Below are positions 1 to 39,212 of a stretch of DNA of 39,212 nucleotides, piece by piece. A program made the position numbers and the translations under genes. Origin of the DNA: a virus. The first letter of the stretch is position 1. Every line of letters starts with the position of its first letter. The notes beneath the pieces are model-generated. The model was not told the origin of the DNA. It was given only the letters and a program-made list of their open reading frames with translations, and did no database searches. The stretch lies in IMG/VR virus record IMGVR_UViG_3300023094_000021, positions 1-39,212 of that record. One strand, written 5' to 3'.

Positions 1-743
1 TCAGTATTGATCTCACCTTGTAAGAACTTAATATCTGCCAATGCTTCTTTAGATACTTTAATCCAAACAGCGATTTTCTCTACTTTTGCGGTAGCTTCAA
101 CAATATCAAAATCAGTTTGCGGTTTTAACGCTCCCTCTGCTACTGTTCCTGCTACTCCTGGATCTGCATTCTTTTGCTCAGCCCATGCAATGTACATGTT
201 GTCAGTAGTCAGAATACGCACCAATTCACGCATAAACGGTTGACGTCTTTGGATACGAGCAAACTCAGTATCAAAATTAGTCAGGCCAATTACACCAGTA
301 TAGTTAGTACTGATCTGCATTGTACCAGCCGCTTTCATTGTAAAGTTAACCTTTCCAGACTGATCTTTAGACATTGCTTCTAACGCACCTTTGTTAGTCT
401 CTACAAGGTCTTTAAGTTCAGCTTCGAAAGATTTAACTACGTTAGCATCGCCAGTCTGTAGACCTTTAACAACTTTCGCAATATCATCATGCTGTTTTTG
501 CATTTCAGCAAAAATAGTCTCAAGAGTTTTCTCTTGGTTATCTGCTGTATCTTTTAATTTCAATGATTTAAACGCTGCTTCTGCAATACCGTTAATCAAT
601 GTTTTTGCCTCATCTGATCCTACCTCTGCTTTTAACAGTTTAGCTAGGTTATCGGCTACGTAACGTTGTGCTACGTCTTTTGCTTTTTCTTCAACGGCTT
701 TAATGGCTTCCGCTTTTTCCGCTGCGATTTCTTCTGGTGTCAT
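1..743 (-). CDS. Major capsid protein, HK97 fold, N-terminal part (cut by window edge)
   Basis: This encodes the first 247 residues of the HK97-type capsid subunit that forms the icosahedral shell. It starts at ATG 743 (MTPEEIAAEK). Residues 1-110 are charged and helical, like the delta/scaffold domain normally removed by the prohead protease. From about residue 115 it becomes shell-like, ending in a KVSKEALADIKFLQGEINT segment that in HK97-type subunits precedes a LDEQILxGDG motif. That motif lies at the other end of the window (38670-39212, same strand), so the gene runs across the window edge. The protease gene is immediately upstream. I see no independent promoter between protease and capsid, so co-transcription is likely. 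Confidence 0.9.
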   Translation of the reverse strand, partial: MTPEEIAAEKAEAIKAVEEKAKDVAQRYVADNLAKLLKAEVGSDEAKTLINGIAEAAFKSLKLKDTADNQEKTLETIFAEMQKQHDDIAKVVKGLQTGDANVVKSFEAELKDLVETNKGALEAMSKDQSGKVNFTMKAAGTMQISTNYTGVIGLTNFDTEFARIQRRQPFMRELVRILTTDNMYIAWAEQKNADPGVAGTVAEGALKPQTDFDIVEATAKVEKIAVWIKVSKEALADIKFLQGEINT

Positions 744-750
744 ATACCTT

Positions 751-1539
751 TTAATTTAAAAAATGTGATAAAAATGAATTGCTTTTTTGACTGCTCGCGG
801 GCGGGTCTATGTTTACACTGCCAATAGGCGGGTTGTACATTCCTGTTAGTTCATTAGAACCATCTGTAACGCAAGATATTTCAATTAACTTAGCTTCTTT
901 GACTGCCCAAAAATAACCTTTATCTAATGCTTTCTCTTGATTACCAATAAGACCTATATACTTATTCCAAGTCTCAAATTCTTCTTTATTCTCTTTGTCG
1001 TTTACAGCTAATGAGATCTTAACGTATTGCATACCGACTGAGTGCTGATCTATCTCACCATCTTTATAGGAATCAAATATCAATTGGTTATATGCTTTCT
1101 TTATAGCTGAATCACCAAGCAAAGCCATAGTTTGGCCAGCTTTGTTTACACCTACATCAGTCCAATTAACTACTTGCTCATATACCCTTGAGAACTTACC
1201 AACTTTAGCAGTCAACTGATTAACATGGTCATGCCTGTGATAGATGCGGCCTTGCTTATCTTTAATAGACTGACCAAATACACCATTCAAATGTACGTCG
1301 TCGTGGCTATCCATCCAATTGTAAGTGTTACCTACAATAGTCCGGTAAATTACTTCATCGGTATCTTGGTTATTAGATAGTGCTTTAGAAACTAATCCCG
1401 AATCACGAACTAAATGACATGGCGTATCTACGAACTTCTTAATCTCAGATTTACCTAAATCAATTAACTCAGATTTATTAGCCACTAAGTATTCAATCAG
1501 TGCTTTATTTGTTCCGAATGATGGTAGGTTTAATCTCAT
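751..1539 (-). CDS. Prohead maturation serine protease (HK97 gp4 / S78-like)
   Basis: A 262-residue protein that probably cleaves the capsid N-terminal domain during prohead maturation. An HxHDH cluster at residues 101-105 and the serine in a DQHSVGMQYVKI segment (Ser167) match the catalytic His and Ser positions of HK97-like prohead proteases. It lies directly upstream of the capsid gene, its usual place, and its start ATG abuts the stop of the preceding 38-residue ORF. The C-terminus, with a Ser/Lys-rich tail after PPASSQKS, looks disordered. Family assignment is by motif and context. I am fairly sure of the role, less so of the exact family. Confidence 0.82.
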   Translation of the reverse strand: MRLNLPSFGTNKALIEYLVANKSELIDLGKSEIKKFVDTPCHLVRDSGLVSKALSNNQDTDEVIYRTIVGNTYNWMDSHDDVHLNGVFGQSIKDKQGRIYHRHDHVNQLTAKVGKFSRVYEQVVNWTDVGVNKAGQTMALLGDSAIKKAYNQLIFDSYKDGEIDQHSVGMQYVKISLAVNDKENKEEFETWNKYIGLIGNQEKALDKGYFWAVKEAKLIEISCVTDGSNELTGMYNPPIGSVNIDPPASSQKSNSFLSHFLN

Positions 1540-1656
1540 TTACTTTTTGATTACTCTATTTATGTAGACTTGCTTATCCTCAATGGCTTTGACAATCTTA
1601 GGATCTTTAATTTTATCCTTCAACTGCTTTAGCTTTTCGCTTGATTTCTCATCCAT
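1540..1656 (-). CDS. Small lysine-rich head-operon protein, 38 aa
   Basis: This begins MDEKSSEKLKQLKDKIKD and is strongly charged and helical. Its stop codon directly abuts the ATG of the protease gene. A TATATTTG box lies 7 nt before its ATG (1664-1671) with TTG 19 nt further upstream, so it would be the first gene of the protease-capsid transcript. I do not recognise a family. It could simply be a leader peptide-sized ORF. Confidence 0.55.
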   Translation of the reverse strand: MDEKSSEKLKQLKDKIKDPKIVKAIEDKQVYINRVIKK

Positions 1657-1663
1657 AGTAAAG

Positions 1664-1671
1664 CAAATATA
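1664..1671 (-). promoter_or_regulatory. -7 promoter box for protease/capsid operon
   Basis: TATATTTG on the minus strand, 7 nt before ATG 1656. A TTG (1691-1693 on the plus map) is 19 nt upstream, fitting the Bacteroidota -33/-7 arrangement. Confidence 0.6.
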
Positions 1672-1727
1672 AATAATAGATTTGAATATGCAACAACATT
1701 GTGACAAAAGCGTAAATAGGGATTATG

Positions 1728-1735
1728 TATATTTG
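1728..1735 (+). promoter_or_regulatory. -7 promoter box, leaderless, for the NUMOD4-like gene
   Basis: TATATTTG ends 4 nt before ATG 1740, so transcription would begin at or next to the start codon. The only TTG nearby is 26 nt upstream, longer than usual. Confidence 0.6.
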
Positions 1736-1739
1736 AATT

Positions 1740-2186
1740 ATGGAAGAAACATGGAAAGATATTAAGGGTTATGAAGGATTATATAAAGTCTCAACCTTTG
1801 GTAGTGTTATTGGTCTTAAACAAGGTAATATATTAAAAAATAATATTAACATTACTAAAGATGGATATAAAAACTTGTTTGTAAATCTATCTAAAAATGG
1901 TGTTACCAAAACATTTAGCGTTAAAAAGTTGGTGTTTAATACATTTATTGGAATTAATAAAAGAGTTATTAAAAACATAAATGGTAATGAAAAAGATTGC
2001 AGGCTAGTCAATTTAAGCGATACAAATATTGTAGATAGAAAAGAGTCAATAAAAATAATTGACTCAAATTCTGGTGTCACTTATGAAAGTGCTAGTTTAT
2101 TAGCAAAAGAACTAAATACAACTTCTTCCGTACTATTGTATAGGATTAGGAACAATAAAGATTATAGTCGTTATAAGATAATCTAA
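1740..2186 (+). CDS. NUMOD4-type homing-endonuclease-like protein lacking an HNH catalytic motif
   Basis: A 148-residue protein. Residues 2-25 (EETWKDIKGYEGLYKVSTFG) are a classic NUMOD4 motif of phage HNH homing endonucleases. The middle (residues 62-95) has the scaffold KKLVFNTFIG...INGNEKDCRLVNL, where intact enzymes read H.LV...F......VNHINGxKxDNRxxNL. Here the catalytic His of the NHI segment is replaced (IKNING) and the first His is Lys. The C-terminus resembles a NUMOD1/HTH DNA-binding module. The gene is plus-strand between minus-strand head genes and its stop overlaps the neighbour by 4 nt. It is either a decayed nuclease or a DNA-binding protein derived from one. Confidence 0.75.
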   Translation: MEETWKDIKGYEGLYKVSTFGSVIGLKQGNILKNNINITKDGYKNLFVNLSKNGVTKTFSVKKLVFNTFIGINKRVIKNINGNEKDCRLVNLSDTNIVDRKESIKIIDSNSGVTYESASLLAKELNTTSSVLLYRIRNNKDYSRYKII

Positions 2187-3037
2187 ACAATCCTACCATT
2201 AACAATCCTGCCTCTTTTTTGGTATTGGGCATGGCGATTTGCCGACATAAGGCTTTGGGTACACCTACACATGATTTTGTTCTTCATTAAAAACTCAACA
2301 TCCCCTGGTCTTTGGCCTAAGTCGCCATCTAAATTATATAAATCATCGATAGGAATGATAATGTTATTAGTTTGTAAGTGTGTTGGTCTTTCTCTAGCAT
2401 CTGCACGTCCTAACCATACTTTATAGCCACCACCACCCTGTTCATCAATCCATGATCTAGCACCGATCTCTTTGCCTAAATTCGAAACAGCAGTTGCTTC
2501 TGTCCTGGTTATGACTAATGATCTTCCATCAAAATACTGAGTTGTAAACTTCTTAAATAACCTCGTTCTACCTGCTCCGTCTACCATTAAAGAATAATCC
2601 TCGCTAAGCGCACGTCTAAGTAAGTCCGTTGTGGTATTATTAAGGTCGTTCTGTATTCGCCTCGTATAGTTAAGCGCATAATCCCTAAGCGTTGTACTCC
2701 ACACATCAATTAGAAACTCAATTGCACTAGCTTTAGTCGCTCCACCTTCAATCCTGCGTTGGTAGTAATACTCTTTTCTAGCCATACTCATTCCTATCTG
2801 TTGGAATATAGTTAAATACATATCACGCCATACATTCTGATCTATCAGCATAGCAACAGGTACGTTATATACATCGTTACCTTCAACCCATGCTAGTACT
2901 GGAGCTATCGACTTCTTTAACGCCTTACGCACTATAGGCAATATCTGTTTCTCCGCATTCTTATGAAACTTAGCGAACTCTATACGCTCTTGTCGTAAAA
3001 GTTGGATTACTGCGGATGGTCTGGCTTTTGTTGGCAT
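2183..3037 (-). CDS. Head morphogenesis protein, Mu gpF / SPP1 gp7-like
   Basis: A 284-residue minor head protein of the family that accompanies portal proteins in the prohead. The C-terminal half carries the family signature: ITRTEATAVSNLG, then ADARERPTH, IIIPIDDLYN, and RPGDVEFLMKN followed by MCRCTQS (two Cys). The N-terminal half is helical. It sits between portal and protease as expected, separated from them by inserted plus-strand genes. A divergent -7 box TATCTTTG lies 18 nt before its ATG. Confidence 0.85.
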   Translation of the reverse strand: MPTKARPSAVIQLLRQERIEFAKFHKNAEKQILPIVRKALKKSIAPVLAWVEGNDVYNVPVAMLIDQNVWRDMYLTIFQQIGMSMARKEYYYQRRIEGGATKASAIEFLIDVWSTTLRDYALNYTRRIQNDLNNTTTDLLRRALSEDYSLMVDGAGRTRLFKKFTTQYFDGRSLVITRTEATAVSNLGKEIGARSWIDEQGGGGYKVWLGRADARERPTHLQTNNIIIPIDDLYNLDGDLGQRPGDVEFLMKNKIMCRCTQSLMSANRHAQYQKRGRIVNGRIV

Positions 3038-3055
3038 GTATCAGAGTTGTTACAT

Positions 3056-3063
3056 CAAAGATA
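3056..3063 (-). promoter_or_regulatory. -7 promoter box for gpF-like gene
   Basis: TATCTTTG on the minus strand, about 18 nt before ATG 3037, back to back with the plus-strand box at 3076-3083. Confidence 0.45.
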
Positions 3064-3075
3064 AGGAATTAGGGG

Positions 3076-3083
3076 TATATTTG
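3076..3083 (+). promoter_or_regulatory. -7 promoter box, leaderless, for the 3087 gene
   Basis: TATATTTG followed by only 3 nt before ATG 3087. A TTG 26 nt upstream overlaps the spacer of the divergent minus promoter. Confidence 0.6.
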
Positions 3084-3086
3084 GAT

Positions 3087-3407
3087 ATGGAAAACAGCGA
3101 ATTAATAGCCCTCTTTATGGGTATGAAAAAAGGCGTTATAGTAAATGAAATAGGCTATTATAACCCTGATGAATTAGAATATAATTGTTCATGGGATTGG
3201 TTAATGCCTGTAATAGAAAAAATGGAAAAAATTAGAGGTTTGCATATAATTATAACAAGCGCCAATCTATGTGAGATATTTCATTTTGGCAAACTATTAT
3301 GCAGAACTACGGATGAAAACAAAATAACATCTGTATATAGCGCAGTTTTTATATGCCTTATTCGTTTTCCGAAGATATTTCAGGCAACTCCACCAACAAC
3401 AAAGTAG
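3087..3407 (+). CDS. Conserved-looking phage protein with SWDWLMPVIEK motif
   Basis: A 106-residue soluble protein. The start MENSELIALFMGMKKG is chosen over an upstream ATG because the -7 promoter box ends 3 nt before it. It follows a pattern I associate with small proteins of Bacteroidota phages and their hosts: an N-terminal FMG(M/K) segment, SWDWLMPVIEKME in the middle, and a VYSAVFICLIRF helix near the end. Function is unknown. The last residues (PKIFQATPPTTK) look like read-through into sequence antisense to a minus ORF, so the C-terminus may be altered. First of three plus-strand genes before the portal. Confidence 0.7.
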   Translation: MENSELIALFMGMKKGVIVNEIGYYNPDELEYNCSWDWLMPVIEKMEKIRGLHIIITSANLCEIFHFGKLLCRTTDENKITSVYSAVFICLIRFPKIFQATPPTTK

Positions 3408-3468
3408 CATCCTCCATGCCTTTTAGATAAGCCTCAATTAAATCGGTAGCGTCTAGGGTTACGGTCAT
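3358..3468 (-). CDS. Small acidic head-region ORF, 36 aa
   Basis: This starts MTVTLDATDLIEAYLKGMED and is acidic and helical. Its 3' half overlaps the end of the convergent plus-strand gene. It is in the orientation of the head operon between portal and gpF-like genes. No family is recognised and it may be spurious. Confidence 0.35.
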   Translation of the reverse strand: MTVTLDATDLIEAYLKGMEDATLLLVELPEISSENE

Positions 3469-3486
3469 TTTAAAATAGATAAGAAT

Positions 3487-3723
3487 ATGAAAACAATTAG
3501 AGAATACGTTAAATCAATAAAGTTAAATAAAGCTAATGTGGAGCATTGCCTCGAACATGGAGTTATTAATGGGAGTCTACTTATAGATATTGAAAATGTA
3601 TTAAAATCTTACGGTGAGCAATGCATTAAAAATTATAAAACAGGGAATAATATTTGCGGACAAACTTGCGATTGTATATCTAGGGAACAATGTCAATTCA
3701 AACCTACAAACCTAAATACATAA
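3487..3723 (+). CDS. Small Cys-containing protein of unknown function
   Basis: A 78-residue protein. The first 50 residues are helical and charged (MKTIREYVKSIKLNKANVEH). The last 25 hold four Cys in a CGQTCDCISREQC pattern that could bind a metal. It is followed 4 nt later by the next plus-strand gene. I do not recognise the family. Likely part of a moron insertion with its two neighbours. Confidence 0.6.
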   Translation: MKTIREYVKSIKLNKANVEHCLEHGVINGSLLIDIENVLKSYGEQCIKNYKTGNNICGQTCDCISREQCQFKPTNLNT

Positions 3724-3727
3724 GAAT

Positions 3728-3907
3728 ATGAGAAAGATTCTAGAGTTATTAAACGTGATAGCTGTTTTTATTAAATGGGTATTATTGAGTCATTTTTACA
3801 AATATGATGAACGGGCATGGAGATTTATTCTAGAGAATAGATACTGTTCTAAAATTGAATTATGGGTTATTGGATTGGTAGGTAAAGTAAACGGCTATAA
3901 GTTATAA
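3728..3907 (+). CDS. Small basic protein, 59 aa, possibly membrane-associated
   Basis: MRKILELLNVIAVFIKWVLL opens with an amphipathic to hydrophobic segment of about 20 residues. The rest is basic and aromatic (RAWRFILENRYC). It starts 4 nt after the preceding stop, indicating one transcript. Its 3' end overlaps the portal stop by 6 nt in convergent orientation. Function unknown. Confidence 0.5.
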   Translation: MRKILELLNVIAVFIKWVLLSHFYKYDERAWRFILENRYCSKIELWVIGLVGKVNGYKL

Positions 3908-5269
3908 CTCCTCCGCACTAGGATCTAACCCATCAAACTCACCCCCTAACAAATCCTCCAGCTTCATAAACCCTGATGGAACTAATATCGATTTTCCTTC
4001 CTCCCCTGGAATATCATCCCATCCGAATATAGAACGCTGCTCGTTAACTCGAAGTAATGGCTGACCGTAAACCTCTTTCATTAGCTTCAAGTCAGGTGCA
4101 AGTTCTGAAAACTCAGTTAAGTCATGGCAAGCGATTATATCAGGCCACCATCTTTGAATAGTCTGGTTTAGCTTCTGATCGAACTTGCGTAGTTCAGGGA
4201 TAGCGGTATTAGTAACAAGTGATTTGAAGCCCACTATGATGCTGTTCTCGGACACCGATGATGCAGCAGGAGATAACGCCCAAGGTACGCCAACTATTGT
4301 ATAAATATTCTTCCAGTTAGAATCTTCTGCGTTAATAGCGTCTGTTTCGATTAGGGTATCACCAAAGTTTTGAGCGTTTACAAGGCCATTAGTAAAATGC
4401 ATCTTCTTATAGTTCTCTGCACCCTGGTAATCTCGCATCATGGTTTCTTTTAGAGCAGACATTTGCTCTCCAGTCATTTTATTGACCTTCTCATTATCTG
4501 AGGTAATGAGCGAATCAGAACTAAACAACGTACCCCTACCACCATTAACGAATGCCGAACCCTGCATTAGATTATTCTGCCTGTTAAGGTTAACATCAAT
4601 ACAAGCTACTTCATCAACTCCTAGCCCTTTTAAACTAGCTATATTTGGATTCCAATGCTTAAGATGTAATATGTATTCTTTCTCAATCCTAATCTGCGTC
4701 CCGTTCCAAGCTGTAAAAACATAGTGAGAAATGTTATCGAAGTTATCAGTAGATTGAATAGGCTCAACTCTATTGCGACTTAATGAATGAACAGCTATAG
4801 GTTTCTTGTTCCGGCTTAGCGTATCGCCAATAGGTTCAAAATACAAGTACCCATCACCAAAAGTATATTGATGCCAAAAGTCCTGCATCATTTCTATTCC
4901 AGATTGGTATGAGTTGGGATTATCGAATAACTTATTTAATTCATGGTTTTCTACTTCCTCTAAATTTAGAGCCTTTATAGCGATTCTTTTCTCGTTACTG
5001 ATAGATTTACTGTAGAAATGATTTAATAGCGCCTTAGATGCCTTAGATTTGTTCTGCGAGAACATTATAGGCGCTTCTGTCAGCTTTGATACAAGTATAT
5101 TAGTTGCTGCATAGAATATCTTATTGTTATAAGCATCATTCCCAGCGATTGATAATGCAAATTTATTTCCGAATACTAACGGAAATCCTGCGCCTAAATT
5201 TGGATAAGCCTTGCCTATTGATTGAATCGTTTTGCCAAACATTACTTGTAGGCCCTTTTTTATTTGCAT
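3902..5269 (-). CDS. Portal protein, HK97 gp3-like
   Basis: A 455-residue protein that forms the dodecameric DNA-translocation channel at one capsid vertex. It has the usual size and layout: an N-terminal region, then IFYAATNILVSKLTEAPIMF, the NPNSYQSGIEMMQDFWHQY stretch with GDGYLYFEPIG, a central wing (VFTAWNGTQIRIEKEYILHL...HWNP) and a C-terminal LNQTIQRWWPDI helix followed by LRVNEQRSIFGWDDIPGEEG, typical of HK97-type portals. It has its own near-leaderless promoter directly upstream and is separated from the terminase genes by a terminator. Confidence 0.9.
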   Translation of the reverse strand: MQIKKGLQVMFGKTIQSIGKAYPNLGAGFPLVFGNKFALSIAGNDAYNNKIFYAATNILVSKLTEAPIMFSQNKSKASKALLNHFYSKSISNEKRIAIKALNLEEVENHELNKLFDNPNSYQSGIEMMQDFWHQYTFGDGYLYFEPIGDTLSRNKKPIAVHSLSRNRVEPIQSTDNFDNISHYVFTAWNGTQIRIEKEYILHLKHWNPNIASLKGLGVDEVACIDVNLNRQNNLMQGSAFVNGGRGTLFSSDSLITSDNEKVNKMTGEQMSALKETMMRDYQGAENYKKMHFTNGLVNAQNFGDTLIETDAINAEDSNWKNIYTIVGVPWALSPAASSVSENSIIVGFKSLVTNTAIPELRKFDQKLNQTIQRWWPDIIACHDLTEFSELAPDLKLMKEVYGQPLLRVNEQRSIFGWDDIPGEEGKSILVPSGFMKLEDLLGGEFDGLDPSAEEL

Positions 5270-5273
5270 ACGT

Positions 5274-5281
5274 CAAATATA
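5274..5281 (-). promoter_or_regulatory. Portal promoter, leaderless
   Basis: TATATTTG (minus) ends 4 nt before ATG 5269. A TTG at 5302-5304 is exactly 20 nt upstream, a good Bacteroidota -33/-7 pair. Confidence 0.7.
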
Positions 5282-5310
5282 GGTGATTTGTAACAATTAC
5301 GCAATATAAA

Positions 5311-5343
5311 GAAAAAGCGTTAAAGAAGTTAATCTTTAACGCT
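5311..5343 (-). terminator. Intrinsic terminator after the terminase block
   Basis: AGCGTTAAAG and CTTTAACGCT form a perfect 10-bp stem with an 8-nt loop. On the minus strand it is followed by TTTTT. It ends transcription arriving from the 5435-7598 genes just before the portal promoter. Confidence 0.8.
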
Positions 5344-5434
5344 CACCATAGCCGAACAGCACATTTTCAACAACCGCTTGCTAATTGGATTTCATCTTAA
5401 ATATTATCTATGTGTTTCTTAAAAAATAATTTTT

Positions 5435-5647
5435 CTAGTAATTGCTTGTACTATAAAATTCTTCATCCCAAACTTGATGTTCGTTTACTCTTTCTATTTT
5501 ACCCCCGTTACCCTCACGAAATGCAACGTGTTTTTTAGCTTTACTAATTGCATAATCTCTATCAGCATCAATAGCACCATTTACAGTAAAACACATTTTG
5601 CTTGAATTATCTGAACACACAGGTTCGTATACAGTTATCTTTTTCAT
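5435..5647 (-). CDS. Small protein of unknown function, 70 aa
   Basis: MKKITVYEPVCSDNSSKMCF; a soluble protein with charged, aromatic C-terminus (HQVWDEEFYSTSNY). It has its own leaderless promoter and is followed by a terminator, so it is probably a single-gene unit after the large terminase. No family recognised. Confidence 0.65.
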   Translation of the reverse strand: MKKITVYEPVCSDNSSKMCFTVNGAIDADRDYAISKAKKHVAFREGNGGKIERVNEHQVWDEEFYSTSNY

Positions 5648-5651
5648 ATTT

Positions 5652-5659
5652 CAAATATA
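5652..5659 (-). promoter_or_regulatory. -7 promoter box, leaderless, for the 5647 gene
   Basis: TATATTTG (minus) ends 4 nt before ATG 5647. No TTG at the right distance. Confidence 0.55.
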
Positions 5660-5693
5660 CCTAATCACCTCCAATCCTTAAGTAACATATCTG

Positions 5694-7199
5694 TTACCCA
5701 GCAAAGAAGTCGTTGTCATTAGATTCTTTTTTCTTACCAAAGAACTCAACCATACCAGTTAACCCATCTTCAGCATCATCACTTGAATTCCCCCCAGCTT
5801 TTAGATAATTTGTTACATGCTTATAAACTAAAGGCCACCTAACTTTCCAATCATGAGGCATATAGATCAAATTAGTAACCTTTGATGAATTATTAAAGAT
5901 TCTTACTTCCTTATTAGCTGATTGATGGAATGTGATAAACTTAGTCGCTGTATTACCTATTACCCTCGTTTGATTCTCTACAGCCCTAGCAAATCCTTCA
6001 CCTCCATTATTGCTTTCAAATCTAGCTTGCTCTACCCTGTACTTATGCAATTGAACTGCACACATCGGCTCAGTTTCTTTCATTGGTAGGTTTGTGTAGA
6101 TTATATCCTGAACGTAAATACCTGTTTTTGTTTCCACGTAAGCGCACTGGAATAAGAAATCTTTACCCTTATCGGCTGTATCGGTATAACTCTTAACGAT
6201 CCATGATTCATCGTGAGGAATATTATGATAAGTTCTAAATGGCGTATACATTAATCCTTCTAAAGGTTGCGGGTTCTGCTGGTATTGTGTGTCGAAAACT
6301 TGGCTATCAGCTTCACGCATCTTTAATAACTCAGATACTGTATGCTTAAATTCCCATAAAGCCCGTTGTGTAGGTAGTCCAAAATCTATTAAAGCTGGTA
6401 ATGAAATAACATACCAAATAGTCGGATCTAACAACGCTTCATTTAAATCATAGGTAAATCCATCAGTCTGCATGAGATAACCACTTATATCGTCTGGATG
6501 TGTGCGCTGACCCATAACTACCATAGGAGTCTTACGGCTGTTTACCCTGTTCTTAATCGTGCTTTCCCATCTAGCGTTGATCTTATCCCTTTTCGTGTCA
6601 CTATAAGCATCTTCTGGCTTAATTGCATCATCTATTACTAATGCACCGGAAAAAACATCTGATTGAGGAATGAAATCTATATCCTCTGATGTTAGGTTTA
6701 AATTTATTTCTTCTTCTACCTTACCCGCCCCGAAACCTGTTACTTGCCCGGCTGTTGATGTAGCATAAACGCCTCCGCCAACTGATGTGTACCATTTCTT
6801 TTTACTATCGCTACCTTTCTTAATCTGGACTTCTGGGAATAGTTGCTGATAAGCCTCAGAGTTAACAATATCCTTTACACCCTCAGAGTTATCTAATGCT
6901 AAATCGTCGGAATAGGATAAGTGAATGAACTTAGACCCTGGATTAATAGATAGACCCGAACTAATGAAGTTTTTAACGGCTATTTCAGTCTTGGAGTAAC
7001 GGGGCGCAATATTGATGATTAACTTAACGATCTTGCCTTTAAGCACTAGGTTTAAAGCATCACAAACAATTCTATGATGCTCATTAACTACGAATTTTCT
7101 ATTATATTGTTTAACAAAGAAATATCTTGTATGGAATAGCAAATCAGTATTACACTTAACCTTTGCTACCTTAAGTTCTTTAATTATATCCTCATTCAT
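5694..7199 (-). CDS. terL: Terminase large subunit
   Basis: A 501-residue packaging motor with ATPase and nuclease domains. The N-terminal ATPase shows a degenerate Walker A (APRYSKTE, residues 65-72) of the PRYSKT type seen in many large terminases, and Walker B VIDD at 188-191. The C-terminal RNase H-like nuclease has candidate acidic residues in SYTDTADKGKD (D340, D343), ARFESNNGG (E395) and SSDDAEDGLTG (D474, D475, D478). The small subunit ends at the base directly before its start. Length is normal for the family. Confidence 0.95.
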   Translation of the reverse strand: MNEDIIKELKVAKVKCNTDLLFHTRYFFVKQYNRKFVVNEHHRIVCDALNLVLKGKIVKLIINIAPRYSKTEIAVKNFISSGLSINPGSKFIHLSYSDDLALDNSEGVKDIVNSEAYQQLFPEVQIKKGSDSKKKWYTSVGGGVYATSTAGQVTGFGAGKVEEEINLNLTSEDIDFIPQSDVFSGALVIDDAIKPEDAYSDTKRDKINARWESTIKNRVNSRKTPMVVMGQRTHPDDISGYLMQTDGFTYDLNEALLDPTIWYVISLPALIDFGLPTQRALWEFKHTVSELLKMREADSQVFDTQYQQNPQPLEGLMYTPFRTYHNIPHDESWIVKSYTDTADKGKDFLFQCAYVETKTGIYVQDIIYTNLPMKETEPMCAVQLHKYRVEQARFESNNGGEGFARAVENQTRVIGNTATKFITFHQSANKEVRIFNNSSKVTNLIYMPHDWKVRWPLVYKHVTNYLKAGGNSSDDAEDGLTGMVEFFGKKKESNDNDFFAG

Positions 7200-7598
7200 T
7201 TAGAACTTATCCTCTAAATCTTTGGCTATCTGTTGAGCTTCTTCTTTGGATACAGTCACGTGCATTGATCCGGTGTGTTCAATTTCTTTTTTCTCCACAT
7301 ATCCACGTTTTTTGCCTTTCGTCTTAAGGTAGAATATGATTGCAGTATCAGATGGTGGATGAGAATAAACACTTTCCCCGTTCATTACCTGAACACCATT
7401 AATTTTTTCCATTAGCTTGGATTCGACAAAATCAATAGCAACCTCTTGAATATCATCAACTGATTTTTTAAACTCAGCATCTTCATTAAGCCAGTTGTAA
7501 AATGTAGATCTAGCTAAACCTATTGAAGCACAAGCAGTTGAGACGATCCCGTTGTATTGTTCTAACGCTTCTAATATCTCGCTCTTTATATTGTCCAT
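7200..7598 (-). CDS. terS: Terminase small subunit
   Basis: A 132-residue protein that recognises packaging DNA. Residues 10-35 hold an HTH (GIVSTACASIGLARSTFYNWL), followed by a coiled segment (VAIDFVESKLMEKI) and the conserved tail SDTAIIFYLKTKGKKRGYVEK common in small terminases of this type. It abuts the large subunit with no gap. A leaderless promoter precedes it, so it starts the packaging operon. Confidence 0.9.
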   Translation of the reverse strand: MDNIKSEILEALEQYNGIVSTACASIGLARSTFYNWLNEDAEFKKSVDDIQEVAIDFVESKLMEKINGVQVMNGESVYSHPPSDTAIIFYLKTKGKKRGYVEKKEIEHTGSMHVTVSKEEAQQIAKDLEDKF

Positions 7599-7603
7599 TT
7601 GTC

Positions 7604-7611
7604 CAAATATA
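7604..7611 (-). promoter_or_regulatory. -7 promoter box, leaderless, for the terminase operon
   Basis: TATATTTG (minus) ends 5 nt before ATG 7598. The box lies just beyond the end of the lipoprotein gene. Confidence 0.6.
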
Positions 7612-7863
7612 CTAATCTTTTATCTTACTAACCTTATCCACCCTAGCAGAAATTATCCTGACTACTGTAGCATGTTCACGATAAGTATAATCACCATCAT
7701 CATTGAATGCCTTAGAGAACTTAACAACCTCTTTAGTAATCCCCCAATGATCAATCACAGACTTTTGAGTATCGCCTATCTTAGGGTAGTATGATTCAGG
7801 TTGATTGGTTTCCTTGCTGCATGATGCGAGAGTAAGTAGGATTAATAGGAATAGTTTTTTCAT
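7612..7863 (-). CDS. Small lipoprotein
   Basis: An 83-residue protein with a lipoprotein signal: MKKLFLLILLTLASCSKE, with lipobox LASC (Cys15). The mature part (YYPKIGDTQKSVIDHWG...) resembles small SmpA/BamE-like outer-membrane lipoproteins in length and in the early G-D-T-x-x-x-V pattern, but this is only a suggestion. A phage lipoprotein outside the lysis cassette is often a superinfection-exclusion or host-envelope factor. It sits between early genes and the terminase genes. Confidence 0.75.
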   Translation of the reverse strand: MKKLFLLILLTLASCSKETNQPESYYPKIGDTQKSVIDHWGITKEVVKFSKAFNDDGDYTYREHATVVRIISARVDKVSKIKD

Positions 7864-7873
7864 GTGGGAAAAT

Positions 7874-8089
7874 TTAGGTAGTAATTTCGAACTTTAATCC
7901 TTTAGGTGCTAACTCAAATTTTTCCTCATGCCATGTTCGTGAATGGTCTCCAACAGGATATCCTCCTTCATCGTTTTTAATAACAGTACCTTGAAAGGTG
8001 TTAGAATTATCTCCCATAGCCCAAGATACTATAATATATAGTTCACCGCCATTATATTTTACTACGTTTCCGTTTTTAAACTTTTCCAT
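7874..8089 (-). CDS. Small protein of unknown function, 71 aa
   Basis: Starts at ATG 8089 (MEKFKNGNVVKYNGGELY), because a TAGATTTG box ends 3 nt before it. It looks like a small beta-barrel (alternating hydrophobic strands, GNVVKYNGG...YIIVSW...GTVIKN). No family recognised with certainty. Confidence 0.6.
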   Translation of the reverse strand: MEKFKNGNVVKYNGGELYIIVSWAMGDNSNTFQGTVIKNDEGGYPVGDHSRTWHEEKFELAPKGLKFEITT

Positions 8090-8105
8090 ATCCAAATCTA
8101 ACTAA

Positions 8106-8201
8106 TTATCCTTTACCGCTTTGTAACATTTCCGTTATAGCTTTCTGCATTACTTCCGGCCTACCGTATTGCTTAACGTACCAGACTAGGAATTGCTTAA
8201 A
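8106..8201 (-). pseudogene. Remnant duplicate of the PD-(D/E)xK nuclease C-terminus
   Basis: The frame reads FKQFLVWYVKQYGRPEVMQK followed by AITEMLQSGKG and a stop at 8106-8108. It matches the last 27 residues of the nuclease at 8636-9157 (FEEFLIWYVKKKGRPDIMQQ). It has no start of its own and joins the 3' end of the 8197-8595 gene. It is best explained as the leftover tail of an earlier, diverged nuclease copy after the 8197-8595 gene was inserted. Confidence 0.7.
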
Positions 8202-8595
8202 TAGAATTATCAGATAATAATTCTTCTAAAGTAATGTTAGTATCACAAAGATAACAATAGCCTTTTGTCCTTAATGAATAATCAGAAGTCAATTCACAGC
8301 TACAACCTTTGCACTTAAAATCACCTATAGCGTTATACTTTTCCATAGCCCTTTTAATATCCCTACCAACACTCCATGCAGTAACACCAAAGTCATTATC
8401 TGTTGGGTATTTTTCTCTTGCAGGGAAGACAACACCAAATGCTTCTGTTTCATTTACCGTTTGCACTATAAAGCATTCGTGACCGATTAAATGACCATAT
8501 CCATCGTACTGATTATAAATAGCCTTATTATCAGTACGCGCAATAAGGTTATATGTAAAACCTTTTTTATTATATGTGTTTTCTAGTTTTCTCAT
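8197..8595 (-). CDS. Zinc-ribbon protein of unknown function
   Basis: A 132-residue protein. A C-terminal CKGCSC...CYLC arrangement (residues about 94-117) gives two CxxC knuckles of a zinc ribbon. The N-terminal 90 residues are a mixed alpha/beta domain without a motif I know. It lies between the nuclease gene and a stranded copy of the nuclease C-terminus, so it may be a later arrival. A TATATTTA box 4 nt before the ATG suggests its own promoter. Confidence 0.65.
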   Translation of the reverse strand: MRKLENTYNKKGFTYNLIARTDNKAIYNQYDGYGHLIGHECFIVQTVNETEAFGVVFPAREKYPTDNDFGVTAWSVGRDIKRAMEKYNAIGDFKCKGCSCELTSDYSLRTKGYCYLCDTNITLEELLSDNSI

Positions 8596-8599
8596 AATG

Positions 8600-8607
8600 T
8601 AAATATA
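8600..8607 (-). promoter_or_regulatory. Weak -7 box for the zinc-ribbon gene
   Basis: TATATTTA (minus, one mismatch to TAnnTTTG) ends 4 nt before ATG 8595. Confidence 0.35.
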
Positions 8608-8635
8608 ATTAATTTTTATTTTTTGATTTGTAATA

Positions 8636-9157
8636 TTAGTGTTTCAATGATACAATCGCCTGTTGCATAATATCGGGCCTTCCTTTTTTCTTAACATACC
8701 AAATCAAGAATTCTTCAAACGATTTAACTATAAGATATATTCCTCCGTTTTTCTCTATGTCATATTGGTATTTTTTCTGATCAGCTTTTTGCGTATCTCT
8801 ACCAAATTTAATCTCGCAAGCTACAAAACCAATATCTGGTATAACTAATTTCATATCAGAAGATCCTTTCCTGGCAGTAGATGTAACGAATTTCTCTTTT
8901 GATACTTGTACCCTACCCCCATCTACTTGCTTCCATACTGCATCCATTTTCCTTCCCTGAGTTTTAGTCCTTTCTGCGTGAAAACCAACTATCCTTGCAA
9001 ACCGTTCAATAGCTTTCTCAATATCATTAGCGTTCTTTTCTGTGTACTTAGTTCCGACTATGTAATTAACTGGTATGGATGGTGAGTCTATTCTACGTTG
9101 GATAGCGTCCATGCAAGTAAGGACGTTTAGTGCTGTGAGGGGTTTCTTCTTAGCCAT
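8636..9157 (-). CDS. PD-(D/E)xK / VRR-NUC-like nuclease
   Basis: A 173-residue nuclease-fold protein. The core reads GSSDMKLVIPDIGFVACEIK, giving the catalytic set D101, E115 and K117, followed by a QKKYQ helix (around 127-131) as in VRR-NUC and Holliday-junction-resolvase-like enzymes. It starts with ATG 9157 and overlaps the primase gene by 8 nt. It likely processes branched DNA during replication, recombination or packaging. Family placement is by motif only. Confidence 0.8.
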   Translation of the reverse strand: MAKKKPLTALNVLTCMDAIQRRIDSPSIPVNYIVGTKYTEKNANDIEKAIERFARIVGFHAERTKTQGRKMDAVWKQVDGGRVQVSKEKFVTSTARKGSSDMKLVIPDIGFVACEIKFGRDTQKADQKKYQYDIEKNGGIYLIVKSFEEFLIWYVKKKGRPDIMQQAIVSLKH

Positions 9158-10043
9158 TAGAACGAAGTAAGAAGTCTGCTAAATCTAAACCATTCTCTCT
9201 ATCTTCTTTGGATGCGTGTTTCTCTAATAAGTCGCTTATTTCAACTTTATATTTAACTGCTTTCTCATACCATTCTGAATACGCCCCCAAGTCAGGATAT
9301 AACTTAACCTTACGCCCTTTAAGTGCATTCATCTTGTAATCACTTAACCCATTCTTAGAACCGCACGCTAACCAAATATAACCATCATGTATAACGCTTG
9401 CTATAAGTGCCGTTTTTTCACTTTCTACTATGGCTACAGGCTTGGATAAGTCATTAGCTAGTAAATGCTCACCAAAGAAACATTGCTTTAAATTAAAGCC
9501 ATCATAAGCGATCCTGTTTGCTGTACGTCTTGCATGCTCCCAAGTAGTAATTGAATTTTTATCACGATGCCCATTAGATAAGTATTTAATATATTTGCCG
9601 GATCTGCACTTACCAAAGAAATCATGTTGCCAGAATATACACCAGTCATTATAAAAGCCAATCCGATAAGAAGTAAATGCATTCGCTGTTTTTTCTCTAT
9701 CCAATCTGTTAACAAGGAAATTGAATAAGGCGTTGTTTGTCTCAATTAACAAAGTAGGATTAACAACATCTGATTTGATATATGATATAGGTAAATCAAT
9801 TTGTGTGTGAGGTATGAATTTAGGATTGTAGGAAGGATCAATATTTTCCTTTGCATATCCATCATGATAAGGTGAGATAAAATAACTGCACCTATCTTCC
9901 CTATCACATCTACCATATTTTTCAGGGAGTAGAGAACCATTAGATAAATCCAAGAATCTAACAAATGATTTTTTATGGCATGATGGGCAAAGTTCTTTTT
10001 TACCTTTTTTATTCAATGAGAATCTAAACTTAGTGGCTTCCAT
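9150..10043 (-). CDS. DNA primase-like protein with zinc finger and TOPRIM-like domain
   Basis: A 297-residue protein. The N-terminus has a CHC2-type zinc knuckle (C19-P-S-C22 and CDREDRC, C46/C52). Around residues 205-217 VAIVESEKTALIAS resembles the first TOPRIM strand with its Glu, and VKLYPDLG further on resembles the second acidic motif, with P replacing one expected D. This matches the DUF6371-type primase proteins of Bacteroidota phages and mobile elements. It is directly downstream of the iteron-bearing small gene and the helicase, giving a compact replication module. Confidence 0.78.
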   Translation of the reverse strand: MEATKFRFSLNKKGKKELCPSCHKKSFVRFLDLSNGSLLPEKYGRCDREDRCSYFISPYHDGYAKENIDPSYNPKFIPHTQIDLPISYIKSDVVNPTLLIETNNALFNFLVNRLDREKTANAFTSYRIGFYNDWCIFWQHDFFGKCRSGKYIKYLSNGHRDKNSITTWEHARRTANRIAYDGFNLKQCFFGEHLLANDLSKPVAIVESEKTALIASVIHDGYIWLACGSKNGLSDYKMNALKGRKVKLYPDLGAYSEWYEKAVKYKVEISDLLEKHASKEDRENGLDLADFLLRSNG

Positions 10044-10046
10044 TTT

Positions 10047-10307
10047 CTAATTATTAAATTTTAAGTTTTCGACCTTTGGTATGGTACACCCTTTATATAT
10101 ATAAGGGTGTACCCATTCCGTACCATAGGTTTTAAGGTTCTGTACGACCTTTGGTATGGGCATTCCGTACCAATCCACACTATCAAAAAGGCCTATTTTA
10201 GCTAACCTTTGGTATGGGTTTGTATTAGTACCCGTACCAGACCTTTGGTATGGGTACCCCGTTCCGCTTTTAAATGTGTTTAAAGTGTGTTTTTGAACCG
10301 TTTTCAT
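10047..10307 (-). CDS. Small gene overlapping an iteron array
   Basis: An 86-residue reading frame, MKTVQKHTLNTFKSGTGYPY, whose middle is built from four copies of one DNA repeat. The copies are read in two different frames: twice as NPYQR/YPYQR and twice as (M/T)IPKV. That suggests the DNA repeats, not the peptide, are conserved. Its ATG overlaps the helicase stop by 4 nt and it ends 3 nt before the primase ATG, so it can be translated with them. It could be a real replication accessory or only a frame left open by the repeats. Confidence 0.45.
   Translation of the reverse strand: MKTVQKHTLNTFKSGTGYPYQRSGTGTNTNPYQRLAKIGLFDSVDWYGMPIPKVVQNLKTYGTEWVHPYIYKGCTIPKVENLKFNN
10071..10254. repeat. 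Iteron-like repeats with a palindrome: candidate replication origin
   Basis: Four direct copies of (G/A)ACCTTTGGTATGG start at 10071, 10146, 10204 and 10240. A companion element CATTCCGTACCA occurs at 10114 and 10161. Between copies 1 and 2 a near-perfect palindrome (GGTACACCCTT, then TATATATAT, then AAGGGTGTACC, 10083-10113) has an AT-only centre. Iterons plus an easily melted palindrome between helicase and primase genes fit an initiator-binding origin. No cognate initiator is identified. Confidence 0.6.
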
Positions 10308-11344
10308 TTCTGGTCTATTTTTTTGTAAAAGGTTTTATTGGCTGATTTTCTGCTTTTTTCAAGTAGATTATTTTGGCAGTACCATGATATAAAAGTCTTA
10401 ATTTTATTAATACCTATACTTGATCCATCATTAGCGAATACTGCTGATAAGTCACTTTGTAAGTCGCCATATGAAAGTTCATCAACACCGTTAAATGCCT
10501 TATTAATTATATCTATATGCTGTGATTTAGGTATATCTGTAGGCTGTAATCTATTAGCGTTACTTTCTCCAGTATTGATAGATTGTCTTACTGTAACTAG
10601 GTTGGGTATGCCATATGAGTCACGCTCAAAGCCAAACATTTCAAATGGCATACCTCTGGTAAATTCAGGCTCACAAGTAACAATATTATCATCTGATTTA
10701 GATACCTTAATAACAGTTTCGGCCTTATTGATAAGCTCCGATCCTAAGTGACCTCTAGCATGTTCTGAACCTTTATTCTGGTGTATTATAGATAGTATAT
10801 GACAGTTATGTAAGTCCGCCCACCGCATAAGGTTTCCTGTGATATTAGTGGCTTCCTCAGGGCTGTTAATATCGAAAACTAAATCCCTTATACCATCAAG
10901 GATAATCATATCGAATATTTCACGCTTAATAAGGTTTTCTATTATCTCGATTCGCTTAGTAGGATTATGTATTTTAAGATCATACATATTAAGATATTCA
11001 CATCTTTCAAATCCAGCGATTCTAAGTACCCAGTGTTGAGTTCTTGAAGCGTAATACATACCTTGTTCAGTATCTATCCAAAGTACGTTTATATGCTCTC
11101 TAATGACTTGCGCTGTTAACCATGCAGTAGCAGTTGTTTTACCCACTTTTGCAGGGCCTTTAAGAACAGATAAAGACTTCTTAGTAAACATCGGAATTTC
11201 ACCCATACCGAATATCAATTCGGGTTTAGGTATCTCAACTCCTTGAGGAATAAGAGCAAGATTTATTATATCGTCAATTGTTTGCTGCGGTTCTGGCGTT
11301 TCGGCTCTGAGTTCATCTAGCAAATAGTGTTGATTCTCTAGCAT
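10304..11344 (-). CDS. RepA-like replicative helicase / AAA ATPase
   Basis: A 346-residue RecA-fold ATPase, most like hexameric RepA/DnaB-type helicases (AAA_25 group). Walker A GPAKVGKT is at residues 63-70, Walker B FDMIILDG ends at D150, and a conserved SIIHQNKG follows at 185-192. The C-terminal 70 residues (GVDELSYGDLQ...) look like a winged-helix domain. It would unwind DNA at the adjacent iteron region and work with the downstream primase. No DnaB loader is seen, consistent with a RepA-like enzyme. Confidence 0.85.
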   Translation of the reverse strand: MLENQHYLLDELRAETPEPQQTIDDIINLALIPQGVEIPKPELIFGMGEIPMFTKKSLSVLKGPAKVGKTTATAWLTAQVIREHINVLWIDTEQGMYYASRTQHWVLRIAGFERCEYLNMYDLKIHNPTKRIEIIENLIKREIFDMIILDGIRDLVFDINSPEEATNITGNLMRWADLHNCHILSIIHQNKGSEHARGHLGSELINKAETVIKVSKSDDNIVTCEPEFTRGMPFEMFGFERDSYGIPNLVTVRQSINTGESNANRLQPTDIPKSQHIDIINKAFNGVDELSYGDLQSDLSAVFANDGSSIGINKIKTFISWYCQNNLLEKSRKSANKTFYKKIDQK

Positions 11345-11388
11345 AGGGGTTTAAATTTTAAAGTTATCATAGCCAAAAAATTAACCTA

Positions 11389-11556
11389 CTAGTCTAGTAA
11401 AATTAAAACAGCACCCATAATTGTTATATAGGGGACTTTTTCTTCTTTAATCATCTGATGAACCCTTTGAGGGGAAATCTTCTTAAGTTTAGCATACTCA
11501 GTCTGAGTAATCAACTTTGATCGGTCAACCTTCAAAGGTTTTAGTTCGTTTGTCAT
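11389..11556 (-). CDS. Small HTH DNA-binding protein (excisionase/MerR-like)
   Basis: A 55-residue protein. Residues 16-44 (ITQTEYAKLKKISPQRVHQM, then IKEEKVPY) form a winged-helix/excisionase-type HTH: T-x-x-E(A)YA-x-x-x-x-x-S-x-x-R(V)-x-x-x-I-x-x-x-x-(I/V)P. It has its own leaderless promoter (box 3 nt before ATG, TTG 19 nt upstream) and follows a terminator. It directly precedes the helicase gene, so it may regulate the replication operon or act in its own right at repeats nearby. Confidence 0.75.
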   Translation of the reverse strand: MTNELKPLKVDRSKLITQTEYAKLKKISPQRVHQMIKEEKVPYITIMGAVLILLD

Positions 11557-11559
11557 ATT

Positions 11560-11567
11560 CAAATATA
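11560..11567 (-). promoter_or_regulatory. Leaderless promoter of the replication operon
   Basis: TATATTTG (minus) ends 3 nt before ATG 11556, with TTG at 11587-11589, 19 nt upstream. It likely drives HTH gene, helicase and primase. Confidence 0.7.
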
Positions 11568-11601
11568 GTGTTTTACTTTAAATTTTCAAGCATAATAATA
11601 G

Positions 11602-11627
11602 AAAAAAAAGCCCTATTATTTAGGGCT
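11602..11627 (-). terminator. Intrinsic terminator
   Basis: On the minus strand AGCCCTA and TAGGGCT form a 7-bp stem with a 5-nt loop, followed by a run of seven or more T. It lies 7 nt after the stop of the 11634-11891 gene and ends the upstream early operon before the replication promoter. Confidence 0.85.
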
Positions 11628-11633
11628 AATTAT

Positions 11634-11891
11634 TTACTTAAAGTCGTGAGTTATTACTTTTTGTTCTTTCTCTGCTTTAGTGAAAGTAGCCACATATTCG
11701 GATCCTGGCTCAAAAAAATCTAATGCATCTGGATTAGTTATGTGAATTTTAACTGTCGCCATTGGCGTGTAGATACTGAAAGACTTGTTTTCTTCTGTTG
11801 TAGCTGTCACTGCGCTTAGATTCGCTTCTACATTGTTGTTCCCAAAGTTTACCACTGACCCTACTTTGAATTTTGCTTTTAAATTGTTCAT
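11634..11891 (-). CDS. Small beta-rich protein, 85 aa
   Basis: MNNLKAKFKVGSVVNFGNNN, predicted all-beta, ends VATFTKAEKEQKVITHDFK. No family recognised. Located in the early DNA gene block and followed by a terminator. Confidence 0.6.
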   Translation of the reverse strand: MNNLKAKFKVGSVVNFGNNNVEANLSAVTATTEENKSFSIYTPMATVKIHITNPDALDFFEPGSEYVATFTKAEKEQKVITHDFK

Positions 11892-11927
11892 TGCTTATGT
11901 TTTTATAATTGTAAGTAGTAAAGATAG

Positions 11928-12191
11928 CTATTCTATTTTAACTAATTTAAAGTCTGAACTATTTTTATATGTTTCAAACTTTTTAAGTATTCTATCCCCA
12001 TCGAAATCAGCCATAGATTTTAAGTTACAAACAAATCCTGCACAAAAAGCTCTTTCTACTTCTGTTTGGGATGTAACGGGATTTTCTTTTAGTTCTGAAA
12101 TCATTTCTTCTGCTTTCTTATAGTCTAATCTAGCAGCCTTCAATACGTCTCTAAGAACTGTGATTGCATTTATAATTTGATCGTTATTCAT
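11928..12191 (-). CDS. Small helical protein, 87 aa
   Basis: MNNDQIINAITVLRDVLKAA, mostly helical and charged. A VERAFCAGFVCNLK segment is in the middle. No known motif. In the early minus-strand operon. Confidence 0.6.
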   Translation of the reverse strand: MNNDQIINAITVLRDVLKAARLDYKKAEEMISELKENPVTSQTEVERAFCAGFVCNLKSMADFDGDRILKKFETYKNSSDFKLVKIE

Positions 12192-12207
12192 AGTTAATAT
12201 TTTTTAA

Positions 12208-12357
12208 TTAAATATCCTCGTTACATTGTTGTATACATTTATCACAGCATGAACATAAAGTGAAGTCATTGAACAATTCTGATCTATAAGGACATTCATG
12301 CGGTTTCAATCTAATATGCTCACATGCATCTAAATCGTATTCATATGCATTTTCCAT
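12208..12357 (-). CDS. Small Cys-rich protein, 49 aa
   Basis: Starts MENAYEYDLDACEHIRLKPH. Six Cys in the C-terminal 38 residues include a CSCCDKC cluster, so it may bind zinc. It begins 2 nt after the preceding stop. Too short for a family call. Confidence 0.5.
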   Translation of the reverse strand: MENAYEYDLDACEHIRLKPHECPYRSELFNDFTLCSCCDKCIQQCNEDI

Positions 12358-12359
12358 AC

Positions 12360-12470
12360 CTAATACCCCTCCCTATCAACGCCATAATCCTGAGCGCCAT
12401 GTAGACCGATGCATATTCCGATTGTGAATAAGATGAAGTAGGCTAGTATGCCGAGTGCTAGTGTTGTCAT
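12360..12470 (-). CDS. Single-span membrane peptide, 36 aa
   Basis: MTTLALGILAYFILFTIGIC is one hydrophobic helix, followed by a short hydrophilic tail (GAQDYGVDREGY). It starts 2 nt after the upstream gene and is in the same operon. Function unknown. Confidence 0.45.
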   Translation of the reverse strand: MTTLALGILAYFILFTIGICIGLHGAQDYGVDREGY

Positions 12471-12471
12471 G

Positions 12472-12879
12472 TTACAGTGTGTTAATGTCGATCGCTAAAC
12501 CTTTTTCGATTAAACCAAATACGTCGAAGTGCCATTCAAATAAATACCAATTAATTGAAGTAACTGGCACTAAAGCAGAAGGAGACTCACATTGATCAGC
12601 GTAAAAACTATCACAATAATCTCCATCCTCATCAATTTCTAAATCATAGAACGAAGATATAACGCATTTTTCTGATTTATCAGTAGGATGTTGTATCATT
12701 TTATTTAAATCAGACATTGGCCTAAGAATAGGTTTCCACCCAAAACTACAATGTAGATCAATTGTAGATTGAATAAAATCTAAAGGCAAATAATGGTGTA
12801 TTAACACGTTACTAGTAGGGCAATATTTTTTTAACCCATATGGTAAATATGGCGCTAAGTGTTTAAGTTCTAATTTCAT
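12472..12879 (-). CDS. Conserved-looking Bacteroidota phage protein, 135 aa
   Basis: MKLELKHLAPYLPYGLKKYC; the middle holds GWKPILRPMSDLNKMI and the end holds YLFEWHFDVFGLIEKGLAID. This LRPLSDL plus WHFDVFGLI(E/P)xGLAID pattern is one I associate with widespread uncharacterised proteins of Bacteroidota and their phages. The start overlaps the preceding stop by 4 nt (ATGA). Function unknown. Confidence 0.75.
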   Translation of the reverse strand: MKLELKHLAPYLPYGLKKYCPTSNVLIHHYLPLDFIQSTIDLHCSFGWKPILRPMSDLNKMIQHPTDKSEKCVISSFYDLEIDEDGDYCDSFYADQCESPSALVPVTSINWYLFEWHFDVFGLIEKGLAIDINTL

Positions 12880-13010
12880 TTTTCCTCTTGTTTAAGTTCC
12901 TCACAAAATAACGTTAATTGTATGACAGTTTTTGTATCAATGCTGTTACTATAATCCCAATCTAACCCATCTTGCCAGTTGTGGAATGCTAGTTCGTTAG
13001 CGGTCAACAT
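12876..13010 (-). CDS. Small acidic protein, 44 aa
   Basis: MLTANELAFHNWQDGLDWDY; acidic and aromatic. Coupled by ATGA overlap to the downstream gene and overlapping the upstream gene end by 14 nt. Such tight coupling supports a real gene. Confidence 0.5.
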   Translation of the reverse strand: MLTANELAFHNWQDGLDWDYSNSIDTKTVIQLTLFCEELKQEEK

Positions 13011-13206
13011 ATACTATCTGCTTATACATCGGATTTTCTAGTGATAGGTTAATAATCCATCCATCCTGCCGTTTGATCTTTAAGTAAGTCTCCATTACTG
13101 CCATAATAGTATTCTCGTTTGCATATCCGTTGCACCGGTATTTATCCCCAGCTTTGAGGGTGTTTAATCCTACTGGAGTTCCTGTGTTTTGGTAAGGTGG
13201 GTACAT
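12997..13206 (-). CDS. Small protein of unknown function, 69 aa
   Basis: MYPPYQNTGTPVGLNTLKAG, with KYRCNGYANENTIMAVMETY; predicted small beta-barrel. Its ATG overlaps the stop of the HTH gene. No family recognised. Confidence 0.55.
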   Translation of the reverse strand: MYPPYQNTGTPVGLNTLKAGDKYRCNGYANENTIMAVMETYLKIKRQDGWIINLSLENPMYKQIVYVDR

Positions 13207-13412
13207 TATTGATAGTTAAGTTTACTGTCTAAGACTAAAGTTATTGTATCATAAGATCGTTTCTTGTAAAAGAAATCATTTCCTATTATTTTAGAAACTC
13301 CTGGGATACTTAATTTTAAAGATCCTGATATTTGTTTCATTGACTTACCATTAGCAAACCATTCTATAACTAATGCTCTTTTATAATTTGGTATTTGTCT
13401 ATTTCTGCCCAT
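13206..13412 (-). CDS. Small HTH protein
   Basis: A 68-residue protein with a Homeodomain-like HTH: RALVIEWFANGKSMKQISGS then LKLSIPGVSKIIGNDFF. This resembles the DNA-binding part of transposase/Hin-like helix-turn-helix domains. There is no catalytic domain, so a regulator is likely. A strong terminator lies directly upstream, which should keep its level low or make it depend on readthrough. Confidence 0.65.
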   Translation of the reverse strand: MGRNRQIPNYKRALVIEWFANGKSMKQISGSLKLSIPGVSKIIGNDFFYKKRSYDTITLVLDSKLNYQ

Positions 13413-13414
13413 AT

Positions 13415-13439
13415 TAAAAAAGGGGGCTATTAACCCCCC
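13415..13439 (-). terminator. Intrinsic terminator before the HTH gene
   Basis: On the minus strand five or six G pair with five C around a 7-nt loop and are followed by a run of T, 3 nt before the next ATG. It lies after the SSB-like gene and can act as terminator or attenuator. Confidence 0.8.
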
Positions 13440-13448
13440 AATAAAGTG

Positions 13449-13754
13449 TTAGAAAGGTAAATCATCATCTTCAGGTAATTCGCTTGCTGCTGATGCGCTT
13501 AAAGCCTCAAGTTCTTGTCTTTCAGACTTCTTAGCATTACCTACATAAACTTTACCCTCGCTATCTCTCATTTCTTTGGTGGAGTTCAATTGTAATCCAA
13601 TAACATTACCGAATTTATCGGCTTCATCATTTAACCAGATATTGATATTACAATAGATTTTACCGTTAGCACCTTTAGTAAAGGCTGAATGAGGTAGTTT
13701 TGCGTTAGCAATTAGATCCGTTAGGCAGATCGATCCATAATACAGTTGTGACAT
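13449..13754 (-). CDS. SSB-like single-stranded DNA-binding protein
   Basis: A 101-residue protein with an OB-like N-terminal part (MSQLYYGSICLTDLIANAKL; then IYCNINIWLNDEADKFGNVI) and an acidic C-terminal tip DDDLPF, the hallmark of SSB tails that bind partner proteins. It is followed by a terminator and preceded by the Gp157-like and Sak4-like genes, a common recombination/replication grouping. Function is inferred from the tail and context; the OB domain is not a close match to standard SSB. Confidence 0.65.
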   Translation of the reverse strand: MSQLYYGSICLTDLIANAKLPHSAFTKGANGKIYCNINIWLNDEADKFGNVIGLQLNSTKEMRDSEGKVYVGNAKKSERQELEALSASAASELPEDDDLPF

Positions 13755-13780
13755 GATTTTTAAATGTTAATAGTGAATAT

Positions 13781-14278
13781 TTATTTAATTTGTAAATTCT
13801 GTTTTTCAATGATGGAAACACCTGGTATAAGTTTACCAGATTTAACATCTGATTTCATTTTAGCTTTATCCGTAGAAGTGCTTACAGAAGTTTTGATATA
13901 TTCTGTAGGGATATCTGTTTCAGGCTCAATACTTAGCACTTCTGATTTTCGGAAAGATAAAGTAAGATTGTTCTTAGCTACTTTATTAATGCCAAAATTA
14001 ATCATCGCATCAGTAAGTCTCTGCTTTAACTCCGTTTCTAATTTATCTTTTGATGCTAATATCTTATTAAGACGATCAATCTCATTTTTAATGATTACTG
14101 ATTCATCATTGATATGCTTCATTAAATAACCATAAGATACCGCTTTATCTTCAAATTCTTCTTTAGTTAAAGATAGTTGCTGATCTAATTCTGGAGTTAT
14201 TTCTCCTTCGTTTTCTTCAATCACTCGCATTAATTGCAAGTGATCGGATTGAATGTGGTAAATGCTTTTATTTAACAT
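13781..14278 (-). CDS. Gp157-like phage protein
   Basis: A 165-residue protein resembling the siphovirus Gp157 family. Residues 20-95 form a long coiled coil (EFEDKAVSYGYLMKHINDES through ILASKDKLETELKQRL). The C-terminal 60 residues (NLTLSFRKSEVLSIE...TEYIKT) form the usual small beta domain. In related phages this gene neighbours SSB and annealing proteins, as here. It overlaps the ATPase gene by 11 nt. Confidence 0.75.
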   Translation of the reverse strand: MLNKSIYHIQSDHLQLMRVIEENEGEITPELDQQLSLTKEEFEDKAVSYGYLMKHINDESVIIKNEIDRLNKILASKDKLETELKQRLTDAMINFGINKVAKNNLTLSFRKSEVLSIEPETDIPTEYIKTSVSTSTDKAKMKSDVKSGKLIPGVSIIEKQNLQIK

Positions 14279-15116
14279 TTTCTTTAGGTGTTAATTTAGT
14301 TTTCATATTATCTTTTACAGATGTTAATTCAGTTTTTATTTCTGCTGGCAATGATAAATATATAGCCTGTAATTCAATTAGATTTTTAGCTTCTTCTAGT
14401 TCTTTTTTATAATCTCTTTTTACTGGCTCAATACCAGATTCACACCAATCTAAAAGCATTTTGCCTGTTTCCTCAGATGGAACAAATGAAGGTTGATCTT
14501 GAAATAAACCTGTCCGGTCTTTTGTAGAACTAGCATTATGCTTCTGATCCAACTCAATATTAACAGTAAGTTCATATTCAAACCCCTCCCTAGTTTCCTC
14601 TTTTAATCCGACCTTAGTAGGTGTTTGCTTGCCCTTTTCGTTTAACTCCATTACGTAGTCTTGTTTACGCCTCACAGTAGTTATAATATGACAAGTTGAT
14701 GTAAGTATAGCCTGTTTAAATTTCTCGTGTCTAGGGGTCACTACAGACCAATTAGTAAAGCTATTTCCAGTCATAGCACTATGTATCTCCAAAATACCGC
14801 CACGTCCATTCCATTCATGGGTAATGGAATCAATTATAATAACTTCCATTCCTTCATCCTCACATTCTTTAATGGCTTTTATATAACGTTCTGGAGTATA
14901 CGGAGCTTCCAATGTAAATACATTGTAATCACCTAAGTTTGCATATAAGTCACCGCTACCATTCTCGGTATCAATTAATGCTACTTTATTTAAATCTCCT
15001 TTAGCCAATCCTTTAGCTATAAGAATTGAAGAATAAGTTTTACCACCTCCGCTAACGGCAGATAATCCTAATCTAATTTTCGCTTTTTGGCGCGTCGCCT
15101 TTCTTAATCCTGACAT
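14268..15116 (-). CDS. Sak4-like RecA-fold ATPase
   Basis: A 282-residue protein with Walker A GLSAVSGGGKT (residues 17-27), an acidic LIDTENGSGD motif (48-57), and Walker B EVIIIDSIT (D96). Then comes IITTVRRKQDYV, as in Sak4/AAA_24 phage ATPases thought to aid single-strand annealing and recombination with SSB. The last 50 residues are helical and Lys/Glu-rich. Its neighbours, Gp157-like and SSB-like genes, fit. Annealing activity is inferred from family knowledge only. Confidence 0.8.
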   Translation of the reverse strand: MSGLRKATRQKAKIRLGLSAVSGGGKTYSSILIAKGLAKGDLNKVALIDTENGSGDLYANLGDYNVFTLEAPYTPERYIKAIKECEDEGMEVIIIDSITHEWNGRGGILEIHSAMTGNSFTNWSVVTPRHEKFKQAILTSTCHIITTVRRKQDYVMELNEKGKQTPTKVGLKEETREGFEYELTVNIELDQKHNASSTKDRTGLFQDQPSFVPSEETGKMLLDWCESGIEPVKRDYKKELEEAKNLIELQAIYLSLPAEIKTELTSVKDNMKTKLTPKENVK

Positions 15117-15192
15117 ATCAGTATGATTTTATTTATTTGTTTAATATGATGCAATTTACCTATTATCTACTCCTTTTTTAGTCACATTGTCG

Positions 15193-15321
15193 TTACTCAA
15201 TTCCAGACACATTCGACACTTCAATTAACCCTAAGTAGTGCGCCAGTAAGATCATAGCGAAAACTATAAGCATTAGTACCATGTACTGAACATAAGGCCA
15301 GACTTTATAGTTATTCGACAT
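15193..15321 (-). CDS. Single-span membrane peptide, 42 aa
   Basis: MSNNYKVWPYVQYMVLMLIV continues into a hydrophobic helix and a short acidic tail. Its ATG overlaps the upstream stop. Function unknown. Confidence 0.45.
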   Translation of the reverse strand: MSNNYKVWPYVQYMVLMLIVFAMILLAHYLGLIEVSNVSGIE

Positions 15322-15545
15322 TATATTTCCTCCTTTAAAGCCAATACGGCTGGTATATTACTAATTCTAAATCCATCTGTTAACATTTCCGAGCAAACCT
15401 CTGACGCTTGTTGAATGCCTTGGTTGCGGTACTCTTTCATTGCCCTAATAATATCTACCATATTAGAATCAGATATTGAGCATTCAAACTGTAACCAATC
15501 ATACCTAGAGAACTCGTCTCTTAAAGTTTCCTCCGCACTTAACAT
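15321..15545 (-). CDS. Small early protein, 74 aa
   Basis: Start chosen at MLSAEETLRDEFSRYDWLQF (ATG 15545), since an upstream start would sit deep in the previous gene. Soluble and helical. No family recognised. Confidence 0.5.
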   Translation of the reverse strand: MLSAEETLRDEFSRYDWLQFECSISDSNMVDIIRAMKEYRNQGIQQASEVCSEMLTDGFRISNIPAVLALKEEI

Positions 15546-15724
15546 CCCGATTCCTCCATTACCTTTAATATGATATTCCTGCATTCTTGGTAGGCTATTT
15601 CTTTTGAATAGCACATGTATAATTCGTCTGGTTTAATGTTACCAGATTTACGGTGTTGCTCAGTGTTTAATACGAGTGTTGCTATCTGTGTGTCGATAGC
15701 GTTTAGGGCTTCTTTAGTTGTCAT
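15539..15724 (-). CDS. Small helical early protein, 61 aa
   Basis: Start MTTKEALNAIDTQIATLVLN at ATG 15724 overlaps the stop of the upstream gene by about 11 nt. Helical, with two Cys near the end. No family recognised. Confidence 0.5.
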   Translation of the reverse strand: MTTKEALNAIDTQIATLVLNTEQHRKSGNIKPDELYMCYSKEIAYQECRNIILKVMEESGC

Positions 15725-16046
15725 TCCCCACCTCACTTTCCTCTGCATATACAGCCATAAAATAATCCTTAGTTGCCGACTCAAAGTTATCATCTAACCA
15801 TTTAAGGGAATCGCATTCGTGGGGCAACATATCCTCTGGAACGTGTAGTTTATTTGCTTCGATCCATTTAAGAACTGTTGAGACTAGTAACTCGCAAGCC
15901 GGATAACCATCTTTGAAATACCATTGAACTGAGTCTTTAGGTGATACAGGTTTAAGATGAGCTAAGTCCGAATTGCCCTTAGCGTATAATGCAGTCGCAC
16001 TAAAGTCTATGAACTTGGGATTGATTGATTTGTGTTTTGTTGACAT
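15714..16046 (-). CDS. First gene of the leftward early operon, 110 aa
   Basis: MSTKHKSINPKFIDFSATAL; soluble, acidic C-terminus. An N-terminal SPKDSVQWYFKDGYPACELL region has no motif I know. It starts the long leftward early transcript; divergent from the HTH-like gene at 16158. Function unknown; an early regulator or host-takeover protein is possible from position only. Confidence 0.6.
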   Translation of the reverse strand: MSTKHKSINPKFIDFSATALYAKGNSDLAHLKPVSPKDSVQWYFKDGYPACELLVSTVLKWIEANKLHVPEDMLPHECDSLKWLDDNFESATKDYFMAVYAEESEVGNDN

Positions 16047-16096
16047 GATGTTTTGTTTAAGTATGATACAATAGTACGGAGTATATATTTATCATG

Positions 16097-16104
16097 CAAA
16101 TTTA
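16097..16104 (-). promoter_or_regulatory. Candidate leftward early promoter
   Basis: TAAATTTG on the minus strand, about 50 nt before ATG 16046, in the very AT-rich divergent intergenic region 16047-16157. No TTG at the right spacing. Confidence 0.35.
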
Positions 16105-16145
16105 TTATTAAATTTATTTTATTTTTAATATTCGATTTAAATACA

Positions 16146-16153
16146 TACATTTG
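16146..16153 (+). promoter_or_regulatory. Rightward promoter of the small-gene cluster, leaderless
   Basis: TACATTTG ends 4 nt before ATG 16158, with the same AATT spacer as at 1736-1739. Confidence 0.6.
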
Positions 16154-16157
16154 AATT

Positions 16158-16346
16158 ATGGAAACAATATACACAGATCAGCAAAAGAATCGAAATAAAA
16201 GAAACGATTCAATATTAGAGGAATTTAACAAATCCTTTAAAGGCGGAAGTAAAACTCAATGGGCTAAAATACAGGCTAAGAAACTAAAAGTTAGTTTTTC
16301 AACTGTATATAACTTATTGCCTAAAAAATCAAGGGAGGATAAATAA
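16158..16346 (+). CDS. Small basic HTH-like protein, 62 aa
   Basis: METIYTDQQKNRNKRNDSIL; then SKTQWAKIQAKKLKVSFSTV looks like a helix-turn-helix (K-x-x-A-x-x-L-x-V-S-x-x-T-V-Y). Strongly basic. As first gene of the rightward cluster, divergent from the early operon, it may be a regulator. No known family. Confidence 0.65.
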   Translation: METIYTDQQKNRNKRNDSILEEFNKSFKGGSKTQWAKIQAKKLKVSFSTVYNLLPKKSREDK

Positions 16347-16522
16347 TGAAATACTTAGCACTAACAATAATGGCAATCTTTTATTATACCTTGGCTGCTT
16401 TTATACTATATGGTAATTACTACATTGTAATAGAACAAGGTCATTCTAAATGGTGGTTACTTAGCTTGCTATTATTAGCAGGTGGTGGCCCGTCAATTAA
16501 AACTACTACTAAAGACATATAA
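16346..16522 (+). CDS. Two-span membrane peptide, 58 aa
   Basis: MKYLALTIMAIFYYTLAAFI is one hydrophobic helix and KWWLLSLLLLAGGG a second. The ATG overlaps the preceding stop (TAATG). Function unknown. Confidence 0.55.
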   Translation: MKYLALTIMAIFYYTLAAFILYGNYYIVIEQGHSKWWLLSLLLLAGGGPSIKTTTKDI

Positions 16523-16523
16523 A

Positions 16524-16799
16524 ATGGAATACAATTTAGATTACTTCATTAATAAATTTGAAAAAATTCCAGAAAAACTATGGCTTTGTGGTCAATTTTC
16601 TGATGAATATGGAGAGCAAAGATGCGCTTTAGGCCATTGCGGTTTCAGGGTAGGAAAAGAAAAAACATTAGAAGGTGATTCATTATTAAATTTAACAAAT
16701 CTAAATATCGCAAAAGTAAATGATGGATATGAAAATTATTTACATTACGGATCAACCCCTAAACAACGTGTGGTCAATTACCTTAAATCCCTACGCTAA
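16524..16799 (+). CDS. Small phage protein with CALGHC motif
   Basis: Start MEYNLDYFINKFEKIPEKLW at ATG 16524, 1 nt after the previous stop. An internal in-frame ATG upstream would overlap the membrane gene. CALGHCGF at residues about 33-40 resembles a pattern (x-C-A-(L/I)-G-H-C) in small proteins of Bacteroidota phages. Role unknown. Confidence 0.65.
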   Translation: MEYNLDYFINKFEKIPEKLWLCGQFSDEYGEQRCALGHCGFRVGKEKTLEGDSLLNLTNLNIAKVNDGYENYLHYGSTPKQRVVNYLKSLR

Positions 16800-16879
16800 T
16801 GAAACCCCTACTAATATCCCTAACCCTACTAATCCCATTCGCATGTATTGCGGTGTGGATGTATAATTATATAAGCTAA
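16799..16879 (+). CDS. Single-span membrane peptide, 26 aa
   Basis: MKPLLISLTLLIPFACIAVW plus six residues; a lone hydrophobic helix overlapping the preceding stop (TAATG). Very short, but in a series of tightly coupled frames. Confidence 0.35.
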   Translation: MKPLLISLTLLIPFACIAVWMYNYIS

Positions 16880-16887
16880 GAAAAGAT

Positions 16888-17097
16888 ATGAAAACACCAT
16901 TTGAACAAGGTCAGTTAGAAGCCATAAACACTATGATTATAGATGTTAAAGGAAGGATTAATGTTTACAAAAACATAGGAGTTGAAAATGATCCAGAAGC
17001 CATAGATAAATCTAAGAAAAGATCAGAAAGAGTTAGCGAACTTAATTCTATTTTGAGTAGACTATTGAGGTATAAAAAAGTTATTCAGAAAAGATAA
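16888..17097 (+). CDS. Small helical protein, 69 aa
   Basis: MKTPFEQGQLEAINTMIIDV; helical, Lys/Arg-rich (SKKRSERVSELNSILSRLLR). Possible coiled coil. No family recognised. Confidence 0.55.
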   Translation: MKTPFEQGQLEAINTMIIDVKGRINVYKNIGVENDPEAIDKSKKRSERVSELNSILSRLLRYKKVIQKR

Positions 17098-17098
17098 A

Positions 17099-17365
17099 AT
17101 GGGATATCAATACGGTTCAAAGAAAACAGCACTAAACGGCATCTACCTTTGGTTGCAAAGAACGCAAAGAATTAAAGTAACTAAGAATACAAGAAACGAA
17201 GCATTAAATGAATGTACATATATAATGAAACAGTTTCTAATTTCTGAGAACATAGAAATACCTAAATATAATAAACAACCAGATGCAGATAAAATGAGTT
17301 TTATTATACAGCCTTTATTTCTAAAGTTTAGTCAATATGTTTTAAAAAACCATCCAGTATTATAA
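17099..17365 (+). CDS. Small basic protein, 88 aa
   Basis: MGYQYGSKKTALNGIYLWLQ; basic N-terminal 40 residues. Starts 1 nt after the previous stop. No motif known. Confidence 0.55.
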   Translation: MGYQYGSKKTALNGIYLWLQRTQRIKVTKNTRNEALNECTYIMKQFLISENIEIPKYNKQPDADKMSFIIQPLFLKFSQYVLKNHPVL

Positions 17366-17367
17366 TT

Positions 17368-17505
17368 ATGGTATACACAGCTATTGCTAAAACAGGCAAA
17401 TTAATAAAAGGTAATTATTTAAAATATTTTGGTAAACATTATTTAATATTAAGTTTTAACAAAATAGTAGAGATCGAAATAAAATCACTAAAAGAATATG
17501 GATAA
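17368..17505 (+). CDS. Small beta-type protein, 45 aa
   Basis: MVYTAIAKTGKLIKGNYLKY; alternating hydrophobic and basic residues. It overlaps the next start by 8 nt and follows the previous stop by 2 nt. Unknown function. Confidence 0.45.
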   Translation: MVYTAIAKTGKLIKGNYLKYFGKHYLILSFNKIVEIEIKSLKEYG

Positions 17506-17704
17506 AGAATGGAAATTATTTCCACATTCGGATTGCCCGATTTGTGGAGGAGAAGCAGAAGTTTTAACTGAATCTACATTAGAAAGGATAGTATTTGACG
17601 AAGATGAAGTTAGGTGTACAGACTGCGGGTTATCTGGTTTTATTTCAGTAGAAGATTCTGAATGCGCAGATATAGTATGGGATGAAGAACATGGAGGTTG
17701 TTAA
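17498..17704 (+). CDS. Zinc-ribbon protein (Lar-like size)
   Basis: A 68-residue acidic protein with CPICGG (C14/C17) and CTDCG (C39/C42) knuckles, i.e. a four-Cys zinc ribbon. Similar in size and finger spacing to restriction-alleviation (Lar) and other small zinc-ribbon proteins, but the match is only by motif. Last gene of the rightward cluster; its end overlaps the spanin gene stop by 4 nt. Confidence 0.65.
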   Translation: MDKEWKLFPHSDCPICGGEAEVLTESTLERIVFDEDEVRCTDCGLSGFISVEDSECADIVWDEEHGGC

Positions 17705-18192
17705 ACCCTAGTCAATAACTTATATCCACCGTACACCAATATACCAAAAGCCACTACACCGAATATCATCCAATATAAAGGCTTGTTATTAGTGTCAGTG
17801 GCTTTACTTTTATCTTTATCACTAATGGTCACAGTCCTATAAATTGTGTTAGTATAAGCCGTATTCGTGTTGGTATTAATATCATACCTCCCAACACTTG
17901 AACGCTTCGATTTATCAGCAGATTTGGAGTTGATCAGTTCGGTTATACGTTCTTTTAGCTTACCGTTCTCATCGTATAACTCACGTGTCCGGCTTTCTTG
18001 CTTCTCGTCTGTCTTAGCTACCTGTTCGCTCGTTTCAGTTGATCCTGTAGAAGTAGATGAGGTCGAGGTATTACCAGAACTTACTTCTTTATATTCTTCT
18101 TTAACATCTGTCTTGCTCAGGTTAACAGTAGCCTTTCTCGTACCACAGCCAACGCACAGAAGTATTGCCAGGGTGATTAGTGTGGATCTCAT
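17701..18192 (-). CDS. Candidate unimolecular spanin (lipoprotein with C-terminal membrane helix)
   Basis: A 163-residue protein. The N-terminus MRSTLITLAILLCVGCGTRK is a lipoprotein signal (Cys16 after VG). Residues 30-135 are Ser/Thr/Lys-rich and coiled (RTRELYDENGKLKERITELI). The C-terminus has a membrane helix (LYWMIFGVVAFGILVYGGYK) about residues 139-158. An outer-membrane lipid anchor plus an inner-membrane C-terminal helix is the layout of u-spanins such as T1 gp11, which fuse the two membranes at lysis. It is last in the lysis cassette, coupled to the holin candidate by ATGA. Confidence 0.7.
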   Translation of the reverse strand: MRSTLITLAILLCVGCGTRKATVNLSKTDVKEEYKEVSSGNTSTSSTSTGSTETSEQVAKTDEKQESRTRELYDENGKLKERITELINSKSADKSKRSSVGRYDINTNTNTAYTNTIYRTVTISDKDKSKATDTNNKPLYWMIFGVVAFGILVYGGYKLLTRV

Positions 18193-18461
18193 TTCGTCTC
18201 ATCTAAAGTAATACCGAACATCTTACTAAAACCAAATGTAAGTAGGTCTAATCCTTTAAGAGCAAGAACAATCTCAAGCTTTATAGGCTCAGAAATCAAC
18301 CCTGTACTTGCAATCCAAAATGATAATACGGATGTCAGGATTAATGTGGCACGGAATATCCACTTAGCCCAATTAGGGGTTACTGAATTAATAGCACCGA
18401 ATACTACTTTAGTATCTTCTAGTGGCACTATTTTGTTATCGACTAATATTCTTTTTTCCAT
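18189..18461 (-). CDS. Candidate holin
   Basis: A 90-residue protein with a short hydrophilic N-terminus (MEKRILVDNKIVPLEDTK), one clear membrane helix (WIFRATLILTSVLSFWIAST) and a second weaker one (IVLALKGLDLLTFGFSKMF). Size, topology and place between endolysin and spanin fit a holin. Other membrane proteins in the cassette could also serve. Confidence 0.6.
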   Translation of the reverse strand: MEKRILVDNKIVPLEDTKVVFGAINSVTPNWAKWIFRATLILTSVLSFWIASTGLISEPIKLEIVLALKGLDLLTFGFSKMFGITLDETK

Positions 18462-18580
18462 ATACTTATGTAGGTTATTTGAATTGTCTTTCCTAGATCA
18501 TAATAGCCATAATTACCAATTGCTTTAGAGCTTATTCTATTTGGCGTTATTACACTAGTTTTATGTTTTATATTTTTCAT
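18443..18580 (-). CDS. Small protein between endolysin and holin, 45 aa
   Basis: MKNIKHKTSVITPNRISSKA; basic. Starts by ATGA overlap with the endolysin stop and overlaps the holin start by 19 nt, so coupling holds for both. No family recognised. Confidence 0.45.
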   Translation of the reverse strand: MKNIKHKTSVITPNRISSKAIGNYGYYDLGKTIQITYISIWKKEY

Positions 18581-19146
18581 GTTAATAAAATTGCATTGTA
18601 AAATATCTTAGCATAATTCGCTATTCGATCTGCTACATCGGTGCCGTTAATAATCCTACGAGCATTAACCCAGTCCGTTTTATCAGCAGTAAAATAAGAC
18701 CCTAATGATTTTCCGGTGAACATACCTCTAATCATACCCGTAAATAATACCCTTACCGAAACTTCCATATCAAGCAATAAATTAGGATCTTCTAATAAAG
18801 GCATAGATAAGAATTTACCCATTGCTTGATAATTGTCATACCACGTCAATTGAACAAGCCCTCTACCATAGTATAATTTATCTGGAGTTGTATAAGGTTT
18901 CCGAGACATTTTGAGTTTCTTACCATAATCGTATTTAGCACCTTTACCATATTCAGCAATTGGCTGCATAGTCATAGCTGTCTCGTGATACGCAGTCGCT
19001 AGAACGTACGCGAGCTTTCTAGGATCATTTAAACAAACCCTGTTATATTCGGCTATAATTGCCTCTATACCCTGAAACTGTTTTGCTGAGATATTGCCTT
19101 TGAATAGGCTCGGTCTAATGCTATCGTAAAATGATTTCGTATTCAT
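18577..19146 (-). CDS. Endolysin, GH19 glycosidase
   Basis: A 189-residue cell-wall hydrolase of the GH19 fold, likely cutting peptidoglycan glycan strands. Start at ATG 19146 (MNTKSFYDSIRPSLFKGNIS); a TTG start six codons upstream is less likely. The QFQGIEAI segment, ATAYHETAMTMQPIAEYG with catalytic-type Glu55 (and Glu65 as second acid candidate), and YYGRGLVQLTWYDNYQ are classic for phage GH19 lysins. No signal peptide is seen, so it depends on a holin. Confidence 0.9.
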   Translation of the reverse strand: MNTKSFYDSIRPSLFKGNISAKQFQGIEAIIAEYNRVCLNDPRKLAYVLATAYHETAMTMQPIAEYGKGAKYDYGKKLKMSRKPYTTPDKLYYGRGLVQLTWYDNYQAMGKFLSMPLLEDPNLLLDMEVSVRVLFTGMIRGMFTGKSLGSYFTADKTDWVNARRIINGTDVADRIANYAKIFYNAILLT

Positions 19147-19156
19147 ATACACGAAG

Positions 19157-19537
19157 TTAACCAATATATTTATAACTTTTATTCAGCAAGTGATAAATTA
19201 GTCCGGTAAGACTAGCCCAAAGAATAGGAGTAAGTATTATGATCTCTGTAGTACGTTTCAATATCTCTTTACTATATAGTAAACCAGAAAGTTGAGATAT
19301 AACAAATACCAAACATATCATTGCAGGAATAGACCATATTGCAAGCCTATTAGATAAGAACCATTTGTACAACCAGCATATATACCAGAAGTCCCAAAAG
19401 AACAGTGTACGGATGATTATTTTAAGAACCTTATATTTCATCCTTAGTTTGCAAGTAAAGTACATTAGAATACATGTAAGCATTACCAGAAGTATCATTG
19501 TAAGAGCGGAGCATATTATTAATAAGAATTGTTCCAT
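19157..19537 (-). CDS. Lysis-cassette membrane protein, 126 aa
   Basis: MEQFLLIICSALTMILLVML; about three or four membrane helices. It abuts the next gene by single-base overlap. Could be a second holin or antiholin. No family recognised. Confidence 0.55.
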   Translation of the reverse strand: MEQFLLIICSALTMILLVMLTCILMYFTCKLRMKYKVLKIIIRTLFFWDFWYICWLYKWFLSNRLAIWSIPAMICLVFVISQLSGLLYSKEILKRTTEIIILTPILWASLTGLIYHLLNKSYKYIG

Positions 19538-19977
19538 TATGATTTGTCCTCCTTATCTTTATCCTCCGAAAGGAAGTATTTAGTTAAAATCTGCTTTGCT
19601 GAGAACTTGCTAATTTTTTCTAACAACCCGTTTAAGGTCTGTATAAGGTACACCGACATAAAGCTACAAAATATTAAGTAAGGCTGTAAACCGATCACAG
19701 TGAACAACCATACATTTTTCGTGCCTTGTTCCCAAACATTCCATGCTAACCATGCAATAAATACAGTTGCAAATCCATGAACAGTAATTACTTTTTTAGT
19801 TAAAGGCAAGTCATTGGCCGCCATCATTACCATACGCAAGCCAAAACCGCATATAATAGAGACTGTACAAGCTAATATCTGAGCAAGATCAGCATTATCA
19901 AAGCCAACAAAAAAAGACGCCATTATAAGCAGTTCAATTGAGAATACGTATAATGCTTTGACTACATACCCGATCAT
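19537..19977 (-). CDS. Lysis-cassette membrane protein, holin-like, 146 aa
   Basis: Start MIGYVVKALYVFSIELLIMA at ATG 19977, overlapping nothing and 1 nt before the previous stop. Four predicted helices, basic C-terminal tail (FLSEDKDKEDKS) typical of phage holins (LydA/holin_4-type layouts). Best alternative holin candidate. Confidence 0.6.
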   Translation of the reverse strand: MIGYVVKALYVFSIELLIMASFFVGFDNADLAQILACTVSIICGFGLRMVMMAANDLPLTKKVITVHGFATVFIAWLAWNVWEQGTKNVWLFTVIGLQPYLIFCSFMSVYLIQTLNGLLEKISKFSAKQILTKYFLSEDKDKEDKS

Positions 19978-19978
19978 A

Positions 19979-20380
19979 CTATAAGTCCCCGTTTTTATCT
20001 GAAAAAATAAGTGAAAGTATAGCATAAACAAATGTTATTCCGTTCAACAATACTACTTGCAAAACTATGCCATTAATTACAAATGGAGCATAACGACAAT
20101 TATTAAAAGCTATTAAGCCTGTTATTAGGCATAGGAATAATCCGAATATATTTCTTAGCTGTATTTCTGCATTTGATTTATCATTACGGTTTCCCATAAA
20201 TATAAGCGGTATAGCAAAAAGAAGTAGTTCTGCGCTGTACCAAGACCTTTGATCCAATTTATCTATAATGCCATTATGTATGCAGTACAAAAATAAATTA
20301 TGACTGCATACAAAGCAAATTAATAGTAACCCAGTAATTATAGAACGTCTGTTCATTAACCACCGATATTTTCTACCCAT
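19979..20380 (-). CDS. Lysis-cassette membrane protein, 133 aa
   Basis: MGRKYRWLMNRRSIITGLLL; about four helices, short basic N-terminus. Its start lies inside the end of the upstream small gene. Function unknown; co-expressed with lysis genes. Confidence 0.55.
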   Translation of the reverse strand: MGRKYRWLMNRRSIITGLLLICFVCSHNLFLYCIHNGIIDKLDQRSWYSAELLLFAIPLIFMGNRNDKSNAEIQLRNIFGLFLCLITGLIAFNNCRYAPFVINGIVLQVVLLNGITFVYAILSLIFSDKNGDL

Positions 20381-20514
20381 ACCCAGCTCCCATTACGGCA
20401 TTGCCAATCTCCAGCGCCTGTTCCTCCTGGCCTAGTAGGCTCAGATCCGCAATTACTTTCGCCACCATTAGTTTCTGGTTGGATTTCTTCTACTTTATCT
20501 TCTTTCTTTTTCAT
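20356..20514 (-). CDS. Small hydrophilic protein opening the lysis operon, 52 aa
   Basis: MKKKEDKVEEIQPETNGGES, then a Gly/Pro-rich part and DWQCRNGSWVWVENIGG. Two Cys. The C-terminal (D/E)W-x-C-x-x-G-x-W pattern resembles a short carbohydrate-binding or fibre-tip motif, but this is weak. First frame of the lysis transcript. Confidence 0.55.
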   Translation of the reverse strand: MKKKEDKVEEIQPETNGGESNCGSEPTRPGGTGAGDWQCRNGSWVWVENIGG

Positions 20515-20600
20515 GAGATATTCTTTAGTGGTTTAAAGATAAGAATAAATTCCTATTGTAACAGTGTTGATACAATCTTGTTACATAACAAACTAATACT

Positions 20601-20608
20601 CATATTTG
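20601..20608 (+). promoter_or_regulatory. Promoter for the 20654 gene and RNA region
   Basis: CATATTTG (one mismatch to TAnnTTTG) with TTG at 20578-20580, exactly 20 nt upstream. Leader of about 40 nt before ATG 20654. Confidence 0.55.
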
Positions 20609-20653
20609 AATTGTCAACAGCAATGAAGCAATAGACAAAAATCTTGACGGATA

Positions 20654-20944
20654 ATGATTACAAAAACAGTTCTCCATGTAGATGGAAAGACAAAAGTATC
20701 AGCAAAGGGTATGGTTATTAATGGTGAGTTTGTAGGTGAATACAAATTCCAAGGGATGACTTATGGTGTAACAATTCCAGAATACATATTTTTTGAAAAA
20801 GAAACACCTAAAGAATTTACACCTCTAGAAGTTGTATTTTCTGATGGTAAGATTAATAACGCTTATTATGTTAAATGGAGTAATACCTTTTATGCGAACC
20901 TAGGATCACCAATGATTCCTGTGGTTAAATGGAGATATATATAA
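20654..20944 (+). CDS. Small beta-rich protein, 96 aa
   Basis: MITKTVLHVDGKTKVSAKGM; predicted beta-rich; contains GMTYGVTIPEYIFFEKET. No family recognised. Precedes the structured-RNA region by about 20 nt and can share its transcript. Confidence 0.6.
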   Translation: MITKTVLHVDGKTKVSAKGMVINGEFVGEYKFQGMTYGVTIPEYIFFEKETPKEFTPLEVVFSDGKINNAYYVKWSNTFYANLGSPMIPVVKWRYI

Positions 20945-20963
20945 TTATTTATATTTAAATAAC

Positions 20964-21133
20964 ATTCCCGTTTCCCGTCAAGTGCGGGAATCTGCTAACC
21001 CAACGCTTAATCGGCTTGGGTTTAAGGCAGTGAGAGCGATTAATCAAGGCCGCAAACACTATGGAGTTAGGTTGTGCTTGAGGTAGCGAGGTCACAGTGG
21101 AATGTTTAGGAGTTCGATTCTCCGCCTCGCTCA
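20964..21133 (+). ncRNA. Structured RNA with loop pseudoknot and a tRNA-like 3' end
   Basis: Hairpins: ATTCCCG (20964-20970) with CGGGAAT (20985-20991); CTGC/GCAG (20992-20995/21027-21030) enclosing AACCCAA/TTGGGTT (20997-21003/21016-21022) with a GC/GC top and a 7-nt loop. That loop, TTAATCG (21007-21013), is perfectly complementary to CGATTAA at 21037-21043, giving a pseudoknot. Next TCAAG/CTTGA plus CAC/GTG form another helix (21044-21081). The 3' end has a T-arm-like GGAG-TTCGATT-CTCC (21109-21123) and CCTCGCT (21125-21131), which can pair with AGCGAGG at 21085-21091 or, with one G-U pair, AGTGAG at 21029-21034. It could be a degenerate or oversized tRNA, or a separate RNA. Confidence 0.45.
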
Positions 21134-21219
21134 AAGTCCTCGTTAATAACATTGGTGGATTAAACTTTACAAAATATATATAGTTTTTAAGCACCCATTA
21201 ATATAACGCGAGGCAACAT

Positions 21220-21335
21220 GAACAGATGGCGGAATAGGTAGACGCGCGTATATGCGGAACGATCCCTTCGAGGGTATAGCATAATTAGTATCTTACTAAG
21301 AAAGTATGAAGGTTCGATCCCTTCTCTGTTCACCA
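21220..21335 (+). tRNA. tRNA-like gene, Leu-type D-arm, oversized central domain, encoded CCA
   Basis: GAACAGA (21220-21226) pairs perfectly with TCTGTTC (21325-21331), followed by ACCA. A D-arm GCG...AGGTAGA...CGC and a T-arm GAAGG-TTCGATC-CCTTC are canonical. The stretch between D- and T-arm is about 25-30 nt longer than in normal Leu or Ser tRNAs. It holds TATGC/GCATA around a CCC/GGG hairpin and a TACT/AGTA arm that fits a long variable arm. No anticodon loop is unambiguous. It may carry an insertion or be non-functional. Confidence 0.6.
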
Positions 21336-21419
21336 AGCTCTTGTTAATAACGATGCTAATGATAATACTACTACGCAGCAATATTAAACCACTTTAGCAG
21401 TTGTAACGCAAGGCAAATT

Positions 21420-21491
21420 GGGGGGATCTACCAATGGTAGGTGTACTTTACGAAAGTAAAGGTAATAGAGGTTCGATTCCTCTTCCCTCCA
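21420..21491 (+). tRNA. tRNA-Arg (anticodon ACG)
   Basis: GGGGGGA (21420-21426) pairs with TCCCTCC (21484-21490). D-arm ACC-AATGGTA-GGT, anticodon arm with loop TTACGAA (U33, ACG, A37) on a 4-bp stem, T-arm AGAGG-TTCGATT-CCTCT. Length 72 nt, no encoded CCA. The D-stem is short (3-4 bp) and the anticodon stem has one outer mismatch. Confidence 0.7.
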
Positions 21492-21519
21492 CAATAGTTT
21501 TATTTAAGGTTTAGGTTGG

Positions 21520-21548
21520 CGGGTAGGTGTGGTTCCCTACCCGTTTTT
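21520..21548 (+). terminator. Intrinsic terminator after the tRNA region
   Basis: CGGGTAGG and CCTACCCG form a perfect 8-bp stem with 8-nt loop, followed by TTTTT. It ends the RNA transcript 18 nt before the next gene, so the downstream small genes rely on readthrough or a hidden promoter. Confidence 0.88.
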
Positions 21549-21566
21549 AAAAGAAAAGAAAAGAAA

Positions 21567-21725
21567 ATGAGAATAGGAAATAATATAGAAGTACTAAATA
21601 TTGATTTAGATAATGAAGTTGGATTTGAAATAGAGTATGGGGATAATCCGAATTCATATGTATGGATAGATAAAGATGATGCCATTAAATTAATTGCACA
21701 TCTACAAGAACAATTCGGCATATGA
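21567..21725 (+). CDS. Small acidic protein, 52 aa
   Basis: Start MRIGNNIEVLNIDLDNEVGF, preceded by an A/G-rich leader (AAAGAAAAGAAAAGAAA). Acidic; ends KLIAHLQEQFGI, resembling small phage proteins with a DDAIKLIxHLxExF tail. Coupled to the next gene by ATGA overlap. Function unknown. Confidence 0.6.
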   Translation: MRIGNNIEVLNIDLDNEVGFEIEYGDNPNSYVWIDKDDAIKLIAHLQEQFGI

Positions 21726-21928
21726 CCCAAATAACATTCACCAACGGAAAAACGGTTATTTGTCACCATGCAGTGACAGAGATTAGGTCTGTGCGTTCAT
21801 TGGCTTATCCTACACAGATGGTAGATAAGTGCTTTGTAACCCTTCATTTCACTGTTAATCGTGTAAAGGAATACGAGGCTAAAGAGATAGCAAGAATAGA
21901 AGGAATTAACTTAGCTAAATTGATATGA
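21722..21928 (+). CDS. Small protein, 68 aa
   Basis: MTQITFTNGKTVICHHAVTE; beta-rich start and helical end. ATGA overlap upstream and TGATATG junction downstream show an operon. No family recognised. Confidence 0.6.
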   Translation: MTQITFTNGKTVICHHAVTEIRSVRSLAYPTQMVDKCFVTLHFTVNRVKEYEAKEIARIEGINLAKLI

Positions 21929-22053
21929 ACCCATTCTTAACCTGCTTTATAGCAATCGTCGCAGTTATACTCTTAGTATTTCTAGCTGACAAATACAATC
22001 GGTACATTGATGCCGGAAAAGAAAATGATGATGATTTAGATTTATTCCATTAG
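21925..22053 (+). CDS. Single-span membrane peptide, 42 aa
   Basis: MNPFLTCFIAIVAVILLVFL then a hydrophilic, acidic tail (KENDDDLDLFH). Overlaps the previous stop. Function unknown. Confidence 0.45.
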   Translation: MNPFLTCFIAIVAVILLVFLADKYNRYIDAGKENDDDLDLFH

Positions 22054-22058
22054 GGTAT

Positions 22059-22220
22059 ATGAACGCAATAAAAAGTTTATTTGTAGCCCTTTTTAACATC
22101 GCTATATTGGGTTTATGTTGGTATTTTAGAGGATTTAATTTAACTGTAATTATCGGGATTGGATTGATTATATATTACATAAATATTTTAATAGAAAGAA
22201 TAGATGAAAGACTCAACTAA
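22059..22220 (+). CDS. Two-span membrane peptide, 53 aa
   Basis: MNAIKSLFVALFNIAILGLC and a second helix LTVIIGIGLIIYYI; charged C-terminus ERIDERLN. Starts 5 nt after the previous stop. Confidence 0.5.
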   Translation: MNAIKSLFVALFNIAILGLCWYFRGFNLTVIIGIGLIIYYINILIERIDERLN

Positions 22221-22383
22221 AATCAGCAATCAGCACACAGAGATTGCAAAAGCAGCTAAGACAATGGAAGTCCCAGCTTACGTAATCCATTTAGCTAAAC
22301 ATCAACTACAGTCTAATGATCGTGAAGCGGTCTATGAGTGGATTAAAATGAACAAGGATAAGAAACTAGCTATTCAATTCTAA
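22204..22383 (+). CDS. Small helical protein, 59 aa
   Basis: MKDSTKISNQHTEIAKAAKT; soluble; overlaps the membrane gene by 17 nt. The segment AKAAKTMEVPAYVIHLAK could be an HTH, but this is weak. No family recognised. Confidence 0.5.
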   Translation: MKDSTKISNQHTEIAKAAKTMEVPAYVIHLAKHQLQSNDREAVYEWIKMNKDKKLAIQF

Positions 22384-22472
22384 TGACAGAGCGAATAATC
22401 AAATACGGATCAATAGCTGTTTGCGCTTACCTGTTTATCTTTCTATTTCAATGCGTAGAATCGGTGTTATAA
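22383..22472 (+). CDS. Single-span membrane peptide, 29 aa
   Basis: MTERIIKYGSIAVCAYLFIF plus nine residues; lone membrane helix with TAATG overlap upstream. Very short and so uncertain. Confidence 0.3.
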   Translation: MTERIIKYGSIAVCAYLFIFLFQCVESVL

Positions 22473-22476
22473 TGTT

Positions 22477-22510
22477 AAGGCTATTAGGGTTGATTCTAAT
22501 AGCCTTTTTT
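22477..22510 (+). terminator. Intrinsic terminator of the rightward small-gene cluster
   Basis: AAGGCTATTAG and CTAATAGCCTT form a perfect 11-bp stem with an 8-nt loop, followed by TTTT. It separates the rightward cluster from the convergent structural genes. Confidence 0.9.
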
Positions 22511-22554
22511 ACTTTGTGCTTGTATCGGTTGTGTGAGTTGCTACTTACTCTGCT

Positions 22555-23136
22555 TTAAAAATCAAACCTATAAAACCAAACACTCCGGATACTTGCAGTT
22601 CCTAGTATCACTAATCCGCTCCATTGCGCTGTAATATCCAAAGCCTGACTATTAACCATGTTCATTACCGTTTCTGTATAGAATGAAGCATTAGCATTAG
22701 ATAAGTTAATAATACCACCATTAGGCTGTATAATCTCGGTTAATACTATCTGAGTGCTTAATCCTGTTGCAAGTATAGTACCTCTAATCCTAATCCCTGC
22801 ATTGGTTAACCCGCCCGTAACTCCAGTTGCATTAACCATAGCTACTGTTGCCGTTCCTAACTTAATCTTTAATGCCAAATTAGGTAATGATAAAGTAGGA
22901 GTAGTTACGATACACGCTAGTTCAAATCTGTAAGGTCTATAAGGGACTAAGGTATTAGCTTTAATAGTATCCTTTACTGATCCTAATAAGCTAGTCTCAA
23001 CGCCTGTATTATTTGACAATATAATATTAGGTGTAAAACTCTTAACTGATCCTACAGGCGTTAATAATGGTGCTGTAATTGTTTGCCCAAAACATATTGA
23101 TGTGATAAGCAAAAAGAGTAGTGTTAATTTTTTCAT
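22555..23136 (-). CDS. Fibre-like protein with signal peptide, 193 aa
   Basis: A Sec-type signal (MKKLTLLFLLITSICFGQTI, cleavage likely after Ala/Gly-Gln as in Flavobacteria) followed by a beta-rich chain. The C-terminal part contains LVILGTASIRSVWFYRFDF, similar in style to phage tail-fibre end domains. It is the most distal gene of the tail module. A signal peptide is unexpected for a virion protein assembled in the cytoplasm. It may be secreted or the signal may be cryptic. Confidence 0.65.
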   Translation of the reverse strand: MKKLTLLFLLITSICFGQTITAPLLTPVGSVKSFTPNIILSNNTGVETSLLGSVKDTIKANTLVPYRPYRFELACIVTTPTLSLPNLALKIKLGTATVAMVNATGVTGGLTNAGIRIRGTILATGLSTQIVLTEIIQPNGGIINLSNANASFYTETVMNMVNSQALDITAQWSGLVILGTASIRSVWFYRFDF

Positions 23137-23137
23137 G

Positions 23138-24022
23138 TTAGTTTGTCGTAAAAGTTCCTTGACTAGATGTGATTGTAAGTTTATTTGTATTAGTAACCCT
23201 TAAGGTAATTGTACAGTTTGCATTAGTACTTTCCATATATCCGGCTGTTCCAACTGTTGTATTTGTTCCAACACCCACTATGGATTGACTAGCGTTCTGC
23301 GCTATCCTAAAGCCTCCTGTTCCTTCCCCGACGATCTGAAATAATTGGCCGACAGTCAATGTAGCTGGTAACGTTATCACTGTCCTAGATGAGCTATGAG
23401 GTATATAAATCGTTCCCGCCACAGCATTTTGAGTCGTCCCTGTAATCTCAACTATCTGAGTTATCCTAGCATCAATATAAGCTTGTTGTGCTGTACTTAG
23501 TGGTTTATTTACGTCAGATGTATTATCTACGTTAGCAAGACCTACAGCCGTTTTAGTTAATGCTAGTGAAATAACAGGCGATGTATTAGGCGTCTGAATA
23601 GACCAAGTTTGACCTATGCCATTAACAGCACTTAACGCTGTAACTGTTCCCGTGTTGCTTGTATATCCATTTGGGTTACTTGCTAAGTAATACCCTACAC
23701 TAGCATGATTACCCCATCCAAATGCGCTATTCCAATTACTTATATTAGTCGCTGTAATCGCTTTAACATTAGCAGGTACTGTTGGATCTGTTTCAGTAGT
23801 TATACCTCCGCTTGACCCTACTGTAACCCACTGAGAACCGTTATACCATTTCATTGCATTAGCAACTACATCATGCCATAAAGACCCAGGACTTAAATAA
23901 GGTGCTGTCGTTCGGCTAGGAGGGATAAGACCATTTGTAAACCTTGTACTAGTGGGATTCGTTGTTTGCCCTACTACACCGATTGAACAGAGTAGTAGTA
24001 TTGAGAGGGATTTGTATTTCAT
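23138..24022 (-). CDS. Tail-fibre-like protein with signal peptide, 294 aa
   Basis: N-terminal signal MKYKSLSILLLCSIGVVGQT, then repetitive fibre sequence including SLALTKTAVGLANVDNTSDV and NKPLSTAQQAYID, the phage-fibre motif (V)GL(A/G)NVDNTSDxNKP-S-T-Q. The middle holds WNSAFGWGNHASVGYYLAS as in host-recognition fibres. It stops 1 nt before the next gene start, so the two are co-transcribed. Signal peptides on two consecutive fibre genes are notable. Confidence 0.75.
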   Translation of the reverse strand: MKYKSLSILLLCSIGVVGQTTNPTSTRFTNGLIPPSRTTAPYLSPGSLWHDVVANAMKWYNGSQWVTVGSSGGITTETDPTVPANVKAITATNISNWNSAFGWGNHASVGYYLASNPNGYTSNTGTVTALSAVNGIGQTWSIQTPNTSPVISLALTKTAVGLANVDNTSDVNKPLSTAQQAYIDARITQIVEITGTTQNAVAGTIYIPHSSSRTVITLPATLTVGQLFQIVGEGTGGFRIAQNASQSIVGVGTNTTVGTAGYMESTNANCTITLRVTNTNKLTITSSQGTFTTN

Positions 24023-24024
24023 AA

Positions 24025-24816
24025 CTAAGAAAATCTAGTGTTATTTTTTGTATAATCAGCTAAAACTTGAGCATCGCATGATTTACCAGATACTGTCGTA
24101 TTTTCAAGAACGGTTCTATAAATTACACCTTTCCATGATGAGCCTCCTATTAAAAAACTTTTAGCTGTTCCAGTAGTTGGATTACCTAATCTTGTTCCTC
24201 TAGCTAAAGGGAAAGTAGCGACGACCCCTCCGTTTATGTATTTTTTAACAGTAGTTCCTTCATATGATAACCCTAACTGAACAACTACATCTTTTGTTAT
24301 ATCGGCAGCGTCAGTTACCTGAACAGCGGCACTTTCTGTTGAAACAATAGCTCTTGGTCTAACTCCAGCTGCTCCTGATTCAATAGCAAACTGAAATAAG
24401 TCAGCATTAGAATTGATTGAGTATCTTCCTATGATCCTTGTAAAAGGTGAAGTTGAAAAATCAGTGGACTTCACTTTAACCCATATAGTCATATAGAAGT
24501 TAGGGTTTAAAGCACTTAAATTAAAATCGTTATCAGAAGGAAATCCAATAACTGAAGCACTATTACCAGGGAACATTAACCCTCCGTTTTCAAAATTTAA
24601 GACCGAAGAACCAGATGTTACAGACCCGTTTATCCCTCCTGTTACTAGATTTATAATTGGCGTTCCTGCTGGTGCATTTGCCTGTAAAGGAAAGGAGTTG
24701 TTATTTTTAAAATCAAAGACGTATAATGTTCCATTATTAATCATTGAGTCCTTCTCTAATTTTGGAATTAAAGGGTTACTAAAATTTGATCCTACTGATC
24801 TGAAAAAAGTTGACAT
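24025..24816 (-). CDS. LamG/concanavalin-like tail protein, 263 aa
   Basis: The strand pattern matches a Concanavalin/LamG-type lectin domain from about residue 50 on, with FYMTIWVKVKSTDFSTSPFT, IIGRYSINSNADLFQFAIES and a repeated KYINGG...TFPLA strand. It sits 1 nt after the SGNH protein stop. It likely binds a surface glycan. Confidence 0.65.
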   Translation of the reverse strand: MSTFFRSVGSNFSNPLIPKLEKDSMINNGTLYVFDFKNNNSFPLQANAPAGTPIINLVTGGINGSVTSGSSVLNFENGGLMFPGNSASVIGFPSDNDFNLSALNPNFYMTIWVKVKSTDFSTSPFTRIIGRYSINSNADLFQFAIESGAAGVRPRAIVSTESAAVQVTDAADITKDVVVQLGLSYEGTTVKKYINGGVVATFPLARGTRLGNPTTGTAKSFLIGGSSWKGVIYRTVLENTTVSGKSCDAQVLADYTKNNTRFS

Positions 24817-24817
24817 A

Positions 24818-26683
24818 TTACCAATTATTAAATGTGATGAAATTATAAAATTCTTGTGCTACAATATCTTGACCTGTATTGTTTAGGTGTATGTTATCTG
24901 ATCTTAAACTTAATGGAGGTATGTCATTATTAAAATCTATTACATCTTGAGATAGGCTAGGATTATATGATCTTACTAAAACCTCCCTCAACTCTACGTA
25001 ATTTCTAGGGTACTTTAATCTTAAAGAATTATTTAATCCTACAAGTGTGTTATAGTTAGTCTGACCTATAAATTCACCTGCAAAATTTCCATTCAATACA
25101 GAGGCTACTATAAATTTTTTATTTGTAGGCTTTAAATAAGCTACCATTCGATCTACATTTGCCAATACAGCATTTGGATCTAAATAATCATTCCTTCCTG
25201 CCCATATTATTTGTATTTCAAAATCTTTATTTAATCCATCAGGATTAAACATTTCTTTTCTGTTGGTAACTATAGCGCTACCACTAGCGGATCTGGTAAA
25301 GCTATATACGCCATTTGCAGCTCTAGCGAATACGCCTTTTATATTTTTAAGAAAGCCTGTTGTACTCTTGCTAACTTGCATGATATTTACATTATCAGGA
25401 GTAATTACTACGCTACCACTTGCGGGTATTAAATTTCCAGTTATAGCAACAGCAACAGATAACCCACCTTGCCTAAAAGCTATTTGAGTTGAGGTATCGC
25501 CGCCTATACCTGTGTTAGTATAAGTTCTATCAGATCCTAATAATTGTTGAAGTCTTACTAGGTATCTCCCGTTTTCGGTTAAAGAGTCCCCAGTCCCTGT
25601 TATATTTTTTGATGGCTCTATGTATTTTACGTATTGAGATAGGCCTGTTCCAATTAGAGACATTATATCTGTACCCCAAATCATAACATTACCTTCGTCT
25701 GATACTCCTAAGGGTATTTTGTTGTTATCATCCAGTACCCCCCAAGAGTAACCTGTTCCTGATGTAAAATCAATTAGTCTAGCTTTAACATAATTGTTAT
25801 AATCAATAATTTCTTTTATAGTAGCGTTAATTTTTGGATACGCGTATGTGCCAAATTCCCCAGCTTCATCTAAGAATATAGGCATCTTTAAGTTGTCATC
25901 TAAAACACCCCAAGAATACCCAGAATTGTTGAGTGTATAAAGTACAAGTTTTACATAATCATCTATATAACTTTTTAAAGGATCAAATTCACTATGAAGC
26001 ACTACACTATTAGGTATAATTGAAGAATCCCCTAACTGTGAGTACAAAACCCAAACATCTTCATCTGCATCTAAAGCCTGATCGAAAGTAATACGCCCGT
26101 TGGTAGTGTTAAAAGCTACTAGAGGTGGGTTATCTGTAGGCGTTACAGTACTTGCGCCAACTGTATAGAATTTACCTTTATAAACCCCTTTAGGTAACAT
26201 ACCAATTAACGAAGTGGATTGTACGTAATTTTGAGAAGCAACACCTTTTAAGTTTAGCCCGTAAACAACTGACTTTAAAATATCACTTGAGTTTGTATTT
26301 ATTCTATTACCTATTATTGATTCAGCTAATAAAGCTCTAGTAACTTCCGCCCCAATTTTATCATTCAAAATGAGATCGGCGTTTGTCCTGTTTATGACTT
26401 CCGTATTTAACGAGGTTTTATCTGCTTTACCAGAAATATCAACTGTTTTAAGTATTAAACCCGCATCCGTTAAATCATCTTTCCACCAATGTTCTACTGT
26501 TAATCCTCCTACTGTTACTATACAGGCACGACCTTTCATACGTACTGCGGGAGGTATAGCAGCACATGCAGCCGCAACCGACGCATAAGGTATTTCTTTA
26601 CCCGCTACTACTTCTGCTGCATACCAATCGTCTTGATGTTTTGCCGCGTTTACTCTCGTGTTGTCAATTGCGTTAAATGCCAT
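24818..26683 (-). CDS. Tail protein with SGNH (GDSL) hydrolase domain, 621 aa
   Basis: Residues 1-240 are an adaptor/fibre part of the type found on Bacteroidota phage tail proteins. A repeat (S/T)GYSWGVLDDNxK occurs at 254-264 and 310-320. The C-terminal SGNH hydrolase starts near 361: block I GDSL (Ser367), block II GIGGDTS (around 392-398), block III GRND (496-499), block V DNIH (Asp596, His599). The full catalytic set is present. The likely role is cutting ester or acetyl groups of a host polysaccharide during adsorption. Substrate unknown. Confidence 0.85.
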   Translation of the reverse strand: MAFNAIDNTRVNAAKHQDDWYAAEVVAGKEIPYASVAAACAAIPPAVRMKGRACIVTVGGLTVEHWWKDDLTDAGLILKTVDISGKADKTSLNTEVINRTNADLILNDKIGAEVTRALLAESIIGNRINTNSSDILKSVVYGLNLKGVASQNYVQSTSLIGMLPKGVYKGKFYTVGASTVTPTDNPPLVAFNTTNGRITFDQALDADEDVWVLYSQLGDSSIIPNSVVLHSEFDPLKSYIDDYVKLVLYTLNNSGYSWGVLDDNLKMPIFLDEAGEFGTYAYPKINATIKEIIDYNNYVKARLIDFTSGTGYSWGVLDDNNKIPLGVSDEGNVMIWGTDIMSLIGTGLSQYVKYIEPSKNITGTGDSLTENGRYLVRLQQLLGSDRTYTNTGIGGDTSTQIAFRQGGLSVAVAITGNLIPASGSVVITPDNVNIMQVSKSTTGFLKNIKGVFARAANGVYSFTRSASGSAIVTNRKEMFNPDGLNKDFEIQIIWAGRNDYLDPNAVLANVDRMVAYLKPTNKKFIVASVLNGNFAGEFIGQTNYNTLVGLNNSLRLKYPRNYVELREVLVRSYNPSLSQDVIDFNNDIPPLSLRSDNIHLNNTGQDIVAQEFYNFITFNNW

Positions 26684-26688
26684 GTATA

Positions 26689-27480
26689 TTAGTTGTTAAA
26701 TCTTAATCCTAAACCTGTGTAAATTGTAGCGAAGTTTCCTATGTATGCATCGTAGCTACCTATATCTACCTTTGATCCGAACGTTCCTGTAGCTCCAATC
26801 GGCGTACTTGAGGTATCATCTGATAAATCCGTTACGCTAGTTTTAATAGGCTGCCCATCTGGTAAAGCAACCCAAGGGATAGCAAATGTTGGTATAGCAA
26901 AAGGGAAAGTTACGCTCATTAAGTTGGTGAATGCTACCTGACTACCTGCTAGTATTCTTGCTGTATCTAATGTATCACCTTCATTCATAAACCCATAGTA
27001 AGCTACTAAAGTTCCTGGAGTTGGTGGTTCTGGAGTAGCCTCGAATATAGGTTTACCAATACCCACAAATGAAACATTAAATGTATAAGGCGATTCTAAG
27101 TCCGCAGTCTCTTTATAACTTCCTATCCTAACTAATCCCTCACGAACTATTGTGCTGTTAATATCCGCAGTCTTAGCCCAGAATATCCTCTTATCCAATG
27201 CTAATTCAGCTACTTCTTGAAAGTTAGCCTTTAATAATTTATCTGTATTCTTAACCGCATAAGCCATTCCATCTACTGAGAAATCCCATGATCCGTAACC
27301 AGATTGCGACCTATCCCATCCCCCATCGCATTTATTACGGAAAGAAATACTCTCGAACTCCACCGATAAGCCGTTACTTGTACCGCATATAACGGGGCGG
27401 TAGTTAACTGAATTGCCACGTGATGCGGTGATAGGAGTGATGGTGTCTACTAGGACTACAAATTGGCTGCCGTTATACAT
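26689..27480 (-). CDS. Second tail-tube-like protein with extra C-terminal domain, 263 aa
   Basis: Residues 1-150 are clearly related to the major tail tube protein at 33403-33867: both share NKCDGG, GSWxFSxDG, a KxNFxxxxxLAxxKxIFxA stretch, REGxVRIxxYxET and a final FVGIG. The last 110 residues (AYYGFMNEGDTLDTARILAG to LGLRFNN) form a separate domain also present on the head-tail adaptor at 36295-36969. It is placed between tail-hub and SGNH genes, not by the tube gene, so it could be a decoration, distal tube segment or adaptor for fibres. Confidence 0.75.
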   Translation of the reverse strand: MYNGSQFVVLVDTITPITASRGNSVNYRPVICGTSNGLSVEFESISFRNKCDGGWDRSQSGYGSWDFSVDGMAYAVKNTDKLLKANFQEVAELALDKRIFWAKTADINSTIVREGLVRIGSYKETADLESPYTFNVSFVGIGKPIFEATPEPPTPGTLVAYYGFMNEGDTLDTARILAGSQVAFTNLMSVTFPFAIPTFAIPWVALPDGQPIKTSVTDLSDDTSSTPIGATGTFGSKVDIGSYDAYIGNFATIYTGLGLRFNN

Positions 27481-27484
27481 ATGT

Positions 27485-27492
27485 CAAATATA
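27485..27492 (-). promoter_or_regulatory. Leaderless promoter of the distal tail-gene operon
   Basis: TATATTTG (minus) ends 4 nt before ATG 27480; TTG at 27515-27517 is 22 nt upstream. Confidence 0.65.
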
Positions 27493-27537
27493 ATGAATTG
27501 TAACAACATACTTACAAAAGCATATTAGATAGGAACG

Positions 27538-27545
27538 TATATTTG
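27538..27545 (+). promoter_or_regulatory. Leaderless promoter of the 27550 gene cluster
   Basis: TATATTTG ends 4 nt before ATG 27550. The upstream ACAAAAGC element also occurs before the 1728 box. Confidence 0.6.
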
Positions 27546-27549
27546 AAGA

Positions 27550-27864
27550 ATGGAAAGCTTAGAAGAAAAAATACATAACCGAGCAATGTCTATTGTCAAT
27601 TCAAAAATTAACACTCCGATAAATGTACTTAAAACAATAGATTCAATTGTTGTATTTTATACACCAAAAAAAGATACTGATTTGGAAACGTTTTTATGTT
27701 ATTACCCAATGATAACAGGCGAAGGGAGTGGATATGTATCTAGGCTAACTGAATCATCAAATGATGAATTAATATTTTCTGGAATAATGAAAGCTAATGT
27801 TGAATATAAAATTCAGATAAGAGTATTGGCTTTCTCTCATCGACTAACTAATCCTAACTTATAA
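27550..27864 (+). CDS. Plus-strand inserted gene, 104 aa
   Basis: MESLEEKIHNRAMSIVNSKI; soluble, mixed alpha/beta, no motif I know. First of three plus-strand genes in the minus-strand tail module, with a leaderless promoter. Next gene overlaps its stop by one base. Likely moron. Confidence 0.65.
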   Translation: MESLEEKIHNRAMSIVNSKINTPINVLKTIDSIVVFYTPKKDTDLETFLCYYPMITGEGSGYVSRLTESSNDELIFSGIMKANVEYKIQIRVLAFSHRLTNPNL

Positions 27865-27971
27865 TGCAAAACATCGAAGGAACAAAAAGCGCAACTCTAA
27901 TCATACTAGCAATCGCGCTAACAGGTATATTGTTTTTTGGAGGTATTTACTGGAATTATAGCCCGTTTTAA
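27864..27971 (+). CDS. Single-span membrane peptide, 35 aa
   Basis: MQNIEGTKSATLIILAIALT and a short aromatic tail (GGIYWNYSPF). TAATG overlap with the previous gene; 1 nt before the next ATG. Confidence 0.45.
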   Translation: MQNIEGTKSATLIILAIALTGILFFGGIYWNYSPF

Positions 27972-27972
27972 T

Positions 27973-28362
27973 ATGAGAACAGAAATAAATTTAATTAACA
28001 AAGCAAAGTTTTTCGCCCAGTATTTTAGACAAGAAGTACTTAAAAAATCTCAAAAATCAGAAGTAATAAGGTTGATTGGGTCAGACTTGAATTCAAGAAA
28101 AATTAAGGAAGTTCATTTTCTTTTACTAAAACCTCTTTCGTCAATTACAGATGAAGACGCTATTGAAGTTGCCTATCTAAACGGTCACGTAAAGTCCTTA
28201 ACTGATAATGGGAAAGAAGACGTCTTAGATTTTCTGAATGGGGATTATTGGTGCCTTTGTTTTAGAGGTGTGGACTACCTGCGTTCCAAAGGCTACGCTT
28301 TACAGTGGATGGGGTTATCAGTTGAAGAAATGGTAGAAGCAGGTTGGGTTAAACTAGTTTAA
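27973..28362 (+). CDS. Plus-strand inserted gene, 129 aa
   Basis: Start MRTEINLINKAKFFAQYFRQ at 27973, directly after the preceding stop. Soluble; C-terminal GDYWCLCFRGVDYLRSKGYA and LQWMGLSVEEMVEAGW are distinctive. Family unknown to me. Ends 4 nt into the stop region of the convergent hub gene. Confidence 0.65.
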   Translation: MRTEINLINKAKFFAQYFRQEVLKKSQKSEVIRLIGSDLNSRKIKEVHFLLLKPLSSITDEDAIEVAYLNGHVKSLTDNGKEDVLDFLNGDYWCLCFRGVDYLRSKGYALQWMGLSVEEMVEAGWVKLV

Positions 28363-30563
28363 TCCCCATAATCCATCTTCAACGTCTCATTTACCATCAC
28401 TGCATCCGTAAGCACTTGAGCAAATTTCAATCTAGGTATTCCAGATTTCAAATCGAATGAGCCGGATAGAAATATAAAGTAGCTATCTAGCAAATCAACA
28501 GCAAGCAAAGTGTTTATATCAATTGTTTCTATTGTCGGATTACTCCATTCGGTTTTATATTCAAAATCAATGACCCTATAAGCCTTTTGATGTAAGCGTA
28601 ATTCCGTGTTAGCTATAATACTAAGTATCGGTAAATATTCTGTTATACCTGATCTTTTCCATAAGAAGCTGAACTGTGCAGAATCTGGAGTAATCAAAGG
28701 ACTGTTCTCTGACTGGCTAATGCGTATTCCAGAAGTACGGGTGCCATTACTATCGTCGGAATGCAATACCTCAATACGATCAGGCTTAAAACTTTGTTTA
28801 GTTAATAATACTTGTAAATTAGACTCACCTATAGCGTTCTTCTCCCTTCCTGTACCGAATCCAGCGTTAAGATTTACATTGTTGATGTTCGTTTTAAAAT
28901 GAGTACCATTAGCAAGGCCTACAGCAAGTATATTAATAGTCATTAAGTAATCTTCATCTAAAGGATCTACTTTAATTTCAAACCTTAATTGCTTTAGGAA
29001 ATCTACAGAGTTTTTCTTGAATACATAAGGGCGATTAGTGTTTTTCCATCCATCTTCGGTAAACCACATCCCATCATTATTAGATATGAATACGGAAATA
29101 TATCTACCTGCACTTGTATAATTAGCGGCATCTAATGAAAATAGATCAAAACTCAATGTAGGGAAGTCGTATTGCCTAATCTGTACAGGTGCATTAGGTA
29201 TTAATCCACCCGTTCCATTCGTACCTATTTCTACGTAATAATCGCTAGTCTCGTAACCATCTTGATAGCGTATCTTTGTAGTTCCCGTTGTGCCCCCATT
29301 CATTGACCAACCATCAGGAAGGCCTGTAGGTTTAGAAGTCCATTTATCAAAGTCACCGTTAAATAGCGTGTTTGCTATATACCCATATTTATAATATGCC
29401 TCAGACTGTTTAAATGCCTTAGCAAATGAAGTATCTCCAACAGGCCTAATGCTTCTATTCTGACCACCTACCCTAACAAAGTTACCTAAAGTCACATCTG
29501 GTGATTCGTGAAATCCATCTGGGTTAAAACGATATGAGAATACCGCGTCTAAGGATTTCTCCATTACATTCACAATCTGCCATACCCCATTGAATTGATG
29601 TAATCTACACCCCCAACGCGATAATATAGATTCCATTATAGTATAGCAATCCATAGCAGTGCCATCCTCATTTAAGAAAGGTTCAGTGTTAATGAATGAT
29701 TGACCCATAGGAGAAAGATTGCTGTTAACAACCATCGTTGCCTCGTAAGTATTAACTCCTACAAGCATATTCAATGATAGCCCCGTTTTAGCCAAACACA
29801 ATCGTAATACCTCCCTATCTGAATAATAACCTTTATACTTAGTGAAGTCTTCACGTTGAAATGGAACGTCTTTAAGCAATCCTAACGCATCTGTAGCTCT
29901 TACTGACACATCATAAGGCTTTGATGCAAATGGTTCAATACAACTATCTGGGATTAGATAACCCGACCACTTCCAAGCGCCTGAAATATCTACACGCCAT
30001 TCCTTTTCATCAGCAGTATACATACTAGATAATTCGAAATCTCCTATTGCTTTAATCCTAATCTCGCATTGACTACCATTGACAGGCGTTAACTTATATT
30101 CTCCATTGTCGGGATAATCAATTAATACAGGTGAATCACTTTCTCCAGCAAATTGTATTTCTTGAACAGGGATGATTATGCTATCTACAGGGTAACGTTT
30201 CTTAAAAGTAACTATTATATTTTGGCCTCTCTTATCGCAAAATGAGCCCTCGTATCTTGACCTATATTCGTAAACAATAGGGACAGGTGGAATAGGAGGA
30301 TTAGGATCTGGAGTAGGGGATGAGCTAGAAACAGGTATATATTGTAAATCAGAAAATTCACCCGCATATCTCGCCCTTGCTTGATAAACTCCCGCAGCTA
30401 GGTTGCTGAAATAAGATCCTGGCTGTTCGGTTGCAAAGTTATTTATACTATAAGCATCGCCTGTAATTAATACCCCATTATTTAATAACTGAATACTTAT
30501 GCTTCCATCTGCTGCACCAGTTGTAGTTTCATCTGTAGCTAGTACGCTTATCGTTAATGCCAT
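28359..30563 (-). CDS. Large baseplate/tail-hub protein with Ig-like N-terminus, 734 aa
   Basis: Residues 1-80 (MALTISVLATDETTTGAADG, then SNLAAGVYQARARYAG) resemble SprB/gliding-type beta-sandwich repeats. A Pro-rich linker (PTPDPNPPIPPVPIV) follows at about 84-98. From 100 on comes a long tail-tip protein with DISGAWKWSGYLIPDSCIEP, DALGLLKDVPF and RWGCRLHQFNGVWQIVNVME, typical of distal tail/hub proteins that follow the tape measure in Bacteroidota phages. Start overlaps the tape-measure stop. The exact Dit/Tal equivalence is inferred. Confidence 0.75.
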   Translation of the reverse strand: MALTISVLATDETTTGAADGSISIQLLNNGVLITGDAYSINNFATEQPGSYFSNLAAGVYQARARYAGEFSDLQYIPVSSSSPTPDPNPPIPPVPIVYEYRSRYEGSFCDKRGQNIIVTFKKRYPVDSIIIPVQEIQFAGESDSPVLIDYPDNGEYKLTPVNGSQCEIRIKAIGDFELSSMYTADEKEWRVDISGAWKWSGYLIPDSCIEPFASKPYDVSVRATDALGLLKDVPFQREDFTKYKGYYSDREVLRLCLAKTGLSLNMLVGVNTYEATMVVNSNLSPMGQSFINTEPFLNEDGTAMDCYTIMESILSRWGCRLHQFNGVWQIVNVMEKSLDAVFSYRFNPDGFHESPDVTLGNFVRVGGQNRSIRPVGDTSFAKAFKQSEAYYKYGYIANTLFNGDFDKWTSKPTGLPDGWSMNGGTTGTTKIRYQDGYETSDYYVEIGTNGTGGLIPNAPVQIRQYDFPTLSFDLFSLDAANYTSAGRYISVFISNNDGMWFTEDGWKNTNRPYVFKKNSVDFLKQLRFEIKVDPLDEDYLMTINILAVGLANGTHFKTNINNVNLNAGFGTGREKNAIGESNLQVLLTKQSFKPDRIEVLHSDDSNGTRTSGIRISQSENSPLITPDSAQFSFLWKRSGITEYLPILSIIANTELRLHQKAYRVIDFEYKTEWSNPTIETIDINTLLAVDLLDSYFIFLSGSFDLKSGIPRLKFAQVLTDAVMVNETLKMDYGD

Positions 30564-32710
30564 TAGTTTACCCTTCTAAGTGTTGATGATGCTTTTTTGT
30601 ATATTGTTACTATGTCCTGACCTCTGATAACGTTCTCAGCAATGTAGATTTGCTCTCCGCCTCCTATCATTGATTTCAATTTGCTTAATGGCGCTACTAC
30701 TTCAGGGTTATTTCTTGCTCCTGCATATTCACCTATTAAAGCGTTGGTAGGGCCTGAAACTATACCTCCGCTTGCAAATGCTGTCGGACCACTATTATTC
30801 TTTCTATCTCCTTGTCTTCCGCGAGCAGCAGAACCTATTATACCCGACCCTAATGATAAGGCAGCACCAGCAGCGATTAACCCAAAACCTCCTGCCGTTG
30901 TTTTAGCTCCCGATCCTGGGAATAGGAAGTTCAATGCAGTTCCCGCAAGTACAGTAGCTAAACCTTTCTTAATTAACATTTGGCCTAGTTCATTTAAGAA
31001 TGATCCTAAAGTACCTAATAAAGCGTTTCCAGCTGCTTCGATAATAGAGCCCCCGTTAACCATTGCCTCACCTATCGCAGAAAATCCGCCTCCTATCGCA
31101 TCTGCAATAGCGCCAGAAGCTAATTGTTTAAATCCTTCTTCGTAATCTGCTTTGAATTGAGCTTGTTCGGCTAGTAATTGGTTGTATTCTTTTACCCGAC
31201 TTGAATTTTCTAATGATGGGATATTAACAGATGTATTACCTAATAATTCTGGTTGCTTAAGAGAATCCCTATAACGCTTTAAAGCCTCTTGTGTGCCTTT
31301 AGTAGAGTCATTTCCTGTTAATAGGAATAATCCTTGTTGTTCTTTCTTAAGCTTTATAACAGCATCAGAAGTTTTATTATAACCTAACTCAATTAGCTGG
31401 TCTATTGCTTTTTGGTAAGAGTTAATTCGTGACTCATTTTCTTCTGAAAATGTAGATTTAAATTGATTGCCAGCTTTTTCAAGATCTAAACCTAATGTCT
31501 TTAATACATCTGATAATGATTTGACATCTTTTTTTGTTTTATCTGTCCCAAAATTAGCGCCACCCCCAGAGCCTTGGTTATTAAAAGCGGTACGAGCATC
31601 TTGCAGCGCTTTTACTCCGAATTGGTAAGCATCTGAGATAGCTTTTATCTGATTTGAATTAGCGCCGTTTTTAGTTGCGGAAGCCAATTGAGTATCGCCT
31701 TGTTTTTTAAGTTCTGCAATTGCTTTACCGAAATCACTTACATTCTTAGCCCCCGTTATAGCTTTATTGGCAGTGTCGTTAATCCCTTTAGATATTTGTT
31801 GAATTATACCAGCCTGTAATTGAAGATCAGTTTTTCCAGTGCCGAATAAAGTACTTGCTATACGTTGTCCGAAATCAACAGCTCCATTACCTAAATCATA
31901 TTTAGATGCTAATGCTAGTTCGTTATTGTAATCGGTAACCTTATTAATGGCCTTAGATATAATATCAATAGCAGTATTAAATACTCCCTCTGTATTACCT
32001 CCAACAGATAGTAGCATCTGATCCCATGAATCGCCTAGATTGCTTATCTTACCCCCTAGAGTTTCACTGATCTTAGCCATTGAGCCAGATACGCCTTCTG
32101 CGTTACCTAAGTCGGTTATATAGCCTCTTATAGCTTCACTAGTTTTAGCTACTTGTGTTTGAACGCCTTTATAAGTAAATATTACACTGTCCCCAGCATC
32201 CTTCGCACGAACGCCGAACTCCTTTAACCTTTCAAATTCACCAGATTGAGCGTCTAAAATCGCTTCTGCTAATTGATCGAATGACTTACCTGTACTTGAA
32301 GCCAAATCTCCTAACGCACGCATCTGATCGCCTGTAGGTTTAAATCCTGAATTGGCTAACTTAACAAAAGCCCCTGTTAATTCATTTACAGCAAATGGAG
32401 TTTTAGCAGCAAAATCCTGTATCTCTTTTAACTTTAAACTAGCGAGCGTAGAACTACCTAGCGTATTACCTAATACAGCATTGAACTTTTGAAATTCAGC
32501 CGTAACATCTAAAACAGCCTTTCCGAATGATATAATAGCTCCAGCAGAAAACGCCCCTGCCAATTGACTTCTAATAGCAGAGCCAATCTTGTCTGTTGAG
32601 GTGGTAACCGTTTTTGCTGTTTGTTGTGATGCAGTACCAGCTTGGCGCATCCCACTAACAAAATTACTTACCCTGGCCTCTAATTCTACCGATAATGAAG
32701 CATCTGCCAT
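30563..32710 (-). CDS. Tail tape-measure protein
   Basis: A 715-residue protein that sets tail length and is ejected with DNA. N-terminal coiled coil (MADASLSVELEARVSNFVSG), then FQKFNAVLGNTLGSSTLASL and the conserved PFAVNELTGAFVKLANSGFK. A hydrophobic central region (GSFLNELGQMLIKKGLATVL and LFPGSGAKTTAGGFGLIAAG) follows. The Gly-rich C-terminus ends FASGGIVSGPTNALIGEYAG with PEVVAPLSKLKSMIGGG. Position after the chaperone genes fits. At 0.15 nm per residue it would give a tail of about 107 nm. Confidence 0.92.
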   Translation of the reverse strand: MADASLSVELEARVSNFVSGMRQAGTASQQTAKTVTTSTDKIGSAIRSQLAGAFSAGAIISFGKAVLDVTAEFQKFNAVLGNTLGSSTLASLKLKEIQDFAAKTPFAVNELTGAFVKLANSGFKPTGDQMRALGDLASSTGKSFDQLAEAILDAQSGEFERLKEFGVRAKDAGDSVIFTYKGVQTQVAKTSEAIRGYITDLGNAEGVSGSMAKISETLGGKISNLGDSWDQMLLSVGGNTEGVFNTAIDIISKAINKVTDYNNELALASKYDLGNGAVDFGQRIASTLFGTGKTDLQLQAGIIQQISKGINDTANKAITGAKNVSDFGKAIAELKKQGDTQLASATKNGANSNQIKAISDAYQFGVKALQDARTAFNNQGSGGGANFGTDKTKKDVKSLSDVLKTLGLDLEKAGNQFKSTFSEENESRINSYQKAIDQLIELGYNKTSDAVIKLKKEQQGLFLLTGNDSTKGTQEALKRYRDSLKQPELLGNTSVNIPSLENSSRVKEYNQLLAEQAQFKADYEEGFKQLASGAIADAIGGGFSAIGEAMVNGGSIIEAAGNALLGTLGSFLNELGQMLIKKGLATVLAGTALNFLFPGSGAKTTAGGFGLIAAGAALSLGSGIIGSAARGRQGDRKNNSGPTAFASGGIVSGPTNALIGEYAGARNNPEVVAPLSKLKSMIGGGEQIYIAENVIRGQDIVTIYKKASSTLRRVN

Positions 32711-32712
32711 TG

Positions 32713-32988
32713 TTATTTCTCTTTATTTTTACGGAAATCCGCTAATAACTTATTAATTTGTTTCTTATCAAATAGTCCAGCTTGAGGTTTAATAGGCTTT
32801 TTATCTGCTATAGGCCAAACATCATCTATAGTCATTTTACTTTTAGGATCTGAACTAACAGCGTATGTTATCCAACCCAACTTCCTATAAAATGATTCTT
32901 GCAACCTATCATAATCCCTTAAGCCAATACATTTTAGTTGAAAAGAAAATGGGGTTAGTGCTGCAAATTGTTCTACAGATAACCCCAT
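32713..32988 (-). CDS. Second tail-assembly chaperone (GT-type part)
   Basis: A 91-residue frame MGLSVEQFAALTPFSFQLKC, of the size of the second tail chaperone. Its frame is open upstream of this ATG in the -1 frame of the first chaperone, reading LRVYEFAYGRM just before it. So it is probably made as a frameshift fusion rather than, or as well as, from ATG 32988. It ends 2 nt before the tape-measure ATG. Confidence 0.7.
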   Translation of the reverse strand: MGLSVEQFAALTPFSFQLKCIGLRDYDRLQESFYRKLGWITYAVSSDPKSKMTIDDVWPIADKKPIKPQAGLFDKKQINKLLADFRKNKEK

Positions 32989-33014
32989 TCTACCATATGC
33001 AAATTCGTAAACTC

Positions 33015-33401
33015 TTAAATGTCCTTCTCTTGGATCTGTTGGTTTTCCTCTTCTACTTTTTTTTTATTAAATGCTTCGATCTTAGCCATCCATTCCTTAC
33101 CCCACTTACTTTGATTGTAAGCTTCCCAAACCTTAGCCTGTTGCTCTTGGAAGTTATCTTCCTCAGTAAGTTTATCAGCTAAATCATATACTTCTGGATA
33201 AGATGGTTCTGGTTTTTCATTACGTAAAGCATCACCTAATAAACCTGAGTAGATCAAATCAATGAACATTTTACCGTTATTGCTTGAAGGGTTTTTAAAC
33301 ACCCTGATTTCGAAATCCATACAAGCAGGGTAACTAAACCTTAGTAAGTGTTTTTTACCTTTAACAGTAATCTCAACTAAACCGTTATGCTCTGCGTTCA
33401 T
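33015..33401 (-). CDS. Tail-assembly chaperone (G-type)
   Basis: A 128-residue protein, MNAEHNGLVEITVKGKKHLL, helical second half (EEDNFQEQQAKVWEAYNQSK). Sits between tail tube and tape measure, where tail chaperones are. Near the end AFNKKKVEEEN is encoded by a run of nine A, a typical slippery site for the -1 shift. Confidence 0.75.
   Translation of the reverse strand: MNAEHNGLVEITVKGKKHLLRFSYPACMDFEIRVFKNPSSNNGKMFIDLIYSGLLGDALRNEKPEPSYPEVYDLADKLTEEDNFQEQQAKVWEAYNQSKWGKEWMAKIEAFNKKKVEEENQQIQEKDI
33057..33065 (-). other. Slippery run for probable -1 programmed frameshift
   Basis: Nine consecutive A in the mRNA read as AAA AAA AAA in the G frame. A shift to -1 continues without stop for about 115 codons to 32713. 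689 bases from 33401 to 32713 plus one re-read base equals 690, exactly 230 codons (229 residues and stop). Expected product: 229 residues. Confidence 0.7.
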
Positions 33402-33402
33402 A

Positions 33403-33867
33403 CTATGGCGTTACAGGTAGAATAAACAATTCGCCAATACCTACAAACGTTGCAGTAAAAGTATAAGCATCGCTATTCGGTGCAGTTTCTGAGTAAGTAG
33501 AAATCCTAACCTTACCTTCGCGATAAACATCTTTAGCTGTATTAGTCATTCTAGCAAAGAAAATAGTTTTATTCTTAGCTAAAGCCAGGATAGCATTAAA
33601 GTTGGTCTTAGTCGCTGCCTCTCCAGTTTCTAAAGATACCGCCTGACCATCTGCGCTAAACGACCATGAACCGATTCCACTAACAGAAGTAGCGTAACCT
33701 CCATCACATTTATTAGATGTATTCTGTTCAGCATTATTAAATTCAACACCGTTAGTGGTCAAACAAGCAAGTAGCTTGTAATTAGCCTCAGTTCCCCTAG
33801 CGCTCGTTGTTACCGTGGTAGTATCTACCTCAAGCATATAAGGTGTACCGATCAGATTAGTTGCCAT
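33403..33867 (-). CDS. Major tail tube protein
   Basis: Start MATNLIGTPYMLEVDTTTVT at ATG 33867, 24 nt after a strong promoter box; a start 18 codons earlier would overlap it. The beta-rich 154-residue chain with NKCDGG, GSWSFSADG and YTFTATFVGIG is the phage tube fold type. Its neighbours are chaperones and the tape measure. A second copy with extra domain lies at 26689-27480. Confidence 0.85.
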   Translation of the reverse strand: MATNLIGTPYMLEVDTTTVTTSARGTEANYKLLACLTTNGVEFNNAEQNTSNKCDGGYATSVSGIGSWSFSADGQAVSLETGEAATKTNFNAILALAKNKTIFFARMTNTAKDVYREGKVRISTYSETAPNSDAYTFTATFVGIGELFILPVTP

Positions 33868-33890
33868 AATGTTATTTTTAATTGTTAGTG

Positions 33891-33898
33891 TAAATATA
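33891..33898 (-). promoter_or_regulatory. Promoter of the tail-tube operon
   Basis: TATATTTA (minus) with TTG at 33919-33921, exactly 20 nt upstream. Leader of about 20 nt before ATG 33867. Confidence 0.6.
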
Positions 33899-34005
33899 GC
33901 GTTTGATATTGAATGTAACAAACGTGATACATTAAAAATAAATGTAAATAATATTTGTAGTTACAATAAATAGTGTTACCTTTATATCAACAAAGAAAAA
34001 AAACT

Positions 34006-34167
34006 ATGAAAAACTTAACTAAAATCGAAAAAGTAACTGCTCAATTAGTAAAATGGGGTAACAATGAAAACGATGTAAAAGAAATGGTTTCTAAACATTT
34101 TGAATTAGCATCTAAAAATTATTCATCAGTTAACACTATAGCCAACTACATCAGAACAGTATACTAA
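34006..34167 (+). CDS. Plus-strand inserted gene, 53 aa
   Basis: Start MKNLTKIEKVTAQLVKWGNN at 34006, preceded by an A-rich leader. Helical and basic. First of four coupled small plus-strand genes in the tail module. No family recognised. Confidence 0.6.
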   Translation: MKNLTKIEKVTAQLVKWGNNENDVKEMVSKHFELASKNYSSVNTIANYIRTVY

Positions 34168-34168
34168 A

Positions 34169-34360
34169 ATGAATTACAATATTAAAGAAACACATATCTC
34201 CAGTATAATTGCTGGAGATACTATTTTGCATACTGATGGTTTTATAAGAACCGTTTGTAAATCAAATATTAGTAAGGGATTTATGGGCATGACTATATTC
34301 GGTGATCCTTATAAATTAGGTACTATATTAGTTAAAAAAATTATATTTAAAAAAGTATGA
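34169..34360 (+). CDS. Small beta-type protein, 63 aa
   Basis: MNYNIKETHISSIIAGDTIL; resembles small SH3-like barrels (AGDTILHTDGFIRTVCKSNI). Ends with the overlap that starts the next gene. Unknown function. Confidence 0.55.
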   Translation: MNYNIKETHISSIIAGDTILHTDGFIRTVCKSNISKGFMGMTIFGDPYKLGTILVKKIIFKKV

Positions 34361-34599
34361 CAAACAGACAATTACCAATGGCGTATAGACTTTGGCAAAA
34401 CGAAGCTAGGAGGTTACTTAGGAAGGCGTTAATAGTATACAGATTTAATAGTGAAGGCGATATGCTTTTAGATGAACAAAACAAAAAAGACTGTGGTCAT
34501 AAATGCAACTACTGGCCTGGATCTGATGAAGGCAAAATGTTAAATGAAATAGATGCTTTTCTAAATAAGAAAGCGTCATTATTCGATGAAAATATATGA
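34357..34599 (+). CDS. Small protein, 80 aa
   Basis: MTNRQLPMAYRLWQNEARRL; basic N-terminus, Cys pair near the middle (DCGHKCNYW), acidic tail. ATGA overlaps on both sides. No family recognised. Confidence 0.6.
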   Translation: MTNRQLPMAYRLWQNEARRLLRKALIVYRFNSEGDMLLDEQNKKDCGHKCNYWPGSDEGKMLNEIDAFLNKKASLFDENI

Positions 34600-34742
34600 A
34601 AAACAAAGTAGGAGCACCAAAGAAGGATAAACCTAAAAAACAAATTACTCTTAGGCTATCACAAGAGGCAATAGATAAAATAAAGTCTCAACCAAATCAA
34701 TCTAAATATATAGAGAGTTTAGTTAACCCCCATACAACTTAG
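34596..34742 (+). CDS. Ribbon-helix-helix DNA-binding protein, 48 aa
   Basis: MKNKVGAPKKDKPKKQITLR then LSQEAIDKIKSQPNQSKYIE: the (I/V)TLRL strand plus two helices with N-Q-S-x-Y(I)E matches the Arc/MetJ RHH fold. The tail LVNPHTT is short. Last gene of the plus cluster; overlaps the convergent tail gene by 20 nt. It may regulate the cluster or the flanking tail genes. Confidence 0.75.
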   Translation: MKNKVGAPKKDKPKKQITLRLSQEAIDKIKSQPNQSKYIESLVNPHTT

Positions 34743-34854
34743 CATCAATCCAAATACTCCTTAAATACTCAACCTTCCTGACTGTCCACACACACGCATT
34801 CAAAGGCATGGGATATACTTGTTCAGCTTGTATTTCTAACTCTGTGCGATCCAT
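34723..34854 (-). CDS. Small tail-module protein, 43 aa
   Basis: MDRTELEIQAEQVYPMPLNA, with VWTVRKVEYLRSIWIDAKL. Starts inside the end of the tail-terminator-like gene by 19 nt and ends in the convergent RHH gene. Tight coupling supports it; function unknown. Confidence 0.5.
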   Translation of the reverse strand: MDRTELEIQAEQVYPMPLNACVWTVRKVEYLRSIWIDAKLYGG

Positions 34855-35306
34855 AAGCTAAATGTGATTTGACGTACCCAAACGCTATTTGTTTCCGTAT
34901 CATATTGTATACTCCTACTCCCCTGCTTAACCGATTTCCATAAAGTAAACGGACTAGGCAATACTAAGCCTGTCATTTGCGAGCTTAAGGGGAATAACTT
35001 TGCATATACCAAGTTCTCGATTTCCTCTGCTGTTTTAGACCCGCCTTTAGTAAAAGGGAATACCGTGTTTATCTGTATCTGAATTGAACAAGCATCGTTC
35101 TTATGGCACTTAGGCGAATCATCGTTCTCAGTTTGGTTAAGGAGGATGATGTAGCATTGGACTTGAACTCCTCCGATGGTTACGACCGCAACAGGTGGAG
35201 TAGTGCTTACCTTTTCCTCGTATACCGGAATAGTTTTCGTGTTGTATACTATGCCTTTTAATGCTTGGTATAGACTTGTTCGGAGTGGTAAGGATGGGCT
35301 TTGCAT
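34836..35306 (-). CDS. Tail terminator-like protein, 156 aa
   Basis: MQSPSLPLRTSLYQALKGIV; beta-rich, with VAVVTIGGVQVQCYIILLNQ and SIQIQINTVFPF, similar in layout to DUF3168/tail-terminator proteins that cap the tube at the head end. Located after gp10-like and small protein genes, as expected. Shares a single-base overlap with its upstream gene. Confidence 0.65.
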   Translation of the reverse strand: MQSPSLPLRTSLYQALKGIVYNTKTIPVYEEKVSTTPPVAVVTIGGVQVQCYIILLNQTENDDSPKCHKNDACSIQIQINTVFPFTKGGSKTAEEIENLVYAKLFPLSSQMTGLVLPSPFTLWKSVKQGSRSIQYDTETNSVWVRQITFSLWIAQS

Positions 35307-35497
35307 TATAATTCGGTTATGTCGTAATTGTTATCAATACTATATACTGAATCTAATTTGCCAGCTATATACATTTTCATTAATGGCTTACCTACAAACA
35401 TGTTCATAAAAGGTTTATAAGCCGTTAATACAGCTATTTTCAATAAAGTAAACCAAATAGTTCCCTTACATTTTACTTCGATGCTAAGTGTTGCCAT
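35306..35497 (-). CDS. Small neck-region protein, 63 aa
   Basis: MATLSIEVKCKGTIWFTLLK; two hydrophobic stretches (WFTLLKIAVLTAYKPFMNMF). Possibly membrane-interacting or just buried. Start ATG 35497 has its own box at 35520-35527. No family recognised. Confidence 0.55.
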   Translation of the reverse strand: MATLSIEVKCKGTIWFTLLKIAVLTAYKPFMNMFVGKPLMKMYIAGKLDSVYSIDNNYDITEL

Positions 35498-35519
35498 ATT
35501 GTAATACCAATGTTACATT

Positions 35520-35527
35520 CAAATATA
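35520..35527 (-). promoter_or_regulatory. Promoter of the 35497 gene
   Basis: TATATTTG (minus), 22 nt before the ATG. The leader begins AATGTAACA, like the 37580 box leader (GATGTAACA). Confidence 0.6.
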
Positions 35528-35550
35528 GGTAATTAGGTTAACTTAGTGAT

Positions 35551-35796
35551 ATGAAAAACAATAACTATAAAAATTTCGATGTATCAATAGAATATCTTTC
35601 TCCAGGCAAAGGAAGTAATATTCCGGTAGGTAATTCTTATTTATATATCGAGACAGAGCCAGAAATCATAAAATACAGGGTTAAATCGTCAGTAATAGAT
35701 GTGGAATTAAAATCAAAAGCACTTGTATCAGAAAGACAAATGATTGAGCAAATGATTAATGAACTACAAATGCTATTATCGTATACTACAACCTAA
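35551..35796 (+). CDS. Plus-strand inserted gene, 81 aa
   Basis: MKNNNYKNFDVSIEYLSPGK; mixed beta/helix, ends MIEQMINELQMLLSYTTT. Sits between the two minus-strand neck genes. Its end overlaps the gp10-like stop by 11 nt. No family recognised. Confidence 0.65.
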   Translation: MKNNNYKNFDVSIEYLSPGKGSNIPVGNSYLYIETEPEIIKYRVKSSVIDVELKSKALVSERQMIEQMINELQMLLSYTTT

Positions 35797-36295
35797 CTTG
35801 TTTAAACACTTCCTTAAGTTCTTTTTTGAATTGTAATGAGTAATTAGCAAACGCAGGATAAAGGAATGGCCTGGCTAAAATTTGGCCTTTTCCATTCACA
35901 TAAAAAAGGCGTGCTTGTGCCCTCCAATATTGAGGAACGGTAGCTAAATAAGTAGCTGCGCTTTGTCCAGTGCCAAATTCTACGTAGGCGGCTATATCTC
36001 CAGCGGCTTTCTCTACGTATACTGAGCCTTTATATCCGCTTCTATCAATCTCATAGCCTATAGCTTGATTGATCGGCACAAACGAACCTCTCCTTTTATC
36101 TGCTATTGTTTCTTGATTAATAGGGCCGTGTTCTGTTGCTATTGGATCACCTCCAGATGGAGCGTTGGCGATTGCTTCTACCTCAATCTCCCCGATATTG
36201 TATTCCAGGATTTCTTTAACCTCCTGTTGCACGTTCGTACTATAGCTATTAAGCCTAGCAACCATTTCCGAGAAACCTGTTACACGTGATGCCAT
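35786..36295 (-). CDS. HK97 gp10-like tail completion protein, 169 aa
   Basis: MASRVTGFSEMVARLNSYST; then IEVEAIANAPSGGD and YKGSVYVEKAAGDIAAYVEF with FGTGQSA, FLYPAFANYSLQFKKEL. This is the HK97-gp10-like fold signature (helix, A-P-x-x-T-G, E-F-G-T, R-P-F-L-x-P-A). Located between adaptor and tail terminator. Single-base junction with the adaptor gene. Confidence 0.82.
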   Translation of the reverse strand: MASRVTGFSEMVARLNSYSTNVQQEVKEILEYNIGEIEVEAIANAPSGGDPIATEHGPINQETIADKRRGSFVPINQAIGYEIDRSGYKGSVYVEKAAGDIAAYVEFGTGQSAATYLATVPQYWRAQARLFYVNGKGQILARPFLYPAFANYSLQFKKELKEVFKQVRL

Positions 36296-36969
36296 TAGTT
36301 ATCGAATTTTAACCCCACCCCCTCGTAAACAGTAGCGAAATTACTTACATAAGCATCAAACGCCCCTATAGTAATAGGTTCGCCAAACGTTCCAGTTTCA
36401 CCTATTGGAGTAACCGAATCATTATTCAAATCAGTAACCGTAGTCTTAACCGTTTGACCCGATGGTAATGCTAACCAAAGTAACTTAAACGTATCCGTAG
36501 AGAAAGGCACCGTAACCGATCCATTGTTAGTTATACCGAATGATTGACCAGCTAGTATTTTAGCCTCAGTCAATACCTCATCTTCATCTAAATACCCGTA
36601 ATAAGCATATAATGTTTGTGGTGCTGGTTCTGTTGTCTCAGGACGTTGTGACCATACAGCCTTGAAATTGACGTAAATCTTGTCAACGTAATCAGTTGGC
36701 GCACTAGTTATAGTCAAATACCCAGACCTGTATTTAATCCGCATATCAGGCTTAACGATCTTATCTACCCGATACCTAACAGTTATATCGAATCCATCTT
36801 TTAACGACTCCTGATTAGCTTGTAAGTATGAACTAGATTTAATCGGCTTAACCCTGGCAGAAGTAGACCAATAGACTACCTCTGTATCTATTGTCCCTCC
36901 AGCGCCATCACTGACTGACTGCATAGCCATTATCTCAATGCGCTGATTTAGTTCACCTGTCTTAATCAT
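36295..36969 (-). CDS. Head-tail adaptor (gp7/gp16-like) fused to a shared C-terminal domain, 224 aa
   Basis: Residues 1-110 are a head-closure type adaptor: MIKTGELNQRIEIMAMQSVS, DGAGG, ARVKPI, FDITVRYRVDKIVKPDMRIK. Residues 115-224 are a second domain (LYAYYGYLDEDEVLTEAKIL to GVGLKFDN) clearly similar to the C-terminus of 26689-27480 (e.g. WLALPSGQTVKTTVTDLNND versus WVALPDGQPIKTSVTDLSDD). Usual adaptors end before that domain. It may decorate the neck. Confidence 0.8.
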   Translation of the reverse strand: MIKTGELNQRIEIMAMQSVSDGAGGTIDTEVVYWSTSARVKPIKSSSYLQANQESLKDGFDITVRYRVDKIVKPDMRIKYRSGYLTITSAPTDYVDKIYVNFKAVWSQRPETTEPAPQTLYAYYGYLDEDEVLTEAKILAGQSFGITNNGSVTVPFSTDTFKLLWLALPSGQTVKTTVTDLNNDSVTPIGETGTFGEPITIGAFDAYVSNFATVYEGVGLKFDN

Positions 36970-37559
36970 AACACTAGATTACGGGAATAAGATGAAGCTA
37001 ATAACACAGCTTGAGGACACGCACTTGATGCGTTTGGTTCGCCTCTATTCTTATACATCCAATCAACTTGAGCCATGATAGCCTGTTTAAGCGCTTTGGG
37101 TAATAACTCGGATGTGTAGCCCGTATTATATGTAACAGTGTAAACGGTATCGCTTTCAGATACATTCCAAGTCCAAGGCGTAACATACGAATTATCTTGA
37201 GCGTAAAACCATTCAATCCCTGTAGATCCTACTGAATTGATTGATATAGTCTTATTCTGCCATGCTGAAACGGTGTAATCAGCAGATAAGAGCGTACCAT
37301 CGGAATCAGTAACCGAATCTACCGCACCATTAGGGCTTAAAGGCAATTGCAACGGATATCCATTCCATTGTACCTGAACATCACGATTAGCTAATCCAAC
37401 GTTTAACCATCCCTCAATAACCGCCCTAGCAGCACTAATAAGTCCCGACAAATCACTATCCTCAGATGAGTAATCCGCATCAATACGTGAATACGCTTTT
37501 TGTTCTGCAAGCGTTATTGGTTCGGTTATATCCGGTGAATCAATGATTTGGTATGACAT
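36966..37559 (-). CDS. Head-tail connector, HK97 gp6-like
   Basis: A 197-residue protein MSYQIIDSPDITEPITLAEQ, with VSLAEAK-like KAYSRIDADYSSEDSDLSGL and AARAVIEGWLN helices, then beta strands (VTYNTGYTSELLPKALKQAI, WMYKNRGE). This follows the family layout of gp6-like connector rings below the portal. Overlaps the adaptor gene by 4 nt. Confidence 0.82.
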   Translation of the reverse strand: MSYQIIDSPDITEPITLAEQKAYSRIDADYSSEDSDLSGLISAARAVIEGWLNVGLANRDVQVQWNGYPLQLPLSPNGAVDSVTDSDGTLLSADYTVSAWQNKTISINSVGSTGIEWFYAQDNSYVTPWTWNVSESDTVYTVTYNTGYTSELLPKALKQAIMAQVDWMYKNRGEPNASSACPQAVLLASSYSRNLVL

Positions 37560-37579
37560 AGTAATATTATTGTTACATC

Positions 37580-37587
37580 CAAATATA
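37580..37587 (-). promoter_or_regulatory. Promoter of the connector operon
   Basis: TATATTTG (minus) about 20 nt before ATG 37559, back to back with the plus-strand box at 37599-37606. Confidence 0.6.
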
Positions 37588-37598
37588 AGGATTTAAGT

Positions 37599-37606
37599 TA
37601 ACTTTG
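37599..37606 (+). promoter_or_regulatory. Promoter of the 37630 gene
   Basis: TAACTTTG followed by AATAACTAGAAAA, a 17-nt match (TTTGAATAACTAGAAAA) with the leader of the 38309 gene. Confidence 0.55.
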
Positions 37607-37629
37607 AATAACTAGAAAAATATAAGATT

Positions 37630-37884
37630 ATGAAATACAGAAAATTACCAGTAGAAATTGAAGCTGAGCAGTTGTTAGATAGCACTGATAGCCAAAACAG
37701 TATTATTAATTGGATAAATAAAGATGCTTCAAATGCTTCACCAGGGCCAGATGGAGGAATTTTTATAGGAACTTTAGAGGGGCAAATGCTTGCTTCTACA
37801 ATGGATTATATTATAAAAGGTATTAAGGGAGAATTTTATCCTTGCAAGCCAGATATTTTTGAGAGTACTTACGAAAAGGTTTAA
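37630..37884 (+). CDS. Conserved phage protein, YRKxPVE...IKGxKGEFYPCKPDIFE family
   Basis: An 84-residue protein starting MKYRKLPVEIEAEQLL with a C-terminal DYIIKGIKGEFYPCKPDIFE. This is a common, well-conserved small protein of many tailed phages, of unknown function. Plus-strand single gene between connector and small head genes, with its own promoter and terminator: a moron unit. Confidence 0.85.
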   Translation: MKYRKLPVEIEAEQLLDSTDSQNSIINWINKDASNASPGPDGGIFIGTLEGQMLASTMDYIIKGIKGEFYPCKPDIFESTYEKV

Positions 37885-37889
37885 AAATT

Positions 37890-37914
37890 AGGCTACCAGT
37901 TAGGTAGCCTTTTT
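37890..37914. terminator. Bidirectional terminator between convergent genes
   Basis: AGGCTACC and GGTAGCCT form an 8-bp stem with a 5-nt loop. A T run follows on the plus strand; on the minus strand AATTTTTAA follows. Serves the 37630 gene and the 37900 gene. Confidence 0.85.
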
Positions 37915-38217
37915 GCTTTTACCCTTAACGGGCTTATCTTCGGTTGTAGTTTCCTCAATAACCTTTAACGCTTCTGCTTTCTCCGCTTCAACTCTTTGCT
38001 GTTCGATCTCGTGAGCCTTATCTTGCTTATCCTGCTCAGTCTCTGTAACTTCAGCATCTTTAGGCGCTACTTTACATAACTTATGTTCTTCTGTAAGGTA
38101 CTTAAAATCAGATTCGGTCTTTACCTCGAATATATCTTTTGCATCGTATATACGGCCTGTAGGAGCGTAAAGGAACCTAGTTACCGCCTGTACTTTGAAT
38201 TGTGGGTTTTCTTGCAT
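37900..38217 (-). CDS. Small head-region protein, 105 aa
   Basis: Start MQENPQFKVQAVTRFLYAPT at ATG 38217; an ATG 15 codons upstream lies before the promoter box and is rejected. The C-terminal half is charged and coiled (EIEQQRVEAEKAEALKVIEE), ending in Lys-rich GKSKKAT. Located between capsid and connector, as head-fibre or decoration proteins often are. Function unknown. Confidence 0.65.
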   Translation of the reverse strand: MQENPQFKVQAVTRFLYAPTGRIYDAKDIFEVKTESDFKYLTEEHKLCKVAPKDAEVTETEQDKQDKAHEIEQQRVEAEKAEALKVIEETTTEDKPVKGKSKKAT

Positions 38218-38237
38218 GGTGATGGAATTGTTATAGT

Positions 38238-38245
38238 CAAATGTA
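38238..38245 (-). promoter_or_regulatory. Promoter of the 38217 gene
   Basis: TACATTTG (minus) about 20 nt before the ATG. Confidence 0.5.
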
Positions 38246-38280
38246 GTGAAAATGTTACGCAATCTAAAATAGATATTTTG

Positions 38281-38288
38281 TAGGTTTG
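38281..38288 (+). promoter_or_regulatory. Promoter of the 38309 gene
   Basis: TAGGTTTG followed by the same AATAACTAGAAAA leader as at 37607-37619. Confidence 0.5.
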
Positions 38289-38308
38289 AATAACTAGAAA
38301 ATATTATT

Positions 38309-38605
38309 ATGATAATAAAAGATAAAGAGCATAATGGAATAATTATTCCTACTGCATTTGAATTTGGAAGATGTGATATAACCGTTACTTCCGCTTACGG
38401 TAAAGATTATACATGTGTTTTATTTAAAAACGAACAAAATGAATTTATAGGTCAAGAATTAAAAAATGAAACTGGAATGCAAACTTCAAGCTATATGCCA
38501 GATGCAGTTATGTTTTTTGATAATCCTAAATCTATAGATGTTGTTATTCATTTCTTGAACGATGCAAAAGAAAAATTAATTGCTATTCAAAAAGCAGAGG
38601 TTTAG
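38309..38605 (+). CDS. Plus-strand inserted gene, 98 aa
   Basis: MIIKDKEHNGIIIPTAFEFG; mixed alpha/beta; helical end (SIDVVIHFLNDAKEKLIAIQ). No family recognised. A single-gene unit between capsid and 38217 gene with a promoter like that of the 37630 gene. Confidence 0.65.
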   Translation: MIIKDKEHNGIIIPTAFEFGRCDITVTSAYGKDYTCVLFKNEQNEFIGQELKNETGMQTSSYMPDAVMFFDNPKSIDVVIHFLNDAKEKLIAIQKAEV

Positions 38606-38610
38606 TATAC

Positions 38611-38642
38611 AAAAAACCCCAGTAACCATCACGGCACTGGGG
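38611..38642 (-). terminator. Terminator after the major capsid gene
   Basis: On the minus strand CCCCAGT and ACTGGGG pair (7 bp, 12-nt loop) and are followed by TTTTTT, 27 nt after the capsid stop. Confidence 0.85.
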
Positions 38643-38669
38643 TAATATGAAAAACTAGAAAACTTAAAA

Positions 38670-39212
38670 CTAAGGTTTGGTCAATGACGTAATAGCCGCA
38701 CTAAATGTACCTTTCACAAACGCATTCAACCAATTCGACTTAACATACAACACCGCTCTCATTTCTGCAAGGATCGTAACTAAATTGCGGATAAAGTCAT
38801 CGTTAACATAACCTATCTGGATATTTACATCCTCACGAATAGCTAATGTTGCTTTCTTGAAATCTCCTACCAGGAACGTTCCAACAGCTACACCATTGTT
38901 AGCAACAACCCGAAGTCCGGCAATAGTCATTCCATCAGCAGAACTAAATGGAGGTAACAAATAACGGCCTTCTGCATCTTTCACTAATTGCATAGCATAG
39001 TAATCAGCAGGGTTAACTACGATTGTATCAGCTACAAAGTTAGCAGCAGCGATCTGAGCAACAGCAGCTACCATAACATCAAAACGATTCGGAGTAGGCA
39101 CAAGCAATGCCATTGTAGAAACAGCAGCAAATGTAGGCGCTACAGTTAAAATACCTCTAAGGTTAGGAGAAGTACCATCACCAGAAAGGATCTGCTCATC
39201 TAATTTCAAAGC
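38670..39212 (-). CDS. Major capsid protein, C-terminal part (cut by window edge)
   Basis: Continues the HK97 fold begun at 743-1. It opens at the edge with LKLDEQILSGDGTSPNLRGI, the conserved motif right after the spine helix, then the A-domain and the end LNAFVKGTFSAAITSLTKP. Stop at 38670. The protein has the usual P-domain and A-domain features, with KKATLAIREDVNIQIGYVND in the P-loop region. Counting from 39212 the frame is GCT (Ala), whereas the 5' part leaves GA over, so a few bases are missing between the two edges. Confidence 0.9.
   Translation of the reverse strand, partial: ALKLDEQILSGDGTSPNLRGILTVAPTFAAVSTMALLVPTPNRFDVMVAAVAQIAAANFVADTIVVNPADYYAMQLVKDAEGRYLLPPFSSADGMTIAGLRVVANNGVAVGTFLVGDFKKATLAIREDVNIQIGYVNDDFIRNLVTILAEMRAVLYVKSNWLNAFVKGTFSAAITSLTKP

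Follow-up and report, generated by a model that had tools for sequence, protein, structure and literature searches.

Phage tRNA clusters bring several tRNA genes together in one short phage locus of variable content, and the roles proposed for them lie in translation and in anti-defence (PMC13096335, PMC12803027). The array described here resembles them in these respects, but differs in that a shared leader RNA, a mini-tRNA without an anticodon arm and a covarying spacer element, E, recur within it. Theta (HDV-like) ribozymes of gut phages are, like E, structured RNAs located 3′ of phage tRNAs in Bacteroidota phages (PMC10879173), whereas E forms an ~80-nt hairpin in which the motif used detected no HDV-like double pseudoknot. 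The tRNA-like domain of tmRNA shares with the mini-tRNA an acceptor, a T-arm, a D-like loop and the lack of an anticodon arm, but the body of the mini-tRNA, from the acceptor 5′ strand to the T-arm, is only ~17 nt long and matches no tmRNA model. Armless or minimal mitochondrial tRNAs are, like the mini-tRNA, encoded by tRNA-like genes of under 60 nt; these keep the anticodon arm and lose the D or T arm, whereas the mini-tRNA lacks the anticodon arm itself. No description of the leader, mini-tRNA or spacer element was found in a limited literature search. Both help in translation and a response to tRNA-cutting defences have been discussed as roles of phage tRNA arrays; an array whose first gene retains acceptor and T-arm but lacks the anticodon arm, and in which a structured RNA recurs from gene to gene, would indicate that such arrays are in part not about decoding.

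The window, that is the whole stretch of DNA analysed, is a 39,212-base IMG/VR virus record. Scanning of its proteins identified head, tail, terminase and endolysin genes, which are those of a tailed phage. The phylum of its host is probably Bacteroidota, because the nearest named relatives of the terminase include Bacteroides phages and because TTG-N-TAnnTTTG, which we take to be a Bacteroidota-type promoter motif, precedes the leader in two related phages (L079 and L080). Compared with named phages, the stretch gave no match at E≤1e-5 and only short matches, to tRNA parts and similar, at E up to 5; positions 20640-21035 had no match in plasmids. DUF805b RNA motifs (RF02914) were seen in two terminase relatives, at 12014-12046 of L006 and at 6997-7029 and 12297-12328 of L007.

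The area 20964-21133 forms the start of a small array of tRNA genes that at least six related phages share, with reshuffled contents. The five relatives (L078, L079, L080, L081 and L169) are IMG/VR phages, four of them found with a pattern built from two look-alike spacers of the window and the fifth with a leader pattern, which in its loose form gave mostly chance matches that were then filtered. Genes upstream or downstream of the array are also common to the window and these relatives. Overall the arrays consist of the leader, the mini-tRNA, E elements, zero to two extra genes for tRNA or tmRNA and, in most cases, a terminator. The order in the window is leader, mini-tRNA, E, tRNA B, E, tRNA-Arg and terminator; L079 has leader, mini-tRNA, E, tRNA B and terminator, and L080 and L081 both have leader, mini-tRNA, two E copies and terminator. 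In L169 the leader is followed by a Val-like tRNA and E, and in L078 by a Val-like tRNA, a permuted tmRNA (RF04321, 64.2 bits), E and a terminator; the Val-like isotype is our reading of the anticodon loop TTAACAA. The permuted tmRNA gene, at 306-548 of L078, lies within the same type of array.

In the window, the mini-tRNA, tRNA B and tRNA-Arg(ACG) stand in tandem on the same strand within ~410 nt and are followed by a terminator-like hairpin. Covariance searching against Rfam and ARAGORN, both proposed in a preliminary description of the interval 20964-21133, returned only tRNAs downstream and none in 21034-21131: at gathering level Rfam gave just two, at 21220-21332 and 21420-21491, both outside that interval, and the single ARAGORN call was tRNA-Arg(ACG) at 21420-21492 (+ strand; RF00005, 36.7 bits). 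The relaxed intron and mitochondrial modes of ARAGORN yielded weak, conflicting calls only, and the additional matches from a permissive Rfam search of 20930-21560 were all far below family cut-offs. tRNA B (21220-21335, + strand; RF00005, 36.7 bits for 21220-21332) is a Leu-like class II tRNA with an enlarged anticodon domain and an encoded CCA at 21333-21335, and has a close copy in L079. Between its D- and T-arms it carries ~30 nt extra, which are kept in L079. The array ends in a likely intrinsic terminator (21518-21548, + strand), GGCGGGTAGG-loop-CCTACCCG-TTTTT, recognised from the sequence and not listed by a generic terminator scan; its stem and T-run recur in L078-L081 and were not found in L169.

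Compensatory base changes mark the leader, the mini-tRNA and E as structured RNAs, none of which was assigned to a known class by Rfam, ARAGORN or one HDV-like motif scan. Over 21034-21131 Rfam gave no match, and the earlier proposal of a phage-encoded non-coding RNA of unmatched class in a tRNA-like region is supported by conservation and covariation among the relatives. The mini-tRNA (21085-21131, + strand, ~47 nt, identified by covariation and followed by CAA) has a 7-bp acceptor (21085-21091/21125-21131, AGCGAGG/CCTCGCT), a D-like arm (21094-21096/21103-21105) and a T-arm (21109-21112/21120-21123, GGAG-TTCGATT-CTCC) with a 4-bp T-stem and the loop TTCGATT. Its acceptor and its T-arm, with a loop of the TTCRANY type, are those of a canonical tRNA and covary. 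The anticodon arm is missing, the 17 nt from the acceptor 5′ strand to the T-stem having room for a 3-bp arm only, and the mini-tRNA therefore cannot decode codons in the usual way. The tRNA-like character previously noted for the 3′ part is real, conserved with compensatory changes in the relatives. The suggestion that a large insertion had enlarged a tRNA is the opposite of what is seen, namely a shortened unit. Neither ARAGORN nor RF00005 made a call at 21085-21131. No tmRNA (RF00023 and relatives) was found in the window at gathering level or by ARAGORN, nor up to E 10 over 20930-21560.

Covariation was scored on structures predicted from the same alignments. The joint alignment of leader and mini-tRNA holds four sequences, of which those of the window and L081 differ only at the first bases; 98.9% of its cells are paired, and eight of 23 pairs (11 cells) changed on both sides. 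None of 500 shuffles, which ignore the relatedness of the sequences, scored as high, and controls in which the partner was slid by 1-3 columns gave 0-2 double-changed pairs. Two of the eight pairs fall in the leader hairpin and six in the mini-tRNA (three acceptor and three T-stem pairs, 6/11), where the sequences of the window and L081 are identical and three distinct sequences carry the comparison. The mini-tRNA model (R3) scores 75.4 bits on the window and also matches L079, L080 and L081. These compensatory changes bear on the possibility, which we consider less likely, that the mini-tRNA is a pseudogene whose anticodon arm was lost in a common ancestor and which has been drifting since, kept only as leader or spacer context. 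In favour of this, the L080 copy has a degenerate T-loop (CTCGTAAAA) and has lost its first acceptor pair, as a decaying gene might, the anticodon domain of tRNA B is also abnormal, and L081 has E1 and E2 but lacks the tRNA by which they are separated in the window. Free drift would not, however, be expected to leave compensatory changes in six of the 11 pairs of acceptor and T-stem when diverged copies are compared. The same changes argue against a relic of phage integration, in which a tRNA 3′ fragment would have been carried as attP. tRNA fragments do often stem from mobile-element integration (PMC9897764), but here both acceptor strands are present and covary between phages, a pattern that copying of a tRNA 3′ end would not produce; a PHROGs scan of ~30 window proteins found no integrase, and the E pattern was missing from the bacterial and archaeal genome contigs scanned. 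An attachment-site origin is accordingly given very little weight.

The leader RNA (21034-21083, + strand) is found in all six phages and consists of (A)GAGCG, a short helix (21036-21038/21051-21053) with little covariation of its own, and a hairpin (21055-21061/21068-21073) containing the invariant CTATGGAGTTAG. Aligned alone across the six phages, 96.7% of its cells are paired and two pairs changed on both sides; the leader model (R2) scores 71.4 bits on the window. Two other candidates in this part were discarded. A tmRNA-like tag frame (GCA AAC ... TGA, 21052-21081) was dropped for want of a match to any tmRNA model and because the leader precedes ordinary tRNAs in L078 and L169. A HEARO match covering 20990-21170, which scored 17.8 bits where the cut-off is 83, is attributed to chance.

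Upstream of the array lies a dyad (20556-20575), TTGTAAC-AGTGT-TGATACAA, with one match in the window against 0.01 expected; each of the five relatives carries a perfect or nearly perfect counterpart in the equivalent position. The dyad is a candidate operator, likely one between divergent genes. The consensus of the dyads upstream of the array in the six phages is TTGTAnC-N5-nGnTACAA. In each of the five relatives the AGAGCG of the leader begins within about 60 nt past the dyad, whereas in the window the distance is ~460 nt and includes a 96-aa ORF and two hairpins. The ORF (20654-20944, + strand), part of an insert seen only in the window and located between the promoter region and the leader, has no PHROG or Pfam match, is absent from the five relatives and has no relatives in viral contigs. 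The hairpins (20964-20991 and 20992-21030, + strand) are adjacent at the 3′ end of the insert and both are missing from all five relatives; together they fold at -26.2 kcal/mol, more stable than dinucleotide shuffles (z -3.84).

The second hairpin bears the loop TTAATCG (21007-21013), which was reported previously as exactly complementary to 21037-21043 (CGATTAA). This complementarity is present in the sequence, as is the stem described for it (CTGC 20992-20995/GCAG 21027-21030, AACCCAA 20997-21003/TTGGGTT 21016-21022 and GC 21005-21006/GC 21014-21015). When the entire + strand was searched for hairpins with a stem of 7 or more pairs and 7 loop nucleotides complementary to a site ~60 nt or less downstream, however, 13 such matches were found against a mean of 11.1 in 30 dinucleotide shuffles. 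The 7-nt match alone is therefore not evidence for a pseudoknot, since such matches occur at chance frequency. As the relatives have the leader within ~60 nt of the dyad and lack the insert, the 5′ half of the pseudoknot is window-only sequence; alignment of the related phages accordingly gave neither conserved nor covarying pairing between loop and downstream match, the 5′ strand being absent. The 3′ half falls in the conserved leader and shares C21037 and G21038 with the proposed leader helix; the pseudoknot appears to be a by-product of the insert. Two 5′ partners for CCTCGCT (21125-21131) do exist, and AGCGAGG at 21085-21091 was placed correctly, but the other, GAGCGA, lies at 21034-21039 and not at 21029-21034. 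Only AGCGAGG/CCTCGCT covaries; GAGCGA/TCGCTC has no covarying pair and is broken in L079 and L080. Despite the exact 7-nt match and the stable hairpin, a pseudoknotted two-state regulatory RNA spanning 20964-21133 is thus highly improbable, given a match frequency at chance, a 5′ hairpin missing in all relatives and an unconserved second conformation.

The E elements are hairpins of ~80 nt found mostly after tRNA-like genes. In the window E1 (21133-21214, + strand, 68 bits with model R1) is a long hairpin with a conserved asymmetric internal loop, and E2 (21334-21414, + strand) scores 90.7 bits. Across nine copies seven of 17 pairs (18 cells) changed on both sides, the number of cells being reached in none of 500 shuffles; R1 scores 68-94 bits on these copies, as expected where the same copies built the model. 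E starts a few bases past the 3′ end of the mini-tRNA in the window, L079, L080 and L081, of tRNA B in the window and of the Val-like tRNA in L169. The element need not be tRNA-specific, because the second copies in L080 and L081 have no tRNA before them and a small ORF precedes the likely copy in L005, a weak match (22 bits, E 0.82; outer stem alike by eye). The position near tRNA 3′ ends, the conserved internal-loop sequences and the covarying helices would also suit a ribozyme releasing tRNA 3′ ends by self-cleavage, as theta ribozymes occupy this position in phages whose predicted hosts are mostly Bacteroidota (PMC10879173). Scanning of six arrays for an HDV-like nested double pseudoknot, which in this class has a catalytic C ahead of P2′, gave no match (7-bp P1, 3-bp P3; one formulation, no positive control), no Rfam ribozyme matches E and a plain imperfect hairpin fits it, which together make a ribozyme unlikely. 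Core motifs of attC sites and integrons, compared by eye, did not fit E.

Taken together, these data suggest, with a probability of roughly 55%, that 21034-21131 comprises a leader and a shortened tRNA-like RNA heading a polycistronic phage tRNA array, in which the mini-tRNA and E may serve as processing and stability modules. Under this sequence-based model a single transcript from the promoter would cover the whole array up to the terminator, RNase P would cut at the 5′ end of every tRNA-like unit, and E, lying 3′ of each gene, would mark or protect the 3′ cut; in the window, the 96-aa ORF and the two hairpins would have been inserted between promoter and leader. RNase P has been likened to a ruler that measures the stack of T-stem and acceptor (PMC4919913), and this stack is retained in the mini-tRNA. 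The mini-tRNA might thereby keep its processing geometry after loss of the decoding part, and might in addition be a tRNA decoy. Against tRNA-cutting defences, phage tRNAs can serve as supplements or as decoys (PMC13096335), so that a non-decoding tRNA in an array is a reasonable idea to test rather than a conclusion. The stronger proposal, that the mini-tRNA is a selected, stable phage small RNA (e.g. one that acts on host tRNA enzymes or on tRNA-targeting defences as a decoy or processing guide) and that E is an undescribed RNA class maturing the 3′ ends of phage tRNAs, is considered doubtful. The leader and E models offer a way to find unannotated tRNA arrays missed by ARAGORN and Rfam. A further stretch, GGGGCGTGACGTRGTAA..AGTCYAGCGTATAACATCGAAAGTGGRCGCTCCAC, which has no Rfam match in L005, is common to L078 (~575-633) and L005 (~4935-4985).
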